64,000 bases of DNA from a virus, in the IMG/VR virus record IMGVR_UViG_3300017963_000253, positions 1-64,000 of that record; one strand, 5' to 3'. The position numbers and the translations under genes were made by a program. Positions 1 to 64,000 of the stretch are shown here, one piece after another; the stretch's first letter is position 1; each line of letters opens with the position of its first letter. Under the pieces are notes generated by a model, which saw only the letters and a list, made by a program, of their open reading frames with translations, ran no database searches and was not told the DNA's origin.

Positions 1-159
1 CTTCCCCCGCGGGAGAAGATCCGGAGGCTGAAGGAGCGGGGGAAGCTCCAGGAGTCCGGTCCGCGGAAGGTGGAACCCCTCCGCGGGAAGGGGAAGAGCA
101 CTCCGGAGAAGCCCTCCCGCGCGCCGGATAAGGCGGAGAAGAAGAAACCCCAGGGCTGA
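1..159 (+). CDS. C-terminal end of an upstream gene (partial)
   Basis: The frame starting at base 1 is open from the window edge to a TGA at 157-159, giving about 52 residues of a C-terminus. The stretch is very rich in Lys, Arg, Glu and Pro, as in a disordered basic tail. Its position just before fibre and connector genes suggests a virion or head gene, but no domain is visible. The function cannot be assigned. Confidence 0.6.
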   Translation, partial: LPPREKIRRLKERGKLQESGPRKVEPLRGKGKSTPEKPSRAPDKAEKKKPQG

Positions 160-170
160 CCTCTCTCCCC

Positions 171-521
171 GTGATCTACGTCAACCTGAGCGACGGGACC
201 GCCCTCTCCCTGGATCTCCGGACCCGGGAGGGGCGCGGGCGCTGGGAGACCCTCTTCGCGAATCCGGAGTTTCACGCCTCCGTGAGAGGGGTCTCCCTGG
301 CGTACAACGGGACCCGAGTGGACCTCCCCCTCCCGCGGAGATTTTCATCCGTTCGCTACTCCGCGGAACTCATCTCGGACCGGGAGGGGAGCCCGGTAGC
401 GGAGGAGATCTCCGCGGAGGCCGGGGACGTCTACCTCTCCGTGAGGATATTCTACGGGGAGGTGGGGCGTCTCCGGGTGGACTTGGATAGGCGTGGGAAG
501 CGGCGCTTCAATCCGTCATAA
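171..521 (+). CDS. Hypothetical small virion-region protein
   Basis: A 116-residue product starting at GTG, 11 bases after the previous stop. GC-rich third positions match the neighbours. The sequence alternates short hydrophobic and charged stretches that look like a beta-rich fold, with an Arg-rich end. No transmembrane segment, signal peptide or known motif is seen and the ribosome site is poor. The position between an upstream gene and fibre-like genes suggests a structural role, which is inference only. Confidence 0.6.
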   Translation: MIYVNLSDGTALSLDLRTREGRGRWETLFANPEFHASVRGVSLAYNGTRVDLPLPRRFSSVRYSAELISDREGSPVAEEISAEAGDVYLSVRIFYGEVGRLRVDLDRRGKRRFNPS

Positions 522-560
522 CGGTTCAAATTAAGTTAGCTACACCGCTAGGCTTCCCCT

Positions 561-1019
561 ATGCCGTTCTCTCGGATCAGGCAGGACGAGGTACACACGC
601 GGGGATCTCAGATAGACGACGCTCGGGACCCGGTGGATCACGACGCGAACGCGCAGACCCTCCAAGACACGCTGGACTTCGCCCTGAGTCAGATCCGAGA
701 GATCACCGGGGAGTCCAAGTGGTTCTCCCCGGTGAGCAAGAGCCTGAAGGACGTCGAAGCGGGTCTCCCCAGCAAGTCCGGAGTCCTCATCCCGGGGAAC
801 TTCTCCGGGAACCCGAAGCGGGCGACCGTAACCTTCTCCGCTCCCTTTGGGGGGACGAACTACGCCGTGACCCTGACGGTGGAGGCAATTAACGGCAAGA
901 GTTTTGTGGCGACGATGGAGACTAAGACCGCCGCGGGCTTCGACGTGAACCTTGGAGTGAACAACATAGCCAACGTCGTAGAGGTTGGCTGGCACGCAAT
1001 AGAGAACGGAGAGACGTGA
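561..1019 (+). CDS. Short fibre-like protein with lectin-like C-terminal module
   Basis: A 152-residue product starting at ATG after a 39-base gap. Residues 1-60 are polar and probably helical. Residues about 78-150 form a module (GNPKRATVTFS ... N-G-K-S-F ... VGWHAIENGE) that recurs, clearly homologous, at the C-terminus of the next gene (GNPKKATVTFS ... WIAMKSGE). The spacing of hydrophobic and aromatic residues resembles the H-type-lectin-like tip domains of phage tail fibres. The stop overlaps the next start (TGATG). Host-receptor binding is an inference from the module and context. Confidence 0.7.
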   Translation: MPFSRIRQDEVHTRGSQIDDARDPVDHDANAQTLQDTLDFALSQIREITGESKWFSPVSKSLKDVEAGLPSKSGVLIPGNFSGNPKRATVTFSAPFGGTNYAVTLTVEAINGKSFVATMETKTAAGFDVNLGVNNIANVVEVGWHAIENGET

Positions 1020-2191
1020 TGGGCTTTCGCATCTACGCCATTGAGTTCGACGAGTTGACCGCGGATCCGGGGAGTCCCGTCGAGGGGCAAATTTGGTATC
1101 ACACCACCGAGAAGAAGCTGAAGCTCTACCGGAACGGGGTTACGGACACGCTCGTGGACAACGTGACGTTCACCGCGCACTCCAACTCGACTGCGAACCC
1201 GCACACGACCACGTTGGAGCAGGCGAGGACCGCCGGGAACCAGCTCTCCGGGGACGTGGACCTGAACGGGAACGACCTCCTGAACGTGGGCGCGGTCGGG
1301 GCCGGGAACAACGCCGCCTCACAGGCGTGGACCACGGAGCAGATCAACAACAAGCTGAAGGGCCTCGACTGGCAGAACTCCGTCCTGGACAAGGATCTGG
1401 CCACGCCGCCGGGGGTTCCCTCTCTGGGTGACCGCTACATTGTGGCGGCGGTAGCCACCGGGGACTGGACCGGGAAGGAGGACCAGATCGCGGAGTGGGA
1501 CGGCTCCGCGTGGGTTTTCACCGTTCCTAACGAGGGCTTCGCCTGCAAAATCGAAGACGAGAATATCTACTACTTCTACAACGGGTCCTCCTGGGGGAGC
1601 TTTGGGAACGCGGTCCAACACTCCGCGCTGATCGGTCTCGGGAACGACGATCACGCCCAATACCTCTTGGTCTCCGGAGCCCGCGCGATGACCGGGGACC
1701 TGAACATGGGGGGGAACTCCGTTTCGAACGTGAATCTCGTGGACGGGGTGGACGTGAGCGCGCACGCCGGAAGGCACGAGAGGGCCGGCGCAGACGAGAT
1801 CGACGGGGATCACCTCGACATCGACTACACTCCAACGAACTACACGCCGGACACAACGCCTCCGGAAGCGGCGAACGTGGACGACTTGGCCGCGCACCTG
1901 GCCGGGATTGACAACGCTCTGGCGGCTCAGGCGCTGGACCAGAAGGCCGGTAGGATAGCGGGAGGAACCTTTGCGGGGAATCCGAAGAAGGCCACGGTGA
2001 CCTTCTCTACTGCCTTCGGGGACGCGGACTACGCGGTGGTGCTGACCGCGGTGGCGCAGAACAATAAGACGTTCGCTCCCGCGGTGGAATCCCAGGTGGC
2101 GGGGTCCTTCGTCGTAAACATGGGGAGCAACAACGTGACGGACCTCCTCTACCTGAACTGGATCGCGATGAAGAGCGGGGAGAGCAGCTAA
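1019..2191 (+). CDS. Tail-fibre-like protein with DUF2793-type domain
   Basis: A 390-residue modular fibre protein. ATG 1019 overlaps the previous stop by one base; GTG 1016 is the alternative start. Residues 1-40 carry a short beta module (DPGSPVEGQIWY) also found at the start of the next gene. Residues about 120-200 match the DUF2793 pattern of prophage fibre proteins (GDRYIVAAVATGDW, then E-W-D-G-S-A-W). A collagen-poor shaft region follows (NDDHAQYL, then MTGDLNMGGN), typical of fibre repeats. The last 75 residues repeat the lectin-like module of the preceding gene. Likely a receptor-binding or appendage protein. Confidence 0.78.
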   Translation: MGFRIYAIEFDELTADPGSPVEGQIWYHTTEKKLKLYRNGVTDTLVDNVTFTAHSNSTANPHTTTLEQARTAGNQLSGDVDLNGNDLLNVGAVGAGNNAASQAWTTEQINNKLKGLDWQNSVLDKDLATPPGVPSLGDRYIVAAVATGDWTGKEDQIAEWDGSAWVFTVPNEGFACKIEDENIYYFYNGSSWGSFGNAVQHSALIGLGNDDHAQYLLVSGARAMTGDLNMGGNSVSNVNLVDGVDVSAHAGRHERAGADEIDGDHLDIDYTPTNYTPDTTPPEAANVDDLAAHLAGIDNALAAQALDQKAGRIAGGTFAGNPKKATVTFSTAFGDADYAVVLTAVAQNNKTFAPAVESQVAGSFVVNMGSNNVTDLLYLNWIAMKSGESS

Positions 2192-2192
2192 C

Positions 2193-2693
2193 GTGGCTCT
2201 GCGCGTAGATAGCGTCAACATGAACGAGGTGACGACGGATCCCGCGTCTCCGGAGAACGGAGACGTGTGGCTCAACTCCGCGGCCGGGGTGATCCGCGCT
2301 CGCGTCGGGGGATTGACGAAGGCGGTCAACTCGAAGACACTGGAGCTTTCGTTCTGGAGCGAGCTGTCTCCGTGGATAGAGATAGCAAGTATTTCCCCCG
2401 TAGTCGTGGCGCGCTTTGTCTTCCACGGTTCAGACTTCATGGGGCCTATCTGCGCGATCATGGCGCTGATTGAGAACGACTCCGGCGCTACGACGCAGGT
2501 GGGGATTTACGACCTGACGAACGCGAATCAGATCTGCCAGGCAAGCAGCGCCGCGAACGTTCCTACGATTCTGGACCTCGGTACGCCGAGCAACGTGCCG
2601 ACGGGGGAGTCGATCTTCGAGGTGCAGGTTGCCAGGACCGCGGGCCTCGGCGGAAACAAGGCCAAGATTGGATCTCTGAGCGTGTGTTTCTAG
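2193..2693 (+). CDS. Fibre-associated virion protein
   Basis: A 166-residue product starting with GTG one base after the preceding stop. Its N-terminus (VNMNEVTTDPASPENGDVW) is a copy of the short module opening the 1019-2191 fibre protein, which suggests a shared attachment or trimerisation element. The remainder looks like a beta-sandwich without known motifs. The tight coupling and shared module imply that it is assembled with the fibre. The exact role is unknown. Confidence 0.65.
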   Translation: MALRVDSVNMNEVTTDPASPENGDVWLNSAAGVIRARVGGLTKAVNSKTLELSFWSELSPWIEIASISPVVVARFVFHGSDFMGPICAIMALIENDSGATTQVGIYDLTNANQICQASSAANVPTILDLGTPSNVPTGESIFEVQVARTAGLGGNKAKIGSLSVCF

Positions 2694-2707
2694 GCTAGGA
2701 GTTATCG

Positions 2708-3322
2708 ATGGGTAACATCTGCAAGTGGCGCGTGAGGTGTGAGACGGACTCGAAGTTCGTCTACGCGTGGAGTGCTGAGAAGCCGACGGAGTGTCCGGAA
2801 GACGCTGCGCACTCCATCGACTCGAACGCAACCGTCGCGGTGAAACTGCGGCAGAAGTTGAACGTGATCACAGATCCCTCGATGGAGGCTGTGCTTCCTG
2901 GCGCAGCGATCGTGGTCGCAAACGGGCGACCGGCGCTTGAGGTGCAGGCTGGAGATACTGGCTGGGGCGCAATTCAGGCGCGCTGGCCGCATCCGAACCT
3001 GAACGTCGCCAAGCTGTGCGTTTGCCTGAAGTTCATCCTCAAAGCCACGGGAACGGGTACGGTTGCGCGGATTGCGGCGAGAGCAAAAGCGGAGGGAGCG
3101 GGGGACGACTCCTCAGCGGATTGGGCGGACACGCAGTATCTCGACGTGCCTGTTTCCCACACCACGTTGGGGGAGGTTTTCGAGGGTACAGTGCAACTCG
3201 ACGCGTCAGATTTCGACGAGGACGACGCTTTGGCTCTGCAGATTGGGCGGGACGGTTCACACGTAAACGACACGCTGGATCAGGCGCTCCAAATAATTGG
3301 GGTGAAAGCGGAGGCCTTCTGA
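2708..3322 (+). CDS. Virion protein with Cys/Trp-rich N-terminal domain
   Basis: A 204-residue protein, ATG start with TAGGAG about 10 bases upstream. Residues 4-45 (C-K-W-R-V-R-C ... PTECPED) resemble a small domain seen at the N-terminus of phage virion proteins, where it is followed by a jelly-roll-like decoration or fibre domain. The rest is beta-rich and compatible with such a fold (W-A-D-T-Q-Y-L-D-V then a long acidic C-terminal half). It overlaps the next gene (TGATG). Probably a structural or adhesin component. Confidence 0.62.
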   Translation: MGNICKWRVRCETDSKFVYAWSAEKPTECPEDAAHSIDSNATVAVKLRQKLNVITDPSMEAVLPGAAIVVANGRPALEVQAGDTGWGAIQARWPHPNLNVAKLCVCLKFILKATGTGTVARIAARAKAEGAGDDSSADWADTQYLDVPVSHTTLGEVFEGTVQLDASDFDEDDALALQIGRDGSHVNDTLDQALQIIGVKAEAF

Positions 3323-3735
3323 TGCCAGGAAACGAGACCGTAATCAAGAGCCCGCGAGCTTTCCTTCCGACCTCTTGGTTCGCCGTGAACCTCACGGCTG
3401 GGGAGACTACCGGCGTCGAGATGAGTATGACCGGGCTCCCGTTCACCGCGATTCCGCTACCGAGTCAGTGCTCCCTCGTAGCGGTGGGGATAGTCCTCAG
3501 CGCGCCGGTAACCGTCGGACTGATCCGTTTCGAACTGACGAAGAACGGGGTCGGGACCGGGAAGACGGTGGACGTGAATTCTACGACCGGCGTAAAGCGG
3601 ATTTGGGAATTCAAACCCGGGGAGCTGGTTGGAGATAAAGGGGACGAGATTGGCGTGAAGTGGGGTAGCAGCGGATCCTTGCTTCCGAGTGGCAGCATCG
3701 ACGCAGTTGTTTTCCTGGAAGTGCAGGACGCGTAG
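3322..3735 (+). CDS. Hypothetical beta-rich virion protein
   Basis: A 137-residue product. The ATG at 3322 overlaps the previous TGA by one base, the commonest junction in this genome, and is chosen over an in-frame upstream start at 3016 that would overlap the previous gene by 300 bases. The protein alternates hydrophobic strands (SLVAVGIVLSAPVTVGLIRFEL) and ends in V-V-F-L-E-V, giving a jelly-roll-like profile. It lies in the fibre/adhesin block. No named family is recognised. Confidence 0.6.
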   Translation: MPGNETVIKSPRAFLPTSWFAVNLTAGETTGVEMSMTGLPFTAIPLPSQCSLVAVGIVLSAPVTVGLIRFELTKNGVGTGKTVDVNSTTGVKRIWEFKPGELVGDKGDEIGVKWGSSGSLLPSGSIDAVVFLEVQDA

Positions 3736-3957
3736 GTGGAGAAGTTTGTCCAAGCGGTGGGGGTGATTGACGGGGTGAATCGAGATTTCTCCACTCAGAC
3801 CCCCTACGTTTCACTCACGTTGCGGGTTCTCCGGAACGGGTTGGTGGTGAAACGGGAGTTGGAGGACGGGTTCCTGGAGATCTCCTCTAGCGAGTTCCAG
3901 ATGAAGCGGGCTCCGGTTCTCGGGGACACTCTCTTCACCTTCTACGAGGAGGCCTGA
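3736..3957 (+). CDS. Small virion protein, paralogue of next gene
   Basis: A 73-residue product starting with GTG immediately after the preceding TAG. The sequence is built like the first part of the next gene. Both have AVGVIDG-x-N-x-DFST, then a PYV strand, an R-x-G-hydrophobic strand, a run ending in F-Q/R-M-K, and G-D-T-L-F-x-F/Y-Y. This is a tandem duplication. The short beta module probably packs onto fibre or neck proteins. Function unknown. Confidence 0.62.
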   Translation: MEKFVQAVGVIDGVNRDFSTQTPYVSLTLRVLRNGLVVKRELEDGFLEISSSEFQMKRAPVLGDTLFTFYEEA

Positions 3958-4331
3958 TGAGCGGTAGGATCGACGAGGCGGTAGGGGTGATCGATGGATC
4001 GAACTTAGATTTCTCCACTCCTGATCCCTACGTGGCGGGGACATTAGTTGTCTTCCTCAACGGTCGTCAACTAACGGCGGCTCGAGATAACGGGTGGGTC
4101 GAAGTTGACCCGGACGCCGGGACCTTCCGGATGAAGATCCCCCCAAAAGCGGCGCTCCCCGGGGTGGTGGAGGACGGAGGAGACACGCTCTTCGCCTACT
4201 ACAGGACGGAGGAGAGCGTGGGTGGGGCGGACGGCGGGGTTCCCCTGATGACCGGCGCGGAATTGGTTAGACCTATAGCGGCGGGGGCGGTAGAGTTGAG
4301 ACCCGAGATGATCAGCGCGGAGGAGGAGTAG
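3957..4331 (+). CDS. Small virion protein, longer paralogue
   Basis: A 124-residue product whose ATG overlaps the previous stop (TGATGA). Residues 1-80 repeat the 73-residue neighbour (AVGVIDGSNLDFST, then GDTLFAYYR). A further 40 residues rich in Gly, Ala and Glu extend the C-terminus and are absent from the shorter copy. The pair probably arose by tandem duplication followed by divergence. Structural role inferred from location. Confidence 0.62.
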   Translation: MSGRIDEAVGVIDGSNLDFSTPDPYVAGTLVVFLNGRQLTAARDNGWVEVDPDAGTFRMKIPPKAALPGVVEDGGDTLFAYYRTEESVGGADGGVPLMTGAELVRPIAAGAVELRPEMISAEEE

Positions 4332-4333
4332 AC

Positions 4334-5344
4334 ATGAGCGTAATTAAAGTATCCTTCACCGTGGCGAAGTTGAGCAACGTCCTCAGTCTTTTCGACGTGG
4401 TCAAGGTCTACCGCTCCACCACTGGGGTGGGGGGACCGTACTCTGAGATCACCACTCCGGCGACCCGGATCCCGCTGCTGGCGGGGCAGTCCGTCTACGT
4501 CTACGACGACGTGGCGGGGGATCCGGCCTACTACTACAAGACGAGCTACTACAACTCCGTCAACTTCCTGGAGAGTTCCCTCTCCGAGGCGATCCTGGGG
4601 AGTGCCTCCAACTATTACGTCTCGGTGGATGAGATCCGGGCGGAGGGGGTCCTGGTGTCGGTGGCGGACGACGCCCGGGTACTGAGCCTGATTAAGACCT
4701 GGCAGGCGTTCATCGAGCGGGTGACTCGGCAGTGGTTCGTTCCCCGGGCCGGAACCTGGGAGGTGGACGGGAGCGGCTCCACTCTGATGCAGCTCCCGGT
4801 TCCCATAGTCTCCGTCACCGCCCTCTACGTCAACTCCGATTTCGAGACCGCGCTTCCCGCGGACGAGTACGAGGTTTACAACGGGCGGGGGGAGGACGGG
4901 GGACGGGACGACCGGAAGAACCCGCGGATCAAGTTGGTCACTGGGGAGACCTCAATCTTCACCGGGACGGGACCTCTCCGGAACCGGCAGGTGGTCTTCG
5001 AGATCGGGGAGAAGAACCACCGGATCGTGGGGTCCTTCGGCTACGTGGAGGCGGACGGGACTACGCCGGAGCCCATCAAGTACGCGCTTCGAAAGCTGGT
5101 GGTTCGCTCCTCCACCCCAATGGCGGGTGTCAACGGAGGAGGAGCGGGTCCGGCGGGGCCGGTAATCGAGGAGGAGACGGATAGACACCGGAAGCGCTGG
5201 GCGGATCCCCTCGTGGGTTCCAAGGCGTTCTCCACCACGGGGGACCTGGAGTTGGACCAGATCCTGGCGCTCTACAAGTCCCCCTTCTCTATCAAGGCCC
5301 CGCGGACGATGTGGAGGCGACTCACCGGAGGGGCGGTACTCTGA
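4334..5344 (+). CDS. Head-tail connector-like protein with Fn3-like N-terminus
   Basis: A 336-residue product. Residues 1-95 read like an immunoglobulin or fibronectin-III-type domain (VVKVYRSTTGVGGPYSEI, then YYYKTSYYNS). Residues about 97-200 match the helical head-tail connector family (HK97 gp6-like): DEIRAEGV, DDARVLSLIKTWQAFIERVTRQWF, then LPVPIVSVTALYVN. The C-terminal third continues the adaptor fold. It is followed by neck and tail-completion genes, as expected for a connector. The fusion of an Ig-like domain to the connector is unusual. Confidence 0.7.
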   Translation: MSVIKVSFTVAKLSNVLSLFDVVKVYRSTTGVGGPYSEITTPATRIPLLAGQSVYVYDDVAGDPAYYYKTSYYNSVNFLESSLSEAILGSASNYYVSVDEIRAEGVLVSVADDARVLSLIKTWQAFIERVTRQWFVPRAGTWEVDGSGSTLMQLPVPIVSVTALYVNSDFETALPADEYEVYNGRGEDGGRDDRKNPRIKLVTGETSIFTGTGPLRNRQVVFEIGEKNHRIVGSFGYVEADGTTPEPIKYALRKLVVRSSTPMAGVNGGGAGPAGPVIEEETDRHRKRWADPLVGSKAFSTTGDLELDQILALYKSPFSIKAPRTMWRRLTGGAVL

Positions 5345-5805
5345 TGCTCCCCAATCTAATTCACCCAATCCCAATCAAGATCCAGCGGGTGAACCCCGGG
5401 GTAACGGTGATAGACCCGGTGGCGCGGGAGCCGGTCCGGCAGCTCTGGAAGGCGGGGCAGGGTCCGGGGACCGGAACGGTCACGGAGTTGGTGGCTCAGG
5501 TCAACTGGAACCAAGGGCACGTGGCGAAGCCGAAGTTCCACCCGGGGGGTCCGGAGGAGGAGAGCATGGGTTACATCCTCTTCCGGGTCTTCGACTTACT
5601 GACAGCGGGAGTAGCCACGGACAACGGGGACGGGACCGTGGAGGTCGGGATCGTTCGCGGGGACCGGATAGTCCAGATCGGGATCCGTCAGACGAACCTC
5701 TACGTTCTCTTCTTCCGGGACGTGGCGGGGTACCCGGACCAGGGAGGGACAACCCTCCTGGAGGCGGACTTCTCCGACCGTCAACCGAGTTCGGTTCCGG
5801 GGTAG
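5344..5805 (+). CDS. Putative head-closure/neck protein
   Basis: A 153-residue product, ATG at 5344 overlapping the preceding stop by one base. The protein is strand-rich (VTELVAQVNWNQGHVAKPKF, then GYILFRVFDLL, then GDRIVQIG), with the size and place of the small beta-barrel stopper or head-closure proteins between connector and tail-completion genes. No signature residue proves this. Position between a gp6-like connector and a virion-morphogenesis-like gene is the main support. Confidence 0.55.
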   Translation: MLPNLIHPIPIKIQRVNPGVTVIDPVAREPVRQLWKAGQGPGTGTVTELVAQVNWNQGHVAKPKFHPGGPEEESMGYILFRVFDLLTAGVATDNGDGTVEVGIVRGDRIVQIGIRQTNLYVLFFRDVAGYPDQGGTTLLEADFSDRQPSSVPG

Positions 5806-5809
5806 CGCG

Positions 5810-6394
5810 GTGGGCTTCAAGCTGAGGTTCAACCGGGGGTGGGGGAAGTTCATCTCCTACTTCTCGGAGCGGCGGAGACGGGACCTCCTATACAGAGAAA
5901 CTCAACGGAAAGTGAAGGAGCAGCTGGTCCTCCTCCGCCGGGACATTGTTCAGTACGTTCAAGACGAGCGGCACGGGGTGGAGAACTCCCCGTTAACCAT
6001 CTTGACCAAGGGTAGCTCCAAGCCGCTGGTGGACCGGGGGGACCTCCGGCAGGGGATCAGCGAGGAGACGGCGGTCAAACCTCGGGGGGTGGACGGGGCG
6101 GTCGGGGTCCTCCGGAGCAAGCGGAGTTCGGACGGTCAGAAGCTCTGGAACGTGGCGGCGGCGCTCCACGAGGGGTACACGGTGAGGGTCACCCCTAAGG
6201 TTAGAGCGGCGGTCTTCGCGGAGATGCGGAAGCGCCGTGGGCGGAGGGTGGAGGTCCCTAGCAGTGGAGCGGCTGGTGCCTCAACTTGGAAAGTCAGGGG
6301 GAGACCGTTCATTCAAGTCCCGTTCGACGACGCGGAGGAACGCATTAAAATGGCCCTGGGGGACGGGGTCCGCCTTACGCTTATGAGGGAATGA
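5810..6394 (+). CDS. Tail completion / virion morphogenesis-like protein
   Basis: A 194-residue product starting with GTG. The layout matches the phage virion-morphogenesis (Mu gpG / P2 gpS type) family: a basic helical N-terminus, then K-P-L-V-D-R-G-D-L-R-Q-G-I near residue 67, L-H-E-G near 120 and R-P-F-I-Q-V-P at about 164. Such proteins act in neck or tail completion and in joining head to tail. The next gene starts within the last four bases (ATGA). Confidence 0.7.
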   Translation: MGFKLRFNRGWGKFISYFSERRRRDLLYRETQRKVKEQLVLLRRDIVQYVQDERHGVENSPLTILTKGSSKPLVDRGDLRQGISEETAVKPRGVDGAVGVLRSKRSSDGQKLWNVAAALHEGYTVRVTPKVRAAVFAEMRKRRGRRVEVPSSGAAGASTWKVRGRPFIQVPFDDAEERIKMALGDGVRLTLMRE

Positions 6395-7758
6395 GCTATG
6401 AGTCCCGCGTTATAACGGAGATCTGGTGGGAACCCGGGCAGGGGTTCGACCCGCGGACGGAGACCGTCTTCTCCGACGCCTCGAAGGTCCGTCTGGATCC
6501 GGCGGACTTCAAGCTGAAGCTGAAGCTCCAGTCAAATTCCCGCTACCCCGTAGACCCGAATCTCTCCGCGCGCTCCAAAACCTACAGACTCGCGGCGGTG
6601 AGGCAGCTCCTCATGCTGCAGTTGAACGCGGTCACCCCGGAGGATGAGGACGGAAACGCGGTCACCTCCGTGGGTCTCCGGCTTTACGACGGGACGGACG
6701 AGCGGTTCTGGGACGGGGGAGCCTGGTCTCCCGCGGGACCGGGGGACTGGAACACGGAGGCGGAGGTCAACCAGAACATCGCGGCGTTCGACGTCCTGAC
6801 CTCCCGGGAGTTCGCGGTGGTCCTGAACCTCTCCACCTCGGACGATCGGTTCACGCCGGAGGTGGAGTCCGTCTTCGTTCTCTGGAGGGGTCCGGTGGAT
6901 TGGACTCAGGATGTCCTCATAGACTCCCTGACCGCGACGGTACAGGAGGAGGCGGTTTATCCGGTGGACTTCGCGCTCCCGCCCCTGGAGGCGGACTCCT
7001 CCGTCCTGAACCTCTCCGCTTACCAGGTGGAGGCCAACCTCCAGGTCTCCGGCGCGGAGGCGGTCTTTGACTACGACTCCGACCCGAACCTCTTGAGCAA
7101 CCTCTTCGCCTCCTACAACCCGGGGACCGGGGACGTAACTTTGAGTTCTCCTATATTGGCTGGAAACCGCCCTTATCTCAGGCTCTTGTGTAAAGCCAGC
7201 GTGGCGTGGGATACGAATCAGGACTTCCAGGAGGTGGGGAGACTCCCCCAGGTGGTGCTCCGGGACGCGGAGGCGATGACCTCATCTCCGTACCCGTCCA
7301 GATCCCGCTCCGCTATCTTGCGGAAGGATACGAATGAGGCGGTGGTAACCCCCGCCCCCTATCGGATGACGTACAACGTGACGATGGAAGTGAGAACGGA
7401 CAGGAGCAGGGAGCAAGCGCGGGTGATGGACTCGCTGAGTACCCTCTTGTTTGCGGGACCCTCCTCTGAGGTCGGACCCTTTCTCCGGAGTCGCGCCACG
7501 GATCGAAGGTACCGCCTCTGGTTAACTCAGGAGTTCCGTGCGGAGGCCCCGGACCTGAAGATTGCGGACGTTCGTTCCTATCGTGCGGAGTTCCGACTCG
7601 TAGACGTTGCGCTGAATCTCAAACCGGCGGTGGATACCTTCGGGATCACCGCCTTCAAGGCAGGATTTTCCGCGGTATCCTCGCAGGCCGATGAAGCCGC
7701 TAAGTTGGCGAACGCTCCGGTGAAGCCCACCGAGGCGGAGGTCGTCGAGGTGAACTGA
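6391..7758 (+). CDS. Large neck/tail-terminator-region protein, unknown
   Basis: A 455-residue product overlapping the preceding gene by four bases and followed by the sheath gene. No known motif is seen. The sequence is strand-rich with several W and Y residues in the first 250 positions. Residues about 325-415 (YRMTYNVTMEVRTDRSREQA, then LLFAGPSS, then R-A-E-F-R-L-V-D-V) resemble a tail-terminator style fold, because phage terminators commonly have a Y-x-v-x-v core. Position directly before sheath and tube fits a tail terminator with a large N-terminal addition. This is a hypothesis. Confidence 0.6.
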   Translation: MSYESRVITEIWWEPGQGFDPRTETVFSDASKVRLDPADFKLKLKLQSNSRYPVDPNLSARSKTYRLAAVRQLLMLQLNAVTPEDEDGNAVTSVGLRLYDGTDERFWDGGAWSPAGPGDWNTEAEVNQNIAAFDVLTSREFAVVLNLSTSDDRFTPEVESVFVLWRGPVDWTQDVLIDSLTATVQEEAVYPVDFALPPLEADSSVLNLSAYQVEANLQVSGAEAVFDYDSDPNLLSNLFASYNPGTGDVTLSSPILAGNRPYLRLLCKASVAWDTNQDFQEVGRLPQVVLRDAEAMTSSPYPSRSRSAILRKDTNEAVVTPAPYRMTYNVTMEVRTDRSREQARVMDSLSTLLFAGPSSEVGPFLRSRATDRRYRLWLTQEFRAEAPDLKIADVRSYRAEFRLVDVALNLKPAVDTFGITAFKAGFSAVSSQADEAAKLANAPVKPTEAEVVEVN

Positions 7759-7778
7759 ATCCCCAGAGGAGGAAGAGA

Positions 7779-10130
7779 ATGACAGTTCGCAGATTCGGAC
7801 CAGTACAGGGCGCTGGAGTGGCTTTGGAGGAAGAGCAGGGAGACCGCCAAATCATCCCCGCGCCGCTCGGGGTCACCCTCATGGTGGGGGAGTTTCCCAA
7901 GGGTCCGGTTGCCACTCCGGGGTTCCCCGCCGGGAAGATCGATTACAGGAAGCGTTACGGGAAGCGGAGGTTGGAGAACTCCGAAGCCCCGACCGCTGCT
8001 TTCGACTTCTACAAGCTGGGGCGTGGGACGGGGGAGTTGATCCCCTGGCGTGTGACCGCGGGGGACGAGGCGAAGGCTTGGATGTACCTCTACACCCGGC
8101 AGGGGAGCGCGGCGTCTCCTGCTTCCGGAAGGAAGATCCTGGGACGTCTCTTCGCCAAGAACGGTGGGATCTGGGGCGGGCAACGGGACGTCCACGTGGA
8201 CGAGATCACCGGAGCCGGGGACCTGACGGAGACCTCCCTGGACACCGGGGACACGATGATCGAGAACGAGTGGGCGGGTGGGACCCTTCAGCTGAAGAAG
8301 GTCAGCACCAAGACCTACCGGATACTCGGGAATACCGCCGCCGGGGTAGTTCAGCTCGAGGCGGACCAGACGGTCCTCACTGACTGGAACGCCGGGGTCG
8401 GGACACCCGCGAACCGCTACGTCCTCTCCCGAGAGAACGTGGATCGCCTCGGGACGGACCAACACCTCGCGGTGGAGGTACGGGACGGGATCGAAAACCC
8501 CAGCACGGAGTTCGGGATCTACGTCTACGAGGACAACGCGCTGGTCAAGCGCTGGGAGAACCTGAACACAGATCCCACGAAGGCGAACTACTGGGAGAAG
8601 GTGATCAACGACGACAAGGGGAACTTCTGGGTGGAGGCGGAGGACGACTACGTGGGGGACAAGACGGTGGCGACGGTCCGTCCCGCCAACTTCTACGGGG
8701 TCTCCAAGACCCTGACCTCCTTGACTCTGACCCTCCCGGATCCGGACGTGACTATCGACTCCCCGGGGGCGGCGGATCCGACGGTGGCAATTGGTTCCCT
8801 CGGTTCCCTCGTCCTCTCCCAGGTGATCACCGGGACGGTGGAGAACGGCGGGGCGGACATCCGCTGGACCACTACCCTCGGTCCCCTGGAGGTGGTGCAG
8901 GCGGCTTTCACCGGGGTGGCGACGGACCTCGGGGAGGAACTCCTCTCCGTGACCGTGACCAACGGGGGAACCGCTCTCTCGGACGGGGACAAGATCGTCA
9001 TCGACGTCAACGTCATGGTTCCGGACGAGGCGAAGGGTGGGAAGGTCTGGCCGGACAAGGTCAACGAGCCAAACCTCTCCTTCCCGATCGACAGCAACAC
9101 CCGGACGAGCGTCTCAGTCCGGACCGGCGTGGACCTGACGGACGGCGGAAGCATCTCAGCCGGGGAGGAGTTCATGCTCCAGTACCGGCAGGAGTTCGGG
9201 GGCGGTCACAACGGATCCGCGGTCACGGACTCGGACTACCTGGCGGCGTTCGACGCGGTGACCTCCACCATCAACAAGCTCTTCGGGAAGAACAAGGGCC
9301 TGGTGAAGATGGCGGTCCCGGGGGTCACCTCCTCCGTAGTGGTGAAGGCGGGCTTGGAGTACGCCGCGGCGCGGAACTACCAGTTCGGTTACGAGATCCC
9401 GGCCTCCATCCTCGCGGAGGCGGAGGCGGTGGACCACGTCAACTCCACGATCGGTCGCTCGGACTACGGGTTCACCTACTTCCCGAGCTTCGGTTCGGTC
9501 CTGGACCCGGACGCAACTCCGGGGGCGACGGACGTCCCGCTGAAGCAGCAGACGCTCCTCGGGATGATCCTGGGGCGGCACGCCCTGACCGCCTACAACT
9601 TCGACGGGTATCACAAGGCCCCGGCGGACATCGAGACCACCCTCCCGGACGTCCTGGAGCTGACGACCGGGGACGAGGAGACGGCGGTCGCCCTGAACGA
9701 GGAGGTCCTGAACCCGCAGGGCTGCAACGTGGTGAAGTTCCGCCAGGGTGTGGTCATTGTCTTCGGGGATCGGACCACCTCCCCGACCGCGGAGTGGAAG
9801 TGGCTGCATCAGCGTTCCCAGATGAGCCACTACGAGAACCTCCTCCGGGAGAACTACGATTGGATCGTCTTCGCCATCAACGACCGGACCGCCTGGGAGC
9901 GGGTCGGTTCCTCGATCCGGGAGTACTTCTTCGCGGAGTGGGTGAAGGGCGCTCTTCGCGGGGAGACCTTCGAGAAGGCCTTCTCCCTGAAGATCGACGA
10001 GGAGAACAACACGGACGCGACGGCGGCGGCGGGGGACCTGAACGCGGAGATCCGCCTCAGACTCGCGGAGACCGTGGAGCGGTTCAAGATCGTGATCGGG
10101 AAGGCGGGCATCTTCGACAGCGTCGAGTAG
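7779..10130 (+). CDS. Contractile tail sheath protein
   Basis: A 783-residue protein, ATG with GAGGAGGAAG upstream. Residues about 1-130 contain the sheath N-terminal strand pattern. Residues about 600-783 match the sheath C-terminal domain: ALNEEVLNPQGCNVVKF, then G-D-R-T-T, then a helix with ENLLRENYDW, F-A-I-N-D-R-T-A-W, and a final domain ending in K-I-V-I-G-K-A-G-I. It assembles around the tail tube and contracts during injection. At 783 residues it is long; residues about 300-470 look like an inserted strand-rich domain. The sheath-small protein-tube order is standard for myoviruses. Confidence 0.93.
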   Translation: MTVRRFGPVQGAGVALEEEQGDRQIIPAPLGVTLMVGEFPKGPVATPGFPAGKIDYRKRYGKRRLENSEAPTAAFDFYKLGRGTGELIPWRVTAGDEAKAWMYLYTRQGSAASPASGRKILGRLFAKNGGIWGGQRDVHVDEITGAGDLTETSLDTGDTMIENEWAGGTLQLKKVSTKTYRILGNTAAGVVQLEADQTVLTDWNAGVGTPANRYVLSRENVDRLGTDQHLAVEVRDGIENPSTEFGIYVYEDNALVKRWENLNTDPTKANYWEKVINDDKGNFWVEAEDDYVGDKTVATVRPANFYGVSKTLTSLTLTLPDPDVTIDSPGAADPTVAIGSLGSLVLSQVITGTVENGGADIRWTTTLGPLEVVQAAFTGVATDLGEELLSVTVTNGGTALSDGDKIVIDVNVMVPDEAKGGKVWPDKVNEPNLSFPIDSNTRTSVSVRTGVDLTDGGSISAGEEFMLQYRQEFGGGHNGSAVTDSDYLAAFDAVTSTINKLFGKNKGLVKMAVPGVTSSVVVKAGLEYAAARNYQFGYEIPASILAEAEAVDHVNSTIGRSDYGFTYFPSFGSVLDPDATPGATDVPLKQQTLLGMILGRHALTAYNFDGYHKAPADIETTLPDVLELTTGDEETAVALNEEVLNPQGCNVVKFRQGVVIVFGDRTTSPTAEWKWLHQRSQMSHYENLLRENYDWIVFAINDRTAWERVGSSIREYFFAEWVKGALRGETFEKAFSLKIDEENNTDATAAAGDLNAEIRLRLAETVERFKIVIGKAGIFDSVE

Positions 10131-10144
10131 GACTCGGCGGTTTT
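10121..10144 (+). terminator. Hairpin with short U-run at the end of the sheath gene
   Basis: The arm at 10121-10128 pairs with 10132-10139 (eight pairs including one G-U, loop AGG) and is followed by GTTTT at 10140-10144. It overlaps the sheath stop codon (10128-10130). It could partly terminate transcription or protect the 3' end of the sheath message. The short loop and four-T tail make it a weak terminator. Confidence 0.45.
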
Positions 10145-10177
10145 GTAACTCAACTAACCTTTTTCTAGGAGGACGTT

Positions 10178-10492
10178 ATGAGCAGCGGAGTATCAAGGAA
10201 CATCAGCGGGTCCTACGTGGGGACCGGTGTGGCGCAGAACATCGAACTCGACAAGGTGGGCTTCGAGCCCAAGCGGGTCCGGATCTACCGGATGGCGGCG
10301 GGCGCTTACGACGTCGCGGAGCACCTGAAGGGGATGGACGACGACTCCTTCCTCAAGACCAACGGCGCGGACGGCGTCCGCTCCCTGGTGGCGTCGGAGG
10401 GCGTGACCCTGCTGGATACCGGCTTCTCCGTGGGGACGGACGACTCGGTCAACAACGCGGGGGACACCTTCCGGTACTTCTGCGAGGAGTAA
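10178..10492 (+). CDS. Small tail protein between sheath and tube
   Basis: A 104-residue product with a very good ribosome site (TAGGAGG, seven bases before the ATG). Residues 12-45 (YVGTGVAQNIELDKVGFEPKRVRI is the start of the pattern) and the end (DTGFSVGTDDSVNNAGDTFRY) follow a beta-sandwich pattern often met in phage virion or decoration proteins, with the G-F-x-V-G and V-N-x-x-G-D elements. It lies between the sheath and tube genes. Precise role unknown. Confidence 0.62.
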   Translation: MSSGVSRNISGSYVGTGVAQNIELDKVGFEPKRVRIYRMAAGAYDVAEHLKGMDDDSFLKTNGADGVRSLVASEGVTLLDTGFSVGTDDSVNNAGDTFRYFCEE

Positions 10493-10523
10493 GCCCGGAG
10501 GATCTCGCGTAACCCGAACTGAC

Positions 10524-10539
10524 CTCCGGTCAACCGGAG
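10524..10539 (+). other. GC hairpin upstream of tail tube gene
   Basis: A perfect six-base stem, CTCCGG/CCGGAG, with loop TCAA lies about 20 bases before the tube start and just upstream of its GGAAGGAGA ribosome site. There is no U-run, so it is more likely an mRNA-stability or processing element than a terminator. Confidence 0.4.
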
Positions 10540-10558
10540 CTGGAAGGAGACGATTCCT

Positions 10559-10996
10559 ATGAAGATGACCCTGTTGCCGGATCATATCCCGGTCAACGAC
10601 TTCGAACTCATCGTTCCCGGTGGACCCCCCATCCTGAACTTCATCACGATGGACGGGTTCGAGAACGAGTTGGAGACCGTCGACCTCCCGGACCGGACAA
10701 CCGCGAGCGGGGGGAACACGAAGCCAATTGAGTTTCCCGCCACGCACCCGAAGCATCACACCGCGGAGGACGTATTCCTCCACGCGTGGCATCAGCAGTC
10801 GGTTGCGGCTCTCCCGGGGTACAAGAAGGCCTGCACTCTGCTCATCCGTTCGGTCTCTGGGCTCAACGTCCGATCCTACAACCTGCTGGGGATGTACCCC
10901 TTCAAGTGGAAGATCGCGGACAAGGACAGTGAGAACGAGGGCGAGATGGACGTCACGGAGTGGACGTTCAAGGCGGACCTTCCCATCGCGCTCTAG
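10559..10996 (+). CDS. Tail tube protein
   Basis: A 145-residue product, ATG with GGAAGGAGA upstream. Features of the myovirus tail-tube family are visible: an N-terminal half with V-D-L-P-D-R-T, a central S-G-L-N-V-R-S-Y-N-L-L-G, then F-K-W-K-I-A-D-K-D-S-E-N-E-G-E and a final strand T-E-W-T-F-K-A-D. The protein polymerises as stacked rings inside the sheath. The size (about 145-170 residues) and the gene order sheath, small protein, tube, chaperone, tape measure agree. Confidence 0.85.
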   Translation: MKMTLLPDHIPVNDFELIVPGGPPILNFITMDGFENELETVDLPDRTTASGGNTKPIEFPATHPKHHTAEDVFLHAWHQQSVAALPGYKKACTLLIRSVSGLNVRSYNLLGMYPFKWKIADKDSENEGEMDVTEWTFKADLPIAL

Positions 10997-11002
10997 CCGG
11001 AG

Positions 11003-11016
11003 GGCGCGGAAGCGCC
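11003..11016 (+). other. GC hairpin downstream of tail tube gene
   Basis: The perfect stem GGCGC / GCGCC with loop GGAA lies six bases after the tube stop codon. It lacks a U-run. It probably shields the 3' end of the abundant tube message. The 119-base gap up to the chaperone gene holds nothing else that I recognise apart from the ribosome site GGAGG near 11101. Confidence 0.4.
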
Positions 11017-11115
11017 GCCAACAGGCCGGGAACCACGGCACCTGGGGCGGGCGCGTACCCCCCGACTAGGTAAACCCTCACAAGGGCGAAGAGCCCACTT
11101 GGAGGAGTCAACTCA

Positions 11116-12045
11116 ATGAGCAACGTAGAAGAGAAACTGGAACCCGGAGCGGACGCGGAGCGGCGCGTCCTGGACCCGATCCTAGGGGAGATCCCCCCGG
11201 ACCTTTTGAAGCTGGACGCGGAGGAGGACGCGGAGGACGCGGAGAAGCTCCCCACTCTAGCGGAGGTGGGGAGGGTTCTTCCGATCGGGTTCGAGGACCA
11301 GAACGGGGAGCGCCACCGGGACTTTGAATTGGTGGAGTGGAACTGGGACCTGGAGGAGGCCCTCGGGGAACTGGCGGAGAACGAGTCAGAGATGCTCCTG
11401 AACCAGTACGTCTCGGAGCTGATCGGTCACGGGGTGAAGCGGATCGGGAGCGTGGACTTCTCCAAACTGAAGCGGAGTCAGCGCCGGACCCTGGTCCGGA
11501 ACCTCTACTTCGCGGACGCCCTCTACCTCTACGTCTGGATCCGCATCGCCGCCCTGGGACACGGGCTCAAGTTCGAGCCCTTCAAGCACTGCCGGGGCAA
11601 GTACATCGAGCGCTACGTCGGGGACCTCCGGACCCTGGAGGTCCGGACGTTCGACGAGGGGGTTCCGACCCGGGAGGTGAAGCTGGAGCACGGGGTTCAG
11701 TACGCCGGGAAGCGGTTGACGGACTTCACGGTGGGGCCGATCCGCTGGGCGTTCATGGAGACGGACGACCCGGGACAGTTGACGAACCAGGCCAAGTACA
11801 AGAAGGCGGTCCTCCGTCAGGGAGTCGTGGGTTTGAAGGGCGCGCCGGAGGGTCCGGTCTACCTGACGCGGGAGCACCTCCGGAGTATGAAGCCGCGGGA
11901 GATCGACCGCCTCGTGGACGAGATCGACCAGTCCAACGGGGGTCTCGTGATGGAGGTCCGGGACAGATGCCCGCACTGCAAGAAGGAGTTTCGCCACCCG
12001 ATCAACTGGAGACACGACGCTTTTTTCGCGCCGTCCTCCCACTGA
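11116..12045 (+). CDS. Tail assembly chaperone, unshifted product
   Basis: A 309-residue product, ATG with GGAGG upstream. It lies directly before the tape-measure gene, the place of lambda gpG/gpGT-type and myovirus E/E' chaperones. The N-terminus is acidic, the middle is helical (RTLVRNLYFADALYLYVWIR) and the end carries a C-P-H-C pair (V-R-D-R-C-P-H-C-K-K-E-F) resembling a half zinc-ribbon. Translation ends at TGA 12043-12045, but a slippery site lies 16 bases before that stop codon. Such chaperones coat the tape measure during tail assembly. Confidence 0.82.
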   Translation: MSNVEEKLEPGADAERRVLDPILGEIPPDLLKLDAEEDAEDAEKLPTLAEVGRVLPIGFEDQNGERHRDFELVEWNWDLEEALGELAENESEMLLNQYVSELIGHGVKRIGSVDFSKLKRSQRRTLVRNLYFADALYLYVWIRIAALGHGLKFEPFKHCRGKYIERYVGDLRTLEVRTFDEGVPTREVKLEHGVQYAGKRLTDFTVGPIRWAFMETDDPGQLTNQAKYKKAVLRQGVVGLKGAPEGPVYLTREHLRSMKPREIDRLVDEIDQSNGGLVMEVRDRCPHCKKEFRHPINWRHDAFFAPSSH

Positions 12046-12070
12046 CCAGTAGGAACCAGCTCTGGGAGGA
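12021..12070 (+). promoter_or_regulatory. -1 programmed ribosomal frameshift signal
   Basis: The heptamer T TTT TTC at 12021-12027 is in the correct register (X XXY YYZ) for the upstream frame. Six bases later a perfect eight-pair stem forms between 12034-12041 (TCCTCCCA) and 12063-12070 (TGGGAGGA), enclosing the zero-frame stop. Spacing and structure match known -1 signals. The 3' arm also contains GGGAGGAGG, a ribosome-binding-like purine run. Confidence 0.82.
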
Positions 12071-12218
12071 GGAGTTTGCGATAGTTCTCGGTTCGGAGGG
12101 GGCCTACTCCCCGGCGGACGTTCGGGAGATGACCCCGGAGAAGCGTATTTGGGTGCTACGGAGGATCGGGGACCTGGGGAAGAAGCGGAGGGAGGCGGCT
12201 AAGAAGAAGGGGTTCTAG
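12027..12218 (+). CDS. Tail assembly chaperone C-terminal extension made by -1 frameshift
   Basis: A 63-codon segment in the -1 frame relative to the upstream chaperone. It has GC-rich third positions like real coding DNA and no suitable start of its own. A ribosome slipping one base back at T-TTT-TTC (12021-12027) would join residue 304 of the short form to this segment, giving a product of about 367 residues. The segment is helical and strongly basic at its end (KKRREAAKKKGF). By analogy with lambda gpT the extension would contact the tape measure, the next gene. Confidence 0.8.
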   Translation, partial: RAVLPLTSRNQLWEEEFAIVLGSEGAYSPADVREMTPEKRIWVLRRIGDLGKKRREAAKKKGF

Positions 12219-12238
12219 AACCCCGGGAGGAGCGGTAG

Positions 12239-14791
12239 ATGAAGAAGTTCGGGATCGCGGCGTACCTCTCCTTCGTGGACAAGGGAGCCACCGCGGCTAT
12301 GGGCCGGGTAGGCCGTGCCGCGACCGTCCTCCAGAGTCGCTTTCGCGGGATAGGAACGGGGGTCTCCCAGGTCGGGACCGGGATGACCGGGTTGGCGATG
12401 ACCCTGGCTCCCGCCGCCGCTGGACTCGGCCTAATGGCCAAGAAGGGGGCGGACTTCCAGCAGAGCGTGGCAAACCTCCGCGCCGTGACCCTGGACGTCA
12501 CAAACAGCACCACCCCGGCGCTTCGGAGCCTGGCTAAGACGCTCGGGGCGACCACGGTCTTCTCCGCGACTCAGTCCGCGAACGCGATGACGGAGTTAGC
12601 GCGCGCCGGTCTGGACACCCAGCAGATCATGGGGGCGGTTCGGGGCACCCTGGACGCGGCAGCGGCGGAGGGGATCGACCTCGCGTCCGCGGCTCGGATG
12701 GTCTCCTCGAACATGAAGGCGTTCAACATGGACGCTTCGGAGGCCTCCAAGATCGCCGGGATGCTCGCGCTCGCCTCCGCCCGTACCAACACGAACATGA
12801 CCCTGCTTCAGGAGTCCCTGAAGCTCGCCGCCCCCGCCGTGAAGGACTTGAAGATCCCGATGGCGGACACCGTGGCGCTCGTGGGGGCGATGGCGGACAT
12901 CGGTCTGCGCGGGACGCTGGGAGCTACGGGGCTCCGGGCCGCGGTGGGTAAGCTCCTGAACCCCACGAAGGACGCCCGGAAGGCGATGTCCGCGATGGGG
13001 GTCTCCTTCGCGAAGGTCCAGGAGATGCTGGACCGGAAGGACTTGGCGGGGGTCTTCAAGATGGTGATGACCCAGCTCCGGGGGATCCCCAGCAACTCGA
13101 AGCGGGCGGCGCTGGCGGTGCGCCTCTTCGGGATCCGCGGTCGCTCGATGGTGGCGGCGATGGACCTCTCCGACACCGCGATGAAGCGGTTCAACGTCAC
13201 GCTGGAGAAGCTCCGTAAGGAGACCGGGCAGACCGCGACGGACATGAAGAACATCCAGCTGAACACCCTCCGCGGTCAGGTGACGCTCCTCTCCTCCGCA
13301 TTCGAGGGTCTCTCCATCGAGATCTTCGACGCCTTCTCCACGGAGATACGGAGCGGGGTTGAGTCGTTGGGAAGTGGGATCCAAAACGTGGCGCTGGCGT
13401 TGCGGGTTATGAGCGGGGAGAAGATAATCGACCCGGACGCGGCGAAGCGGGTCAAGGAGATGAGTCCGGTCTTCTTCGAGATTGCTAGGGGGATCAGGGA
13501 GGGACTTGGGGAGGTTAAGTCCGCGATCCGGAGCGTGGGGGAGTCCGTCGGGTGGTTGGGGGAGAAGTTCGGTCTAACCGGGGATGGGAGCGCGCAGAGC
13601 ACGGCGCGGATAATCACCAAGGTGACCCTACTCGCGGCGGCGTTCGCTCCGGTGGCGCTGGCTATCGGTGGGGTGACCCGTCTCTTCGTCTCCCTAGGAC
13701 AGGTGGCGGCGGGGACCGCGAAGATCGTGGGGAACACCTTGGCGCTCGCCGCGAAGGGGGCCGGGGGACTCCTTGGGGTTGTGGGGAAGCGGGTCCCGAA
13801 GCTGGGGGCGTTCCTCGGGAAGTTCGGCGGACTCCTCGGGAAGGCGGGGCGTTTGACAGAGCAGGTCACGGCGCAGCCGGTCCGCGTGGTGAACTTTGGG
13901 GAGATGGGAATGGGGACCGCGGCGGCGAAGGTCCTCCCGGGGACCTCCTCCGGGGCGCGGGAGCTGGAGTTGGCAGGGAGTAAGGTGAAGGGGGTCCTCT
14001 CCAGGTTCGGGACCGCGGTCAACGGGGTGACCTCCAAGCTGGGTCAGTTCGGACTCCTGGGGGCCGCGGCCGGGTTGGGGGTGGCGATCGGGACTCTGAT
14101 AGACCGGATGACCGGGGCGTCCGATAAGATCTCGGACGCGGCGATGGAAGTCCGGAACTCCATCTCCAAGCCCGCTCAGGACGCCGCGAACTCGATGACT
14201 CGGACCCTGATAGCGGCGGAGTCCATCGAGAAGGCGGTGGCGTTGAGCAGGAGAGGGATCAAGACGGTGGGCGTAGCGGGGACCGACAAGCGGGTGGGGT
14301 TAGACCGGGCGGCGGTCCAGGCGCGTATCGTGGAGGGCTTTCGCCGGAACAACTTGACTCAGAAGCAGATAGCGCTGCAGCTCACGCGCCTCCAGCCATT
14401 CCTAGCGCGTCTACCCGCCGCTCCCACCGGGGTGAAGGTGAGCAAGCCGAAGGTGGCGCGGGACGCCATGATCGAGCGCGGGGGGCTGATCCCGGTCTCC
14501 GCCGGGGACGTGGTCCTGGACCGCGCCAGCCTGGCCAGGGCGGTCGTTTCCCAGATGAGGGGTGGCCTAGTACCCCGCGCCGTTTCGGAGGCCACCGCGG
14601 GCGGATCCGGGGCTCCTAGGGGGTCCGGGGGTGGGGAGACGGTGGTAGCGGTGCCGGTCTCCATAGACGGGCGGGAAGTGGCGCGCGCCGTCGCCCGGGT
14701 GAAGCTGGACGAGCTGGAGCGGAGCGGGGCGCAGATGAGGCCCGGGGATCGAACCAACCTGCTGGAGCGCGGCTTCGAGGGGGTGAAATGA
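12239..14791 (+). CDS. Tail tape measure protein (TP901 core type)
   Basis: An 850-residue protein, ATG with GGAGGAG upstream. Residues about 75-330 match the TP901-type tape-measure core: G-A-D-F-Q-Q-S-V, then T-V-F-S-A-T-Q-S-A-N-A-M-T-E-L-A-R-A-G, then L-A-S-A-A-R-M-V-S-S, GTLGATGLRAAVGKLLNPT, and F-G-I-R-G. Hydrophobic Gly/Ala-rich segments lie near residues 455-500 and 600-620. The protein sets tail length; 850 residues at about 1.5 Angstrom each would suggest a tail near 130 nm if the usual rule holds. The stop overlaps the next start (ATGA). Confidence 0.92.
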   Translation: MKKFGIAAYLSFVDKGATAAMGRVGRAATVLQSRFRGIGTGVSQVGTGMTGLAMTLAPAAAGLGLMAKKGADFQQSVANLRAVTLDVTNSTTPALRSLAKTLGATTVFSATQSANAMTELARAGLDTQQIMGAVRGTLDAAAAEGIDLASAARMVSSNMKAFNMDASEASKIAGMLALASARTNTNMTLLQESLKLAAPAVKDLKIPMADTVALVGAMADIGLRGTLGATGLRAAVGKLLNPTKDARKAMSAMGVSFAKVQEMLDRKDLAGVFKMVMTQLRGIPSNSKRAALAVRLFGIRGRSMVAAMDLSDTAMKRFNVTLEKLRKETGQTATDMKNIQLNTLRGQVTLLSSAFEGLSIEIFDAFSTEIRSGVESLGSGIQNVALALRVMSGEKIIDPDAAKRVKEMSPVFFEIARGIREGLGEVKSAIRSVGESVGWLGEKFGLTGDGSAQSTARIITKVTLLAAAFAPVALAIGGVTRLFVSLGQVAAGTAKIVGNTLALAAKGAGGLLGVVGKRVPKLGAFLGKFGGLLGKAGRLTEQVTAQPVRVVNFGEMGMGTAAAKVLPGTSSGARELELAGSKVKGVLSRFGTAVNGVTSKLGQFGLLGAAAGLGVAIGTLIDRMTGASDKISDAAMEVRNSISKPAQDAANSMTRTLIAAESIEKAVALSRRGIKTVGVAGTDKRVGLDRAAVQARIVEGFRRNNLTQKQIALQLTRLQPFLARLPAAPTGVKVSKPKVARDAMIERGGLIPVSAGDVVLDRASLARAVVSQMRGGLVPRAVSEATAGGSGAPRGSGGGETVVAVPVSIDGREVARAVARVKLDELERSGAQMRPGDRTNLLERGFEGVK

Positions 14792-15594
14792 CCGCTGGAA
14801 TCGGGGGGCACGGGAAGAACCAGAAGCTCTGGAGCCTCTGGGACCAGGACCGGGACGAGGTGATCTACGGTCAGTTCACGGCGGAGGGGGTCCAACGGTT
14901 TCTGGGGGCCAACATCGCGCAGTCCTCCACGATGAACTCCCAGTACCCGATCCTCCAGTGGGTCTCCGGGGACCTTGAGGAGATCTCCTTCGACGCCAGA
15001 CTCTGGGCGAACGACGCGGGGGACTTCACGGTAGAGCAGCGTTTGGACCGCCTGGAGGATCTGATCCGCCGGAACTCGGACCTGGAGCGCCCGCCGGTCT
15101 GCACCTTTGGCTGGGGGGACGTTGCCTCCCTGGTCGTGGACTGCCTGGTTCGCTCAATGAGCGAGGGGTTCGACGAGGTGCGGGACGATGGGACCCTCCG
15201 CGGCGTCTCCATTCGGATCTCCCTCGCGCGGTACGAGGCGGTGGAGTTCTCCCCCACGGACTCCTCTCTCCCGGAGCGGATGACCCGGATCCGGCGCGCC
15301 CGGAAGGGGGACACCTACGAGCGGATCGCCCTCCTGGAGTACGGAGATCCGGAGCTGGGGGTCCTCCTCCGGCAGCTGAACCCCCGCCTCCCCGGGATGC
15401 CCCTCGCGGACCTGAACCCGAAGGACCCGGTCCACGTCTACCCGGAGGACTTCCTCCTGAGCAAGCCGATAGAGCCGGAGTTCCACGCGTTCAAGAGCGG
15501 GCCGGGGTACGAGGCGGCGGAGGAGCGGCGGCGGGAGATCTTCGACGCGCGGGGCGGGGACACCTACTCCACGATCTACCCGAGGAGCGGCTAG
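14788..15594 (+). CDS. Tube-baseplate adaptor with LysM-like segment
   Basis: A 268-residue protein overlapping the tape-measure gene by four bases. Residues about 40-155 resemble the contractile-injection-system tube adaptor family: P-I-L-Q-W-V-S-G-D, then a P-P-V-C-T-F-G-W strand, and G-T-L-R-G-V-S-I-R-I-S-L-A-R. Residues about 170-230 (ARKGDTYERIALLEYGDP, then L-R-Q-L-N-P) match a LysM-like fold. Its place between tape measure and hub matches XkdP/gp53-like proteins that link tube to baseplate. Confidence 0.78.
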   Translation: MTAGIGGHGKNQKLWSLWDQDRDEVIYGQFTAEGVQRFLGANIAQSSTMNSQYPILQWVSGDLEEISFDARLWANDAGDFTVEQRLDRLEDLIRRNSDLERPPVCTFGWGDVASLVVDCLVRSMSEGFDEVRDDGTLRGVSIRISLARYEAVEFSPTDSSLPERMTRIRRARKGDTYERIALLEYGDPELGVLLRQLNPRLPGMPLADLNPKDPVHVYPEDFLLSKPIEPEFHAFKSGPGYEAAEERRREIFDARGGDTYSTIYPRSG

Positions 15595-15595
15595 G

Positions 15596-15817
15596 ATGAC
15601 CTCCCTGGAGTTCGACAGGAAGGACTGGGAGGCGCTCCACGAGTTCATCTCGGCGGCGAACGAGGCCCGTTTGGTTATAAAGCGGGCGTGTGACAAGGGG
15701 AAGCAGCAGATCTCGACGAATCAGGAGGCGATCCAGAACCTCCTGAACCAGGACATCCCTCCCGCGGTCTGGCTCAAGCTCGGGGGGATCCTCTCAGACC
15801 GCTTGAAGGGGGACTAG
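15596..15817 (+). CDS. Small baseplate-region protein, unknown
   Basis: A 73-residue mostly helical product starting two bases after the previous stop, with AGGAGCGGCTAGG upstream. It contains N-Q-D-I-P-P-A-V-W-L-K-L. It sits between the tube adaptor and the hub gene and is co-translated with them. No family recognised. Confidence 0.6.
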   Translation: MTSLEFDRKDWEALHEFISAANEARLVIKRACDKGKQQISTNQEAIQNLLNQDIPPAVWLKLGGILSDRLKGD

Positions 15818-15818
15818 G

Positions 15819-17018
15819 ATGCGGAAGGTAAACGTCGATCACCTCGCTCCGCGCTACTTGATTCGAGTAGAGGGTACGAAGCTGAAGGCGGACGTTACCC
15901 AGTTCATCCGGGGGGTGGAGTACCACGAGGACGAGGACTCCGCCTCCCGAATCTCCCTGACCGTAGCAAACCCTCGGTTTCGATTCCTAGAGTCCAAGAT
16001 CTTCGCGGAGGGGAACCGGGTGGACCTCTGGATGGGTTACGTGGGGAGACCGCTCCGTTTCCAGAACCGCGGGATCATCGTCCGCCCCAACCCTCTCTTC
16101 CCCCGCGGGGGAATGCCCGTCTTGAACGTGGTCGCCCACGACGTCTCCCGGAAGTTGATGGAACCCGGGGAGGGGGATAAGGGGAAGCTGTACCGGAAGA
16201 AGCGGGACTCGGATATTGCCTCTGAAATCTTCCGGGAGATCGAGGCGGCTCCCTTCGTTTACGAGACCCGGGCGATTCAAACCCGGGTTCGGAAGCGGGG
16301 AGTCTCGAAGTGGGAGTTCCTCCGCCGGTTGGCAAGGCTCCACAACTTCGTGGTCTTCACGCGCTACGACCCGACGCGGAACGTCACCTACGGGTTCTTC
16401 GGACCCCCGGATCAGGAGGACCAGCCGCGGAAGTACTCCTTCGTCTACGGGTCCGGGGAGCCGGACGCGACCTGCCTGGAGTTCTACCCGGACCTCTCTC
16501 TGGCGTCCCAGGAGACGGAGTTGACGCTGGTCTACACGGACCCGAAGAAGCGGAAGACCTACTCCCTCCAGTTGAAGGTCCGGGGGAAGACCGCGGAGGT
16601 GACCAAGTTCTCCGGGGTCTCCGGGACTCGGGAACTGAAGAAGGAGATCCGGAACGGGACGGAGGTCCAGTTGACCGTCTTCGGGCAGCGGGCGGAGGTC
16701 GTCCCGGGGAAGCGGTTCTCCTCCGTCCGGGAGGCCAAGCGTTGGGCCGCGGCGTGGTGGGCGCGCCGGGAGTCCGAGTTCGCCTTCGCCACCGGCACCG
16801 TTCTAGGGGAGGCGGACCTCCGCCGCGGACAGGTCCACGCGTTCAGAGGACTGGGGAATCGCCTCTCAGGGGACTGGCAGTTGACTAGCGTCACCCAGCG
16901 TCAAGACGGGCGAAGCCTCTTCGAGTCCTCCTTCTCCGCGCGGAAGGTGGTACTGGCCAGCGTGGTGGGGGCACCGGACTCCGTGAGCAACGTCCGGAGG
17001 GAGGAGGCGGCGCAGTGA
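15819..17018 (+). CDS. Baseplate hub protein, late-control-D (gpD) like
   Basis: A 399-residue product. The arrangement follows the phage gpD/VgrG hub family: an N-terminal strand domain (PRYLIRVEGTKLKADVTQFI, then D-S-A-S-R-I-S-L-T-V, V-D-L-W-M-G-Y), then VLNVVAHDVSRKLMEP, a helical S-D-I-A-S-E-I-F-R-E-I-E segment, and V-S-K-W-E-F-L-R-R-L-A-R-L-H-N-F-V-V-F. It probably forms the trimeric hub that joins the tube to the spike. It is followed at once by the spike candidate with a GTGA overlap. Confidence 0.85.
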   Translation: MRKVNVDHLAPRYLIRVEGTKLKADVTQFIRGVEYHEDEDSASRISLTVANPRFRFLESKIFAEGNRVDLWMGYVGRPLRFQNRGIIVRPNPLFPRGGMPVLNVVAHDVSRKLMEPGEGDKGKLYRKKRDSDIASEIFREIEAAPFVYETRAIQTRVRKRGVSKWEFLRRLARLHNFVVFTRYDPTRNVTYGFFGPPDQEDQPRKYSFVYGSGEPDATCLEFYPDLSLASQETELTLVYTDPKKRKTYSLQLKVRGKTAEVTKFSGVSGTRELKKEIRNGTEVQLTVFGQRAEVVPGKRFSSVREAKRWAAAWWARRESEFAFATGTVLGEADLRRGQVHAFRGLGNRLSGDWQLTSVTQRQDGRSLFESSFSARKVVLASVVGAPDSVSNVRREEAAQ

Positions 17019-17722
17019 AGCGGGAACTCCAGTTGGGTACGGTCTTGGACTCCGCGGATCCCTCCGCTCAGGGTGGGGCGCAGCTGCAGATAAACGAGAT
17101 CCTGGACGGTGCGGCGCTGGACCTCCCGGACTTCGTCCCCGGACGCTACCCCTTCGCGGGGAACGGGGAGGGCTTCTACTACGCGCCCCAGAGAGGGGCG
17201 CTCCTGGAGGTGGAGGTCGAGGAGGACCCGGAGGACGCGGTGGAGGAGTTGTCCCCCCGCTGGGTCGGGATGCTCTACTCTGACGAGGACCAGATCCCGG
17301 CGGAGTTTCGGAGCGACCCGGTGAATCGCGGGGGAATCAAGTTTGGGGAGGAGGTCTTCCTCCAGGACAAGGTGAAGGCGTTGACGGCGCTCATCTCCGC
17401 GGCGCTCCGCCTAGGGGAGGAAGGTGCGACGGAGGCGGTGATGAGGGGGGACGCCTGGAACTCCGCTTGGGACACCTGGGTCTCCGCCCTGGATCAGTAC
17501 CTTAGCGCGGAGGTCACGTGCGCCAACATAACGGCTACGAACTTCCAGGCCCTGGCGACGGCGTCCGCGGTCCCACCCCTAACGCCCCTCCAACCTCTCT
17601 TCCAGGCGTTGGCCACCGCTTGGACGAACTTCGGGGCGGCTATCCCGGGGTTCCAGACCGCGACCTCGACCCGGAAGGGACAGAAGCAGACGTGGCTCTC
17701 AACCAAGGTGAAGACGGAGTAG
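17015..17722 (+). CDS. Baseplate spike-like protein (gpV/gp5 OB type)
   Basis: A 235-residue product, GTG start overlapping the hub stop. The first 80 residues look like the OB-fold of central spike proteins: L-G-T-V-L-D-S-A-D-P-S-A-Q-G, V-P-G-R-Y-P-F, then F-Y-Y-A-P-Q-R-G-A-L-L-E-V-E-V. The C-terminal half lacks the usual repeated spike beta-helix and is helical with a Thr/Lys-rich end, so it may instead organise the hub-spike connection. Position after gpD and before gp25/W and gpJ is canonical. Confidence 0.72.
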   Translation: MKRELQLGTVLDSADPSAQGGAQLQINEILDGAALDLPDFVPGRYPFAGNGEGFYYAPQRGALLEVEVEEDPEDAVEELSPRWVGMLYSDEDQIPAEFRSDPVNRGGIKFGEEVFLQDKVKALTALISAALRLGEEGATEAVMRGDAWNSAWDTWVSALDQYLSAEVTCANITATNFQALATASAVPPLTPLQPLFQALATAWTNFGAAIPGFQTATSTRKGQKQTWLSTKVKTE

Positions 17723-17725
17723 AGT

Positions 17726-18157
17726 ATGGCTAGAGGGATGGCAATTCCGGTGAGAACGAATCGGCGGGGCGGAGCCTTCCTGATAGAGGCGTCCCGCTAC
17801 CTCCGGCAGGTGGTCTTCTACGGATTGACCCCAAACTTGAATATGAACCCGTTCCAGGCCGGGGGTGGCGTGGAGATTGGGATCTCCGAGCGGGTGATCT
17901 TCTCCAACCTGACCCCAGTGGCGCGGAGTCTGGCGCGCCGGGGGATAGGTCGGTTCTTCGCCAGGTTGAGGGCGGAGGACATCGCCCGCCTCGTACCCGG
18001 TGCGGAGGGTCTCTCCTTCGAGGACGCGGACGGGGAGCTGATCGCAAACGTCCGGTACCTGGATCTCGAGGCGGACGAGGAGAACGTGGTGAGGACCAAC
18101 ATGATCGGGGCGTTGGGGGGAACCGCTCCGAACAACACCAACCTCTCGGAGGGTTAG
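17726..18157 (+). CDS. Baseplate wedge protein, gp25/W-like
   Basis: A 143-residue product, ATG four bases after the previous stop. The N-terminal to central pattern (a T-N-R-R-G-G-A strand, helix ASRYLRQVVFYGL, then P-F-Q-A-G-G-G-V and a helix ending R-S-L-A-R-R-G) corresponds to the gp25-like wedge family, where P-x-x-G-x-G follows the main helix. Its length (about 110-150 in the family) and its place just before baseplate J agree. The short basic C-terminal helix is typical of wedge initiators. Confidence 0.68.
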   Translation: MARGMAIPVRTNRRGGAFLIEASRYLRQVVFYGLTPNLNMNPFQAGGGVEIGISERVIFSNLTPVARSLARRGIGRFFARLRAEDIARLVPGAEGLSFEDADGELIANVRYLDLEADEENVVRTNMIGALGGTAPNNTNLSEG

Positions 18158-18161
18158 CGGC

Positions 18162-20618
18162 ATGAGCACGAGCACAATCGTCGTACCGGACTTCCAGTTC
18201 TCCGGTTTCTACTACGGGGAGATCGTCCGGAGGATCCGGATCTTCAACCGGATCAACGCGCCGGAGATCACCGCGGAGGTCCCGGAGGAACCGTTTATCC
18301 AGCTGGAGCGGACCTTCGGCTTGGTGGGGCACTACTGCAACGTCCTCCTGGACCTCGCGGCAAACGAGGTCCTCCTACCGACCGCAAAGCTTCAGGACTC
18401 CGTTCGTCTCCTTCTGGCGCTGATAGACTACCAAATCAAGGACTACGCTCCCGCCTCCGTGGAGCTTCTCCTGAAGTTGGCCCAGGTCCCGACTTCTTTA
18501 GTTCCTGTTCTAGAGGAGGACTCTCTCTTCGAGACGGAGCGGAACGATGACGGGGAGACCGTCCCCTTCGAGGTCGCGGACGCCGTCTCCGTGGGTCCCT
18601 CCAACGTCCTGGACGGGGTCTTCGGACTCCAGCTGGACCGGCAGGGTGCGGATGGCGCTACGGTAGTGGGAGACCCGACGGTCCTCCAGTCTGGAGCAAT
18701 GGCGGTAACCGCCGCGGACCTGAACGCGGAACTGGAGTTGACGGGGAGCGTCCTGGGTAACAACGGGACGTTCAAGATTTCGGAGGTGATAACCACCGGG
18801 GCGACCTCTCGGATCCGTCTCTCCGCCACGTTGGGCGGGGAGGAGCCGCTCTTCCTCTTCGAGACCGGGTTGACCTGGAAGATCCGGAAGTTCACCGCAA
18901 ACGGGGCTAGCGACGTGAACACCGGCGGGGTTCCGTACTTCACTCCCTGGACCGGGCGCGTAGCGGGGGACAAGCTCTATGTCGGCTCCAGCTGGGTGTT
19001 GTGGACCAAGTTGGAGTTGGCGTTCCGGACCCTCGGGGCTAACATGACCGGGGTCTGGGAGTACTACGACCCGGACCTCTCGGACGAGACCCCGGACTCC
19101 GTCTCAAATCAGGGCACGTACTTGAAGGTCCAGGTGGACGGACTCCTGGACCCGGACGGTGCTAGCCTGGACCGGAGCGGGGCGTTGGTTAAAGTGACCT
19201 ACCTCCCAACCGGAGTGAGTGAGACCCTGGTCTCCTACTGGGATGGACCCGGGAACTACGTGGACACCTCCGCGTTCCTGGGTCAGAGCGGAACCCCGAG
19301 CACGGCTCTGGAGGACTACGCGGTGGGGACGGACTGGAATCCCCTGGAGGGTGCGACGGACGGGAGCGCGGACCTCTCCGCGGACGGGGACCTGGAGTAC
19401 ACTCTCCCGCAGACGCTGCTCTCGAACTGGAGCAAGGTGGAGGTGGAGGGAGTGGAAGGCTTTTACCTCCGCTTCCGGGTGATCTCCACCTCCGGAGCTG
19501 GGGATCCTGAGATAGACACTCTCTCCATCGCGGGCGGGGACCAGTACCTCCTGGAGGACGGGGTCCAGGGGGAGACGGTCTCCAGCGAACCGCTCTACTC
19601 CTCCACCGGGACAGCGAAGCAGGAGGTGGAACTTTCCACGACTCCGGGCCTCCGCGATTCCGTTCGGGTCTTCGTGGACGAGGGAGGCGGGGAGATCGAG
19701 TGGACGAACCTGACCGCGATCGGGGAGACCCTCCTGACCTCCGGGAGCAAGGACCGGCACTTCGCGGTGAAGCAGGACTCCACCGGGACCCTAACAGTGA
19801 GATTCGGGGACGGGACCCGGGGGAAGATCCCCCCGATCGGGGTGGAAAACGTCCGGTTCGAGTATCGGGTCAACGCGGTGACGGACGGGAACGTTGGGGC
19901 GGGGACAGTGGTGGTGAACTCCGGGGGAGCCGCGCTGGTCTCGGAGGTGACGAACCCTCGCCCCGCCTTTGGTTGGCGGGAGGCGGAGGGTGCCTCCCCG
20001 GAGTCCCTGGAGTTGGTCAAGGAAGCGGGTCCGGCTTCCCTCCGGACCGGGAACCGAGCGGTGAACCCGAGCGACTACGAGGACCTAGCGCTGGCCTTCA
20101 CCGCCTCGAACGGAACCCGCCCGGTCGTTCGAGCTAAGGCAATCGAGGAGGGCTTCGGTCCGAAGACGATCAAGCTGGTGGTGGTGGGGACCAACGGAGT
20201 GGCGATCTCCGCCACCGTGAAGGCGGAGCTGGAGACCTACTTTAACGGGAACGAGGCGGAGGGGATCGAGGGAGTGGGGCAGAGCAACACGGAGGTGACG
20301 GTGGTCAACTTCACCCCGCGGTTGATCGTTCTCTCCATGACCGTAGAGGCCACCTCCGCCCTAACGGAGACCCTGGTCAAGACGAGGATGGCTACGCTCC
20401 TGAACCCCACCGCCGCGGAGGGGGGAACCTACGTCTGGAAGTTTGGGGGGAGAGCCCCGAACTCCAGGATAGCCTCGGAGGTCTTCAAGATCTCCCCGGG
20501 GAACGTCTTCGACGTGGACATCTCCCTCCCGTCCGCGGACGTCGAGTTGCTGGAGGACGAACTCCCGCTGCTGGACACCGCGGCTCTCAACGTAGCTATC
20601 TACCCCCCGAGCAACTAA
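18162..20618 (+). CDS. Baseplate J-like wedge protein
   Basis: An 818-residue protein. Residues 15-110 are the helical N-terminus of gpJ-type wedge proteins (Y-Y-G-E-I-V-R-R-I-R-I-F-N, then HYCNVLLDLAANEVLLPTAK). The C-terminal 230 residues are characteristic: AVNPSDYEDLALAF, then V-V-R-A-K-A-I-E, S-A-T-V-K-A-E-L-E-T-Y-F, N-F-T-P-R-L-I-V-L-S-M-T-V, and S-R-I-A-S-E-V-F-K-I-S-P-G. A large beta-rich insertion of about 400 residues lies between, so the protein is about twice the usual P2 gpJ length. It forms the inner wedge of the baseplate. Confidence 0.84.
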   Translation: MSTSTIVVPDFQFSGFYYGEIVRRIRIFNRINAPEITAEVPEEPFIQLERTFGLVGHYCNVLLDLAANEVLLPTAKLQDSVRLLLALIDYQIKDYAPASVELLLKLAQVPTSLVPVLEEDSLFETERNDDGETVPFEVADAVSVGPSNVLDGVFGLQLDRQGADGATVVGDPTVLQSGAMAVTAADLNAELELTGSVLGNNGTFKISEVITTGATSRIRLSATLGGEEPLFLFETGLTWKIRKFTANGASDVNTGGVPYFTPWTGRVAGDKLYVGSSWVLWTKLELAFRTLGANMTGVWEYYDPDLSDETPDSVSNQGTYLKVQVDGLLDPDGASLDRSGALVKVTYLPTGVSETLVSYWDGPGNYVDTSAFLGQSGTPSTALEDYAVGTDWNPLEGATDGSADLSADGDLEYTLPQTLLSNWSKVEVEGVEGFYLRFRVISTSGAGDPEIDTLSIAGGDQYLLEDGVQGETVSSEPLYSSTGTAKQEVELSTTPGLRDSVRVFVDEGGGEIEWTNLTAIGETLLTSGSKDRHFAVKQDSTGTLTVRFGDGTRGKIPPIGVENVRFEYRVNAVTDGNVGAGTVVVNSGGAALVSEVTNPRPAFGWREAEGASPESLELVKEAGPASLRTGNRAVNPSDYEDLALAFTASNGTRPVVRAKAIEEGFGPKTIKLVVVGTNGVAISATVKAELETYFNGNEAEGIEGVGQSNTEVTVVNFTPRLIVLSMTVEATSALTETLVKTRMATLLNPTAAEGGTYVWKFGGRAPNSRIASEVFKISPGNVFDVDISLPSADVELLEDELPLLDTAALNVAIYPPSN

Positions 20619-20630
20619 GAGGTCCCTTCT

Positions 20631-21461
20631 ATGCGCTTTGAACTCCTCCCCCTAGACCCCCCGGACGGTTCTCTCCTGGTTCGAAAGGACGCTTGGATCG
20701 CTCTTAGAGTTCTGGGGGATGACCCGAACCTTCGCATCGAGATCTCCCGCGGGGGGAAGTGGGAGAAGGTCTGGGCTCACGGGGCTCCGCAACCCGGTTA
20801 CCCCACGTTTCGCCGGGAGGTCTCCCCGGGGGAGGTGGAGTTTCGGGTGAAACCGGCCCGGGAGTTCTCCGTCGGTAACCTGATCTCCGTTCGAGTTATC
20901 TCTAGAGAGGAGCGAGCGGGGTATGAGTTCGAGATCGGGGACCCCGCCAGCGTCCTGAACGTGGTTCAGACCGGAGCGGAGGAGGTCTCCCTGATCTTCT
21001 CCACGCCCCTGAAGTTGGAGGGTGCCGCCGCGAAGGCCCTCTGGGACCGGGACTCCTACCTCGTAGAGGGCAGCGTTTGTCTCTATCCCACGGAGGTCTC
21101 CGTGGTGAGTCCGACCCTGGTTAGACTCCGGATCTCCGAGATCCCGAACGGGGAAGTGTTCCGCCTCTCCGTTCGCGGGGAACTGGAGACCTGGGAGGGA
21201 CTCCCGCTGAAGGGAGCCTCTCGATATTGGACCTCCAGGATGGAGTCCCCGCGGGTGGCTCGAGTGGAGATGCAGGATCCCTGGACTTTGGACGTCTTCT
21301 TCACCCGGGCAGTGGGAGCGCGGGCAACGGACCCGGAGATCTACAACTTCACAAACGGACTACAAGCGGAACGTGTTCAGAAGCTGGACTCCAACTCCGT
21401 TCGCATGAAGTTGAAGACCGCCACGTTGCCGGGCGTTCAGTACGTCCTCAGCGTCTCGTAG
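20631..21461 (+). CDS. Baseplate-associated Ig-like protein, unknown
   Basis: A 276-residue product between gpJ-like and gpI-like genes. The whole sequence alternates short strands (WIALRVLGDD, LRIEISRGGKW, R-V-I-S-R-E-E-R-A). It may contain three Ig-like repeats of about 90 residues; residues 105-190 and 205-276 both begin with a V-x-x-V-E/Q turn and end in L-S-V-R/S. No enzyme motif is present. Probably a wedge or spoke accessory protein. Confidence 0.6.
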   Translation: MRFELLPLDPPDGSLLVRKDAWIALRVLGDDPNLRIEISRGGKWEKVWAHGAPQPGYPTFRREVSPGEVEFRVKPAREFSVGNLISVRVISREERAGYEFEIGDPASVLNVVQTGAEEVSLIFSTPLKLEGAAAKALWDRDSYLVEGSVCLYPTEVSVVSPTLVRLRISEIPNGEVFRLSVRGELETWEGLPLKGASRYWTSRMESPRVARVEMQDPWTLDVFFTRAVGARATDPEIYNFTNGLQAERVQKLDSNSVRMKLKTATLPGVQYVLSVS

Positions 21462-21470
21462 GAGGTAGAG

Positions 21471-23492
21471 ATGGCGACTTTGGACCAACCCATAGACCCC
21501 TCCAGCGTCTCCTTTAGAGGGTTCTCCACCAGCAACGCGCCGGTCTTCCCGCACGACACCTACTCCTTCCTGATGGCGTCCCTCCGGGAGCAGGACGCGA
21601 CGGAAGGAGAGGAACTACTCCTCCGCTGGCTTGCCTCAGAGCAGAGCGAGTTCGAGGACACCTACGCGCGGATAAAGACCCTCTTGACGTTTCCGGACCC
21701 GGAGATCTGTCCCGCGGAGGCTCTCCCCTATCTCCGCTGGATAGTGGGCCTGACCGCGAAACTGGACGGGGTGATAGGGGATATCTCGGAGGCGGACCTC
21801 CGACGACTGATCTCCGTAGCGGTCCGGATGTGGAAGTTGAAGGGAACGGAGAAGGGACTTGCAAACACGCTCCGAGCGCTGACCACGCGGACCGCGCGGA
21901 TCCTCAACTGGTTCTTCTTCCGAATCATCCTCGGGGAGGCGGAGCTGGGACGCGCGGAACTCAGCGTGGATCCCTGGCTCCTGGACGAACTTGGGATGCA
22001 GACCTCTATCCTCCCGGACTCCGTGATCACGGGGGGTCCGTACCTCCGCGGGGACGTTCTCCCCTCCGCGGACACTCCCGCCTGGACTTACGTCAGCGAG
22101 GGGGAGTCGGAGGGAACTATCTTCGCGGTCTCCGGAGAGGCTCTATTTCAGTTTCAGAGCTTCGGAAACGCCTTTGGGGGTCGGTACTACCTAGACGCAC
22201 CTTTGGACGCCTCCACGGCTGAAATAGGGGCCATCTGGACGGCATTGGATCTAACCGAGGTGGGGGGTCGTCCGTTCAGGCTCTTTCTGGAGGACGGTTC
22301 CCGTGGTTACGTCTTGAGCTGGTCAGATACGGAGGTGGCGCTGGAGAGCGTCTCCGGTTCCGTGATAGTGAGTCCGCGGAGTCGCGGGTTCTCCGTGGGT
22401 AACTCCTACCGGATGAGACTCTACAAGGACGGGGCGGGATCCGTTCGCGCCTCCGCGGACGGAGTGGACCTCTTCGGGGAGGTGTCCTCCGCACTCTTCC
22501 CGGTTAGTGTAAACTCTCGCTACGGATTTGGGTACCTGAACCTGGGGGAGAACCAAACCTGGACCGTTACTTGGGACGACGTGGGTCCCCTCCCGGAGTT
22601 GACTCTGAACCTGACCACGCTCTTGGGGGCAACGGAGGCGGTTCCCCACCGGATCCGTGTGAAGCACGTCCCGAGCAAGTCGGTCCGGACCGTCTACTCC
22701 TACTGGGACGGGTCCTCCAATCTCTGCCGCGTCTTAGACGCCTTCGGGAACGGAGCGCCGTTCACCGTCTCCCAGAACGACCTCCGGGTGGGGGTGGACC
22801 CGGACGAGTACGTCTCGGATGTTCGGATCGTGGACGACGGGACCGGGACTCTGGACCGGAACTTGATCGAGGGGATTATGTCCACGCTCCGGCCCTCCGG
22901 GGAGCGGTACTTCCTCCGCTACCTGGACTTCTCGGACGAGTTTCGACGGACCTTTGACTGGATTGCCGTTTCGGGGACGGCGGTTCCTAGTCTGGAAGAG
23001 GGACTCGTTACCCTGGGGGACCCCACTTTCGAGACCGTGATCAAGACGGACTACCCGAACGACGCGACGTGGGAGCAACCGCAACTGGTTGCGCAGTTCT
23101 CCCTAAAGGATCCCACTTCCTGGGGGGAGGTGAGGTTCAACTACCAGGACGAGTTCAACTTCTACGCGATGCGGTTGGACGCGGCGGGGAAACAAGTTCT
23201 TCTGGACCGGATGTTGGGAGGGGTCCGGACGAACCTCTCCACCGTGGGGATCCTGGTCTTCCACCCGGAGGTGAACTACTACCTCCACGTTCACGTGGAG
23301 AACTCCGTCACTCCCGGGACTTTGGTGATCAACTTTCACTTAGACGGGAACCTCCTAGGGACCGTGATCGACGCCGGAGGGAGTACCTCCGGGAAGTTGG
23401 CGGTCGCGGCCGGGATAGGGCAGGAACTGAAGTTAACTTTCTCGGAGATGTTCCAGCTTCCGCTGGACTCCGTTAGAATCGGACCACCTTAG
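21471..23492 (+). CDS. Tail protein I-like baseplate protein fused to lectin-like domains
   Basis: A 673-residue product, ATG with AGGAGGTAGAG upstream. Residues about 35-175 match P2 gpI-type proteins, which link baseplate and fibres: C-P-A-E-A-L-P-Y-L-R-W, LRRLISVAVRMWKLKGT, and then G-L-A-N-T-L-R. After residue 190 two beta-sandwich regions resemble laminin-G or concanavalin folds: one with FGNAFGGRYYLDAP near 230-260 and one with V-R-F-N-Y-Q-D-E-F-N-F-Y-A-M-R-L near 550. The fusion makes the protein three times longer than a normal gpI (about 180-220 residues). Confidence 0.74.
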   Translation: MATLDQPIDPSSVSFRGFSTSNAPVFPHDTYSFLMASLREQDATEGEELLLRWLASEQSEFEDTYARIKTLLTFPDPEICPAEALPYLRWIVGLTAKLDGVIGDISEADLRRLISVAVRMWKLKGTEKGLANTLRALTTRTARILNWFFFRIILGEAELGRAELSVDPWLLDELGMQTSILPDSVITGGPYLRGDVLPSADTPAWTYVSEGESEGTIFAVSGEALFQFQSFGNAFGGRYYLDAPLDASTAEIGAIWTALDLTEVGGRPFRLFLEDGSRGYVLSWSDTEVALESVSGSVIVSPRSRGFSVGNSYRMRLYKDGAGSVRASADGVDLFGEVSSALFPVSVNSRYGFGYLNLGENQTWTVTWDDVGPLPELTLNLTTLLGATEAVPHRIRVKHVPSKSVRTVYSYWDGSSNLCRVLDAFGNGAPFTVSQNDLRVGVDPDEYVSDVRIVDDGTGTLDRNLIEGIMSTLRPSGERYFLRYLDFSDEFRRTFDWIAVSGTAVPSLEEGLVTLGDPTFETVIKTDYPNDATWEQPQLVAQFSLKDPTSWGEVRFNYQDEFNFYAMRLDAAGKQVLLDRMLGGVRTNLSTVGILVFHPEVNYYLHVHVENSVTPGTLVINFHLDGNLLGTVIDAGGSTSGKLAVAAGIGQELKLTFSEMFQLPLDSVRIGPP

Positions 23493-23505
23493 CGAAGGGG
23501 ACGAG

Positions 23506-26500
23506 ATGAGCAACCGAACTTTCTTCGAGGACAAGCGATTCCTCCCGCAGCAGAGGATCAAGGACACTTTCTTCGACTACCTCCTGGACCGCTTCTTGGA
23601 CCTCGCCTCCCGGGTCTGGGGCGGACAACGCGGGGTCTTCGGATCCCTGAACCTGGTCTCCGGGGGAAACGACAAGTTCTCCGTTCAGACCCTCCCGGCG
23701 GAACTGCTGGACGGGGACGGTAACATCCTGAGCCTGGACGGTGCGGACGGGACGGGGATCCAGTTTGAGAACCTGGCGGCGACGGACTACTACGTGGGGG
23801 CTCGTCACAACTTGATCCCCTCCGGGGTCCTCCGGAATCAGCGTAACAACGTGATCTTCTACGACACGGAGGAGGACCGGATCGGGGAGGTCGGGGACCC
23901 CACCTCCGTGACGGAGGTCGCCGGGACGCTGGAGATCGTGGTCGACTCCGTCTTCGAGGCGGGGGTCTCCCACGCCGGGAGGTTGGTTACGGTCTGGCTC
24001 CGGCGCGCGTTGACCACGGAGGAGTCCGTAGCGATCGAGCGGAACTTGACGGTGGTCTGGACCGGGGGCGTGAACAAGGTCGTTACCTCCGGTCTCCTGG
24101 GACAGGCCGGGGGGAGCGCCTCAACGGATCCTACGGACTACCAGGTCTTCGCTCAGGGGGTCACGGTCCGGAAGGCGGACCTCTCCCTCGTCTCCCCCTA
24201 CGCGTACATCGGGAAAGTGACCGGCGGCGGCGCGGGGAACCCCCCGTCTGCCTTCTCCACCCTGGGACAGATTGACGTCTCGGACGGGATCAACCCGGAT
24301 CTCCAGGAAGCGTACACCGCGGGGCGAGAGATCTCCCCCTCCGGAGCTTACGGGGGCGCGGTGAAGATCGCCTCCGCGGACTCCGGGGACGCCCTGAGTT
24401 CCCTCCTTCACCTGGACCGGAAGGGTGCCACGGAGACAAATCCCGTGGACCTAGCTCTCGTGATGGACGAGGACGGAACCGGGCAGTTGAACGTCTACCC
24501 CCTATCTCACTCGACGGTGCTGCAGCTGGACGAACCGGCTCAAGTCAATGGGGGTACGGACGGACGCCTGGATCTGACCCGCGGCGGTGTGAACGTAGGG
24601 ACCGCTAAGGTCCGCCGGGACTGCGACCTAGTCCTCCTGACCGGGTTCGCCACCGCCGCTGTCAACGGGCTCTACAAGTTCGCGTCTCCCCCCAGCGGAG
24701 CAACGGTTTTCCTTACCCGCTGGGACGACGGAAGCGTGGCGGGTTACTGGAGCGGTGCCGGGGCGGAGGCGGGGAACGCGAGCTTCCTCCGCCTGGGAGT
24801 GGGGATCTCGAAGCGCCCGGAGGGAACCGGGACGGAACTCCAGCCCGGAAGACCTATGGTCGTAAACGGGTCGAACGAGACCGGAGACCCCGCCGCGGTC
24901 AAGCTCTACCCCAGGATGGGGTCCGCCGCGCTGGAGTGTTTCGAGGGAGACTCCGTAGTTCCCAGACTACAGGCGCTCCTTTCGAAGTTCGGGACGTTCG
25001 AGGGGAGAACTACCGGGAGTCCGGGGACCCCGGCGAACGAACTCTACCTCGCGGACCGCCTGGACAACACGGATTACATGCAGCTCGCGTACCTCGCCCT
25101 CTGCGGGGACTCCTCCACCGCGCCGTTCGCGGCGTTGCAGCCGGTTTTAAACTCCCCCTACCTCCTAGCGGAGGAGGACGTAACGCTGGCCGGGGACATC
25201 GTGACCTTCACGCGCGGGGGGAGTTTGGACCTGACCCAGAAAGACGGGCGGATCAACTCGGACCTGAACCTGCTCCTCCTGACGGACGCGGCGAACGAGG
25301 CGGACAACGGGCTCTACCTGATCGGATCACTGGCCAGTACCTTCATCGCGGCGGAGGACATGGACGGGAACACCTCGAGTTTCTTGGGGGCCTCCGCCAA
25401 GGCCAGGTTAGTGATCCCCAAGTTCCTCGTTGGGGGCTCTCAGGCGACGGGCGGGGGGAGCGGAAATTGGCTCCGCGGAAGCACGTTCGTCCTTCGGGAT
25501 CCCTACACTCAGGGCGCGGCACCGCTCAGGATCTTCACGGAGAACCAGGGCGGCGTGGAGGTCTACGACGGGGGTAAGAGCAACGCAACCTCCTACGCGG
25601 CACCGCGGACGTTCTTTGTGCTGGATCCCACGGTGATCGGGAACGACAACGCGCACCCGATCAAACTCCACCGCGCGACGGTGGTCCGAGGCGGAGGGGC
25701 CGGAGGGGGAACGGAGGAGGACTTCCACCTTCGGGACGGCGTTCGGATCTACGACGCGGGCGGCGGCGTGGACACCCGGGATCCGGCCTTTGCCCTCGCG
25801 GTGGACGGGGGCTTCCCGGAGGATCTCCCGACCCTTCACACGAAGCCGGCCTTCGCGGCGGATACGGTCGGGGGCGTCTCCAGGGGTCACAACTTCCGGG
25901 ACGACTTCATGTCCTACGACCCCACCACCGCTTGGACGAACGCTTGGCCGCAACCCCCACACTACTACACGTTCTTCGTGGGTGCCGGGACGATCACCCC
26001 GCGGGACATCTCGAACGGCGCGGGGTACGGGCACGGGTGCGTGGAGTTAGCCACCGGGACGAACGTCAGCGACGTTGCGGAGCTGGGGATCAACTCTATC
26101 TGCTGCAACCTGGACACCGCGAAGGACTTTCGTTGGTCCTTCCGCGGACGCTTGAAGGTGGGCAGCGTCACGAACATGACCTGCCGCTTCGGGTTCTACC
26201 GGGGAACCGGGAGTCAGAGGTACTACTTCGAGTGCAACAACGGGGTCTGGAGATTTGTCTACTGGAACGGAGCCGGGTACGTGGTCTCCGCGGAGAGCTG
26301 CAACGCCACGGTCGGGGAGTACCAGTGGTTTGACATTTACCTGTCGTCTAGCACGGTCGTATTCGTCGTGGAGCGGAAGGATCACGCCGCTGGGAGTTAC
26401 ATGAGCGGAGCTTACTCCATCCCCAACCTGGACGGTCAGGCCGGTGGGATCGGGGTGAACTGCTGGATCCAGACCCAGATCGCCGCGGCCTCCAAGTCTT

Positions 26501-26583
26501 GCGTCTTGGACTACTGGGAGGTCTTCGACACGGAGGTCTTGTACGGTAGGCTTGGAAACTCTCACAACCTGAACCACCCGTAG
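23506..26583 (+). CDS. Long tail fibre protein
   Basis: A 1025-residue product downstream of the gpI-like gene, the usual place for a fibre. Residues 1-50 form a short helical attachment part (F-F-E-D-K-R-F-L-P-Q-Q-R). Two internal copies of a domain are seen near residues 360-445 and 570-650 (T-R-G-G ... D-L-x-L-L-T ... N-G-L-Y). Residues about 800-1015 form a Cys/Trp-rich beta-sandwich (FRWSFRGRLKVG, then G-F-Y-R-G-T-G-S-Q-R-Y-Y-F) related in style to the C-terminal domain of the upstream gene. Likely determines host range. Confidence 0.78.
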   Translation: MSNRTFFEDKRFLPQQRIKDTFFDYLLDRFLDLASRVWGGQRGVFGSLNLVSGGNDKFSVQTLPAELLDGDGNILSLDGADGTGIQFENLAATDYYVGARHNLIPSGVLRNQRNNVIFYDTEEDRIGEVGDPTSVTEVAGTLEIVVDSVFEAGVSHAGRLVTVWLRRALTTEESVAIERNLTVVWTGGVNKVVTSGLLGQAGGSASTDPTDYQVFAQGVTVRKADLSLVSPYAYIGKVTGGGAGNPPSAFSTLGQIDVSDGINPDLQEAYTAGREISPSGAYGGAVKIASADSGDALSSLLHLDRKGATETNPVDLALVMDEDGTGQLNVYPLSHSTVLQLDEPAQVNGGTDGRLDLTRGGVNVGTAKVRRDCDLVLLTGFATAAVNGLYKFASPPSGATVFLTRWDDGSVAGYWSGAGAEAGNASFLRLGVGISKRPEGTGTELQPGRPMVVNGSNETGDPAAVKLYPRMGSAALECFEGDSVVPRLQALLSKFGTFEGRTTGSPGTPANELYLADRLDNTDYMQLAYLALCGDSSTAPFAALQPVLNSPYLLAEEDVTLAGDIVTFTRGGSLDLTQKDGRINSDLNLLLLTDAANEADNGLYLIGSLASTFIAAEDMDGNTSSFLGASAKARLVIPKFLVGGSQATGGGSGNWLRGSTFVLRDPYTQGAAPLRIFTENQGGVEVYDGGKSNATSYAAPRTFFVLDPTVIGNDNAHPIKLHRATVVRGGGAGGGTEEDFHLRDGVRIYDAGGGVDTRDPAFALAVDGGFPEDLPTLHTKPAFAADTVGGVSRGHNFRDDFMSYDPTTAWTNAWPQPPHYYTFFVGAGTITPRDISNGAGYGHGCVELATGTNVSDVAELGINSICCNLDTAKDFRWSFRGRLKVGSVTNMTCRFGFYRGTGSQRYYFECNNGVWRFVYWNGAGYVVSAESCNATVGEYQWFDIYLSSSTVVFVVERKDHAAGSYMSGAYSIPNLDGQAGGIGVNCWIQTQIAAASKSCVLDYWEVFDTEVLYGRLGNSHNLNHP

Positions 26584-26593
26584 GAGGATTGGA

Positions 26594-26884
26594 ATGCAAA
26601 TAACCGTGGAGTGCGCGGAGTGCTCGAAGGAATTCGAGTTGACGATCCCCAGGGATCTCCCCGCTCAGATGAGGTTACGGAACGCAGGTACGCTCTCCGG
26701 GGTGACATGCTCTCATTGCGGGGGAGAGTTGGACTTGGAGACTCTGGATCTAAGCGAGACCGTCAACTCGAAGGCGAAGGAGAAGTCCCCCGCGAAGTCG
26801 AAGAAGTGCAAGAAGAAGGCTAGCGAGAGGCTGGCAACCCCTCCGGATCCGAACTTCGAGTACGGGGTGGGAGGTGCGAAATGA
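26594..26884 (+). CDS. Small zinc-ribbon protein
   Basis: A 96-residue product, ATG with TAGGAGG upstream. Residues 7-10 (C-A-E-C) and 37-40 (C-S-H-C) form a two-pair zinc ribbon. A basic, disordered stretch rich in Lys and Ser follows (AKSKKCKKKASER). The ATGA overlap couples it to the next gene. It may bind nucleic acid or a partner protein. The function is not known. Confidence 0.65.
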   Translation: MQITVECAECSKEFELTIPRDLPAQMRLRNAGTLSGVTCSHCGGELDLETLDLSETVNSKAKEKSPAKSKKCKKKASERLATPPDPNFEYGVGGAK

Positions 26885-27147
26885 ACGCCCCGGAACTGGA
26901 TAGCAAGGTCACCGCAACGGAAGCGGACGGTTGGCTCGTGAAGTCCTTCGAGGTTCCGGCGGAAAGACCAGACCCGTCGGTCTTCAAGTTGAAGGGGGTT
27001 CCCCAGGTGGAGGGGTTGGACTTCACTCTGGAGGGGAACGTGGTAACCTGGCGGACCGCAATCTCCCCCTACGCGCGGGTGGAGATCTTCGACTCCGGGG
27101 ACTCCCTGTCCTGGGGTTGGTCCGCGGTGGCTGGGGAAGACAGCTAA
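26881..27147 (+). CDS. Small beta-rich hypothetical protein
   Basis: An 88-residue product whose ATG overlaps the previous stop. It shows F-K-L-K-G-V-P-Q-V and then E-G-N-V-V-T-W-R, like one beta-sandwich module of the fibre-accessory proteins in this window (V-x-G-x-x-x-x-L-x-G-x-x-V). It may be a chaperone or accessory protein of the fibres. No family is recognised. Confidence 0.58.
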   Translation: MNAPELDSKVTATEADGWLVKSFEVPAERPDPSVFKLKGVPQVEGLDFTLEGNVVTWRTAISPYARVEIFDSGDSLSWGWSAVAGEDS

Positions 27148-27186
27148 CAACAGACCCCGGAGAGACCGGGGAGAAAGGTGGTTGGG

Positions 27187-27804
27187 ATGAGAAAGTACCT
27201 GATCGCGGCGTTCTTCGCCGCCCTACTTGCGGTTGAGATTGGAGGAGTCTACTCGGACGCGTTCGCAGGCACGGACGCCGCGGTCTCGGGGGTGACCGCT
27301 CCCTCCACTGCCTCCGCGGAAGTGAAGCTCCTGGACTCCTCCGTCGAGGTGAAGAAGGCGGACGCGGGGACCACCGCGGGGAGTTCCAAAGATCCCCCGG
27401 TAGAGAAGAAGGTGGAGGGGACTCAGAGTTGGTGGCAGGCGTTACTCTACGACGTTGTCTTCAACTTTATCCTCCCTGTCTTCACCCCGGTGATCCTTGC
27501 CCTTCTGATGTGGCTACTTCGAAAGTGGGGTCTGAAGATTGAGTACGAACGCCTGGAGAAGGTGGCGGAGTTCGGCTCGAACTACGCGGAGCAGAAGGGA
27601 GCGGAGTGGCTGAAGGAGAAGGGAGCGAAAAGCCCCGGGGCGAAGAAGGAGGAGTGGGCCTGGGAGCTGGTGGAGTCCCTGGACAAGAAACTGAAGGGCT
27701 CCAAGAAGCTCCAGGCGCTGCTCATCTCCAAGATCCCCGGGGCGGAGGCCTCCGTCTCCGAGGCGGCGAGCTACAAACCGGACGCCGCGATAAGGGAGGA
27801 GTAG
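27187..27804 (+). CDS. Holin, superfamily 6 (LLH-type) candidate
   Basis: A 205-residue product. ATG 27187 is preferred to in-frame GTG 27178 because AAAGGTGG lies just upstream. Residues 1-22 are a signal-like hydrophobic segment and residues about 90-112 are a strong membrane segment (F-N-F-I-L-P-V-F-T-P-V-I-L-A-L-L). An amphipathic region with K-I-E-Y-E-R-L-E-K-V-A-E-F-G and Y-A-E-Q-K-G-A-E-W-L follows. This pattern resembles LLH-type holins. It is followed by spanin-like genes, so a lysis role is likely, although the endolysin is 33 kb away. Confidence 0.68.
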   Translation: MRKYLIAAFFAALLAVEIGGVYSDAFAGTDAAVSGVTAPSTASAEVKLLDSSVEVKKADAGTTAGSSKDPPVEKKVEGTQSWWQALLYDVVFNFILPVFTPVILALLMWLLRKWGLKIEYERLEKVAEFGSNYAEQKGAEWLKEKGAKSPGAKKEEWAWELVESLDKKLKGSKKLQALLISKIPGAEASVSEAASYKPDAAIREE

Positions 27805-27808
27805 GGAG

Positions 27809-28171
27809 ATGCCCTGGTGGGGTTGGTTGCTCCTGGGAGCCGGGGTCTCCCTCCTCTCCGTCTTGATCCTCTGGCTCATCCTGCGGAAGCGGGGAGGTGG
27901 GGAGGTGGACCGCGCCGCGCTGGCGGACGTGAAGTTTCGTCGCCTCCGGGAGGAGTTGGAGGCGGAGTCCGAGATGCGACGTAAGGCGGAGCGGATTGGA
28001 AGGGACCTCGAACTGGAGCTTCGCGGCGTTGCGGAGCGGAAGAAGAAGAGACTGGAGGAGGTAGATGAAGAGACTCGCAAGCGCTTTTCTGACCTTTCTG
28101 ACGATCCTGACGCTCTCCTCTCCCGGGTGGACGAGATCCTCTCCGGAAAAACCGGAACCGGACCTCCGTAG
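27809..28171 (+). CDS. Inner-membrane spanin-like coiled-coil protein
   Basis: A 120-residue product with one transmembrane segment at residues 4-25 (W-G-W-L-L-L-G-A-G) followed by a basic stop and a long charged coiled coil (E-E-L-E-A-E-S-E-M-R-R-K). The next gene starts inside it in another frame. A short anchor plus coiled coil overlapped by a signal-peptide-bearing gene resembles the Rz/Rz1 spanin pair that fuses inner and outer membranes. Sequence similarity to named spanins is not evident. Confidence 0.55.
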   Translation: MPWWGWLLLGAGVSLLSVLILWLILRKRGGGEVDRAALADVKFRRLREELEAESEMRRKAERIGRDLELELRGVAERKKKRLEEVDEETRKRFSDLSDDPDALLSRVDEILSGKTGTGPP

Positions 28172-28526
28172 GGTCAAGGTGGAGGTTGGAAAACCGGCAC
28201 CCTTCTCCGGGATCCTCCTGACCCCGGCGGCGCTGGCGAAGGTGATCACGGAGTTGGAGCGGAAGACGGTAACCTGTCAAACGGAGAGGGACGCGGAGCG
28301 CGCGGAGGCGGAGGCGAAGCGGAACGCGGCGGAGCAGGTCTGCACCGCTCGAGTGGACGCGGAGAGGGCCAAGACCGCGGCGGTAGCAGGTGAGCGGGAT
28401 GCCCAGCGGGTGATCTACGAGAAGGCCCTCTCCAAGTGCTCCGCCTCTCCGCCCTGGTACAAGAGCCGGTACCTGGCGTTTATCGCCGGTGCGGCGGTCG
28501 CGGGTGGGGTCTGCGCCGCCCGTTGA
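28065..28526 (+). CDS. Spanin-like or lysis-associated membrane protein
   Basis: A 153-residue product beginning 107 bases inside the previous gene. Residues 1-24 are a signal-peptide-like segment (F-L-T-F-L-T-I-L-T-L). A G-K-P-A-P-F-S-G-I-L-L motif follows, seen in phage lysis-cassette proteins, then a charged coiled coil with two Cys, then a hydrophobic C-terminal tail ending G-A-A-V-A-G-G-V-C. There is no lipobox Cys close to the signal peptide, so it would not be a classical Rz1 lipoprotein. It may be a variant i-spanin. Confidence 0.55.
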   Translation: MKRLASAFLTFLTILTLSSPGWTRSSPEKPEPDLRRVKVEVGKPAPFSGILLTPAALAKVITELERKTVTCQTERDAERAEAEAKRNAAEQVCTARVDAERAKTAAVAGERDAQRVIYEKALSKCSASPPWYKSRYLAFIAGAAVAGGVCAAR

Positions 28527-28571
28527 GACATCTGGGAAAGACCGCTAGGAGATGAGCCGCCCCTCCGCTAT

Positions 28572-28600
28572 CCTCTAGGGGAAGAGAGGGATTTTTGTTG
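28572..28600 (+). terminator. Possible weak intrinsic terminator
   Basis: CCTCT at 28572-28576 pairs with AGAGG at 28585-28589 (loop of eight bases) and is followed by GATTTTTG. The stem is short, so termination would be partial. The surrounding gap (28527-28622) otherwise shows no gene and no clear promoter. Confidence 0.35.
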
Positions 28601-28622
28601 ACCGGCTTGACTGGTGGTTCAG

Positions 28623-28844
28623 ATGACGTCGTCTCTACTGAAAGGACTGCTGGAGACCGGAGCACCGTGGGGTATCCTCTGCGCGGTGCTCCTGGCGGCT
28701 GTGTTCGCGCTCTGGCGACGTTGCAACCTCGTTTCGGACAAACTGTACGCCCTCGGGTTGGCTCAGGTGGAGCACGATAAGGAGATCTGCTTCGTGATGG
28801 AGCGGATCCGCGAGGACGTGAGGGAGATCAGGAGGAACGAATGA
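28623..28844 (+). CDS. Small membrane protein of the lysis region
   Basis: A 73-residue product with one membrane span near residues 14-33 (P-W-G-I-L-C-A-V-L-L-A-A-V-F-A) and a short charged tail with predicted helix. ATG 28623 is chosen; an in-frame GTG nine bases upstream is possible, and no strong ribosome site decides. The topology suits a holin-like or accessory lysis protein, but function is unproven. The stop overlaps the next start (ATGA). Confidence 0.52.
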   Translation: MTSSLLKGLLETGAPWGILCAVLLAAVFALWRRCNLVSDKLYALGLAQVEHDKEICFVMERIREDVREIRRNE

Positions 28845-29242
28845 GTAGCAATTCCACCGGGGGTAACGGAGTGGGACACAGTATCGGGAGCGTCCTCCTG
28901 CAGATGAAGGTCCTCCGCCCCCGGGAACTGGCCGCGATCCTCAAGATCCAGGAGAAGTTGAGTCCGGAGGAACTCCTCGGGGAGTTACTCGTCTCCCGGG
29001 GGTTCGTCACCCGGGAACAGTTGGAGACCGCTCTGGAGTCCCAGCGGGCGCTCCGCTCCGGGAAGCCTCACGTTAGGGCGCTGGCGGTGGCCAGGGTTGC
29101 GGAGATCTCCGGGGGGAGGGTCCAGCGGTTAATGCGACGAACCAGGGCGGAGTGCGAGGCGGCGCGTCGGAGGGTGACCGGGGAGGATCACCCCGCGGTC
29201 ACCTCCCAGATGTTGGCGGTTGGGGAGGAGGACGGGAGATGA
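28841..29242 (+). CDS. MshEN-like domain protein
   Basis: A 133-residue product overlapping the preceding gene by four bases. Residues 45-70 (LGELLVSRGFVTREQLETAL) match the N-terminal type II secretion/MshEN motif L-G-x-x-L-v-x-x-G-x-i-t-x-x-x-l-x-x-A-L, known as a c-di-GMP-binding or adaptor element in host ATPases. Residues 13-44 hold a weaker half copy. The rest is basic and helical. Presence in a tiny phage protein is unusual. Whether it binds a nucleotide is unknown. Confidence 0.55.
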   Translation: MSSNSTGGNGVGHSIGSVLLQMKVLRPRELAAILKIQEKLSPEELLGELLVSRGFVTREQLETALESQRALRSGKPHVRALAVARVAEISGGRVQRLMRRTRAECEAARRRVTGEDHPAVTSQMLAVGEEDGR

Positions 29243-29697
29243 GCGGGGAGAAGCAGACGGACGGGCTGCAGAAGCTGAAGGCTCGAGCTATCAACGCCCT
29301 GATCTACCTCCTGATAGGGTCCCCCGGGGCCTACGCGGCTTACACGAACCAGGACCGGGCCACGGTGGAGATTGTCCGGAAGGTCAACGTGAAGCGCGCG
29401 GACGACATCGAAGGACTTCAGGACTGGACGCGGTCGAACAAGGACCTGATAGAGAAGCTAGCGAAGAGCCTGGAGGAGTTTCGCCGGGAAGTCGCGGAGG
29501 ACCGCCGGGAGACGAACCGGATCCTCTTCCAGCTGGCGAACCGGAGTCGAAGCAAAAGCGGGAGGATCCTCCGGGAGGAGATCCGGGATCGCCGGGAGAA
29601 GCCGGAACCGGTCCCCAGGATCACGGCGCAGATCAAGTCGCAGCGGAGGAAGCTCCCCACCCTGAAGCGCCCCGCCAAGGCGCTAGCGGACCTCTGA
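29239..29697 (+). CDS. Membrane-anchored coiled-coil protein
   Basis: A 152-residue product starting at ATG 29239 (four-base overlap), rather than the upstream in-frame start that would overlap the previous gene by 90 bases. Residues about 15-35 are a probable membrane segment (A-L-I-Y-L-L-I-G-S-P-G-A-Y-A-A-Y). A long charged coiled coil with R-R-E-V-A-E-D-R-R-E-T follows, and the tail is very basic. It resembles accessory membrane proteins near lysis genes. No enzyme motif. Confidence 0.55.
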   Translation: MSGEKQTDGLQKLKARAINALIYLLIGSPGAYAAYTNQDRATVEIVRKVNVKRADDIEGLQDWTRSNKDLIEKLAKSLEEFRREVAEDRRETNRILFQLANRSRSKSGRILREEIRDRREKPEPVPRITAQIKSQRRKLPTLKRPAKALADL

Positions 29698-29814
29698 GAA
29701 AAAATCGCTAGACGTCACCCCAAATTTGGAGTATGGTTCTCCGCGTAGATGGGAAACAGCCCGGGGCGGTCGAGACCTCCTCGGTAACGGAATCCCCGGG
29801 ATGGTCTACTTGAG

Positions 29815-29849
29815 AACCCCGCTCTTCAAAAAGGGCGGGGTTTTCTTTT
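29815..29849 (+). terminator. Strong intrinsic terminator
   Basis: AACCCCGC (29815-29822) pairs perfectly with GCGGGGTT (29835-29842), with a 12-base loop and a T-rich tail (TTTTCTTTT overlapping the arm). It closes the late/lysis operon in front of the replication block. The 196-base gap (29698-29893) holds no gene. Confidence 0.9.
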
Positions 29850-29893
29850 ATCCGGAGTTAAGTCGAATGACTCATTTTGGGATAGATGAGGGC

Positions 29894-31510
29894 ATGAAGA
29901 CGCTCCCGATCACCGTAGACTCCCACCTGAGGCTGAAGACCCGGGACCTGAAGGCGGCGGGTCTCCGCCTCCGGGACCTCTTAGACGAGTTCGAGTACGA
30001 CAACCCGGAGTACTGGAAGAAGAAGCGGATGGGCTTCTATACCGGGGACACCCCGCGGAAGCTCTCTCTTGTGGTCCGGAGGGGACCGGAGATCGCCCTC
30101 CCCCGCGGGGGCTGGGACCGCCTGAAGGACCTCCTTCCCCGGGACGTCTCCTTGGAGATCCGGGACGAGACGGTCTCCGGGACCTCCCTCGGGATGACCT
30201 ACGCGGAGCCGGCGGACTGGACGCTGGACCCGGACCAACTCTCCGCGGCAAGAGCGGCGCTCCGCCGGAGGCAGGGGTTCCTGATCGGCCCCTGCTCCAG
30301 CGGGAAGACGGAGATCCTCCTCAAGTTCGCCTCGGACGCGGGGGAGCGGACGCTGGTGATCGTTCACACGGAGCGGATCCTCAAGGACTGGGCGGCGAAG
30401 GTCTCCGAGCGCTTCTTCGTCCCGGCGAAGGAGGTAGGTCTCCTCTACGGGAAGGCGAAGCGGGAGCGGACCCTGACGATCGGGATGGTCCGAACCGTCT
30501 TGAACCTGATCGAGAAGGACCCGGATTTTGTCCGGCGCTGGGGGACCGTGATCCTGGACGAGGCCCACCACGCCAGCGCCGCCACGTTCTCGGAGCTGAT
30601 CAACTCCTTCCCCGCGCGGTACCGGATCGCGGCGACCGCGACCCCGAAGCGGAAGGACGGGAAGGAGGTCCTCACATTCGACGCGTTCGGATCCGTCTAC
30701 GCGCGGAAGCAGCGGGGGACGGGCCGGAAGGTGGCCCCGAGGGTCCTCTTCGAGATCACGGACGCAGATCTGGACCGCTACGGGCGGATAATCCCGGTGG
30801 ACGTGGTGGTGGTCCCCACGGAGTTCGACTTCGACCTGAACCACGCCCGGAGGATGGAGGCGGACGGGTGGGAGCAGCGGGCGAAGGGGAGCCAGATCCA
30901 GGCGGCGAAGGACTGGGCCAAGTCCCGGAAGTGGGAGGGACCTCTGAACACCTACGCGGACATGCTGGACGAGATGAGCCGGGACGCCCACCGGCAGGCG
31001 CGGATCCTGGAGTACCTCCTCCCGGAGGTCAGGGACGGGCAGACCTGCGTCCTTCTCGCGGACCGGCGGGAGTTCTGCCTGGACACCCAGGCGTGGCTGA
31101 AGCGCCGGAAGATCCCCTGCGGACGCCTGATGGGAGGGCGGAACTCGAAGGAGCAGGACCGGACCGCGAAGGGGCTCTCCGACGGGTCCCTCCTCTGCGC
31201 GGTGGGGACGACGGTGGCGGACGAGGGGATGGACATCGGGAGACTCTCCCGCGGCTTCGGTTGCACCCCCGCCGCCAAGAACCCGGGGAGGCTGACCCAA
31301 CAGCTGGGGCGCTTCAAGCGCAAGTTCCCGGGGAAGACGGACGCGGTCTACTTCTACTTCTGGGACCGGAGCGTCCCGGACCTCCGGGGGCACGCCCGGG
31401 CTGTCTTCAACGCGGTGAAGGCCCCCCACCGGGTCTGGTTCTCGGAGCGACCGGGGGAGCGGGTCCCGATGACGCGGGAACTCCTTAGGAGGTTGGAAGA
31501 TGAGCGATAG
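29894..31510 (+). CDS. Superfamily 2 DNA/RNA helicase
   Basis: A 538-residue product starting at ATG 29894 behind GATGAGGG. An in-frame start at 29726 would run through the strong terminator and is rejected. Residues about 131-139 hold the Walker A motif G-P-C-S-S-G-K-T-E. D-E-A-H-H near 222 is motif II, A-T-A-T-P near 245 is motif III, and G-R-L-T-Q-Q-L-G-R near 480 is motif VI. It resembles UvsW/RadD-like helicases in phages. It opens the early gene block and may act in branch migration or replication restart. The stop overlaps the next gene. Confidence 0.88.
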   Translation: MKTLPITVDSHLRLKTRDLKAAGLRLRDLLDEFEYDNPEYWKKKRMGFYTGDTPRKLSLVVRRGPEIALPRGGWDRLKDLLPRDVSLEIRDETVSGTSLGMTYAEPADWTLDPDQLSAARAALRRRQGFLIGPCSSGKTEILLKFASDAGERTLVIVHTERILKDWAAKVSERFFVPAKEVGLLYGKAKRERTLTIGMVRTVLNLIEKDPDFVRRWGTVILDEAHHASAATFSELINSFPARYRIAATATPKRKDGKEVLTFDAFGSVYARKQRGTGRKVAPRVLFEITDADLDRYGRIIPVDVVVVPTEFDFDLNHARRMEADGWEQRAKGSQIQAAKDWAKSRKWEGPLNTYADMLDEMSRDAHRQARILEYLLPEVRDGQTCVLLADRREFCLDTQAWLKRRKIPCGRLMGGRNSKEQDRTAKGLSDGSLLCAVGTTVADEGMDIGRLSRGFGCTPAAKNPGRLTQQLGRFKRKFPGKTDAVYFYFWDRSVPDLRGHARAVFNAVKAPHRVWFSERPGERVPMTRELLRRLEDER

Positions 31511-31778
31511 CAGACTGATCAACGCCCTGAACTACGAGCTGAAGCTCCCGGGGGAGAACCGGGTCGTAGACCACCTCTCCGCCCTGAAGCTCCGCGCCGC
31601 CGCCTTCTCCGCGGCGGTCCAGCTGCGGTTTGACAAAATCACCACCGCCGTGACGCTCCTGGACTTCGCGGTCCTCCTCCTCTCCCTGAACGAACCCCGG
31701 TACGGACCGGAGCGGGTGGTGGAGGCGTTCCAGGAGAGTGTTCAACGTCACTACAACTTGAAGGGAGTCGGAAGATGA
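31500..31778 (+). CDS. Hypothetical small protein in helicase operon
   Basis: A 92-residue, mostly helical product starting within the last 11 bases of the helicase gene, with TAGGAGG as ribosome site. A hydrophobic helix with TLLDFAVLLLSL near residues 52-63 could be a core helix rather than a membrane span. No motif is recognised. Its close coupling to the helicase suggests early expression. Confidence 0.6.
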   Translation: MSDSRLINALNYELKLPGENRVVDHLSALKLRAAAFSAAVQLRFDKITTAVTLLDFAVLLLSLNEPRYGPERVVEAFQESVQRHYNLKGVGR

Positions 31779-32107
31779 GAACCGAGACAATGGGAACGGA
31801 CGCGGCGAAGCTGGACAACTTCGCGGAGCTGAAGAGCGGGAACGTAGCGGGGGTCGGTACGTTGGGAAGGGACCTCGTAGTCTTCTTCCACGCCGGGAGC
31901 GCCTACCTATACCCGGAGGCGGCGGATCACTTCCCTCTACTGAAGCAGGCGGTCTCCCCCGGGGGGTACTTCTCCTCCAACGTTCGGAAGCTTAAGTACC
32001 GTAAGATCTGCGCCTTCTCCTCTTGCCTCGAAGCGGTGACCCCGCCGGATATCTACTGCCGGGGCTGTGAGAGGAGTATCTCCGAGGAGGGAGGGGAGGA
32101 TGAGTAA
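31775..32107 (+). CDS. KTSC-domain protein with Cys-rich end
   Basis: A 110-residue product, ATG overlapping the previous stop. Residues 28-75 match the KTSC pattern found at the end of some lysyl-tRNA synthetases and in many phage proteins: L-V-V-F-F-H-A-G, then Y-L-Y-P, L-L-K-Q-A-V-S-P-G-G-Y-F, N-V-R-K-L-K-Y. After it come four Cys (C-A-F-S-S-C ... Y-C-R-G-C), a probable zinc site that is not part of the usual domain. KTSC may bind nucleic acid, but its role is unsettled. Confidence 0.68.
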   Translation: MRTETMGTDAAKLDNFAELKSGNVAGVGTLGRDLVVFFHAGSAYLYPEAADHFPLLKQAVSPGGYFSSNVRKLKYRKICAFSSCLEAVTPPDIYCRGCERSISEEGGEDE

Positions 32108-32333
32108 ACCGGACTTGAAGGTTCACTTCTCCCTAGGTGAGGTAGTTACCACGCTCCTGGAACTGGCGGATGATCAGGGGAGGATCCCGGAGGAATTTGA
32201 AGATAGATACCAAAAGCTAAGAGACGGTGGGACCGCGGACGGGGCTTGCGTCACCCTGGAGCAAGTTGCGGAAGACTGCCTCGCCCTGGGAATTACCTTC
32301 AAGGAGAAGAAGCGTCCCTCCCCCACCTTCTAG
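32100..32333 (+). CDS. Hypothetical small protein
   Basis: A 77-residue product. ATG 32100 sits behind GGAGGGGAGG and overlaps the preceding stop; the in-frame upstream extension to 32067 is not used. The protein is acidic and helical with V-T-L-E-Q-V-A-E-D-C-L-A. A 99-base gap follows (32334-32432), containing a GGGGT-AAA-ACCCC hairpin at about 32366 and a good ribosome site (AAGGAG), but no recognisable promoter. Confidence 0.58.
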   Translation: MSKPDLKVHFSLGEVVTTLLELADDQGRIPEEFEDRYQKLRDGGTADGACVTLEQVAEDCLALGITFKEKKRPSPTF

Positions 32334-32432
32334 AAAACATCCAAGGCGGACCTTTCCCTACATCTGGGGTAAAACCCCCCGGTAGCGAAAATTAGCCCGG
32401 AAGCACCAAACCCCCACCAAGGAGACCGGAAC

Positions 32433-32792
32433 ATGTTTCCCATCTTCGAACTTCCCCTGGCGGTCGCCTGCTCGCGCCGCCTCCTCCCAATATCCAAACT
32501 CGTCTACGCCTCCCTCCACTCCTGGCAGTACCACCGGGAACCCGCGGACTTCGAGGAGATGGCGGACCGCGTGGCTATCTCGAAGCGGGAGTTCATCCAG
32601 ACCCTGGAGTACCTGGAGGAGGAGGGTCTCCTGGAGTACACGACGGAGCCGGAGTGGTACAGTCTGATAGATCCCCCCTGGTTAGAGGAGGAGGCCGCGA
32701 GGCACAAGTGCCCGGAGTGGTTGACCGTACTGGATCCGGACGGAGACCTCCTCCCGGACGAGGAGGAGGAAGGGAAGGAGGCCGCGCTATGA
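32433..32792 (+). CDS. Winged-helix DNA-binding protein
   Basis: A 119-residue product, ATG with AAGGAG upstream. Residues 20-75 form a winged-helix pattern (SKLVYASLHSWQYH, F-E-E-M-A-D-R-V-A-I-S, then T-L-E-Y-L-E-E-E-G-L-L-E-Y) as seen in DnaD-type and replisome-organizer proteins. The end is very acidic. It directly precedes another winged-helix gene, then the helicase loader, so it probably acts in replication initiation or its regulation. Confidence 0.68.
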   Translation: MFPIFELPLAVACSRRLLPISKLVYASLHSWQYHREPADFEEMADRVAISKREFIQTLEYLEEEGLLEYTTEPEWYSLIDPPWLEEEAARHKCPEWLTVLDPDGDLLPDEEEEGKEAAL

Positions 32793-34024
32793 ACGCCAAC
32801 TGCTACCTCTTCCTGAAGACCCCGCTCCCAATCCAGGCAACTAAGAAGATCTCCCGCGTCGAGAAGGACGTTTGGAGTGCCGTCTTCACCCTCCGGGAGA
32901 TCAACAAGCGGAGGACCCCCACCGTAAAGAGAATAGCCGCGGTGGCAACTAACGGGGACCGGCGAAACGCGAAGCGGGCGCTCCTCAAGCTGGAGTCGCT
33001 TGGTCTCATCTCCGCCCGAAAGAAGAGAACCCCGGGCGGCTACGCCATGGACTACCGCAGCGAGTGGCCGGACTGGATCGAAGAGGAGGGACGGCGCTTC
33101 CTCCTGAAGGAGAAGAACCGATCTGCGGACGTGGAGGGGGAGGAGTACTTCGACGATAAGTACCCCGAGGATGTCCCAATTTCACCCGAAAATGAGGGAG
33201 AGGGGGTGCGTCATAGTGACGCAGGGGGGGTGGGTCAAGGTGACGCAGGGGGGGTGGGTCAAGAGACCCCCCCCTTTAAGACTATAGAGACTAAGGAAGA
33301 GATCTTAAAGCAAACGGGTGTCCCGTTTGCCGACGAAGAAGAAACCTGGGACGACCCGCCGGAGGACGATGAGGAAGAGGATCTGAACCCGGACGGGGAC
33401 TCCAGGACCGGGAAAGAGCGCCTCGCAGCGGAGAGGGACCGCCGGAAGAAGGGGAGGAAGAAGAAGGTTCGGAAGGCCTCCGGGTCAGACCTCGCGGAGA
33501 CTCCCTCGGAGCGGTGGGAGTTCCAGGTCCACCGCGGTAAACCCGTTCGTACTTGGGGCGGGATAGACATCATCGGATACTGGGTAAGTAGGTTTCGGGA
33601 GGTTTGGCGGAAGGAGGACCCAATGTTCTTTGTCTCCGGTGTGGACGCGGTCTACGTTCGGAGGTGCGCCAGGAACTCGAAGCTGTTCGTCAAGAATCAC
33701 CTCGGGGGGGACAACCGGAGGGCGAAGGAGGCCATAGACGGGATCCTGGAACACGCCAATGAGCGGGGTAGGCCGGTCTCCCTGGCTTACTACTTCACTC
33801 CGAAGAGTGACTCCGCGCTCCGGGAGGTCCTCGGGGAGCGCGGGTTGAGTAGACCCCCGCGGGAGAAGACGCTCCGGGAGATGAACAACGAGAGCGGGAG
33901 CAAGGATCTGGACTACTGGCGGGAGGAGTCGGAGCGCTGCAGAAGGAAGCGGATGGCGAAGCGTAAGAGAGAAGAGGCGAAGAAGAGGGCCGCGGGGGAG
34001 AAGAGGGCCGCGAATGGGAACTGA
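32789..34024 (+). CDS. Replication initiator-like protein with internal repeats
   Basis: A 411-residue product, ATG 32789 overlapping the previous stop (an upstream extension is discarded). Residues 8-85 are a winged helix (KISRVEKDVWSAVFTLREIN, then N-A-K-R-A-L-L-K-L-E-S-L-G-L-I-S). Residues about 125-240 are a flexible linker that starts with G-V-G-Q-G-D-A-G repeats and turns very acidic, then very basic. Residues 255-370 form a folded helical domain (GIDIIGYWVSRFREVW). The lambda O protein has the same plan, with iterons in its gene's middle, and here DNA repeats sit at the same place. The next gene is a DnaC-like loader, as in O-P. Confidence 0.68.
   Translation: MNANCYLFLKTPLPIQATKKISRVEKDVWSAVFTLREINKRRTPTVKRIAAVATNGDRRNAKRALLKLESLGLISARKKRTPGGYAMDYRSEWPDWIEEEGRRFLLKEKNRSADVEGEEYFDDKYPEDVPISPENEGEGVRHSDAGGVGQGDAGGVGQETPPFKTIETKEEILKQTGVPFADEEETWDDPPEDDEEEDLNPDGDSRTGKERLAAERDRRKKGRKKKVRKASGSDLAETPSERWEFQVHRGKPVRTWGGIDIIGYWVSRFREVWRKEDPMFFVSGVDAVYVRRCARNSKLFVKNHLGGDNRRAKEAIDGILEHANERGRPVSLAYYFTPKSDSALREVLGERGLSRPPREKTLREMNNESGSKDLDYWREESERCRRKRMAKRKREEAKKRAAGEKRAANGN
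33203..33274 (+). repeat. 24-bp tandem direct repeats inside initiator gene (candidate iterons)
   Basis: Three units of 24 bases begin at 33203, 33227 and 33251 with GGGGTG; the third diverges after 13 bases. They encode G-V-x-x-x-D-A-G. Unit 1 contains TGCGTCA-TAG-TGACGCA (33207-33223), a perfect inverted repeat, and unit 3 GGGTC-AAGA-GACCC (33256-33269). Confidence 0.75.
33203..33330. other. Candidate replication origin
   Basis: The 24-bp repeats are followed by an A+T-richer segment (33275-33316) bounded by the inverted pair CTTTAAG (33274-33280) / CTTAAAG (33304-33310), and then a nine-pair palindrome with a TGT loop, GCAAACGGG/CCCGTTTGC (33310-33330). Repeats, an AT-rich stretch and a palindrome inside an initiator-type gene are the layout of lambda-type origins. 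Function inferred from arrangement only. Confidence 0.5.
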
Positions 34025-34640
34025 GCGCAATCTGATCCGGGAGTTGAAGCTCCGCTGCGGGGTTCCTCGCGCCTTCGCGGAGTTGGAACTCTCTGAGATG
34101 GACTCCGGTGGGGACGAGAAGTACCGGGAGGACCTCCAGGAGTTCCAGAGGATAGCCCGGGAGCGGTTGGACACCGGGAAGTTCCTGGATGATCCCCTCT
34201 CCCTTTACGTCTCCGGCCCGTTCGGGACCGGGAAGACCCGGATCCTAACCGGGCTCCTGAAGCGCGCCTACCAGCACCTCGTTTCCCGTCGCCCGGGACT
34301 GATCGCGCCGCGGACCTCCCCGCTCTTCGTCCGCGCCGCGGACCTCGTTGAACTCCGGTTTCGGAGGTTCGAGGAGGAGGAGGAGATGGAACTTCTCCGG
34401 GAGCGGGTGAAGAGTTCCGTCTTCCTGGCGATAGACGACGTGGGGCGGCTTAACGACTTCCGCGGGGAGATGAACTACCTGGAGCGGGTCGTGGAGGACC
34501 GGGTGGAGGAGGGTCTCTCCGTCCTGATCTCCTCCAACCTCGGGGGGCCGGAGCTGAAGAAGAGCGCTCCTCGCTTCCTGGACTTTCTCTCCTTCTTCGA
34601 CGTCTACTCGCTGACTTGCGCGTCCTGGAGGGGTAGATGA
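34014..34640 (+). CDS. DnaC-like helicase loader (AAA+ ATPase)
   Basis: A 208-residue product overlapping the initiator gene by 11 bases. Walker A is G-P-F-G-T-G-K-T near residues 68-75; Walker B F-L-A-I-D-D-V-G is near 137-144; a sensor-like S-V-L-I-S-S-N follows. Size and domain order match DnaC/IstB-type loaders. It precedes the DnaB-like gene with an ATGA overlap, giving initiator, loader and helicase in consecutive order. Confidence 0.85.
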   Translation: MGTERNLIRELKLRCGVPRAFAELELSEMDSGGDEKYREDLQEFQRIARERLDTGKFLDDPLSLYVSGPFGTGKTRILTGLLKRAYQHLVSRRPGLIAPRTSPLFVRAADLVELRFRRFEEEEEMELLRERVKSSVFLAIDDVGRLNDFRGEMNYLERVVEDRVEEGLSVLISSNLGGPELKKSAPRFLDFLSFFDVYSLTCASWRGR

Positions 34641-35941
34641 GCCTGACCCTGGACGTCAACGTCGAGAACGAGCAGGTCGTAATTGGGGCGCTGATTAACG
34701 ACCCGGAGGCGTTCCGGGACGTCCTTCCGCGCCTGGACCCCGCCCTCTTCGCGGAGGAGAAGCACCGGGCGCTTGTCTCCGCCCTCCGGGAACTCCGGAA
34801 GCGTGGGGCGGGTTACGCGGCGGACACCGTGGTGGAACTGACCGGGGAGGAGGTGAAGTTCAAGTACCTCCGGGACCTGGAAGAGAACTTCGGGGCGCTC
34901 CCGAAGGAGAACCTGAAGGTCCACCTGGAGGTCCTCCGCTCCAGCTCCGCGAAGTACGCCGCCTCTGAAGCCTTCTTCGAACTCTATGGCGCGTTGGATG
35001 ACGCCCACGCCCCGGCGGCGGAGGCGGAGGCCGCGGCGCTCTCCGTCCTCCGGAACCTTCGGGAGCGTACCTCCGGAGGAACGCGCCTTCGCGGGGGGAA
35101 TAAGCTCTTCTCCGACTGGTACGGGAACCTTGCGGACCTAGCCGCGAAGAAGACCCAGAACTTCGTGGGGACTCAGTTCTCGGCGCTGGACGCCCACCTC
35201 TATGAGGGACTCCGTCCCTCCAAGGTGGTGGTCATAGCGGCGCGCCCCGGGATGGGGAAGTCCACCCTGTGCTCCAACCTGACCCTACGCCTGGAGCGGG
35301 TCGGTCTTAACGTCCTCTCCGTGCCGGTGGAGGCGGGGACGGAGAGCGTGGTTGAGCAGATGGCGTGCTGTAAGGCCAAGGTCTCCGCGGAGAAGGTGAT
35401 CAAGACCCCGGACGAGCTGACGCCCGGGGAGTTGATGTCCCTCCAGCGCGCGGGGCGGAAGATCCTGAGCAGCGAGCGGATCCAGTTCGACGACGAGATG
35501 GCGAGTCTGGACGACCTGGAGATGGCGGTGGAGGGGCGGGACTTCGACGTCGTGATCCTGGACCTCTTTGAGTACCTCCTCCAGGGGGAGCTAGACTCCG
35601 CCTTCGTCACGGAGCAGCTCCGGAGGCTGAAGCGGCTCGCGAAGCGGCGGAACTTCTGTGCGGTGGTAGTCCAGCAGATCCGGAGGATTAAGCGGAAGAA
35701 GAACCCCCGCCCTCTCCTTGCGGAGCTGAAGAACTCCGGCGGCTACGAGGAGGTGGCGGACCTGGTGATCCTCCTCCACCGCGCCGCCTACTACAACCCG
35801 GAGACGTGTGAGGAGGACGTCCTGGAGATGAAGATCGCCAAGCAGCGGCGGGGACCCCAGAACGTGACGGTGGGGTTCAAGTTCCACCCGGATATCTGCC
35901 GGGTCGGGGCGCACACGAAGGACTACGATGGGTCGAGCTAG
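34637..35941 (+). CDS. Replicative DNA helicase, DnaB-like
   Basis: A 434-residue product. Residues 5-100 match the DnaB N-terminal domain (E-Q-V-V-I-G-A-L-I-N-D-P, then FAEEKHRALVSALREL). Residues about 180-430 form the RecA-like motor: Walker A A-R-P-G-M-G-K-S near 203-210, Walker B V-V-I-L-D-L-F-E-Y near 303, a Q-Q-I-R-R sensor near 350 and N-S-G-G-Y-E-E-V-A-D near 368. It unwinds DNA at the fork together with the loader upstream and primase downstream. The start of the next gene overlaps by 14 bases. Confidence 0.9.
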   Translation: MSLTLDVNVENEQVVIGALINDPEAFRDVLPRLDPALFAEEKHRALVSALRELRKRGAGYAADTVVELTGEEVKFKYLRDLEENFGALPKENLKVHLEVLRSSSAKYAASEAFFELYGALDDAHAPAAEAEAAALSVLRNLRERTSGGTRLRGGNKLFSDWYGNLADLAAKKTQNFVGTQFSALDAHLYEGLRPSKVVVIAARPGMGKSTLCSNLTLRLERVGLNVLSVPVEAGTESVVEQMACCKAKVSAEKVIKTPDELTPGELMSLQRAGRKILSSERIQFDDEMASLDDLEMAVEGRDFDVVILDLFEYLLQGELDSAFVTEQLRRLKRLAKRRNFCAVVVQQIRRIKRKKNPRPLLAELKNSGGYEEVADLVILLHRAAYYNPETCEEDVLEMKIAKQRRGPQNVTVGFKFHPDICRVGAHTKDYDGSS

Positions 35942-37082
35942 GGACCTGGAGCGGACCCAGCGGCTACTCCGACGCCTGGACCTGGAGGAGGTCCTAGAGG
36001 AGGGCCTCGGGATCGACGTCCTCTGGAGGAGCGGGGCGGACGCTTACGCGGAGTGTCCGGACCCGGAGCACGTGGACGAGAATCCGTCTTTCCACGTCTG
36101 CGTGGAGGACGTCGAGGACTCTTCCGGGCGCTCGATGCTGGGGTGGTTTAACTGCTGGAGTCACCCGGATCCGGACGGGATGCGGGGCTTCAACTTCCTA
36201 GACCTCGTTGCCAAGGTCCGGAACGACCTCTGGGGGGAGCGGGAGGACGGGCGGTTGAACTGGCCGAACGACGCGCAGCGGGCGGAGGCCGCGGCCTGGC
36301 TCCGGGAGGAGTTCCTGACCGGGGAGGAGCGGGAATCTCGGGCGGAGCTGGCGATGCGCCGCCGTCGGAGGGTCTCCGCGCCGGAGTGGCGGGAGCTGCT
36401 CTTCCCCCCGAACGTCCCTATTGATCGGGCGGAGCCACGCTTCCGGGAGTACTTGGAACGCCGGGAGATCCCGCTTCAGCGCGCCCGGGAGTTGGACGTC
36501 CGGGTCGTCTACCACGCCGGGGAGGCGCTGAAGGGAGCTATCTCCGGGACGGTCCCGGGGGTCCTCTTCCCCATCCCCTGGGAGGGGCGGGTCGTGAACT
36601 GGTTCCTCCGCGGGGTGAACAAGCGGCTGAAGTCCCGGGACAAGGGGCGGTACTGCCCGGGCCTCCCCCTCGGGAAGGGAGCCGGGGTCCTCTGGGCTCC
36701 GGACGGGCTCCCGCCGGACCGGCCGGTGGTCCTCGTGGAGGGTATCTTCGACGCGGAGCGGGTCCGGGCGTTACTCCGACGGGAGGGTCTGGAGCGCTCC
36801 GTCGCCGCCGTCCTCGGGGGGCGGCTCTACCCGGCCCAGGCGCAGCGCCTCCGGACGGTCCCGTACCTCATCCACTTAGCGGACGGGGACGACGGGGGGT
36901 TAACCTTGGGTAAGACTGTGGATGAACAGGTGGGGAGCTTCACCCGGGCGGAAGTTCGGCAGCTCCCGGAGGGTACGGACCCCGGGGACGCGCCTGAGGA
37001 CGTCCTCCTGAGGTACCTGGAGCCCCCGCGGAGCCGACTCGAGTGCAGAGTTCGGTTCCGGCGGACCCGGAGGTTGAGATGA
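35928..37082 (+). CDS. DNA primase with zinc-binding and Toprim domains
   Basis: A 384-residue product. C43-P-D-P-E-H48 and C76-W-S-H79 make a variant CHC2-type zinc site near the N-terminus. A Toprim region follows: V-V-L-V-E-G-I-F-D-A-E-R near 268-280, with the catalytic Glu at about 271, and H-L-A-D-G-D-D-G near 315. The last 60 residues are basic. It makes RNA primers with the DnaB-like helicase. A compact DnaG-like primase, shorter than bacterial DnaG (about 580-600 residues). Confidence 0.84.
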   Translation: MGRARDLERTQRLLRRLDLEEVLEEGLGIDVLWRSGADAYAECPDPEHVDENPSFHVCVEDVEDSSGRSMLGWFNCWSHPDPDGMRGFNFLDLVAKVRNDLWGEREDGRLNWPNDAQRAEAAAWLREEFLTGEERESRAELAMRRRRRVSAPEWRELLFPPNVPIDRAEPRFREYLERREIPLQRARELDVRVVYHAGEALKGAISGTVPGVLFPIPWEGRVVNWFLRGVNKRLKSRDKGRYCPGLPLGKGAGVLWAPDGLPPDRPVVLVEGIFDAERVRALLRREGLERSVAAVLGGRLYPAQAQRLRTVPYLIHLADGDDGGLTLGKTVDEQVGSFTRAEVRQLPEGTDPGDAPEDVLLRYLEPPRSRLECRVRFRRTRRLR

Positions 37083-37333
37083 GAGAGGAACTGGAAGAAC
37101 TGAAGCGGGAACCGGAGGAGGAGGACACCGCGCAGCGGAGACCGCGGCGGACGTTCGTCACCCTCCCGGAGGTGGCGGAGGCGAAGGGGATCTCCCGGGT
37201 CGCCGTCCTCTACGCGATCCGGAGCGGGAAGCTCCCGGCCACCCGGATCGAGGGGCGGCGGGAGTGGATGATCCACGTCGAGGACGCGCGGAAGTACCTC
37301 TCCCTCCCCGTCCGCTCCCGCGCCGCGGTCTAA
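37079..37333 (+). CDS. Excisionase/MerR-type helix-turn-helix protein
   Basis: An 84-residue product. The start at ATG 37079 overlaps the primase stop (ATGA). An acidic N-terminal tail precedes an HTH_17-type domain near residues 30-80: F-V-T-L-P-E-V-A-E-A-K-G-I-S-R, A-I-R-S-G-K-L-P-A-T-R, and W-M-I-H-V-E-D-A-R-K-Y-L. Such proteins act as excisionases or small regulators. With the serine recombinase 1.3 kb downstream, an excision-directionality role is possible but unproven. Confidence 0.78.
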   Translation: MREELEELKREPEEEDTAQRRPRRTFVTLPEVAEAKGISRVAVLYAIRSGKLPATRIEGRREWMIHVEDARKYLSLPVRSRAAV

Positions 37334-37335
37334 TC

Positions 37336-37947
37336 GTGGGCCTCTGGGAGTTCGTCAAGCGGCACCGTTGGACGTTCGTCGCCGCCGGGGGCGTCCTCCT
37401 CCTGGCGCTCTCGGGTGTGATCTACGCGCTCGCGGTTCGACCGGGGGACCTCGGGTTTTTGGAGCGGGACGGCGCGGAGCTGAGGTGGGACCGGGCGGAC
37501 GTTCCGGTCCCCTGCTTCTACGCACCGGAGGTTCCGGAGGAGTTCCTTCAGGTCTACGATCGGGTCCGGGAGGAGACCACCCTCCCGGGGGGCGCGCTCC
37601 TCTCCCCCTGTATGCCCTGGAGGCTCGAGACGCGCCCGGAGAGCCCGCGGACGGGCTTCCTCTACCTCCGGACCCTCCCTCCTTCTTCGTGGCCCTACGG
37701 GGCGTCTGAGGGCGTCACGGAGCACGCCTACGATAAGAGGACCGGGCAGATCCTGGGGGCTACGGTCTCCGTCCGCGCGGACCTCGTCACGGACTTCCGC
37801 CTCCCCGTCCTCAGGCACGAGCTGGGGCATTCGTTAGGGCTAGCTCACGACCGGGAGCGGTCCTCTGTGATGCACGAGAATGTCTCCTGGAGGGGTGGGT
37901 TTGGGGATCGGGATCTCGAGGCGCTCCGGAAAGCCTACCTAGAGTAA
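37336..37947 (+). CDS. Membrane-anchored matrixin-like zinc metalloprotease
   Basis: A 203-residue product, GTG start two bases after the preceding stop. Residues about 12-32 form a transmembrane segment (W-T-F-V-A-A-G-G-V-L-L-L-A-L-S), with the N-terminus basic and probably cytoplasmic. Residues 161-172 hold the metzincin zinc motif (H161, E162, H165, H171, D172), followed by a S-V-M-H Met-turn. The core before it (V-R-A-D-L-V) fits the matrixin fold. The target is unknown; it could process a phage or host envelope protein. Confidence 0.78.
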   Translation: MGLWEFVKRHRWTFVAAGGVLLLALSGVIYALAVRPGDLGFLERDGAELRWDRADVPVPCFYAPEVPEEFLQVYDRVREETTLPGGALLSPCMPWRLETRPESPRTGFLYLRTLPPSSWPYGASEGVTEHAYDKRTGQILGATVSVRADLVTDFRLPVLRHELGHSLGLAHDRERSSVMHENVSWRGGFGDRDLEALRKAYLE

Positions 37948-38053
37948 CTTTCTTTTAAGTAATTCCAAGAACTTAAAGCTAATAATTTATTTTATATCTG
38001 GATATTTTCTTACTATATATTAAGATATTAATATGAGCCAAGGAGATAAAAAG
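37948..38053 (+). promoter_or_regulatory. AT-rich intergenic control region
   Basis: A 106-base gap of very high A+T content in an otherwise GC-rich genome. It includes TATATT at 38016-38021 and TACTAT at 38011-38016 as -10-like elements, although no convincing -35 lies at 17 bases. The ribosome site AAGGAG (38040-38045) sits eight bases before ATG 38054. It probably holds a promoter. The region also contains no gene. Confidence 0.5.
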
Positions 38054-38278
38054 ATGGATACCCTGCTTTTGAAGGTTAAGCTCTCTACCCTGATTTCTAA
38101 CTACGGGACCGCCTCTTCTTGGACCTCCCTTAAGGGCGGTAGGCTAGACCGGATGGTCTCCGCCGTAGTTAAGAACTCTTCCGCCGCGGAGGAGCTTATC
38201 TCTCTGGACGTTAATGATAATCTCTCCGCTTGTTCCTGGTTAGACCGTTACGCCGGTATCCTCCGGAGGGTAGCTTAG
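38054..38278 (+). CDS. Hypothetical small protein
   Basis: A 74-residue product. ATG 38054 is preferred over in-frame ATG 38033 because AAGGAG (38040-38045) is ideally placed and would otherwise lie inside the gene. The protein is helical with S-S-A-A-E-E-L-I-S-L. Codon use is more A/T-rich than that of its upstream neighbours. No family is recognised. Confidence 0.6.
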   Translation: MDTLLLKVKLSTLISNYGTASSWTSLKGGRLDRMVSAVVKNSSAAEELISLDVNDNLSACSWLDRYAGILRRVA

Positions 38279-38303
38279 TTATAGCTCTAGAAAGGGATTA
38301 GAA

Positions 38304-38615
38304 ATGGATATCGAAAAGGCGTTGACCCCTTCTGAGACCTGGGACCTGTTGAAGGCCGGGAAGCTCTACATGGACTTCGAGGGCGACGTTCCCCTCCACG
38401 TTTGGAGCGTGGAGAACGACCGCTTCTTCCGTTACCCCGGGGAGCGGGTCTACGTCGAGAGCGAGGACGGGTGGAAGACCCTTTGGGTCAGGCAAAAGGT
38501 GAGGTCGATCTGCAGAGGTGCCAGCGGAGACGGGGTTGTCTTGAACTTCAAAAACCACAACGGAGCCTCCGGGTGGTACCCGTGGCAGAACGTGCGGCTC
38601 GAGGTGGGAAAGTGA
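38304..38615 (+). CDS. Hypothetical small protein
   Basis: A 103-residue product with AAAGGG upstream. It shows W-D-L-L-K-A-G-K near the N-terminus and a compact Trp-rich strand region (VPLHVWSVENDRFFRYPGER). The stop overlaps the GTG of the recombinase. No known domain. Probably co-transcribed with the recombinase. Confidence 0.6.
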   Translation: MDIEKALTPSETWDLLKAGKLYMDFEGDVPLHVWSVENDRFFRYPGERVYVESEDGWKTLWVRQKVRSICRGASGDGVVLNFKNHNGASGWYPWQNVRLEVGK

Positions 38616-39319
38616 AGTATATCGGGTATATACGCGTATCGACGCTAGACCAAGCCCGGACGGGCGTCTCCCTCGCGGACCAGGAGGAGAAGATCCGTCA
38701 GTACGTGGCGCTCGCGGACGGGGAACTCGTGGACGTTATCCAGGACGGGGGGCGGAGCGGGAAGGACCTCGACCGGGAAGGGGTCCAGGAGGCGTTCTCC
38801 CGGGTCCTGAACGGGGAGGCGGACGTCCTAGTGGTCTACGCCATCGACCGCCTCTCTCGTTCCGCTCTGGACCTCCTGCAGCTGGTCTCGAAGCTTAGGG
38901 ACGGGAAGCGGGGGTTCGCTTCCGTCCGGGAGCAGATGGACTCAACTACGCCCCACGGACGGTTCACGATGACGATCCTCGCGGCGGTCGCGGAGATGGA
39001 GCGGGAGATGATTCGCTCCCGCTGCCGCGACGCCTCCGCGCGCTGCGTTCGGGACGGGCGGGTCTGGGGGAAGGTCCCCTTCGGCTACCAGAGGGACCGG
39101 GGTGGGAAGCGCCTGATCGAGGACCCCGTCGAGATGGAGGTCCTCCGCGGGATCCTGTCTCTCCGGGACGCGGGGTACAGCTACGCGAAGATCGCCGCCC
39201 ACCTGAACCGTCGCGGTCGGGGACCGAAGATCGGCGCGCGCTGGTACCCCTCCTCCGTTCGCTCCGTCGTACTGACCCACCAAAAGTACCGCGAGGTTCG
39301 TAGCTTACGAGAGGGTTGA
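38612..39319 (+). CDS. Serine recombinase (resolvase/invertase family)
   Basis: A 235-residue product starting at GTG 38612 (GTGA overlap). Residues 4-20 are I-G-Y-I-R-V-S-T-L-D-Q-A-R with the catalytic Ser at position 10; A-I-D-R-L-S-R follows near 77 and A-E-M-E-R-E near 128, all family motifs. The end has a short recombinase-type helix and an HTH (Y-S-Y-A-K-I-A-A-H-L-N-R). It is larger than Hin (about 190) and much smaller than large serine integrases (over 450). It could invert, resolve or integrate DNA; no obvious att or crossover site is seen. Confidence 0.84.
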   Translation: MKYIGYIRVSTLDQARTGVSLADQEEKIRQYVALADGELVDVIQDGGRSGKDLDREGVQEAFSRVLNGEADVLVVYAIDRLSRSALDLLQLVSKLRDGKRGFASVREQMDSTTPHGRFTMTILAAVAEMEREMIRSRCRDASARCVRDGRVWGKVPFGYQRDRGGKRLIEDPVEMEVLRGILSLRDAGYSYAKIAAHLNRRGRGPKIGARWYPSSVRSVVLTHQKYREVRSLREG

Positions 39320-39328
39320 GATTTACCC

Positions 39329-39357
39329 TTTACAGGAGTTAAAAAAGGAGATTTAAT
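39329..39357 (+). promoter_or_regulatory. Sigma-70-like promoter
   Basis: TTTACA (39329-39334) and TTTAAT (39352-39357) are each five of six to consensus and are separated by exactly 17 bases. This places a start about 39364, just ahead of GAGGAGG (39375-39381) and ATG 39392. It is the best-matching promoter I found in the window. Confidence 0.55.
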
Positions 39358-39391
39358 CGCCGGTCTGACCAACCGAGGAGGTCTCACCAAA

Positions 39392-40036
39392 ATGGATAGT
39401 CGAGAGCTGGCCCTTCGGGCCTACCGTTCCAATCCCTCCAATTCCACCTTCCGGCGCGTCGAGTCGGAGTACCGCGGCTGGCTGACGACGGTTTCCGGAA
39501 GCGTCCTCCGGAGGTACCCAGGTTTGACCGGGGTCCGGGAGGACGTCTTGAACGAGGGCCTCCTGGCCCTCTCCCGGAGCGTCAGGCGGTTTCTCTGGTT
39601 CTGCGGGCGCTGCGGAGCGCCGTTCCTCGAGTTCTCGGACCTCCGCGCTCACGCCGCGGCGGAGCACCGCGTCCGCGGGGAGGTGGAGCTGGTCTCCCTC
39701 CGGAAGTTCGCGGAGCAGTCCGCCGGGTACGCCATGAAGCGGACCGCGCTCCGGCTCTACCGTCCGGAGGTCCCCAGCGAGTTCTCGGAGCAGGTCCCGG
39801 ACGAGCGCTGGAGCCGGGACGTCCTAGACGTGGAGCTGCTGGTCCGGCGCGCGGAGCTTCGGATGAGCCGGGACGCCCTCCACCTCCTCCACCGCGTTCT
39901 GGGGACGCCGGAGCCGGATCCCCTCGCCCCGGAGGAGCCGGGTCTCCCGGAGCTGAGGGACCTCCTCCGGGACCTCCCTCAGGCTCATCTTGGTTATGAG
40001 TCCCCGAAGGAGGCGACATGTCGGTACCGGAACTAG
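39392..40036 (+). CDS. Sigma-factor-like protein with inserted C2H2 finger
   Basis: A 214-residue product. Residues 25-70 look like sigma-70 region 2 (R-E-D-V-L-N-E-G-L-L-A-L, then R-S-V-R-R-F). The chain is then interrupted by a C2H2 finger near residues 70-95 (C-G-R-C-G-A-P-F-x-E-F, then L-R-A-H-A-A-A-E-H). It resumes with F-A-E-Q-S-A-G-Y-A-M-K-R near 110, matching region 2.3-2.4. No clear region 4 is visible. If active it could redirect host RNA polymerase to phage promoters. The family assignment is inference. Confidence 0.55.
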   Translation: MDSRELALRAYRSNPSNSTFRRVESEYRGWLTTVSGSVLRRYPGLTGVREDVLNEGLLALSRSVRRFLWFCGRCGAPFLEFSDLRAHAAAEHRVRGEVELVSLRKFAEQSAGYAMKRTALRLYRPEVPSEFSEQVPDERWSRDVLDVELLVRRAELRMSRDALHLLHRVLGTPEPDPLAPEEPGLPELRDLLRDLPQAHLGYESPKEATCRYRN

Positions 40037-40725
40037 AGGGACCTCGTTTCAAGCAACTGAACCTGAGCACGCTGCGGAAGACGTCCGCGGAGGTCCTGGG
40101 CTTCGAGCCCCAGGGTCGGAAGATCCGGGAGGCTCACGCGGAGGTGATGGCGGAGCTGGACCGCCGGAGGCACGAACTCCCCTACGTCTGCGGGCGGTGC
40201 AACTCCTCCTTGGACGGGGAGATGAGCAAGTGCTGGGCCTGCGGGTCCGTGATCCAGGACGAGGCGGAGGACGCGCCGCGGATGACCACTGAGGAGGTCG
40301 AGAGTCGCGCCGGGAAGCTGGGGATTGACCCTGGGGAGAAGGGGGAGGAGGAACTCCGCGCGGAGGTGGAGGCGGCGGAGAAGCGGAAGCGGAACCGCCG
40401 CGGGGACCTCGGGGGGATGGAGGCGGAGCGCCTGAACGAGCAGTTGACGGAGGCGATGGGGGACGGTTGGCGGAAGGATAGGACAAAGTTGTATATTTCC
40501 TATTTTGATCCAAGTGGTCAGAAGAGAATCGGAGTCTACAATCGTGGGCTTCAAGTACAATTTTCCGTCAATGATGGAGTTTTGGATCACTTCGAAAATT
40601 TGGAATTTTTGGACAAGGATGCACGACGCAGACGGCACACGGGGCGGACTAACTATATCTATGTTGGGGACGTCTCCCGCGAGGCCTTAGAGGTCGCTCT
40701 CTTCGTTCTACGCAAGTACAGCTGA
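40018..40725 (+). CDS. Zinc-ribbon protein with AT-rich C-terminal domain
   Basis: A 235-residue product overlapping the sigma-like gene by 19 bases. Residues 59-75 contain C-G-R-C ... C-W-A-C, a zinc ribbon. Residues 160-235 form a compact strand domain (L-Y-I-S-Y-F-D-P-S-G-Q-K-R, then Y-I-Y-V-G-D-V). The DNA for this C-terminal part (about 40480-40640) has only about 35-42% G+C in counted lines, against much higher values upstream in the same gene. This suggests domain acquisition. Function unknown. Confidence 0.62.
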   Translation: MSVPELEGPRFKQLNLSTLRKTSAEVLGFEPQGRKIREAHAEVMAELDRRRHELPYVCGRCNSSLDGEMSKCWACGSVIQDEAEDAPRMTTEEVESRAGKLGIDPGEKGEEELRAEVEAAEKRKRNRRGDLGGMEAERLNEQLTEAMGDGWRKDRTKLYISYFDPSGQKRIGVYNRGLQVQFSVNDGVLDHFENLEFLDKDARRRRHTGRTNYIYVGDVSREALEVALFVLRKYS

Positions 40726-40736
40726 CGGGGCTTCTG

Positions 40737-41684
40737 ATGAAGCCTGAAGAGACGCTCGTCCTCGGGGCCGGTCCCGTGGGCTTGATTGCGGCGGAGATCC
40801 TGGGGGCGCGCTACGTGGTGGGGAAGGATCCCGGGGGTTCCAAGACCCTTCGCAACCTGGCTCCAACCTACCTCTGGTGGACCCCCTCTGTGGAGCGCTT
40901 CCTCCTGGATCTTGGGCTGAATTGGGGATCTCGCTGGGTTAAGTTTGGGTGGCTTTGCTCGGGTGAGGTTAGGGACGCCCCCTCCGAGGCGGACTTGAAG
41001 AGCTATTACCGGCGTAGCCGCGGGGGCGTCTCCGGGAAAGTACCCTCCTCCGTGGCCTCCTCCGGGAAGCCGGGGGAGATCGAGGTCTCCAGCGTTCCCC
41101 TGGAGCAGATAATCGACCTTCTCTTGGAGAGGAACCTGATTTACGAGATGGAGGTGGAGTCTATCTTCCACTTGGGAACGGTGATCCGGTTCAATCAATC
41201 CCCGACGGTGGAGTTCCCCGCTACTACGTTGGTCAACACGCTCCCGAGGTCGGTCTTCTGTGAGATGATATTCCCGAAGATGGAGTTCCCACCGGAGGCA
41301 AAGGCGGGTTGGAAGACCTTCGTAAGTGGGGACGCCTACACTAGTGCGTTGGACCGGGTATGGGAGGAGCGGGAGCTTGACTTCCTCTACGTAGCGGACG
41401 AATCGCTCCCGTTCGAGCGCGTGAAGTTCCTGCATGATTCCTGGAAGAACGAGAGGTTCGTCTACGAGTTCAACGCGGTGTCAGTCCCGCCGGAATTCCT
41501 GGATCTGGTCCATGGGAAGCAGGTTTACTCCGCGCCGCTGCAGATCTCGGAGGTCTCCACCCGTCCCAGGGTGGAGGAGTTGGGGGGTAGGGTCCGGAAC
41601 GTCGGGCGGTTGGCGCGGTGGGATCACTCTATCCGCCTTCACGACGTGATAGAGGAACTCTATCGCTGGAGGGATGTACGATGA
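40737..41684 (+). CDS. FAD/NAD(P)-binding oxidoreductase-like protein
   Basis: A 315-residue product. The N-terminus shows a Rossmann dinucleotide motif (L-V-L-G-A-G-P-V-G-L-I-A-A-E) followed by a hydrophobic strand. The rest (T-P-S-V-E-R-F-L-L-D-L-G-L, then S-V-P-L-E-Q-I-I-D-L-L) resembles flavin amine-oxidase or mutase-like folds without a clear active-site signature. It heads a row of nucleotide-metabolism genes and overlaps the MazG-HAD gene (ATGA). It could act on a nucleotide or sugar, but the substrate cannot be inferred. Confidence 0.62.
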   Translation: MKPEETLVLGAGPVGLIAAEILGARYVVGKDPGGSKTLRNLAPTYLWWTPSVERFLLDLGLNWGSRWVKFGWLCSGEVRDAPSEADLKSYYRRSRGGVSGKVPSSVASSGKPGEIEVSSVPLEQIIDLLLERNLIYEMEVESIFHLGTVIRFNQSPTVEFPATTLVNTLPRSVFCEMIFPKMEFPPEAKAGWKTFVSGDAYTSALDRVWEERELDFLYVADESLPFERVKFLHDSWKNERFVYEFNAVSVPPEFLDLVHGKQVYSAPLQISEVSTRPRVEELGGRVRNVGRLARWDHSIRLHDVIEELYRWRDVR

Positions 41685-42628
41685 AGGACGCGTTGGAGGA
41701 GATCTTCGAGACCCAGACCGCGTTCAACCGGAGGTTCTTCGCGGATCGTGGCTTGGACCTGGCGGAACTCTCCGGAGCGGACCGGGCGCAGTGGACGAAG
41801 CAATTCGTCCTCCACGTGGAGGGGGAGCTTCACGAGCTACTCCGGGAGACGAACTGGAAGATGCATCGCCTGGAGGGGAAGCGGGTCAACCGGGGGAACG
41901 TTCTGGAGGAGTGGACGGACTGCTTCAAGTTCCTGCTCGGGCTCGCCAACGTCTGGGGGTTCTCCGCCTCCGAGGTCCTGGAGGAGTTCCGCCGGAAGTC
42001 CCGGGTGGTGGACTACCGTTACGGGATGGAGCAGCGTCTCCGGGCGATCTCTCCGGGGAGTCCGGTGGTGGCGGTGGACATCGACGGGGTTCTGAACGAC
42101 TACCCAGGTTGCTTCCTCCGCTGGGTTTCCCCCCCAGCTGAAGAACCGTTCGAGACGCTTGCGGCGCTCCGGGAGAAGGTGGGTCCCAAGCGGTACCGGG
42201 AGATCAAGGACGAGTACCGGAAGAGCGGGGCGAAGCGGGAGCAGGGGGTTCGACCCGGTGCGCGGGAGATGCTCAACGGACTCCGCGCCGCCGGTTACTC
42301 CGTGGTCCTACTATCCAAGCGTCCCTACTGGCGGTTCTACCGGATCTACGCGGATACGCTGGAGTGGCTGGAGCGGAACGGGCTCCGCTGCGACGCGGTC
42401 CTCTTCCACCGGGAGAAGCACCGGAAGATCCTGGAGGACTTCCCTAACCTTATCGCGATGGTGGAGGACGACCCCGCGGTGGCGCGGGAGATCCTCTCCA
42501 TCGGGGTGGAGGTCTTCTTGGTAGAGGGGGAGCTGAACGTAGGGGCGGAGGTACCCGGGGCAAACAGAATTTCCAACGTCGCGGACGTCGTGACGGAACT
42601 GGAGGAGATTGGGTATGAGTCACGATAG
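41681..42628 (+). CDS. MazG/dUTPase-like pyrophosphatase fused to HAD phosphatase
   Basis: A 315-residue product starting at ATG 41681 (an upstream start would overlap the previous gene). Residues 1-115 look like the all-alpha NTP pyrophosphatase fold: H-V-E-G-E-L-H-E-L-L, then V-L-E-E-W-T-D-C-F-K-F, with acidic metal ligands. Residues about 130-315 form a HAD-type domain: V-V-A-V-D-I-D-G-V-L-N, then S-V-V-L-L-S-K-R-P, and E-D-D-P. Such a fusion could convert nucleoside triphosphates to monophosphates and further dephosphorylate them. The GGAGGAG near its end serves the next gene. Confidence 0.75.
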   Translation: MKDALEEIFETQTAFNRRFFADRGLDLAELSGADRAQWTKQFVLHVEGELHELLRETNWKMHRLEGKRVNRGNVLEEWTDCFKFLLGLANVWGFSASEVLEEFRRKSRVVDYRYGMEQRLRAISPGSPVVAVDIDGVLNDYPGCFLRWVSPPAEEPFETLAALREKVGPKRYREIKDEYRKSGAKREQGVRPGAREMLNGLRAAGYSVVLLSKRPYWRFYRIYADTLEWLERNGLRCDAVLFHREKHRKILEDFPNLIAMVEDDPAVAREILSIGVEVFLVEGELNVGAEVPGANRISNVADVVTELEEIGYESR

Positions 42629-43736
42629 AGTAGAGGAGATCCGGAAGTTGCGACGCCTGATGGGAACCGCTCCAGAGGCGGAGCCTGAGTTCGAGACGAA
42701 GTTCTACCGCGGGGTAGAGGGGATCCGCGTGAAGCTGGTAGATGGACCTCGGAACCCCTACCGGGCGATGTACGCGATGGGGGTCTCTACCTGGGGGCAT
42801 ATTCACTCTTTAGCTACTGACCGTTGGGAGGATACACCGCCGGAGGCCCGGGAGGCGGTAGTCCGGGCGGTCCTAGGGTTTAACGCCCTCCCGCTAGCGA
42901 TGGAGGCCCCGAAGTTTACGTTCGAGGTCTATAACCTTACGCGGTGGAGCTTCGATCAGATCGCCCGCGCGCGGATCGGGGCGGTCTTCGCTTCCCTCGG
43001 GACGCGGGATAACAACCATTTGGGGATCCCCTTCCGGATGCACGAGGCGACTTGGAGGAACGAGTCGAAGCGAGGTCTCTTTGTGGGCAACGCCAAGAAC
43101 GCCAAGGACGCGTACCGGACGTTGGTGGAGAGTGGGAGGGGGAGTTGGCAGGAGGCGCGGACGTTCCTCCCGATCTCGGTGGTCCATCGCTTCACGATGT
43201 CGATCAACTTCCTTGCCCTCCGGGGGATGTGCGCCCGGAGGATGACCTTCTCGGAGGCGGAGGACACTGTTGCGGTGGCGTGGCTCCTTCGAGACCGTTT
43301 GATGAAGGCGGACGCCTACCCGCTTCTCGCCGCCCATCTTCGACCCGCTTGTGACGGCGCGGGGACCTGCCGGTATCACAAGGCTCACACGATTTCAGAG
43401 GCCTTTGGGTGTCTTTTCAAGAGCTGTGGTCGACACCCGGTGAAGAGCGCCCCCGGGAACCCGGATTTCGATTACGAGTATGCGGACTTTAACGTCAGTT
43501 GTTCGGACCGAAAGACGATTCAGGATCAGCTGCAGATTTCGATCCCGGAGCGGACCATGGATCCTGACAAGGTGGAACTTACTTCCCGCGACCGTTTCCT
43601 CTTAGGATTTCAGGCTCAGAATGAGGAGGAGTTTGAAGATTGGAGGTGGTACGCGCAGGCGGAGAGAGGGGTGGATGCAAACCCGTTCCCCCTCCCGGAT
43701 TCCGGGGCTGCAGTTGAACCGGTGGACCTCCCGTGA
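42615..43736 (+). CDS. Divergent ThyX-family protein with Cys-rich C-terminus
   Basis: A 373-residue product starting at ATG 42615 behind GGAGGAG. The ThyX plan is recognisable: K-F-T-F-E-V near residue 108, a helix with F-D-Q-I-A-R-A-R-I-G, and later A-Y-R-T-L-V-E-S-G, A-R-T-F-L-P-I and R-F-T-M-S-I-N. The family signature RHRxxSxNExSxR is changed to R-A-R-I-G-A-V-F-A-S-L-G-T-R, so catalysis on dUMP may differ. After residue 250 come C-D-G-A-G-T-C and then C-L-F-K-S-C-G-R-H, a likely metal site not typical of ThyX (210-260 residues). Possible modified-pyrimidine synthase. Confidence 0.65.
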   Translation: MSHDRVEEIRKLRRLMGTAPEAEPEFETKFYRGVEGIRVKLVDGPRNPYRAMYAMGVSTWGHIHSLATDRWEDTPPEAREAVVRAVLGFNALPLAMEAPKFTFEVYNLTRWSFDQIARARIGAVFASLGTRDNNHLGIPFRMHEATWRNESKRGLFVGNAKNAKDAYRTLVESGRGSWQEARTFLPISVVHRFTMSINFLALRGMCARRMTFSEAEDTVAVAWLLRDRLMKADAYPLLAAHLRPACDGAGTCRYHKAHTISEAFGCLFKSCGRHPVKSAPGNPDFDYEYADFNVSCSDRKTIQDQLQISIPERTMDPDKVELTSRDRFLLGFQAQNEEEFEDWRWYAQAERGVDANPFPLPDSGAAVEPVDLP

Positions 43737-44269
43737 TCCGCGCGCTGGAGGGGGTGAACTTCGTCGGGAAAAGTACGGCTACTAATCTTCTCTCTGTGGA
43801 GTTTGGTTTTCCTGTTTATTCGGATCCTGGAAGGCATGGATTGTTTGAAGATTGGTTAGTTCCGTTTTCTCCGCGTGAATGGCAGGTTCAAGGGACTCAA
43901 AATGCATTAGCTAGTACAGTGTTTTCCAACTGGGTAGACGTAATTTTGGATCGCTGGATCCTCTCGAATTTGGTTCACGATGAGGAGCGGGGATTGAAAA
44001 TCCCGGACCGCGTTATCTGGAAAATTTTGGAGTTGACTGATAATGCGAGGGTGTACCTCCTACATGCGGATCTTTCGGTGGTGTTGGAGCGAGCGGAGGA
44101 GCGTGGTGTGGTAGTAACTGATTCGCTCCGGGATACGATATTCAAGCGGGCAGAAGCCTTTCTTCGTTGGGCCACCGTTTTGGATTCTTACTATGGGGTC
44201 GAAGTTTATCTCGTTAACGCAAACTGGAGTAGTGGAGAGGTTTTCGATGCGATATATCGTAACTGGTAG
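43733..44269 (+). CDS. Deoxynucleoside monophosphate kinase-like protein
   Basis: A 178-residue product, GTG start overlapping the ThyX-like stop. Residues 5-16 are a P-loop, L-E-G-V-N-F-V-G-K-S-T-A, as in thymidylate kinase. D-R-W-I-L-S-N near 72 resembles the D-R-Y/H motif, and R-A-E-E-R-G near 118 suggests a lid. It would phosphorylate a nucleotide, possibly the product of the ThyX-like enzyme. The DNA is clearly less GC-rich than that of its upstream neighbours. Confidence 0.7.
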   Translation: MIRALEGVNFVGKSTATNLLSVEFGFPVYSDPGRHGLFEDWLVPFSPREWQVQGTQNALASTVFSNWVDVILDRWILSNLVHDEERGLKIPDRVIWKILELTDNARVYLLHADLSVVLERAEERGVVVTDSLRDTIFKRAEAFLRWATVLDSYYGVEVYLVNANWSSGEVFDAIYRNW

Positions 44270-45254
44270 CAGTGGGATGCTGGGTCATGTCTTGGACGAG
44301 ACCCTTCGGTCCCTGGGTCACGAGCGGTTGATCCCGAGCGGTCGGAACTGGAAGAGCCCTTCCACCGGGGAGATAGAGCCGGACTTCCGGGACCCTGTAT
44401 ATCTTCGTTGGCTGGAGGGGGCGAACGTGGACGTCTTCTTCCACGCCGGGGCGTTGGTGGGGACGACGCGATGTGAGGCGCACGCGGAGGATGCCTGGAG
44501 CTGCAACGTCGAGGCGGTCCGGAGGATCGCGGATATCCTCTCCCGGCGACGGATCTACACCGTCTTCTACGCCACTGCTGCGGAGATGGAGCCGGGGGAG
44601 TATGGGTTGGACCGGCCTATCGACGTGGGACGGACCCCCCGGAACCCGCTTACCCGTTACGGGATTACGAAGTTGGCGGGGCGGGAGTTGATGGAGGTCC
44701 TTTTCCGGGAGCGTGGTGTGGAGGAACTCCTTCTCCAGGTCTATCCTAGCTTTGGCTTCGGAGGGGCGCGGGACGGGAACTCCTGTGTGGCCGACCTTCT
44801 GAAGTGTGCCCTCGGGGTTTATGACCGCAGACCCTTCCTCCCGCTCGCCCCGGAGAACATCAAGGAGGTCACACCGCACTCCTACATCGCGGAACTTTCC
44901 GTCCGCGCCGCGGAGCGACGTCTCTCTGGGAAGATTCCTATCGCGTCTGGGGTCTGGACCCGTTACGCGGAGATCGTGGAGATGGTCGAGGATGTCACCG
45001 GGGAGAAGTTGGACCCGGAGTGGCGTGCGGACCTGGACTACAAGGGGGACTTCTTACATGTACGGGAGGACGTCTTCTCCTTGGCAGAGGATCTGGGGGT
45101 TCCGGTCCTGACGCGGGTGGAGATCAAAGCGGCTCTCGTGGATGAGATGAACGGGATCCTGAACGCGGAGGGTGCCGGGGTGATGGCGAATCACGAGTGG
45201 CGGTTCGCGGAGAAGCTTGTGGAGGCGTTCCCGGGTTGGGAGGGACGTAGATGA
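44247..45254 (+). CDS. Extended SDR epimerase/dehydratase (RmlD-like)
   Basis: A 335-residue product, ATG 44247 overlapping the kinase gene by 23 bases with GGAGAGG upstream. The N-terminus carries T-G-S-S-G-M-L-G (NAD site), and R-Y-G-I-T-K near 137 holds the Y-x-x-x-K pair. V-F-F-H-A-G-A follows the usual third strand. It matches dTDP-4-dehydrorhamnose-reductase or NDP-sugar epimerase-type proteins. Sugar or nucleotide-sugar processing is implied; whether for a DNA modification or envelope change is unknown. Confidence 0.76.
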   Translation: MRYIVTGSSGMLGHVLDETLRSLGHERLIPSGRNWKSPSTGEIEPDFRDPVYLRWLEGANVDVFFHAGALVGTTRCEAHAEDAWSCNVEAVRRIADILSRRRIYTVFYATAAEMEPGEYGLDRPIDVGRTPRNPLTRYGITKLAGRELMEVLFRERGVEELLLQVYPSFGFGGARDGNSCVADLLKCALGVYDRRPFLPLAPENIKEVTPHSYIAELSVRAAERRLSGKIPIASGVWTRYAEIVEMVEDVTGEKLDPEWRADLDYKGDFLHVREDVFSLAEDLGVPVLTRVEIKAALVDEMNGILNAEGAGVMANHEWRFAEKLVEAFPGWEGRR

Positions 45255-45934
45255 TTAGATATTTGAATAAATTAGTTGAAGTATTGACTAATTTGGATAA
45301 CGAAGAGCGTATTGAGGCTTTGAATTTGGTAAAGACGGAGCTTCATAAAATTTCTCCTTTCAAGGCGGAGCCTGTGGATTGTGTGCTTTGGGAGCGTACT
45401 TCTCGTGTAATTGCTAACGATTACAATCCTAATGCTGTTGCTCCTCCGGAAATGGAGTTACTTCGGATTTCGATAGAGTCGGATGGATTCACCCAACCTG
45501 TTGTGACGGATTTCAGTGACGAGTCTGAGGTGTTTGTGGTGGTGGATGGATTTCACCGTAATCGAGTGGCTCGAGAGTGTGAATCTGTGGTGGATAAGTT
45601 GGGTGGTTACCTTCCGATAGTTCAGATACGTGCTGATCAGAAGGGGCGTTCAGATAGAATTGCTTCGACGATTCGTCACAATCGCGCAAGGGGTAAGCAT
45701 CAAATCGCAAAGATGTCTGATATTGTGATTGAATTGAAGCGGAGAAATTGGTCTGACAAGAAGATAGGTCGTGAACTTGGGATGGATCCTGATGAGGTGT
45801 TGCGATTGGCTCAGATTACTGGGTTAGCAGAAGCGTTTCGGGACAAGGAGTTCACTCGGGCCTGGGAGGCAGATTTGAAGTTGGATGACGAGTTGATCGA
45901 GGGATTGGTCGAAGAGGTCGACTTGGATGAGTAG
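45251..45934 (+). CDS. ParB/Srx-fold protein, IbrB-like
   Basis: A 227-residue product, ATGA overlap with the SDR gene. Residues about 45-125 match the ParB nuclease-type fold (A-V-A-P-P-E-M-E-L-L-R-I-S-I, G-F-T-Q-P-V-V, V-V-V-D-G-F-H-R-N-R-V). A helix-turn-helix near 150-190 follows (ELKRRNWSDKKIGRELGM). IbrB proteins pair with IbrA (PAPS-reductase-like). The DNA is very A+T-rich (38% G+C in a counted 60-base line at 45301), in sharp contrast with neighbours. It is the first gene of a three-gene foreign-looking cassette. Confidence 0.75.
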   Translation: MIRYLNKLVEVLTNLDNEERIEALNLVKTELHKISPFKAEPVDCVLWERTSRVIANDYNPNAVAPPEMELLRISIESDGFTQPVVTDFSDESEVFVVVDGFHRNRVARECESVVDKLGGYLPIVQIRADQKGRSDRIASTIRHNRARGKHQIAKMSDIVIELKRRNWSDKKIGRELGMDPDEVLRLAQITGLAEAFRDKEFTRAWEADLKLDDELIEGLVEEVDLDE

Positions 45935-46343
45935 GTTGGAAACGATAGATTTTGAGAGAGTTCAACCTGGTAGAGTTTACTTTCATTACTTGGATTTGGA
46001 GGAGTATCACGCCGGGTTTTGGAAGTCTGTTTACAATCGGGATATTAAGGCGCGCTTGACTGCTACTTCGGTTAAGATTTTGCGGGATCGGGATATTTTT
46101 AGTGGTGCAGTTCAACGTGTGATAAAGGAGTGGCCAAACTCTTGTCTAGCGGAATTTACTGCTCCTGGAAATCACAGGGCTTGGTTGGGTCAGGCTGCGT
46201 GCTGTCTCGTTGCTGGTGTTCCGGAGAACCTGACTCGGTTAGCGTGGTGGAAGTTAACTGAGGTCCAAAGAATCGCCGCTAACGATATTGCGGAGATTGC
46301 TATTCGAGATTGGAGGATAAGACGTGTTGAAACGAAGACTTGA
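45927..46343 (+). CDS. Unknown protein of the ParB/PAPS-reductase cassette
   Basis: A 138-residue product between the IbrB-like and IbrA-like genes, overlapping both by 8 and 20 bases. It contains a central DIFSGAVQRVIKEWPNSCLAEF stretch and then H-R-A-W-L-G-Q-A-A-C-C-L, with paired Cys. No family is recognised. It shares the low G+C content and close spacing of the flanking genes, so it is part of the module. It could be a partner or immunity factor; function not known. Confidence 0.7.
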   Translation: MSRLETIDFERVQPGRVYFHYLDLEEYHAGFWKSVYNRDIKARLTATSVKILRDRDIFSGAVQRVIKEWPNSCLAEFTAPGNHRAWLGQAACCLVAGVPENLTRLAWWKLTEVQRIAANDIAEIAIRDWRIRRVETKT

Positions 46344-47556
46344 GATCAACGTCTTGGAGGCAGCTCGGGAACGGATAGCGCGGGTTTTCGACGATTTTGA
46401 GAGAATTTATGTGGCGTTTAGTGGGGGTAAGGACTCAACTGTGATGATGCACTTGGCGTGTGAAGAGGCACGCCGTCGGGAGTGTAGAGTTGGGATCTTA
46501 ATGGTGGATTTGGAAGGTTACTTTGAAATCACGGTGAAACACTGCGTTGAAATGTTTGAAATGTACGCGGATGTGATAGAGCCGTTTTGGATTTGTCTTC
46601 CGATTCACCTTCGTAATGCAGTGAGTGTGTTTGAGCCGTTTTGGGTTTGTTGGGATCCTAAAGCAGAAGGGGCTTGGGTTCGACGACCTCCAAAGGAAGC
46701 GATTGTTGATTCAGGGTACTTTCCTTTTTTCCGTGAAGGTATGGAGTTTGAGGAATTTGTGCCGCTATTTGGGGATTGGTACGCAGATGGGAAGCGGTGT
46801 GCGTGTCTTGTGGGTATCCGCACGGACGAGAGTTTGAATCGCTTTCGAACAATTGCGATTTCCCAAAAGGAGAGATTTGAGGGTCTTTCTTGGACGACGA
46901 AGATCACCAAGGATCTCTATAACGTATACCCTATTTACGATTGGTCTGTTGAAGATATTTGGGTATATCACGCGAAGTTTGGAGATAAGCCTCACAATCG
47001 GCTGTACGATTTGATGCACCAAGCGGGTATGACGCCTTCCCAGATGCGAATTTGTCAACCTTATGGAGACGATCAAAGGCGTAACTTGTGGCTATTTCAC
47101 ATTATCGAACCTAAGACTTGGGCCAGGATTGTTGCACGTGTGAATGGTGCTAATGGGGGAGCACTTTATATTCAGGAGTGGGGAAATATTAATGGTTATC
47201 GAAAGATAACTAAACCTGTTGGGCATACTTGGAGAAGTTTCTCAGAACTCCTCGTGGCTTCGATGCCAGAAAAGTCAAAGATTCACTATCGTAACAAGAT
47301 CCTTCTTTTTGAAAAGTGGTGGACAGAGCGTGGTTACCCTGAAGGGATTCCTGATGAGGCGGATCCACGAATGGAGGCTAATCGCAAAGCTCCAAGTTGG
47401 CGGAGAGTATGTAAATCGTTACTTAGAAACGATTATTGGTGTAAGGGACTTGGATTTAGTCAGCAGAAGAGTGCTGCCTACAAGGCTTACTTGGAGTTGA
47501 TGAAGCGGCGGAAGAAATCTTGGGGTGTCAGTGATGTTAAGTTGGGGTTTGTATGA
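46324..47556 (+). CDS. PAPS-reductase-like protein, IbrA/DUF3440 type
   Basis: A 410-residue product, GTG start. S-G-G-K-D-S-T at residues 33-39 is the PP-loop ATP-pyrophosphatase motif, followed by V-M-M-H-L-A. V-G-I-R-T-D-E-S-L-N-R-F-R near 160 and I-Y-D-W-S-V-E-D-I-W-V near 202 match the IbrA/PAPS-reductase family. The C-terminal part (Y-R-N-K-I-L-L-F-E-K-W-W) corresponds to the DUF3440 extension. It may activate a substrate by adenylation and transfer sulfur or act on nucleic acid. The low G+C content continues to its end. Confidence 0.82.
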   Translation: MLKRRLEINVLEAARERIARVFDDFERIYVAFSGGKDSTVMMHLACEEARRRECRVGILMVDLEGYFEITVKHCVEMFEMYADVIEPFWICLPIHLRNAVSVFEPFWVCWDPKAEGAWVRRPPKEAIVDSGYFPFFREGMEFEEFVPLFGDWYADGKRCACLVGIRTDESLNRFRTIAISQKERFEGLSWTTKITKDLYNVYPIYDWSVEDIWVYHAKFGDKPHNRLYDLMHQAGMTPSQMRICQPYGDDQRRNLWLFHIIEPKTWARIVARVNGANGGALYIQEWGNINGYRKITKPVGHTWRSFSELLVASMPEKSKIHYRNKILLFEKWWTERGYPEGIPDEADPRMEANRKAPSWRRVCKSLLRNDYWCKGLGFSQQKSAAYKAYLELMKRRKKSWGVSDVKLGFV

Positions 47557-50480
47557 GAAGTCCACGTGTTAAGAGACTTCAAGAGAACGGGTTTCGATCT
47601 GGAGCTTCTCTTGTAGCTGATGCGGACACTCAGGCGTTTGCGGAGGATCAAGTAGAGCACCGCGCGCAGTACCAGCAGACCGCTGCGTCCGTGGAGGAGG
47701 TCAAGGACAAGCGGAGCGTTGAGGACCTCCAGGACGCTACGGACTTCGACGACTTGAAGAAGGCGGCTTGGACCTTCAATCCGGGGACGGAGTACTACCA
47801 CGGGTGGTCGGAGGGAAACGACATAATCTTACTTCGGAGGGATCCGGAGACGGGGCGGCGGATCCGGGAGATTCACCCGTTTGAGTGGTACTTCTACGTC
47901 ACTCGGGAGGACTATGAGAGTGTACCCAAGGATTCCTGGGATTGGCTCTGTAGTTGTGGAACGCTCGCGGAGAAGGTGGTTCCGGACGAGAACTATCCTG
48001 ATTTGTACTATCGGGTTTACGTAAAGAACCCTGTTCCGAAGTTGGATAAGAAGAGGATCTTTTCGAATGTCGGAGATCCGGATCGTGGTGCGAATTGGGC
48101 GATTCCTTTCTATCGAGGTGAGAGTTCAAGATCTATCAGATGGCCACGGGACCGGGAGAAGTGGACGAGAGTTCACAAAGTGATCAATTGGTGTGAGCGA
48201 AAGGGAGTGACACCGTTGGAGGCGGATCTTACGCCGAAGCAGCGGTTTCTCACGGATTACGATATAACGATCACTCCGAAATTTCGGATAGGGTTCTTCG
48301 ATATTGAGACGGATGACTCTGTTGGAGGGTTCGATAAGAAGGAGCAGTGTCGAATTCTCTCAATAGCTTGGGAGGGGGACCGCTTCGAGGAAGATCCAAC
48401 TGATTGTGGATTCTTGTTGCTACAGGAGGAGACGGACGAGGCTGAGAAGAAGTTGCTTTTGGAGTTCAAGCGTAGTTGCGTCAATAAATACGACGTATTG
48501 TCGGCTTGGAATGGGACTGGGTTTGACTTTCCTGTTCTATTCTATCGGTTTTGGAAGCACAAAATTCGAATCGACTGGCGTTATCACCTCTTTGCAGATC
48601 CGCTTCCTATCTTCAAGCGGCACTACGTTAGAGCCGGAGGGGATGCGATTTCCTACTCCCTTGATTCTATCGGGGAGAAGGTTCTGAAGATGAATAAGAT
48701 CGACTGGAGGACGATCTTTCGGAAACGTCACCCTGGGGTGGTCCCGAAGTTCATCAACCTCTACCGGCACGACCCGGAGCTTTTGGAGGAGTACAACCGT
48801 CTGGACGCCACAATCCTCCGGAAGCTGGAGGCGTTCACCGGGTTCGTGGCGATCGAGCAGATCTTCTGCCGGATTGCGAACGGGTTCCCGAACGATTTTC
48901 AGATTTCGACTAAGGTGGACCAGCTCTTACTGAAGAAGGGGTTCAAGGAGGGGCATCACTTCCCGACGAGATACTGGTCTCCTGGTAAGCCGGAGAAGTA
49001 CGAAGGAGCTTACGTATTTCCGCCGGTTCGCGGGATGCACCGGAACGTTGCCGCGTTTGACTTCAAGAGCCTGTACCCCTCGATGATCTCCAGTTTCAAT
49101 ATCTCCCCGGAGACAATCGTGAAGGAGGAGAACAGGGCGGATTTTGAGGAGAAGGACCTTTGCAGGATCCCGGAACTTGATTTGGAGCGGGAGGACGGGG
49201 ACGGGGAGATAGAGGTCTTGCAGAAGGGTGGTTCCACCTTCAGGTTGGACAAGCAGGGGTACCTCTCGCAGATGTTTGAGCGTACTTTGATGAGGAGGAA
49301 GAAGTACCAGGACCTTCAGAAGGAGCGTTTGAAGGTCACCGGGACGACTCAGGACGATCTCTTCCTCCTCTACTATCGCTTGGCTTACTCCTTCAAGCGG
49401 TTGGGGTTATCCTTCTACGGAGATATCGGGAACTCCAGGTCCAGGTTCTACGACACTGAGGTGGCGGAGGCGATCACTCTCTCTGGTCAGTTCTTTATCA
49501 AGGAAACAGCTAAATACGCCCAAGAGTGCGGAATGATTCCACTTTATGGGGACACCGATTCCATCTACGTCCAGTTAGCACCTACTGAACAGGAGTGGGA
49601 TTCGCAGGAGGAGCGGATCGCGGAGTTGAACGAAATTGGGGAACGCTTCGTGGAGTATTGTCAGGAGCGTTATCTGAAGATCCTCAAGGAGCACAATTGC
49701 AACCTGGATTGGAACCTTATCTTCCTGGAGTTCGAGGACACCTACGACCGGATTTTCTTCATCGTCAAGAAGCGGTACGCCGGGAGGATGCTCTCCCACA
49801 AGGGGGGGAAGACGGACCACGTGGAGGTCAAGGGTCTCGAGGTGATGCGGAGCGATTGCTCCGGGAAAACGCGGGCGCTTCAGCAAGCGGTGTTGGACGG
49901 AATTCTCATGACGGGGATGACCGCGGAGCAGCTGGAGCGGGAACTGATAGAGCCGGAGTTCAACAGGTGCGTCTCCGGTGAACTTACCGTGGACGAGGTC
50001 TGCATCGGGAAGGGGATCTCCAAGGAGCCGGAGAAGTACAAGACGACCCCGCTCCACGTGGCTTTGGCACAGGAGATCAAGGACCACGGGCGGGAGTTCT
50101 TCGTTGGGATGAAGGTGGAGTACGTGGTCACCGGGGTGAAGCCGAAGCTCCAGGGCGTGACGCGAGAGGAGTACGAGGACTCGAACGGGGAGTTGGTTTA
50201 CGACCCGGAGTACTACTGGGATCGGGTGGTCTACCCCGCCTCGATGAGGATCCTGGAGGTCTGTTACCCGGAGAAGGACTGGACTCGCTGGAAGGTGGCG
50301 GACAATCGGAGGCGGCGGAAATTGGTGGACCGCTACAAGATCTGGTTAGCTGACCCGAAGCGGGTAGAGAAGGCGCTCCTCCAGATCCGGGAGAATAAGC
50401 GTGGACTCCTAGGACCGCCGGAACTGGCGGAACTCCGGACCGCGCCCCGCGTCCGCATCTTGGATAGGAGTGAGGGATGA
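47553..50480 (+). CDS. Family B DNA polymerase
   Basis: A 975-residue product overlapping the previous stop (ATGA). The 3'-5' exonuclease motifs are seen: F-F-D-I-E-T near 247-252 and Y-N-R-L-D-A-T near 417. Polymerase motif A is F-D-F-K-S-L-Y-P-S (Asp 503), motif B-like L-G-L-S-F-Y-G-D near 625, and motif C Y665-G-D-T-D-S. K-K-R-Y-A-G near 747 is the KxY motif. It replicates the phage genome. The first ~30 codons share the AT-rich composition of the upstream cassette and the rest is GC-rich, so the 5' end looks chimeric. Confidence 0.93.
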   Translation: MRSPRVKRLQENGFRSGASLVADADTQAFAEDQVEHRAQYQQTAASVEEVKDKRSVEDLQDATDFDDLKKAAWTFNPGTEYYHGWSEGNDIILLRRDPETGRRIREIHPFEWYFYVTREDYESVPKDSWDWLCSCGTLAEKVVPDENYPDLYYRVYVKNPVPKLDKKRIFSNVGDPDRGANWAIPFYRGESSRSIRWPRDREKWTRVHKVINWCERKGVTPLEADLTPKQRFLTDYDITITPKFRIGFFDIETDDSVGGFDKKEQCRILSIAWEGDRFEEDPTDCGFLLLQEETDEAEKKLLLEFKRSCVNKYDVLSAWNGTGFDFPVLFYRFWKHKIRIDWRYHLFADPLPIFKRHYVRAGGDAISYSLDSIGEKVLKMNKIDWRTIFRKRHPGVVPKFINLYRHDPELLEEYNRLDATILRKLEAFTGFVAIEQIFCRIANGFPNDFQISTKVDQLLLKKGFKEGHHFPTRYWSPGKPEKYEGAYVFPPVRGMHRNVAAFDFKSLYPSMISSFNISPETIVKEENRADFEEKDLCRIPELDLEREDGDGEIEVLQKGGSTFRLDKQGYLSQMFERTLMRRKKYQDLQKERLKVTGTTQDDLFLLYYRLAYSFKRLGLSFYGDIGNSRSRFYDTEVAEAITLSGQFFIKETAKYAQECGMIPLYGDTDSIYVQLAPTEQEWDSQEERIAELNEIGERFVEYCQERYLKILKEHNCNLDWNLIFLEFEDTYDRIFFIVKKRYAGRMLSHKGGKTDHVEVKGLEVMRSDCSGKTRALQQAVLDGILMTGMTAEQLERELIEPEFNRCVSGELTVDEVCIGKGISKEPEKYKTTPLHVALAQEIKDHGREFFVGMKVEYVVTGVKPKLQGVTREEYEDSNGELVYDPEYYWDRVVYPASMRILEVCYPEKDWTRWKVADNRRRRKLVDRYKIWLADPKRVEKALLQIRENKRGLLGPPELAELRTAPRVRILDRSEG

Positions 50481-51076
50481 AGCGCGCAAGGACCAAGAAG
50501 CTCAGCTCTAAGGCGGCGCTGGAGGAGCACCAGAAGCGGGGGGAGCGGTTCGGCTTCCTCCGGCAGCGACTCGCCCGGGTGGACGTGGAGGAGGTCTGGG
50601 AGACCCTGGAGGAGGCCCTCTCCCTGGGGGAGGGGCGGGGGAACGCGGAGCGGATCCTCCGGGCGCTGGATACGACGGAGGCCAACCTCCGGCGGGCCGG
50701 GATGCTCCTCCAGGTCGCGATCGAGGAGCTGGACGAGTTCGACATCCACTGGAGGGCCGCTTACGCGGAGTGGTCCCGGCACGCGCGGGACGCGCTGGAG
50801 CGGGACAAGAAGGAGAAGCGGATGTCCGGTCAGATCACCACGGAGGTGATCGAGAACTGGATCGCGGAGAACCTCCCGGACTACACCCAGTGGAGGCGCG
50901 CTCGCCGGGACCTGGAGCGCAACCGGAACTTGATGAAGCACATGTTCGCCGCGTGGGAGTTCCGCTCCGCCTCTCTTCGGAAGCAGGCGGATCTGGTGGA
51001 GCGGAGACGCGGCGTGGACACTAATATGCTGCCCCGGAGGGGCGAGAGCAAAGGAGAACGACGTGGGACTGAGTAA
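50477..51076 (+). CDS. Coiled-coil protein, possible recombination mediator
   Basis: A 199-residue helical product, ATG overlapping the polymerase stop. Residues 120-180 (TTEVIENWIAENLPDYTQW, then R-R-A-R-R-D-L-E-R-N-R-N-L-M) have the rhythm of UvsY-like mediators and related phage proteins found beside RecA-type genes. The two downstream genes are a gp32-like candidate and a UvsX-like recombinase, an order consistent with the mediator idea. No proof from motifs. The next start lies inside its last 14 bases. Confidence 0.55.
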   Translation: MKRARTKKLSSKAALEEHQKRGERFGFLRQRLARVDVEEVWETLEEALSLGEGRGNAERILRALDTTEANLRRAGMLLQVAIEELDEFDIHWRAAYAEWSRHARDALERDKKEKRMSGQITTEVIENWIAENLPDYTQWRRARRDLERNRNLMKHMFAAWEFRSASLRKQADLVERRRGVDTNMLPRRGESKGERRGTE

Positions 51077-52472
51077 AGAGCAGCGCCTGGAGCGGGCGCG
51101 GAAGCGGCACGAGCAGCTCCGGAAGGCGACCAAGACCCGGGGTCTGACGGACCGGATGGACTGGAAGCCGAAGTCGAAGATCGTCCTTCACCCGGATTCA
51201 GACATCGTGGACCGACTCCGCGTCTGGTTCCCCGTCCTCCTGGAGGACGACGAGGAGAAGGAGGAGAAGCGCGGGAAGAAGGGGAAGAAGGGGAAGAAGG
51301 GGAAGAAGAAGCGGAAGAGCAACGTGGTTAACATCCCCTTCAACGTCCCGGACGACCCGGCGCTATGCCCGTTCACTCAACTCCGGGAGAAGCTGGAGGA
51401 GGACGAGGAGATCGACGAGGAGGATACGGTCATCTCCGTTGGGAGCGGGCGGGACAAGGTCGAACTCTGCAAGGGGGAGATCCTCGCCTGGGACGGGTAC
51501 GACTTCCGGAAGAGTTTGAAGCCCCAAGCGGACTTCGTCACCGTTGCCGTGAAGATCGAGGACGCCAAGAAGAATCGCCCGGATACTCTGAAGGCGGAGA
51601 CGCTCGCCGCCGCCAAGTCCCTTGGGAACGAGATCCGGAAGGAGATCGAGAGCGAGGTGGACGAGGGCGGAGAGGAGGCGTCCCCGTTCTTCGTTCCGTA
51701 CCCGTTTCTGATCAAGTTTGATGAGGCGGAGCGCGGGTCTGACATGTACTCCGCGCGGGCGATGTCGAATAAGGTCTCCGAGGTAGAGGAGGACGTGGAA
51801 CTCCAGGAGATCCTGAACGCGGAGCCTCCTTCTCTGGAGTCCGAGTTGGAGTTGGCGGACCTCGAGAAGTGCGTGGAGATGATCAACGATGCCATCGTGA
51901 TAGATGGACTCTCCGTGGAGCTGAAGGGGGAGGGTCGGAAGCGCCGCAAGAAGAAGCAGGAAGAGCAGGAGCAGGAGGAGGAAGAGCCGAAGGAGGAGGA
52001 GGTCGAGGAATCGGAGAAAGAGGAACCGGAGGAGGAAGAGCAGGAGCAGGAGGAGGAAGAACCGGAGGAGGACGAGGAGGAAGAGCAGGAGCAGGAGGAG
52101 GAAGAGCCGAAGGAGGAAGAGGAGGACGAGGTAGCGCGAGCGGAGAGGATGCTTGCGGAGGCTAAGGCAAAGAAGGAGGCCAAGGCAAAGAAGGAGGCCA
52201 AGGCAAAGAAGGAGGCCAAGGCAAAGAAGGACTCCGAGGCAAAGAAGGACTCCGAGGAGAAGCCGAAGAAGACCGCGAAGCGGAAAAAGAAGGTCGAGAA
52301 GAAGAAGGTCGAGAAGAAGGAGGACGGGGAGGAACTTGGTTGGGAGCCGGGGGAGGATGAGGATTTCGACATCTGTCCTAAGTGCCGGAAGAAGGTCCCT
52401 ACGGACGCGATGGAGTGCCCTCACCCCACCTGTGATGCCGTCTACGCCCCGGAAGATGGGGACCCGTTCTAG
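51063..52472 (+). CDS. gp32-like ssDNA-binding protein candidate with repeats
   Basis: A 469-residue product, GTG start. Residues about 28-270 look like the structured core (DWKPKSKIVLHPDSDIVDRL, then N-I-P-F-N-V-P-D, then L-C-K-G-E-I-L-A-W, P-F-F-V-P-Y-P-F). Residues about 300-365 are almost only Glu, Gln, Pro and Lys in E-Q-E-Q-E-E-E-E-P repeats, then come A-K-A-K-K-E repeats to 400. A zinc ribbon (C-P-K-C ... C-P-H-P-T-C) closes the chain. Acidic tails are common in ssDNA-binding proteins; the assignment is tentative. Confidence 0.55.
   Translation: MGLSKEQRLERARKRHEQLRKATKTRGLTDRMDWKPKSKIVLHPDSDIVDRLRVWFPVLLEDDEEKEEKRGKKGKKGKKGKKKRKSNVVNIPFNVPDDPALCPFTQLREKLEEDEEIDEEDTVISVGSGRDKVELCKGEILAWDGYDFRKSLKPQADFVTVAVKIEDAKKNRPDTLKAETLAAAKSLGNEIRKEIESEVDEGGEEASPFFVPYPFLIKFDEAERGSDMYSARAMSNKVSEVEEDVELQEILNAEPPSLESELELADLEKCVEMINDAIVIDGLSVELKGEGRKRRKKKQEEQEQEEEEPKEEEVEESEKEEPEEEEQEQEEEEPEEDEEEEQEQEEEEPKEEEEDEVARAERMLAEAKAKKEAKAKKEAKAKKEAKAKKDSEAKKDSEEKPKKTAKRKKKVEKKKVEKKEDGEELGWEPGEDEDFDICPKCRKKVPTDAMECPHPTCDAVYAPEDGDPF
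51944..52260 (+). repeat. Low-complexity tandem repeats in ssDNA-binding candidate
   Basis: Two arrays: GAGCAGGAGCAGGAGGAGGA-type Glu/Gln repeats (about 51955-52130) and a 15-18-base unit containing GGCAAAGAAGGAGGCCAA repeated four or more times (about 52165-52240). Each preserves the reading frame, so the number of copies could change without breaking the gene. Confidence 0.7.
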
Positions 52473-52474
52473 GG

Positions 52475-53611
52475 ATGGCGGAGAAGAAAACCCGGAGGAC
52501 TAAGGCGGAGGGGGGTTCTCCTCCGTCTAAGTCCCCTCCGGTCTCGAAGAGGAGCAAGCAACTATCCCGGGCGATCCGCTCGATGGAGGGCTTTCAGATC
52601 TGGTCGGAGGTTCCGCCGCCGCTGGTCTGCCCTACCAGGATCACCTCCCTGAACCGCGGGATGAAGTGCGGGGGGATCCCCGGGGGGATGCTCGGGGTCC
52701 TCCACGGACCGTCCCAGGGTGGGAAGACGCTCCTCCTCGCGGAGATCCTCTACTCCGTCTGGGCCTCTGGGGGCTGGGGACTCTTCGGGGACGCGGAGTG
52801 TCGCGGGGTGGACCTGAAGTGGTTCTCCACGATTTGCGGGTCCCTGGACGAGGTGGCGTATTGTAAGCCTAAGACGTTCGAGCAGTTCATCGCGCAGGTT
52901 GAGGAGTTCCGCGGGAAGTTCCGGGTAGCGAAGGAGAAGGGGGAGGTCCCACCCGGGGCGTTTCTGGGGATCGGAATAGACTCCGTCAACCGGCTGACAC
53001 CGCGGACGGAGCTGGAGGAACTTCTGAAGGGGAAGGTGGAGGCGCGGGGGTACCCGCTCCGGGCGCTCCTGACCTCGAAGTGGTTGGACAAGATCATCCC
53101 GACGTTGGAGCGGGACGAGATCCTAGCCTGCGTGATGCGGGAGGGGAAGAAGCTGGACGCGATGCCCGGGCAGAAGACCTACACGGTCAAGGGCGGCGTT
53201 GCGGCGATCTACGACGGGGGTTGGATCCTCCGGGTAACGTCCGCCACTAAGATCCGGGCGGAGGACAAGGGAGAGAAGAAGGGACCTTTGATTGGGGAGA
53301 AGCACGAGATCGAGGTCCTGAAGAACTCCCTGGGGCCGCACCTGGAGGAACTGGCTTATTTCTACTCCTCCGTCGGGGCGAAGAATCAGACCCCGTTGGG
53401 GTTGGACTTCGCGCGGGAGGTCCGGGAGGAGAGTCTGACCCGCGGCTTAGTGAAGTACAAGGCGTCGAAGGGGTACTTCAAGGACGGGGAGGTCATCGCG
53501 GCTAGTAAGAGGGATTACCTCAAGTGGCTCCAGTCTCCGGCGTCGGACGGGGAGCTAAACTGGTACAAGGTATCGGAGGAGCTGAACGGTGAGTTCAACG
53601 AAGAAGGGTAG
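52475..53611 (+). CDS. RecA/UvsX-like recombinase
   Basis: A 378-residue product, ATG 52475 two bases after the previous stop. Walker A is G-P-S-Q-G-G-K-T near residues 79-86, and the neighbours L-L-A-E-I-L fit a RecA core. G-I-G-I-D-S-V-N-R near 166 is the Walker B region with its following loop. A basic Lys/Arg-rich N-terminal tail and an extended C-terminus are also present. It would catalyse strand exchange with the flanking ssDNA-binding and mediator candidates. The N-terminal tail is unlike that of bacterial RecA. Confidence 0.85.
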   Translation: MAEKKTRRTKAEGGSPPSKSPPVSKRSKQLSRAIRSMEGFQIWSEVPPPLVCPTRITSLNRGMKCGGIPGGMLGVLHGPSQGGKTLLLAEILYSVWASGGWGLFGDAECRGVDLKWFSTICGSLDEVAYCKPKTFEQFIAQVEEFRGKFRVAKEKGEVPPGAFLGIGIDSVNRLTPRTELEELLKGKVEARGYPLRALLTSKWLDKIIPTLERDEILACVMREGKKLDAMPGQKTYTVKGGVAAIYDGGWILRVTSATKIRAEDKGEKKGPLIGEKHEIEVLKNSLGPHLEELAYFYSSVGAKNQTPLGLDFAREVREESLTRGLVKYKASKGYFKDGEVIAASKRDYLKWLQSPASDGELNWYKVSEELNGEFNEEG

Positions 53612-53900
53612 TACTGCGGCGGGGAGGTTAGCGCTGTTTACCGCGGCGCTGAATTACGCCAAGGACCTGGGAAGGGCGGATCCACTGGACGTGAATCAAA
53701 TTTTGGGGCGTGTAGTCCGGGCGGTCAATGGAGTTGGGGACTTCCCGGAGGACGACCGGAAGCTGGTGAAGCTCTCCGCCGCCGCGGTCGCCTTCTACCG
53801 GGAGGTCCGGCGGATCTGCGCCGGTCCCGTAGAGTTGGATCTCCGGGAGGAGGAGGTCCTTCAGGCGGTCCTCCAGCACCTCCGGGAGGCGGGGAACTGA
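53589..53900 (+). CDS. Hypothetical helical protein
   Basis: A 103-residue product, GTG start within the last 23 bases of the recombinase gene. Helical with A-A-L-N-Y-A-K-D-L-G-R and a Glu-rich end. The nuclease gene starts two bases after it. Unknown function; context suggests recombination or repair. Confidence 0.6.
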   Translation: MSSTKKGSTAAGRLALFTAALNYAKDLGRADPLDVNQILGRVVRAVNGVGDFPEDDRKLVKLSAAAVAFYREVRRICAGPVELDLREEEVLQAVLQHLREAGN

Positions 53901-53901
53901 G

Positions 53902-54663
53902 ATGAGGCTCCTGGTCAGCGGGGACAAACACTTGGGGTTGATCTCGGACGGGATGGAGCGCCTCGAGGAGCAGGCGCGGGTCCTCCGGGGGATAGTCAAG
54001 ACCCTGCTGGAGGAGGACCCGGACGTCTTCGTGGACCTCGGGGACCTCTTCCACGTCCCGAGACCAAGTCCCGCCGTCTACGTCCTGGCGTTGAAGTACT
54101 TCTTCGAGGTGAACTACTGGGCCTCCAGGAAGGGAAGAAGGGCCTTCTTCCTCGCGGGGAACCACGACAAACCGACGCGGGGGGACGTTCACGCCCTCTC
54201 TCCCCTGAAGGAGGTCTCCGAGTTGTTGGACTGGGGGGTCTCCAGTCCCGTGATAGACCTCCCGCTGATGGTGGAGGGGCGGAATTTGAACTTGATCTTC
54301 CTCCCGCACGTGACGGACTTCGAGGCGCTAGTGAACAGTGTTGGGGGGAAGAACGCGGAGGAGTACCTGGAGGAGTTCGCGGAGGTCTCCCTCCGGGATA
54401 CGGGAGTGAAGAAGATCCTGGTCTTCTCCCACCTGGAGGTCCCCGGTGCAACTGCTTCCGTGGACGAGACGGTGCAGCGGGACGTGGGTCTCTCCGTTCC
54501 GCGGTCCCTCTTAGAGGCGGAAAACGTCCTACGGGTCTACGCGGGTCACATCCACCGGTATCAGGAACTGGAGAAGGTGACCGTGGTCGGCTCCTCCATC
54601 TACGTCGACTTCGGGGAGGCGGATGACCCGAAGGGGATGATCCTCTCGGAGGTGCGGACGTGA
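53902..54663 (+). CDS. Mre11/SbcD-like nuclease (calcineurin-type phosphoesterase)
   Basis: A 253-residue product. Metal-binding motifs lie in order: G-D-K-H near 7, G-D-L-F-H near 47, G-N-H-D near 90, S-H-L near 175 and G-H-I-H near 214. These match the calcineurin-like phosphodiesterase core of Mre11/SbcD and T4 gp47. Its Rad50-like partner lies 0.7 kb downstream. Together they would process DNA ends for recombination-dependent replication. Confidence 0.9.
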   Translation: MRLLVSGDKHLGLISDGMERLEEQARVLRGIVKTLLEEDPDVFVDLGDLFHVPRPSPAVYVLALKYFFEVNYWASRKGRRAFFLAGNHDKPTRGDVHALSPLKEVSELLDWGVSSPVIDLPLMVEGRNLNLIFLPHVTDFEALVNSVGGKNAEEYLEEFAEVSLRDTGVKKILVFSHLEVPGATASVDETVQRDVGLSVPRSLLEAENVLRVYAGHIHRYQELEKVTVVGSSIYVDFGEADDPKGMILSEVRT

Positions 54664-54887
54664 AGAAGCTGGTGGAAGAGAAAGAGACCCAGCCGGACCG
54701 GGTCTGGATGACCCTGGAGCGGAAGTACCGGGTCGCGCAGTACGAGAGCCTTCAGGTCTCCCTCGGTGCTTCCTCCAACGTGGAGCCGGGGGAGAACCTC
54801 TCCGCGGCGCAGAAGCGGGTCTTCTCGCAGCTCCGGGAGGACTTCTACGACGTCGTCGACGTGATGAGGGAGGCGGAGGGGATCTGA
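54660..54887 (+). CDS. Small hypothetical protein in nuclease operon
   Basis: A 75-residue product, GTG start overlapping the nuclease stop (GTGA) and overlapping the next gene's ATG by one base. It shows W-M-T-L-E-R-K-Y-R-V and then G-A-S-S-N-V-E-P-G-E, a pattern I have not linked to a named domain. Probably a small accessory protein. Confidence 0.58.
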   Translation: MKKLVEEKETQPDRVWMTLERKYRVAQYESLQVSLGASSNVEPGENLSAAQKRVFSQLREDFYDVVDVMREAEGI

Positions 54888-55381
54888 TGCCGCGAAAGAA
54901 GAAGCTTCGGAAGACGCGCTCGGAGGTCAAGGTCTCCGGGATGAGAGTTCGGTCCGCCGCGGAGGTGAGCTGCGTCTCCGGGCCGGTCTCCAACCGACTG
55001 ATCCGAACCGGCGCGGACCCGACGGTGGAGGTCACCTTTGAACTTCCCGCGGACTGGGACGGGAAGTTCCCCCTGGACCCCGGGGCGGTGAAGGGGACGC
55101 GGGTCAAGCCGGTAGTGGTCCTCCCGGAGGAGTTGGTCTCTGGGGTAGATAGGCACGCTCTGAGGACCGCCATCCTGGACGCCGGGGCGCTCTACTGCAA
55201 GGTCCCCTTTCTCCGGGTGATCCGGAGGAAGCAGACGCGGGACCGGAGGCACGCCCCGGACCTCCCCCTGGAGGAGTCCCTTCGGATCTTCGCGGAGGAG
55301 ACCAAGACGGAGGATCCGGAGGAGGTCGTAAAGTTCGCGGCGGCGCTGGCCCGGGAGGCGGACGCGGGGGCTACGGAATGA
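54887..55381 (+). CDS. Hypothetical protein between Mre11- and Rad50-like genes
   Basis: A 164-residue product with a basic start and a middle part of beta strands (P-T-V-E-V-T-F-E-L-P-A-D-W, then R-V-K-P-V-V-V-L-P-E-E-L). The C-terminus is an acidic helix. ATGA overlap with the Rad50-like gene. No domain is recognised. The position between the two nuclease subunits suggests a function in the same complex. Confidence 0.6.
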   Translation: MPRKKKLRKTRSEVKVSGMRVRSAAEVSCVSGPVSNRLIRTGADPTVEVTFELPADWDGKFPLDPGAVKGTRVKPVVVLPEELVSGVDRHALRTAILDAGALYCKVPFLRVIRRKQTRDRRHAPDLPLEESLRIFAEETKTEDPEEVVKFAAALAREADAGATE

Positions 55382-57594
55382 TCTATAAGACCGTCAGACT
55401 GAAGAACGCCGGACCCTTCCTCGCGGACTGGGAGGTGGAACTCCCGGAGGGGCCCACCGTGGTGGTGGCCCGGTACGAGGAGAGCGAGGTCCGGAGTAAC
55501 CGGGGAGGCAAGTCCTTCTTCGCGGTGGACTGCCCCCTCTACGCCCTCTTCGGGCGGTTCCGCGGGAGTAAGGTGGACGAGTTCCCCCACCGCCTCGCCC
55601 GCGGGAAGGAGGAGTCCTGGGTGGAGCTGGAGGTCACCTCCAGCGACGGGCGGGACTGGACGGTCAAGCGCGGGAGGACCGCCTCCGGGGACCCGATCCG
55701 GGAGCTTAACGGGAGTCAGATCTCGGAGAAGGACCTCCTCCGGACGGTGGAGGATGAGATCCTGGGTCTGAGTTACGAGGAGTACGTCTCTACCAACGCC
55801 TTCGTTCAGGGGGAGATGCACGCCTTCATGCAGAAGACCCCGGCGGAGAAGCGGAAGCTGGTCTCCCCGTGGTTCAAGACGGATCGCTGGGTCCCCCGGG
55901 TGGAGCTGGCCCGGAAGAGACTGAAGGCGGCTCAGCGGGACCTCCGGGTTCTGGCGGAGCGGGAGGCGGAGGAGCGGGAGGATCTGGACCGCCGCGCCGG
56001 GGCGGAGGAGGTCTGGACCTTGGCCGCGGCGGAGACCGCTGAGCTTCGGGAGGACTTGTCCGCGGTTTTGGAACGCGGAGGCACCCTGAAGGCGGACCTC
56101 GCCGCGCTGGAGGAGAGTCGGAAGAACCGGACCGCCCTGGAGGCGGAGCTGGAGCGCGCCCGGGAAGAGGCCGCGGAGGAGCGGGAGGCCGCGGAGGGCG
56201 CGGTGAGGTCCTCCGGAATGGCCCTAGATCGCTCCAAGGAGGCCCTGAAGGAGGCCCGGGTCCGGGAGGACCGTCGCCGGGTCTTAGAGGGCGAGGTGGA
56301 GCAGCTGGAGGCCCTACGCGCGGACCTGGAGGGGACCCGGGGGGACCTCCGGACCGCGGAGCGGGAGGTGAAGGAACTCTCCGCGCAGCGGGAGGTGCTA
56401 CTGAAGCAGTTCCGGGAGCTGAAGGACTCCCGGACCGGGGTCTGCCCCGTCCTCCGGGAGAGCTGCGACCGGGTGGAACCGGACCCCGCCGTCCTGGACG
56501 GTCTGAAGCGGGAGGGATTGACCGCCCGTCGCGCGATAGAGCGCGGGAAGAACTCGGTCTCGGAGTTGAAGTGGAAGCTGGAGAACGTCCTCGCGGAGGT
56601 GAGCGAGGCGTCTAAGGCGGAGCAAGATCTCTCCCAACTCCGGGAGGAGGTCTCCCTGGCGGAGGCGGAGCGGAACTACGAGGAGGCGTCCCGGAGGTTT
56701 CAGCGGGACAAGACCGCGCTCTCCAAGTTGAAGTCCAAGGGGAGCGCCTCCACCCGCGCGGTGAAGCGGCTCTGCAAGGAACTGGAGAAGCTCTCGGAGG
56801 TGGACGACTCCGGGCTTTTGGAGAAGGCGGCGGCGCTCCGGGAGGAGAAGTCGCTCCTGGAGGTCGAGATCAAGGAGGCGGAGGCGCGGGAGGTGGACGC
56901 CCTGGGTACCCTGAAGCGCTGCGAGCGGGCGGAGGTGGAGCTGGAGAAGATCTCTCAGGAGCGGGAGGAGACGCGCCGGAGGGTGAAGCTCCTCGCCTGG
57001 ACCTCCTACGCCTTCGGGGCCGCGGGGATCCCGAGTCGGGAGCTGGAGAACGCCTTCGGGGCCGCGGAGGACTCGATGAACCGGGTCCTCTCCGGTATCG
57101 GGACCCCGCTCCGGCTCTCCTTCTCCCCCACCCGGGAGTTGAACGACTGGGAACCCGCCTGTCTTGCCTGCGGGGAGACCTTCGAGAAGGGGGAGCGGAC
57201 GCACGTCTGCAAGGAGTGCGGGACCCCGCGGCGGAAGCGGCGGCGGGACGAACTCCGGTTGGAGGTGGAGGACGGGGGACAGGAGTCCTCCTTTGATCTG
57301 GACTCCGGTGGGGGGAAGGTCTTCCTCTCCATCGGGGCGCGCTTGGGGCTCTCCGCCCTCCCCGGTTCTACTAGGGCGGTGCGGTGCGAACATATCCTGA
57401 TAGATGAGCCAGACGGGGCGCTGGACGAGGTGAACCGCGCCGCGCTCCACGAGTTGATCCGGAGTCGGATGGCGGAACTGGGGATCCGGCAGGTGATCCT
57501 GGTCACCCACGCGGACGTCCGCCGGGAGTTCTCCTCGGTGGTCACGGTTCACCGCTGGGAGGAGGAGGACCGCTCTGCGGTCTGGAAGGAGTAG
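55378..57594 (+). CDS. Rad50/SbcC-like SMC-type ATPase
   Basis: A 738-residue product. Near residues 38-45 a P-loop reads R-S-N-R-G-G-K-S. The centre is a long coiled coil with C356-P-V-L-R-E-S-C363 at its tip, a hook-like but not C-x-x-C sequence. Residues about 590-615 carry an additional ribbon (A-C-L-A-C-G, then V-C-K-E-C-G). The ABC signature is S-G-G-G-K-V-F-L-S-I near 643, and I-D-E-P-D-G-A-L is Walker B. It is the partner of the Mre11-like protein. Confidence 0.87.
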   Translation: MIYKTVRLKNAGPFLADWEVELPEGPTVVVARYEESEVRSNRGGKSFFAVDCPLYALFGRFRGSKVDEFPHRLARGKEESWVELEVTSSDGRDWTVKRGRTASGDPIRELNGSQISEKDLLRTVEDEILGLSYEEYVSTNAFVQGEMHAFMQKTPAEKRKLVSPWFKTDRWVPRVELARKRLKAAQRDLRVLAEREAEEREDLDRRAGAEEVWTLAAAETAELREDLSAVLERGGTLKADLAALEESRKNRTALEAELERAREEAAEEREAAEGAVRSSGMALDRSKEALKEARVREDRRRVLEGEVEQLEALRADLEGTRGDLRTAEREVKELSAQREVLLKQFRELKDSRTGVCPVLRESCDRVEPDPAVLDGLKREGLTARRAIERGKNSVSELKWKLENVLAEVSEASKAEQDLSQLREEVSLAEAERNYEEASRRFQRDKTALSKLKSKGSASTRAVKRLCKELEKLSEVDDSGLLEKAAALREEKSLLEVEIKEAEAREVDALGTLKRCERAEVELEKISQEREETRRRVKLLAWTSYAFGAAGIPSRELENAFGAAEDSMNRVLSGIGTPLRLSFSPTRELNDWEPACLACGETFEKGERTHVCKECGTPRRKRRRDELRLEVEDGGQESSFDLDSGGGKVFLSIGARLGLSALPGSTRAVRCEHILIDEPDGALDEVNRAALHELIRSRMAELGIRQVILVTHADVRREFSSVVTVHRWEEEDRSAVWKE

Positions 57595-57600
57595 AGAGAG

Positions 57601-57993
57601 ATGGACGCTTCTGTGAATAAGGTCATTTTGATCGGGCGGCTGGGAACGGACCCGGAACTCCGGTACTTTGACTCCGGGAAGGCGCTCTGTAACTTCTCCC
57701 TGGCGACTAACCGGAGTTGGAAGGACCGAAACGGGGAGAGTCAGGAGCGGACGGACTGGCACCGTATCGTAACCTGGTCGCGACTTGCGGAGAACTGCTC
57801 CAAGTACCTGGAGAAGGGAAGGAAGGTCTTCGTGGAGGGGCGTCTGGAGACCCGGAACTGGGAGGACGAGGAGGGGAAGCGTCACTACATCACGGAGGTG
57901 GTGGCGAGCAATGTACTCTTTCTCGGCGGCGGGAGCGTTAACGAGGGACCTCCTCCGACGCAGGAGGAATTGGACGAGGACCTTCCCTTTTGA
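57601..57993 (+). CDS. ssb: Single-stranded DNA-binding protein
   Basis: A 130-residue OB-fold SSB. Residues 5-110 contain the family pattern: [26 protein letters not shown], then W-H-R-I-V and [10 protein letters not shown]. The C-terminus ends in D-E-D-L-P-F, the conserved acidic tip that recruits partner proteins. The length is short but typical for phage SSBs. The MTase gene begins in the stop codon region. It coats ssDNA during replication and repair. Confidence 0.94.
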
Positions 57994-58847
57994 GACTGAA
58001 GCAATCCATTTGCCCGGGGTACGTTTGGGAGGACCCGGAGGGTCTGCACCTGATCGCTTGCGGGGACTTCCGGGACCCGGGCCTGCTTCGCGGGCTCCTG
58101 AAGCGGTTCGGGGAGGAGGAGTTCCAACTCACGCTCGCGGATCCTCCCTACGCGGTGGCATCGGAGAAGCAGCGGATCCAGTTGGAGGGGCGTAAGGACC
58201 AGTTCCTGACGGAGAAGTGGGACCTCCTGACACCGGAGGAACTGAGAGACCTCCTCGTTCGTCTGTGTCTGGAGGTCACGCGGGTTACTCCCGCCGGGAA
58301 CGTCTGGATCTGGACCTCCGACTGGTACGTCTCGGAGCTGAAGTGGGAGCTGAAGCGTCTCGGACTCCGGGTCTGGCCCACCTACGTCTGGTGCAAGTCC
58401 AACCCACCTTGGCAGGTCCGGAAGTCGAACCCCGCCTCCGCCTGCGAGTTCCTGGTGATGGCCAGCAAGAAGGGGAACTATTTTGAACTAGACGCCCTCC
58501 CGAAGCAGCGAAACTGGTTCGTTGCCTCCGCGTCCGGGGAGTTGGATTACTCCCCTGCGGTCTCCCCCTACTGGGTGGAGCGCCCGGTGGTTCACGCCGC
58601 GGAGCGCCTCCGGAAGGTGGGGGAGAAGGAGTTCCTGAATCGCGCCCAGAAGCCGCTAGACGTGACGGAGGCCCTTGTTCGCGCCGGGTGTCCGGAGGGT
58701 GGTTTGCTCCTGGACCTCTGCGGGGGGACCGGAACAGGGTTACTCGCAGCGGAGCGGACGGGTCGCCGCTGCGTCTACGTGGAGAAGGACCCAACGCAGG
58801 TGCGGGCGGCGGGACGCCGCCTCCTGGAGGAGCGGAGGAATGGTTAA
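57990..58847 (+). CDS. DNA methyltransferase (N6-adenine/N4-cytosine class)
   Basis: A 285-residue product with a TTG start overlapping the SSB stop (TTGA). L-A-D-P-P-Y near residue 48 is the catalytic D-P-P-Y motif, followed by a target-recognition-like middle, and D-L-C-G-G-T-G-T-G near 235 is the AdoMet motif. This motif order (catalytic before AdoMet) is that of beta-class methyltransferases. No cognate restriction gene is seen, so it may be an orphan used for self-protection. The target sequence is unknown. Confidence 0.86.
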
Positions 58848-59547
58848 GAGACTCAGGGACCCCGGGTACGGTCCCTTCGTGGGGATAGACCAGTCCGCGC
58901 GTGGGACCGCCGCGGTCGCCATCGTGGACGGGAAGATGGCGGGGCTTTTCTTCTACGCGGACACGAAGACGAAGGCGGCGGAGATCCGTAAGTCTTTAGA
59001 CTCTAAGGATATCACCGTATTGGATCCTATAGAGGTGAAGGCCGCTGATGAGTGGGGTCGAGTGGAGCGACTAGCTCATTTACGGGGGTGTCTCCGCGCC
59101 TTTCTTCGAAGATGGAATCCCGTCAACGCTGCCTTGGAGGATTACGCTTTATCTAGGAAGGCATTCGTTCACTTCCTTGGGGAGGTGGGTGGCGTCGTTC
59201 GATTGGAGTTTCGAGCGGCTGAGATCCCGTTCCGGGCTTACGACGTGCAGGCGGTGAAGATGTTCGCCACCGGGAGGGGGGACGCGGAGAAGGCGGACAT
59301 GGTTCTGGCCTGCCGGGACCGCTGGGAGGGTCTGAACTTCCTGGAGTACGGGAAGACGGAGAAGGCCGCGGGGAACGTGGCGGATGCCTACGTCATCGCG
59401 CAGCTCCTCCGGACGGAGATCCTCATTCGCGCCGGGGTGGTGAAGCTGGAGGATATTCGGGAGGAGGAGCGCCGGACCTTCCTCCGGACTACGAAGCAGC
59501 GCCCGGTGAACATCCTGGACACCCCGTTCGCGGTGAGGGCCAGCTGA
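58840..59547 (+). CDS. RuvC-like Holliday junction resolvase
   Basis: A 235-residue product starting at ATG 58840 behind GCGGAGGA (upstream in-frame start at 58675 rejected as it lies inside the MTase). V-G-I-D-Q-S near residue 16 gives the first acidic ligand, L-E-D-Y near 103 the second, and G-N-V-A-D-A-Y near 197 the last. This is the RNase H-like RuvC pattern. It would resolve recombination intermediates before packaging. Confidence 0.78.
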   Translation: MVKRLRDPGYGPFVGIDQSARGTAAVAIVDGKMAGLFFYADTKTKAAEIRKSLDSKDITVLDPIEVKAADEWGRVERLAHLRGCLRAFLRRWNPVNAALEDYALSRKAFVHFLGEVGGVVRLEFRAAEIPFRAYDVQAVKMFATGRGDAEKADMVLACRDRWEGLNFLEYGKTEKAAGNVADAYVIAQLLRTEILIRAGVVKLEDIREEERRTFLRTTKQRPVNILDTPFAVRAS

Positions 59548-59834
59548 TGACCCGCTACTTCGACATCCCCGGGGGGTTGGTTCTAGAGCTAGAGGACGTC
59601 CTGGAGGGGATCACCGGGGACTTGAACCGGGAGATGGAGAAGAATCTCCGGGAGGTGGTGAAGGACGTCTACCAAGACGGGGCGGCGGACCTCTCCACCG
59701 CGGTGGTCGAGGAGGCGCTGAACGTACTGGACCTCCCGTTGAAGTTGCTTGTGGACGAGCTAGACCGCGCCGGGTGGGATTTACGCAGGCGGCACCGGGG
59801 CGGTAGGATGAGGCGCGTGAAGAAACTCGCTTAG
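59547..59834 (+). CDS. Hypothetical acidic/basic helical protein
   Basis: A 95-residue product, ATG overlapping the previous stop (TGATG). It begins with a strand and contains a helix N-R-E-M-E-K-N-L-R-E-V-V and a very basic end (R-R-R-H-R-G-G-R-M-R-R). No family recognised. May bind nucleic acid, based only on its charge. Confidence 0.6.
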   Translation: MTRYFDIPGGLVLELEDVLEGITGDLNREMEKNLREVVKDVYQDGAADLSTAVVEEALNVLDLPLKLLVDELDRAGWDLRRRHRGGRMRRVKKLA

Positions 59835-59849
59835 AGAGGAGGAGATGTT

Positions 59850-60110
59850 ATGTCAGAGTTGCTGCAGGAGGACGCGAATCCGGAGGAGGCGATCGAGTTC
59901 GCTAAGGACCTCCTGGACGACATCGAGATCCTGAGGGAGAAGGAGGACGGAGGGGAACTCCCCTCCTACGCCCGGGACTTCGCGGATGAGGTGGACGAGA
60001 AGGTGGAGGGGATCCTGGACTGGATGGACGTGGAGTCCCACGTGACGGAGAAGCAGATCTCCACCCTGAACGGGATCCGCGGCGGCGTGGACCGTTGGTT
60101 GGGTAGGTGA
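59850..60110 (+). CDS. Hypothetical acidic protein
   Basis: An 86-residue product, ATG with AGAGGAGGAG upstream. Mostly acidic helices, with F-A-D-E-V-D-E-K-V-E-G, and T-E-K-Q-I-S-T-L-N-G-I near the end, like a small helical adaptor. It is followed after one base by the DPBB gene. Unknown function. Confidence 0.6.
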   Translation: MSELLQEDANPEEAIEFAKDLLDDIEILREKEDGGELPSYARDFADEVDEKVEGILDWMDVESHVTEKQISTLNGIRGGVDRWLGR

Positions 60111-60111
60111 G

Positions 60112-60597
60112 ATGCTGGCGGGACTCCTCCTCCGGACCGGACTCCTCCTCTCCCTCCGCGGGGAGGTCCTGGAGTCCGGGCTCCTTTCCTACTACTGGCC
60201 CGGGGACTCGACGGGGACGGGTTCCGTCTTGGCGTGCGACCGTCCGAAGCGGCGGAGGTTCTACCGGAGGGGGAGCGTTCACGTGGCGATGCGGACCTGG
60301 TACCGCCTGGGGTGCGGGACTGAGGTCCTTCTCTGCGCCTCGGACACTTCTCGCTGCGCGCTGGCTCCCGTCCTGGACTCCGGTCCCTGGGGGATCGTCC
60401 GGGGACCGCTCCGGAACGCGCGGGCGGAGGGGCGCTGGAGGCGTCCCCGGAGCGCGGTGGAGGCAAATACCTGGCTCCGCGCCCTCCCGGAGGGGTGGAG
60501 GTTTCGCGGGGTTGCGGACCTCTCCGTAGCGCTCTGGAAGAAGCTCGGGAGACCGTTGCCTCTGACCCAGATCTCGATCTACCGCTTGAGGCGCTGA
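60112..60597 (+). CDS. Double-psi beta-barrel (RlpA-like) protein
   Basis: A 161-residue product. A possible signal sequence occupies residues 1-20 (L-A-G-L-L-L-R-T-G-L-L-L-S-L). The DPBB pattern follows: S-Y-Y-W-P-G-D near 27, then H-V-A-M-R-T-W-Y-R-L-G-C-G-T-E-V near 57-73, and V-L-D-S-G-P-W near 88. RlpA and related proteins cut or remodel peptidoglycan, and the catalytic Asp/His pattern is partly present. Together with the amidase nearby it may assist host lysis. Confidence 0.58.
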   Translation: MLAGLLLRTGLLLSLRGEVLESGLLSYYWPGDSTGTGSVLACDRPKRRRFYRRGSVHVAMRTWYRLGCGTEVLLCASDTSRCALAPVLDSGPWGIVRGPLRNARAEGRWRRPRSAVEANTWLRALPEGWRFRGVADLSVALWKKLGRPLPLTQISIYRLRR

Positions 60598-60599
60598 GG

Positions 60600-61010
60600 A
60601 TGTATTGCAAGATGGACCTGGACGACGCCTTTGTCATGGAGCGGATGGAACCGCGGACGCGCGCTTGCGCCTGCAAATCGGTCCCGGTTGCGTCCTCGAC
60701 TTCCTACGGGTGCGTCTGCCCCGTTTGTAGATCTGAATGCCGGGAGTGCCCCGGGTTCGGTTACGCCGCGCCTCCGAAGAAGCGGGTTCATCAGATCCTC
60801 TCCCGGGTCCGGGGGCAGATCCGCCGCCGGATGAGAATTCACGGTAGACCACCGGGGTTCGTCCGTTTAACCTTCCTGGAGATCCGGCAGCTGCTCCGGA
60901 AGCGGAGCGCGGAGGAGGCGGATCACTGGATCCGGGACTTTGTGGAACCGGGTCCACCGCTAAGAGTTTACGACGTGATAGTGGTCACAGATCGGAGAAG
61001 AGAGGAATGA
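60600..61010 (+). CDS. Cys-rich zinc-binding-like protein
   Basis: A 136-residue product starting at ATG 60600 after GAGGATG, chosen because an upstream in-frame start would lie inside the DPBB gene. Near residues 20-50 six or more Cys (C-A-C-K, then C-V-C-P-V-C-R-S-E-C-R-E-C) form a possible zinc cluster. A basic helical region follows. Its stop overlaps the endolysin start. Function unknown. Confidence 0.6.
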   Translation: MYCKMDLDDAFVMERMEPRTRACACKSVPVASSTSYGCVCPVCRSECRECPGFGYAAPPKKRVHQILSRVRGQIRRRMRIHGRPPGFVRLTFLEIRQLLRKRSAEEADHWIRDFVEPGPPLRVYDVIVVTDRRREE

Positions 61011-62134
61011 AGCAGGTAACGCAGTATACGACCGCGGAGGCCCGGGACTTCTTCGAGCGCCTCTCCACCTACAGCGCGGAGTACGTCCGGGTCGCTATCC
61101 CGAAGATTCACGCGCACTGGCCCTCGAGCAACTACTACGACGAGTGGAGGTACGATCACCCAATCGGACACGTTCTACACTACACGGCGGGGACCTCCTT
61201 CGCGGGGACGGTCCGTCACTTCGTAACCCAGCACCGCGCCTCCAGTCACTGGGTGATCGGGAAGGCCCTGGACAGACGCTTCGAGCAACTCCGGTTGAAC
61301 CTGGACCTAGACTTGGCGCTCCGCTCGGAGTGCGTCCAGATCGTACCCCCGGACCGACCGGCCTGGCACGCGGGGTGGGTCAACCGAATCCTCGCGGGGA
61401 CGGAGTTGCGGAACGCCGGGATCCTCCGCCCCGTCCCGAAGGGGAAGCCGGTTCACCCCGGGCGGATCTCCCGGGGCGACTTCTTCTCCTGCGGGAAGTA
61501 CGAAGTCGAGGACCTGGATTTCTACTGGTGGCCGGGTGGTTGGAGCACGCCCTTCCGCGGGGAGGTCCTTCGGGTGAAGACCCCGGGCGGCGTTTCCTTT
61601 TGGGAGACCTTCTCCCGGGGGCAGCTCTCCACCCTTGTCACCGTCCTGCGGTACCTGAACTCCCTCTACCCGGAGAAGTTGGACCCGGTCTGGACGCTGG
61701 CTCACCACAACCTCGACCCCGGGAAGAACGACGTGGTCCTACCTCTCCCCCTGAACGAGATCCGGGAGTCCGTCCTCTTCTCCAACGAACACGTCGACGA
61801 GTTGGACTGGCTCGCGGAGTACGACGACTTCGAGGACGACTTCGAGGACTTGGACGATCCGCTCCTCCTCCGGGAGTCGGACGACCGCCAGCGGGACAGA
61901 GCGGAGGAGGACCTGGACGACTTCGACCCGGGGGACATTCGCGGGAAGGTGGACACCCCGGAGGAGACCAAGGAGGCGCTCCGGCGGTTCGCCTTCTGGA
62001 CGGAGGAACCGCAGGACGTGGTTCGCTCTGTTCGGATCTTCCAGCGCGGTCGTCGCCTTCGGGTGGACGGGGACGCGGGACCGGAGACCAACGGACGCCT
62101 GGAGCGGGAGCTGAAGGAGTGGCGGATCCGCTGA
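61007..62134 (+). CDS. Endolysin: N-acetylmuramoyl-L-alanine amidase with peptidoglycan-binding domain
   Basis: A 375-residue product. Residues about 30-230 match the Amidase_2 fold: L-H-Y-T-A-G with the zinc His near 58, S-S-H-W-V-I-G near 83, W-H-A-G-W near 120, and a final L-A-H-H-N-L-D-P-G near 230. An acidic linker (D-D-F-E-D-D-F-E-D) is followed by a peptidoglycan-binding module near 340-370 (F-Q-R-G-R-R-L-R-V-D-G-D-A-G-P). It cuts the amide bond between muramic acid and the stem peptide. It lies 33 kb from the holin candidate. Confidence 0.9.
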   Translation: MKQVTQYTTAEARDFFERLSTYSAEYVRVAIPKIHAHWPSSNYYDEWRYDHPIGHVLHYTAGTSFAGTVRHFVTQHRASSHWVIGKALDRRFEQLRLNLDLDLALRSECVQIVPPDRPAWHAGWVNRILAGTELRNAGILRPVPKGKPVHPGRISRGDFFSCGKYEVEDLDFYWWPGGWSTPFRGEVLRVKTPGGVSFWETFSRGQLSTLVTVLRYLNSLYPEKLDPVWTLAHHNLDPGKNDVVLPLPLNEIRESVLFSNEHVDELDWLAEYDDFEDDFEDLDDPLLLRESDDRQRDRAEEDLDDFDPGDIRGKVDTPEETKEALRRFAFWTEEPQDVVRSVRIFQRGRRLRVDGDAGPETNGRLERELKEWRIR

Positions 62135-62156
62135 CTCATCTCGGTTAGGAGTAGAC

Positions 62157-62768
62157 ATGTCGAGCGAACTCTTCTACGTCCGCGTCTACCGCCCCTCTGA
62201 GGTCTTCGAGTGCGAGGTAGAGGTGGACCCGGACCTGATCGGCCTAGACGACGAGTCGGAGGCGGAGAACACGGACCCGAAGCGGGAGGCGCTCCGGCTC
62301 GCGTTGAAGCAAGCCAAGTCCGGTCGGGGGAAGCAGGTTCCCGGGGCGGGGGAGGAGTTCGTCGCGCTGATCTGGAACGAGGAGAACGTCCTCTCCACCC
62401 ACACCCTCTTACGGTCCTCCGAGAAACTCCGGAGATTAAAGGAGATGACGGAGGATCCCGTCTACGGGCTGATGCCGGACGTGAGATTGAAGTTCCTGGA
62501 GATCTTGAACCCGCTTCTGGGGGAGGTAGAGCGAGATGAATCCGAACACCGGGGGACTATACCCGATAGAGAAGGACGAGAACTGAGTGGAGAGGTTCCG
62601 GAAGCAGTCGGAGAGCCTGAAGGAGGCGCTCCGGCGGGCGCGGGAGTCGGAGGACCGCAGAGCGGCGGACAGCGAACCGCTACCCGGAACCGCCGTCCCC
62701 GCCGAGTGGCCCCGGTTCAACGTCGGAGACGAAGTCGGGCCGGTAAAGGGGTGGCTGATGACGGTTGA
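62157..62768 (+). CDS. Hypothetical protein with out-of-frame-like tail
   Basis: A nominal 203-residue product. Up to about residue 125 (base 62530) codon use matches neighbours and the protein looks folded (F-Y-V-R-V-Y-R-P-S-E, then L-R-L-A-L-K-Q-A). After that the translation is Arg/Gly/Ala-rich and third positions lose the GC bias, while another frame becomes coding-like from 62536. The end may therefore be non-native, or a frameshift may be present. No family is recognised. Confidence 0.55.
   Translation: MSSELFYVRVYRPSEVFECEVEVDPDLIGLDDESEAENTDPKREALRLALKQAKSGRGKQVPGAGEEFVALIWNEENVLSTHTLLRSSEKLRRLKEMTEDPVYGLMPDVRLKFLEILNPLLGEVERDESEHRGTIPDREGRELSGEVPEAVGEPEGGAPAGAGVGGPQSGGQRTATRNRRPRRVAPVQRRRRSRAGKGVADDG
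62536..62586 (+). CDS. Possible 16-codon mini-ORF
   Basis: ATG 62536 behind GGGAGG-type purines opens a 16-residue frame (begins M-N-P-N-T-G-G-L-Y-P) ending in TGA at 62584-62586, directly followed by the GTG of the next gene in the same frame. It might be a leader, the N-terminal piece of the next gene behind an in-frame stop, or nothing. Confidence 0.3.
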   Translation: MNPNTGGLYPIEKDEN

Positions 62769-62874
62769 GTCCATCGACGTCCTGAAGCAGACGATCACCC
62801 TCCGTCCCTCCCGGAAGGCGGGTCGGAAGAGCAAGCGGGGGAACCGAAGGAAGCGGAAGCGGGGGCGTAAATGA
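62587..62874 (+). CDS. Hypothetical basic protein
   Basis: A 95-residue product starting at GTG immediately after a TGA in the same frame. Residues 40-75 hold a compact strand part (FNVGDEVGPVKGWLMTVESID), SH3- or KOW-like in style, and the last 20 residues are almost all Lys and Arg. The coding frame is supported by strong third-position G/C. The next ATG overlaps its stop. Possibly nucleic-acid binding. Confidence 0.58.
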   Translation: MERFRKQSESLKEALRRARESEDRRAADSEPLPGTAVPAEWPRFNVGDEVGPVKGWLMTVESIDVLKQTITLRPSRKAGRKSKRGNRRKRKRGRK

Positions 62875-63065
62875 GTGAAGACCCCAGAGACCCCAGAGAT
62901 CGCTACGTGACGGTTTGCGCAGCGTGTCTCCGTGCTTCCTGCTGGCAAGGTCGCTTCTACTGTGACACCGCGCGGGACGCCGGGACTCGGGAGCTTTCTG
63001 TCTCTCATCTGAAGAGGTTAGACCTGGAAAATCCTGAGTACTGGGAGGAGGATAGAGATGAGTAA
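62871..63065 (+). CDS. Small Cys-containing protein
   Basis: A 64-residue product. Residues 16-31 contain C-A-A-C and C-W-Q-G-R-F-Y-C, a possible zinc site. It starts within the previous stop (ATGA) and ends inside the start of the epimerase gene. Similar short C-x-x-C proteins recur across the window. Function unknown. Confidence 0.58.
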   Translation: MSEDPRDPRDRYVTVCAACLRASCWQGRFYCDTARDAGTRELSVSHLKRLDLENPEYWEEDRDE

Positions 63066-63732
63066 GCGCGTGATCGTTACGGGCGGGTGCGGATTCCTGG
63101 GTTCCCACGTCGTCGACGAGTTGCTGGAGAGGGGTCACTCCGTGACGGTGGTGGACAACCTTTCCTCCTGCTGGATGGAGGAGTCCGGGGGAAATCCAAC
63201 CCCGAGGTTTCAGCGGGATGAGGCGGAGTACAACTTCTTCTGCATGGAGGAGGGTCGCTGGACGCTTTTGGAGGGCGTGGCGGAGGCGGAGGCGGTTATT
63301 CACCTCTCCAAGCGTCACCCCCTGGAACCGGAGCGCCCGTTGGTCACTTCCGCCTGGAACGGGTACGTCTCCGGGGGGATCTCCCTCCTGAACTTCCTCT
63401 TGGACATCCGCGCGCCGTTGAAGCGCTTCGCGGCGGTGGGGACCGCGGAGGCGTTCGACGCGCGGGGTAGACCCGCCCCGTTCTTCCCGGTAGAGCGCGC
63501 GCTGAGTTCCTGGCTGGAGCACTGGCACCGCCCACCCGCGCTTGGGGCGTACATGGTTAACTTCCAGGAGTTGACCGGGGAGAGAAGACTCCCGGAGGCG
63601 GGGGAGGTGGGTCCGGGGTACTCCGCACCCGTAACTTGGGCCGCTCGAGAACTGGCGGATCTCGCGGACGGGACGCGGAAGCATCAGAAGGCATCGAGAC
63701 TCTTCCCGATATACAAGTTGACGGAGTTATGA
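63058..63732 (+). CDS. Short NAD-dependent epimerase-like protein
   Basis: A 224-residue product. T-G-G-C-G-F-L-G near the N-terminus is the NAD motif, and V-V-D-N-L-S is the usual second strand of UDP-glucose-4-epimerase-type proteins. The protein is about 100 residues shorter than typical (about 310-340), and the Y-x-x-x-K pair is not seen (Y-M-V-N-F occurs where it would be expected). It may be a degraded or non-catalytic homologue. A second, complete SDR is at 44247-45254. Confidence 0.66.
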   Translation: MSKRVIVTGGCGFLGSHVVDELLERGHSVTVVDNLSSCWMEESGGNPTPRFQRDEAEYNFFCMEEGRWTLLEGVAEAEAVIHLSKRHPLEPERPLVTSAWNGYVSGGISLLNFLLDIRAPLKRFAAVGTAEAFDARGRPAPFFPVERALSSWLEHWHRPPALGAYMVNFQELTGERRLPEAGEVGPGYSAPVTWAARELADLADGTRKHQKASRLFPIYKLTEL

Positions 63733-64000
63733 GTAAGAACGGGTACGCCATACTCCGGACCTCCACCCTGGCGTGGCTTCTGGAGCAGTCGAAGTCGAAA
63801 GTAGGGGAAGCGCCTCATCAAGTCCTCTCGGAGATTGCGGAGTTGGTGGAGAACCCGAAGGTGGAACCACCTCCGGATCTGGAGTTGGAACTCCGGGGAT
63901 CCGGTCCGCTCCTGACGGTAGAGGAGCACGTCTCGCTCCTGGAGGACGCGGACCTGGGACTCCCGACGGATCGTCACGGTGGAAGCTTCTGGAGGCTGGT
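63729..64000 (+). CDS. Hypothetical gene cut by window end
   Basis: A frame opening with ATG at 63729 (overlap with previous stop, ATGA) is open to the window end for 90 codons. The translation begins M-S-K-N-G-Y-A-I-L-R and includes an acidic helix-rich region (S-E-I-A-E-L-V-E-N-P). GC-rich third positions support coding. The C-terminus lies outside the window, and no domain is recognised. Confidence 0.6.
   Translation, partial: MSKNGYAILRTSTLAWLLEQSKSKVGEAPHQVLSEIAELVENPKVEPPPDLELELRGSGPLLTVEEHVSLLEDADLGLPTDRHGGSFWRL

Follow-up and report, generated by a model that had tools for sequence, protein, structure and literature searches.

A phage IbrA/IbrB cassette with a helical third gene product, possibly an adenylation-type modifier of nucleic acids

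Introduction

IbrA and IbrB (also YbdN and YbdM) are a very common gene pair in E. coli, on plasmids and in many phages; of 5426 complete E. coli genomes, 1913 carry the pair, and its type is present in 651 of 72,556 plasmid records. In E. coli the pairs lie in islands or in the ybdO-ybdNM-ybdL locus, and ibrAB has been linked to Ig-binding proteins. Our literature searches, which covered open-licence PMC papers, found IbrA/IbrB, DUF3440, ybdNM and PAPS reductase with ParB named in annotations only, with neither biochemistry nor a third gene reported for the pair.

Two described systems serve for comparison. In the DndC/SspD phosphorothioation systems with DndB, a PP-loop protein likewise works beside a ParB-superfamily partner (PMC11662687, PMC12839542), and residue C280 of DndC, a [4Fe-4S] ligand, is indispensable (PMC11662687). 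The other is the PAPS reductase CysH, which viromics papers describe in phages (e.g., PMC10914622, PMC11041744). Here we compare with these systems a three-gene phage cassette in which a protein that we call Mid is encoded between IbrB and IbrA.

Results

Layout and setting of the cassette

The window, by which we mean the whole stretch of DNA analysed, comprises 64,000 nucleotides of a tailed-phage record (IMGVR_UViG_3300017963_000253). The cassette occupies positions 45251-47556 within a polycistronic early operon of the replication region, and consists of three overlapping plus-strand genes in the order IbrB-like, Mid, IbrA-like:

45251..45934, plus strand: IbrB-like gene; 227 aa, ParB/sulfiredoxin fold with an HTH-type C-terminal half; VDGFHR and HNRARG motifs
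45927..46343, plus strand: Mid gene; 138 aa, all-helical orphan, obligate IbrA neighbour in phages
46324..47556, plus strand: IbrA-like gene; 410 aa, GTG start, short type; PP-loop ATPase fold with DUF3440
46405..46449, plus strand: PP-loop S-G-G-K-D-S-T region of IbrA, residues 28-42
47281..47524, plus strand: C-terminal tail module of IbrA, residues about 320-400; elsewhere a stand-alone gene beside Mid

The genes overlap by 8 bp (IbrB/Mid) and 20 bp (Mid/IbrA), in agreement with a sequence-only reading that had the middle gene overlapping both partners, and 4-bp ATGA overlaps tie the cassette to an epimerase gene upstream and to PolB downstream. The identification of the genes as IbrB-X-IbrA in that reading likewise holds, with phrog_2159 matching the IbrB-like protein, and DUF3440 and phrog_2302 the IbrA-like one.

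The same reading had described the cassette as foreign and AT-rich, at 38% G+C against about 70% elsewhere. A strong drop is present, and the cassette is the lowest-G+C 2.3 kb of the window; the contrast, however, is about 46 versus 63 (45.5, 46.6 and 46.1% for the three genes against a window mean of 62.7%), and 38% is reached only in single 60-base lines. GC3 is 0.44-0.46, compared with 0.83±0.08 for the other genes of the window, a deviation of about -5 SD, with edges that are not sharp (GC3 of 0.51 in the dTMP-kinase gene at 43733 and about 0.6 at the start of PolB). In a set of 63 viral cassettes, the departure from the flanking G+C content is only -2.2±3.7 points; a low G+C content is therefore ruled out as an inherent property of such cassettes, and the strong deviation is particular to the phage of the window, which probably gained the cassette recently from a lower-G+C source. 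To that extent the suggested foreign origin is supported. We found no flanking genes common to the window and its cassette relatives, which fits a mobile cassette.

The IbrB-like and IbrA-like proteins

As had been proposed, the first protein is of the ParB-fold/HTH kind: it matches phrog_2159 in a PHROG profile search (1.1e-63) and the ParB structure 4umk (5.8e-5), its C-terminal half is HTH-like, and the DYNPN, DGFHR and HNRARG columns are invariant in the IbrB alignment. Against Pfam ParB_N, however, it scores 13.1 bits, under the cut-off of 26.3, so that it does not qualify as a canonical ParB partition protein. ParA is missing from the genes annotated around the cassette.

The third protein carries the predicted S-G-G-K-D-S-T motif and DUF3440 region (PF11922, 2.5e-33; 115.8 bits against a cut-off of 25), and matches phrog_2302 at 4.6e-85. 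Both PP-loop motifs, SxGKDS and R-x-x-E-S, are present, and S33, G35, K36, D37 and S38 are at least 97% identical across 191 homologues. An AF2 model (pLDDT 82.7) and Foldseek agree on a PP-loop fold, which a check set in advance had called for; the fold matches include CysH (the top match by E-value), CysD and FAD synthase (TM 0.64 and 0.66 over the target), as well as the TtuA and NcsA thiolases. Pfam PAPS_reduct (PF01507) is passed at 5e-12, with 46.6 bits against 22.5, and the more specific NCBIfam models are missed by a wide margin (PAPS_reductase, 15.6 bits with a cut-off of 254.2; DndC, 23.3 bits with a cut-off of 290.4). Among PADLOC defence models IbrA has only weak PP-loop matches (DndC, 5.7e-9; BrxP), and IbrB and Mid have none.

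No cysteine is invariant at the 97% level among the 191 homologues. The best, C373, is conserved in 88%, is replaced by Gly in two relatives of the window (L002 and L003; 72% identity), and may have a role in part of the family. The ECGxH motif of CysH occurs in 0 of the 191; the true CysH used for comparison has it (KRECGLH). Given these two results, neither sulfuration nor PAPS reduction is supported, and adenylation chemistry fits better than either. The activation chemistry of CysD and FAD synthase needs no catalytic cysteine.

Mid, a proposed third subunit

The middle protein had been noted as a 138-residue product of no known family, and this description stands: 61 members have no relatives in Pfam, PHROGs or PDB sequences. 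The AF2 model is a single all-helical domain (pLDDT 93.7), for which a Foldseek search of the PDB gave no match below E 3.9; names such as AhpD-like or 14-3-3 were rejected as chance-level matches, with E values of at least 3.9 and TM scores under 0.3 over the query. A chance open reading frame is ruled out by a search seeded with a DNA motif of Mid (a scan with a single Mid sequence was too narrow and found 2 loci). The motif recovered 69 loci, with IbrA adjacent in 69 of 69 and IbrB also present in 65.

An IbrA-seeded search tells the same story from the other side: 74 of the 80 related viral loci contain Mid. The co-conservation of the three genes in other genomes, on which the identification had been staked, is therefore found from both seeds. 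Three gene orders are distributed 36/23/6 among the 65 three-gene loci, and about 11 changes of order map onto the IbrA tree, with adjacency kept throughout. Sequence comparison thus shows Mid, IbrA and IbrB to be a conserved unit that rearranges without dispersing. Few cellular loci carry Mid (4 of 80), and it was not found on plasmids. Genes for replication and recombination recur beside the cassette, as do those for DNA methylases and exonucleases; these recurrent neighbours do not include a cysteine desulfurase, DndD or DndE. Other IbrAs are partnered with SNF2 helicases, and the exchangeable partner genes are Mid, the SNF2 helicase and a KKDY-GSRGVY family.

The association of Mid extends to one type of IbrA C-terminal tail. 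We found 36 stand-alone tail genes, all 36 directly after Mid and none without it; they occur in 23 of 23 phage loci with long-type IbrA and in 0 of 82 with the short type (one locus, L223, cut by a contig end, was left out of this count). All 25 distinct stand-alone tails best match the tail of a short, Mid-partnered IbrA, at 72 bits compared with 24 for the long Mid-partnered tail. Because long-type phages thus carry a separate short-type tail right after Mid, Mid probably docks on the tail. Two changes on the IbrA tree suffice for the switch from cis to trans, so the link between Mid and tail is supported by few independent events.

Comparison with known loci

The window cassette shares with E. 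coli IbrA/IbrB and YbdN/YbdM homologous, adjacent, overlapping genes with the same PP-loop, DGFHR and HNRARG motifs, and its IbrA is about 46% identical to PhiR5_2 IbrA. Unlike the enterobacterial and plasmid pairs, which lack Mid, it departs from the two-gene layout, with Mid between IbrB and IbrA, ahead of IbrA, and it belongs to a phage early operon. An observation that speaks against a model with an added subunit is that IbrA-IbrB does without a third gene in E. coli and on many plasmids. IbrB, Mid and IbrA occur together in Pseudomonas phage Amjad_SA, Microcystis phage Mwe-JY13, Mycobacterium phage Gaia and Pseudoalteromonas phage XCL1123, where Mid is annotated merely as hypothetical or ParB-like; the cassettes of Gaia and XCL1123 differ from that of the window in having a long-type IbrA and a stand-alone tail gene after Mid. 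Mid is a protein that had no earlier name, and a new, putative third subunit beside the known pair.

Discussion

We suggest, tentatively and with somewhat less than even confidence, that this cassette is a phage version of IbrA/IbrB with the helical subunit Mid, of adenylation type and probably nucleic-acid-modifying. IbrA would activate its substrate by adenylation, through AMP transfer or PPi-releasing activation, and would not reduce PAPS; it has the fold of the adenylyltransferases CysD and FAD synthase, although their substrates are unrelated and their sequence similarity to IbrA is weak. IbrB, with its ParB/Srx fold, the nucleotide-site motif DGFHR and its HTH, would bind DNA and an NTP and recruit the complex to nucleic acid. 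Mid would sit on the IbrA tail, in cis where the tail is within IbrA and in trans where it is a separate gene, and would tune target choice or activity. Co-expressed with replication genes, the complex would most likely act early in infection, modifying nucleic acid of the phage or of its host. Candidate targets are phage DNA, other nucleic acids and proteins; the ParB fold, the HTH-like region, the neighbouring genes and analogy suggest DNA, and do not amount to proof. The middle gene had been proposed as a specificity or immunity part. A special role tied to IbrA is supported, nothing favours immunity, and a docking or accessory subunit for the IbrA tail fits Mid better.

The sequence-only reading had favoured sulfuration, in which IbrA, like DndC, TtcA or ThiI, would put sulfur on DNA or RNA with IbrB as its DndB-like partner. 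The PP-loop superfamily, the weak DndC matches (23 bits in NCBIfam), the ParB-superfamily partner shared with Dnd and the thiolases among the fold matches are in keeping with this proposal; we nevertheless judge it improbable, given a family that has no invariant counterpart of the indispensable DndC cysteine, that tolerates Gly at its best-conserved cysteine position, and that keeps no desulfurase or DndD/E nearby. Membership in DndC itself is ruled out by a score far below the 290-bit cut-off and by the missing Fe-S cysteines, and the cassette is further unlike DndC/SspD in having no restriction genes. That IbrA might be an auxiliary metabolic CysH, aiding sulfur assimilation during infection, would account for the top fold match, for the phage cysH literature and for the generic Pfam domain, which 16 of 16 IbrA phage records tested also pass. 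We give this almost no credence: ECGxH is missing, scores are far under the CysH models, which rules out a plain PAPS reductase, the DUF3440 region is extra, and sulfate assimilation would give no reason for the association with IbrB and Mid in replication regions.

Two further possibilities concern gene regulation, and defence or counter-defence without lasting modification of nucleic acid. IbrB on DNA, helped by IbrA, might switch phage or host genes. This would be in line with the depositors' annotation of the E. coli proteins ("co-activator of prophage gene expression"), with an IbrB of which one half resembles an HTH, and with the link to Ig-binding proteins; a pure regulator, however, would need no invariant PP-loop active site, and the wide spread in unrelated phages, beside replication genes, also argues against what we regard as an unlikely role. 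Superinfection exclusion, inhibition of host defences or AMPylation of host proteins would be served by the scattered, mobile distribution over phages, plasmids and E. coli genomes and by the exchangeable partners. IbrB and Mid match nothing in the defence library, and we allow such anti-phage or counter-defence functions a small chance. We are similarly doubtful of a bolder form of the adenylation proposal, in which a PP-loop enzyme, a ParB-fold targeting NTPase and exchangeable adaptors, with Mid on a portable tail, would give phage DNA an undescribed modification that shields it from host defences, and would account for most phage "cysH".

Whatever its chemistry, the family bears on how phage genomes are annotated. 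Of 50,697 phage records, 196 have IbrA-type matches and 7 match a true CysH query, some of these being bacterial-looking contigs; the counts indicate that most phage genes called "PAPS reductase" belong to the IbrA family. IbrA-type enzymes are routinely misread as sulfur-metabolism genes, and claims that phage cysH boosts sulfate assimilation therefore need re-checking. For the family itself, Mid and one type of IbrA tail provide a direct experimental handle, a predicted specific protein-protein interaction of which nature would supply both cis and trans versions.

Results

The source virus record comprises 75,133 bases, of which the window is part, and carries tail-type and replication genes. 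Its cassette consists of three overlapping genes.

Genes of the cassette
45251-45934, + strand: IbrB-like gene, first of three overlapping genes
45927-46343, + strand: gene for Mid (our name for the 138-residue middle protein), second of three
46324-47556, + strand: IbrA-like gene, third of three

The IbrB-like gene starts within the final codons of an epimerase-like gene, and the final codons of the IbrA-like gene contain the start of PolB; the cassette thus lies inside a replication operon, which includes ThyX, dTMP kinase, dUTPase-like and PolB genes. A protein encoded at 51063-52472, in the replication region, has a long, repetitive Glu/Lys-rich segment. Elsewhere the phage encodes an N6/N4 DNA methylase (57990-58847; PF01555, 9.5e-15), a membrane-anchored-looking matrixin-like metalloprotease with HELGHSLGLAHD, unusual for a phage (37264-37947; PF00413, 3.8e-6), and a serine recombinase (38402-39319; Resolvase, 1.5e-33); given this last gene, the phage may be, or may once have been, temperate.

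The first protein is IbrB-like (phrog_2159, 1.1e-63), with ParB matched by its profile, and the third is IbrA-like (DUF3440, 2.5e-33; PAPS_reduct, 5e-12; phrog_2302, 4.6e-85). Mid matched nothing in Pfam, PHROGs, NCBIfam, PADLOC or PDB sequences, and 61 Mid members scanned against Pfam and PHROGs gave stray single matches only. Its predicted structure is a seven-helix domain (pLDDT 93.7, pTM 0.86), for which a fold search found nothing in the PDB (best E 3.9) and a single viral match at 32% identity, probably the homologue in phage XCL1123.

At about 46% G+C, against 62.7% for the window, the cassette is the window's lowest 2.3 kb; the sequence-only reading had seen this drop but overstated it (38% against 70%). 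Third-position G+C is 0.44-0.46 in the cassette genes versus 0.83 ± 0.08 in 36 other genes, and G+C is also depressed in the dTMP-kinase gene and over the initial third of PolB. Low G+C as a trait of such cassettes is ruled out, since those in 63 related viral loci lie near their surroundings (-2.2 ± 3.7 points); the deviation here suggests that this phage acquired the cassette recently.

Scanning IMG/VR with IbrA gave 495 relatives, and Mid is present in 74 of the best 80 viral loci. Because that set is skewed to near relatives, we also searched in reverse, with a DNA motif from Mid alone: all 69 loci recovered encode Mid with IbrA adjoining, and 65 have IbrB, the four others including contig ends and a locus, L213, with no IbrB nearby. 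The three genes are thus co-conserved elsewhere, as the sequence-only reading required.

Gene order in Mid-seeded loci
ParB-Mid-IbrA: 36
Mid-IbrA-ParB: 23
IbrA-ParB-Mid: 6

Among Mid-bearing loci, ParB changes place about 11 times on the IbrA tree without the genes losing their adjacency. Mid and the beginning of IbrA usually overlap, the shared stretch being a few bases to a few dozen. Two loci hold the nearest relatives of the window cassette: in L003 Mid is doubled in tandem (L003:5225-6008), and in L002 the second copy retains only its first ~36 residues and runs on as an NGQHR-motif protein without a Pfam match (L002:2451-3801). L213 (positions 6-4881 of a 114-kb viral contig) has two IbrA genes, the second divergent, with an N6/N4 DNA methylase within the Mid-IbrA gene run.

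Cellular genomes have the order IbrA-IbrB and rarely carry Mid, which was seen in just 4 of 80 loci; two or more of the four sit on very short contigs. One Mid query matched none of 72,556 plasmid records, 651 of which carry IbrA. Among isolated phages, Amjad_SA, Mwe-JY13, Gaia and XCL1123 are examples that carry Mid; most other isolated-phage IbrA records gave no match to the window Mid, and for the phages of Streptococcus, Lactobacillus and Flavobacterium that we inspected, which have an SNF2-type helicase upstream, the Mid profile found nothing either. Such helicase genes immediately precede IbrA both in bacteria and in phages of Streptococcus and Lactobacillus (loci L137, L167, L168, L169), and lie upstream of IbrB-IbrA in the Flavobacterium phage; these loci are a second three-gene arrangement of the IbrA family. 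Where Mid is absent, a small KKDYxxANxxGSRGVY family (phrog_26647-like) often fills the slot directly upstream of short-type IbrA (loci L057, L077, L087, L088, L090, L091; L249:571-948), which suggests that partner subunits are exchangeable.

Phages have separate genes of 81-107 residues homologous to the C-terminal tail of IbrA (profile positions about 320-400), and 36 of 36 lie directly 3′ of Mid and overlap it; none was found without Mid. IbrA occurs in short and long types, divided by one change on the tree. With Mid, short IbrA lacks a separate tail in 82 of 82 loci, while long IbrA has one in 23 of 23 phage and 1 of 2 cellular loci, the sole apparent exception (L223) having an IbrA cut by the contig end. 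For each of the 25 distinct separate tails, the highest score is with the tail that short, Mid-partnered IbrA carries (mean 72 bits, against 51 for short IbrA without Mid and 36 and 24 for long types).

Discussion

The simplest reading of these distributions is that Mid needs a short-type tail, in cis or in trans, and hence would bind it. Because the tree explains the switch with one or two events, the counts are not statistically independent pieces of evidence.

The IbrA model retains the PP-loop fold that the sequence-only reading had assigned (pLDDT 82.7; tail less sure). Its best PDB matches are CysH, APS reductases, CysD and FAD synthase, with FAD synthase (0.66) and CysD (0.64) highest in target-normalised TM among the matches shown. 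SxGKDS, D62, E64, R166, E169, S170, R173, YDW and N369-D370 are conserved in at least 97% of 191 homologues. No cysteine reaches that level (the highest, C373, 88%), and ECGxH, which a genuine CysH used as control contains, occurs in 0 of 191; scores against CysH and DndC models fall far under the cut-offs. These absences and low scores argue against PAPS reduction and, with regard to the sulfuration that the sequence-only reading had proposed, against a DndC-like Fe-S mechanism; we infer that IbrA may work by adenylation chemistry instead.

Phage IbrA genes were probably labelled cysH because they pass the Pfam PAPS_reduct cut-off, as 16 of 16 phage records tested do. Among 50,697 phage records, the window IbrA matched 196 and a true CysH 7, an indication rather than a census, since one CysH query does not span CysH diversity; two of the seven hold genuine CysH at high identity, one being a 691-kb bacterial contig.

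The genes around viral cassettes vary widely (185 neighbours form 133 clusters), and the known neighbours are often helicases, exonucleases, annealing proteins, DNA methylases, SSB or replication initiators. Together with the ParB-fold partner, they favour nucleic acid as the target.

The literature searched offers only names for IbrA/IbrB, such as "co-activator of prophage gene expression"; CitR represses ybdNM (PMC9068703), and IbrA/B are reported in phage FCL-2 (PMC4541368) and glacial viruses (PMC4490671). We found no paper there on a third component. The cassette is real and represents a widespread phage form of IbrA/IbrB to which an unnamed third subunit belongs; its predicted logic, in which Mid would dock on the IbrA tail, is open to direct testing.
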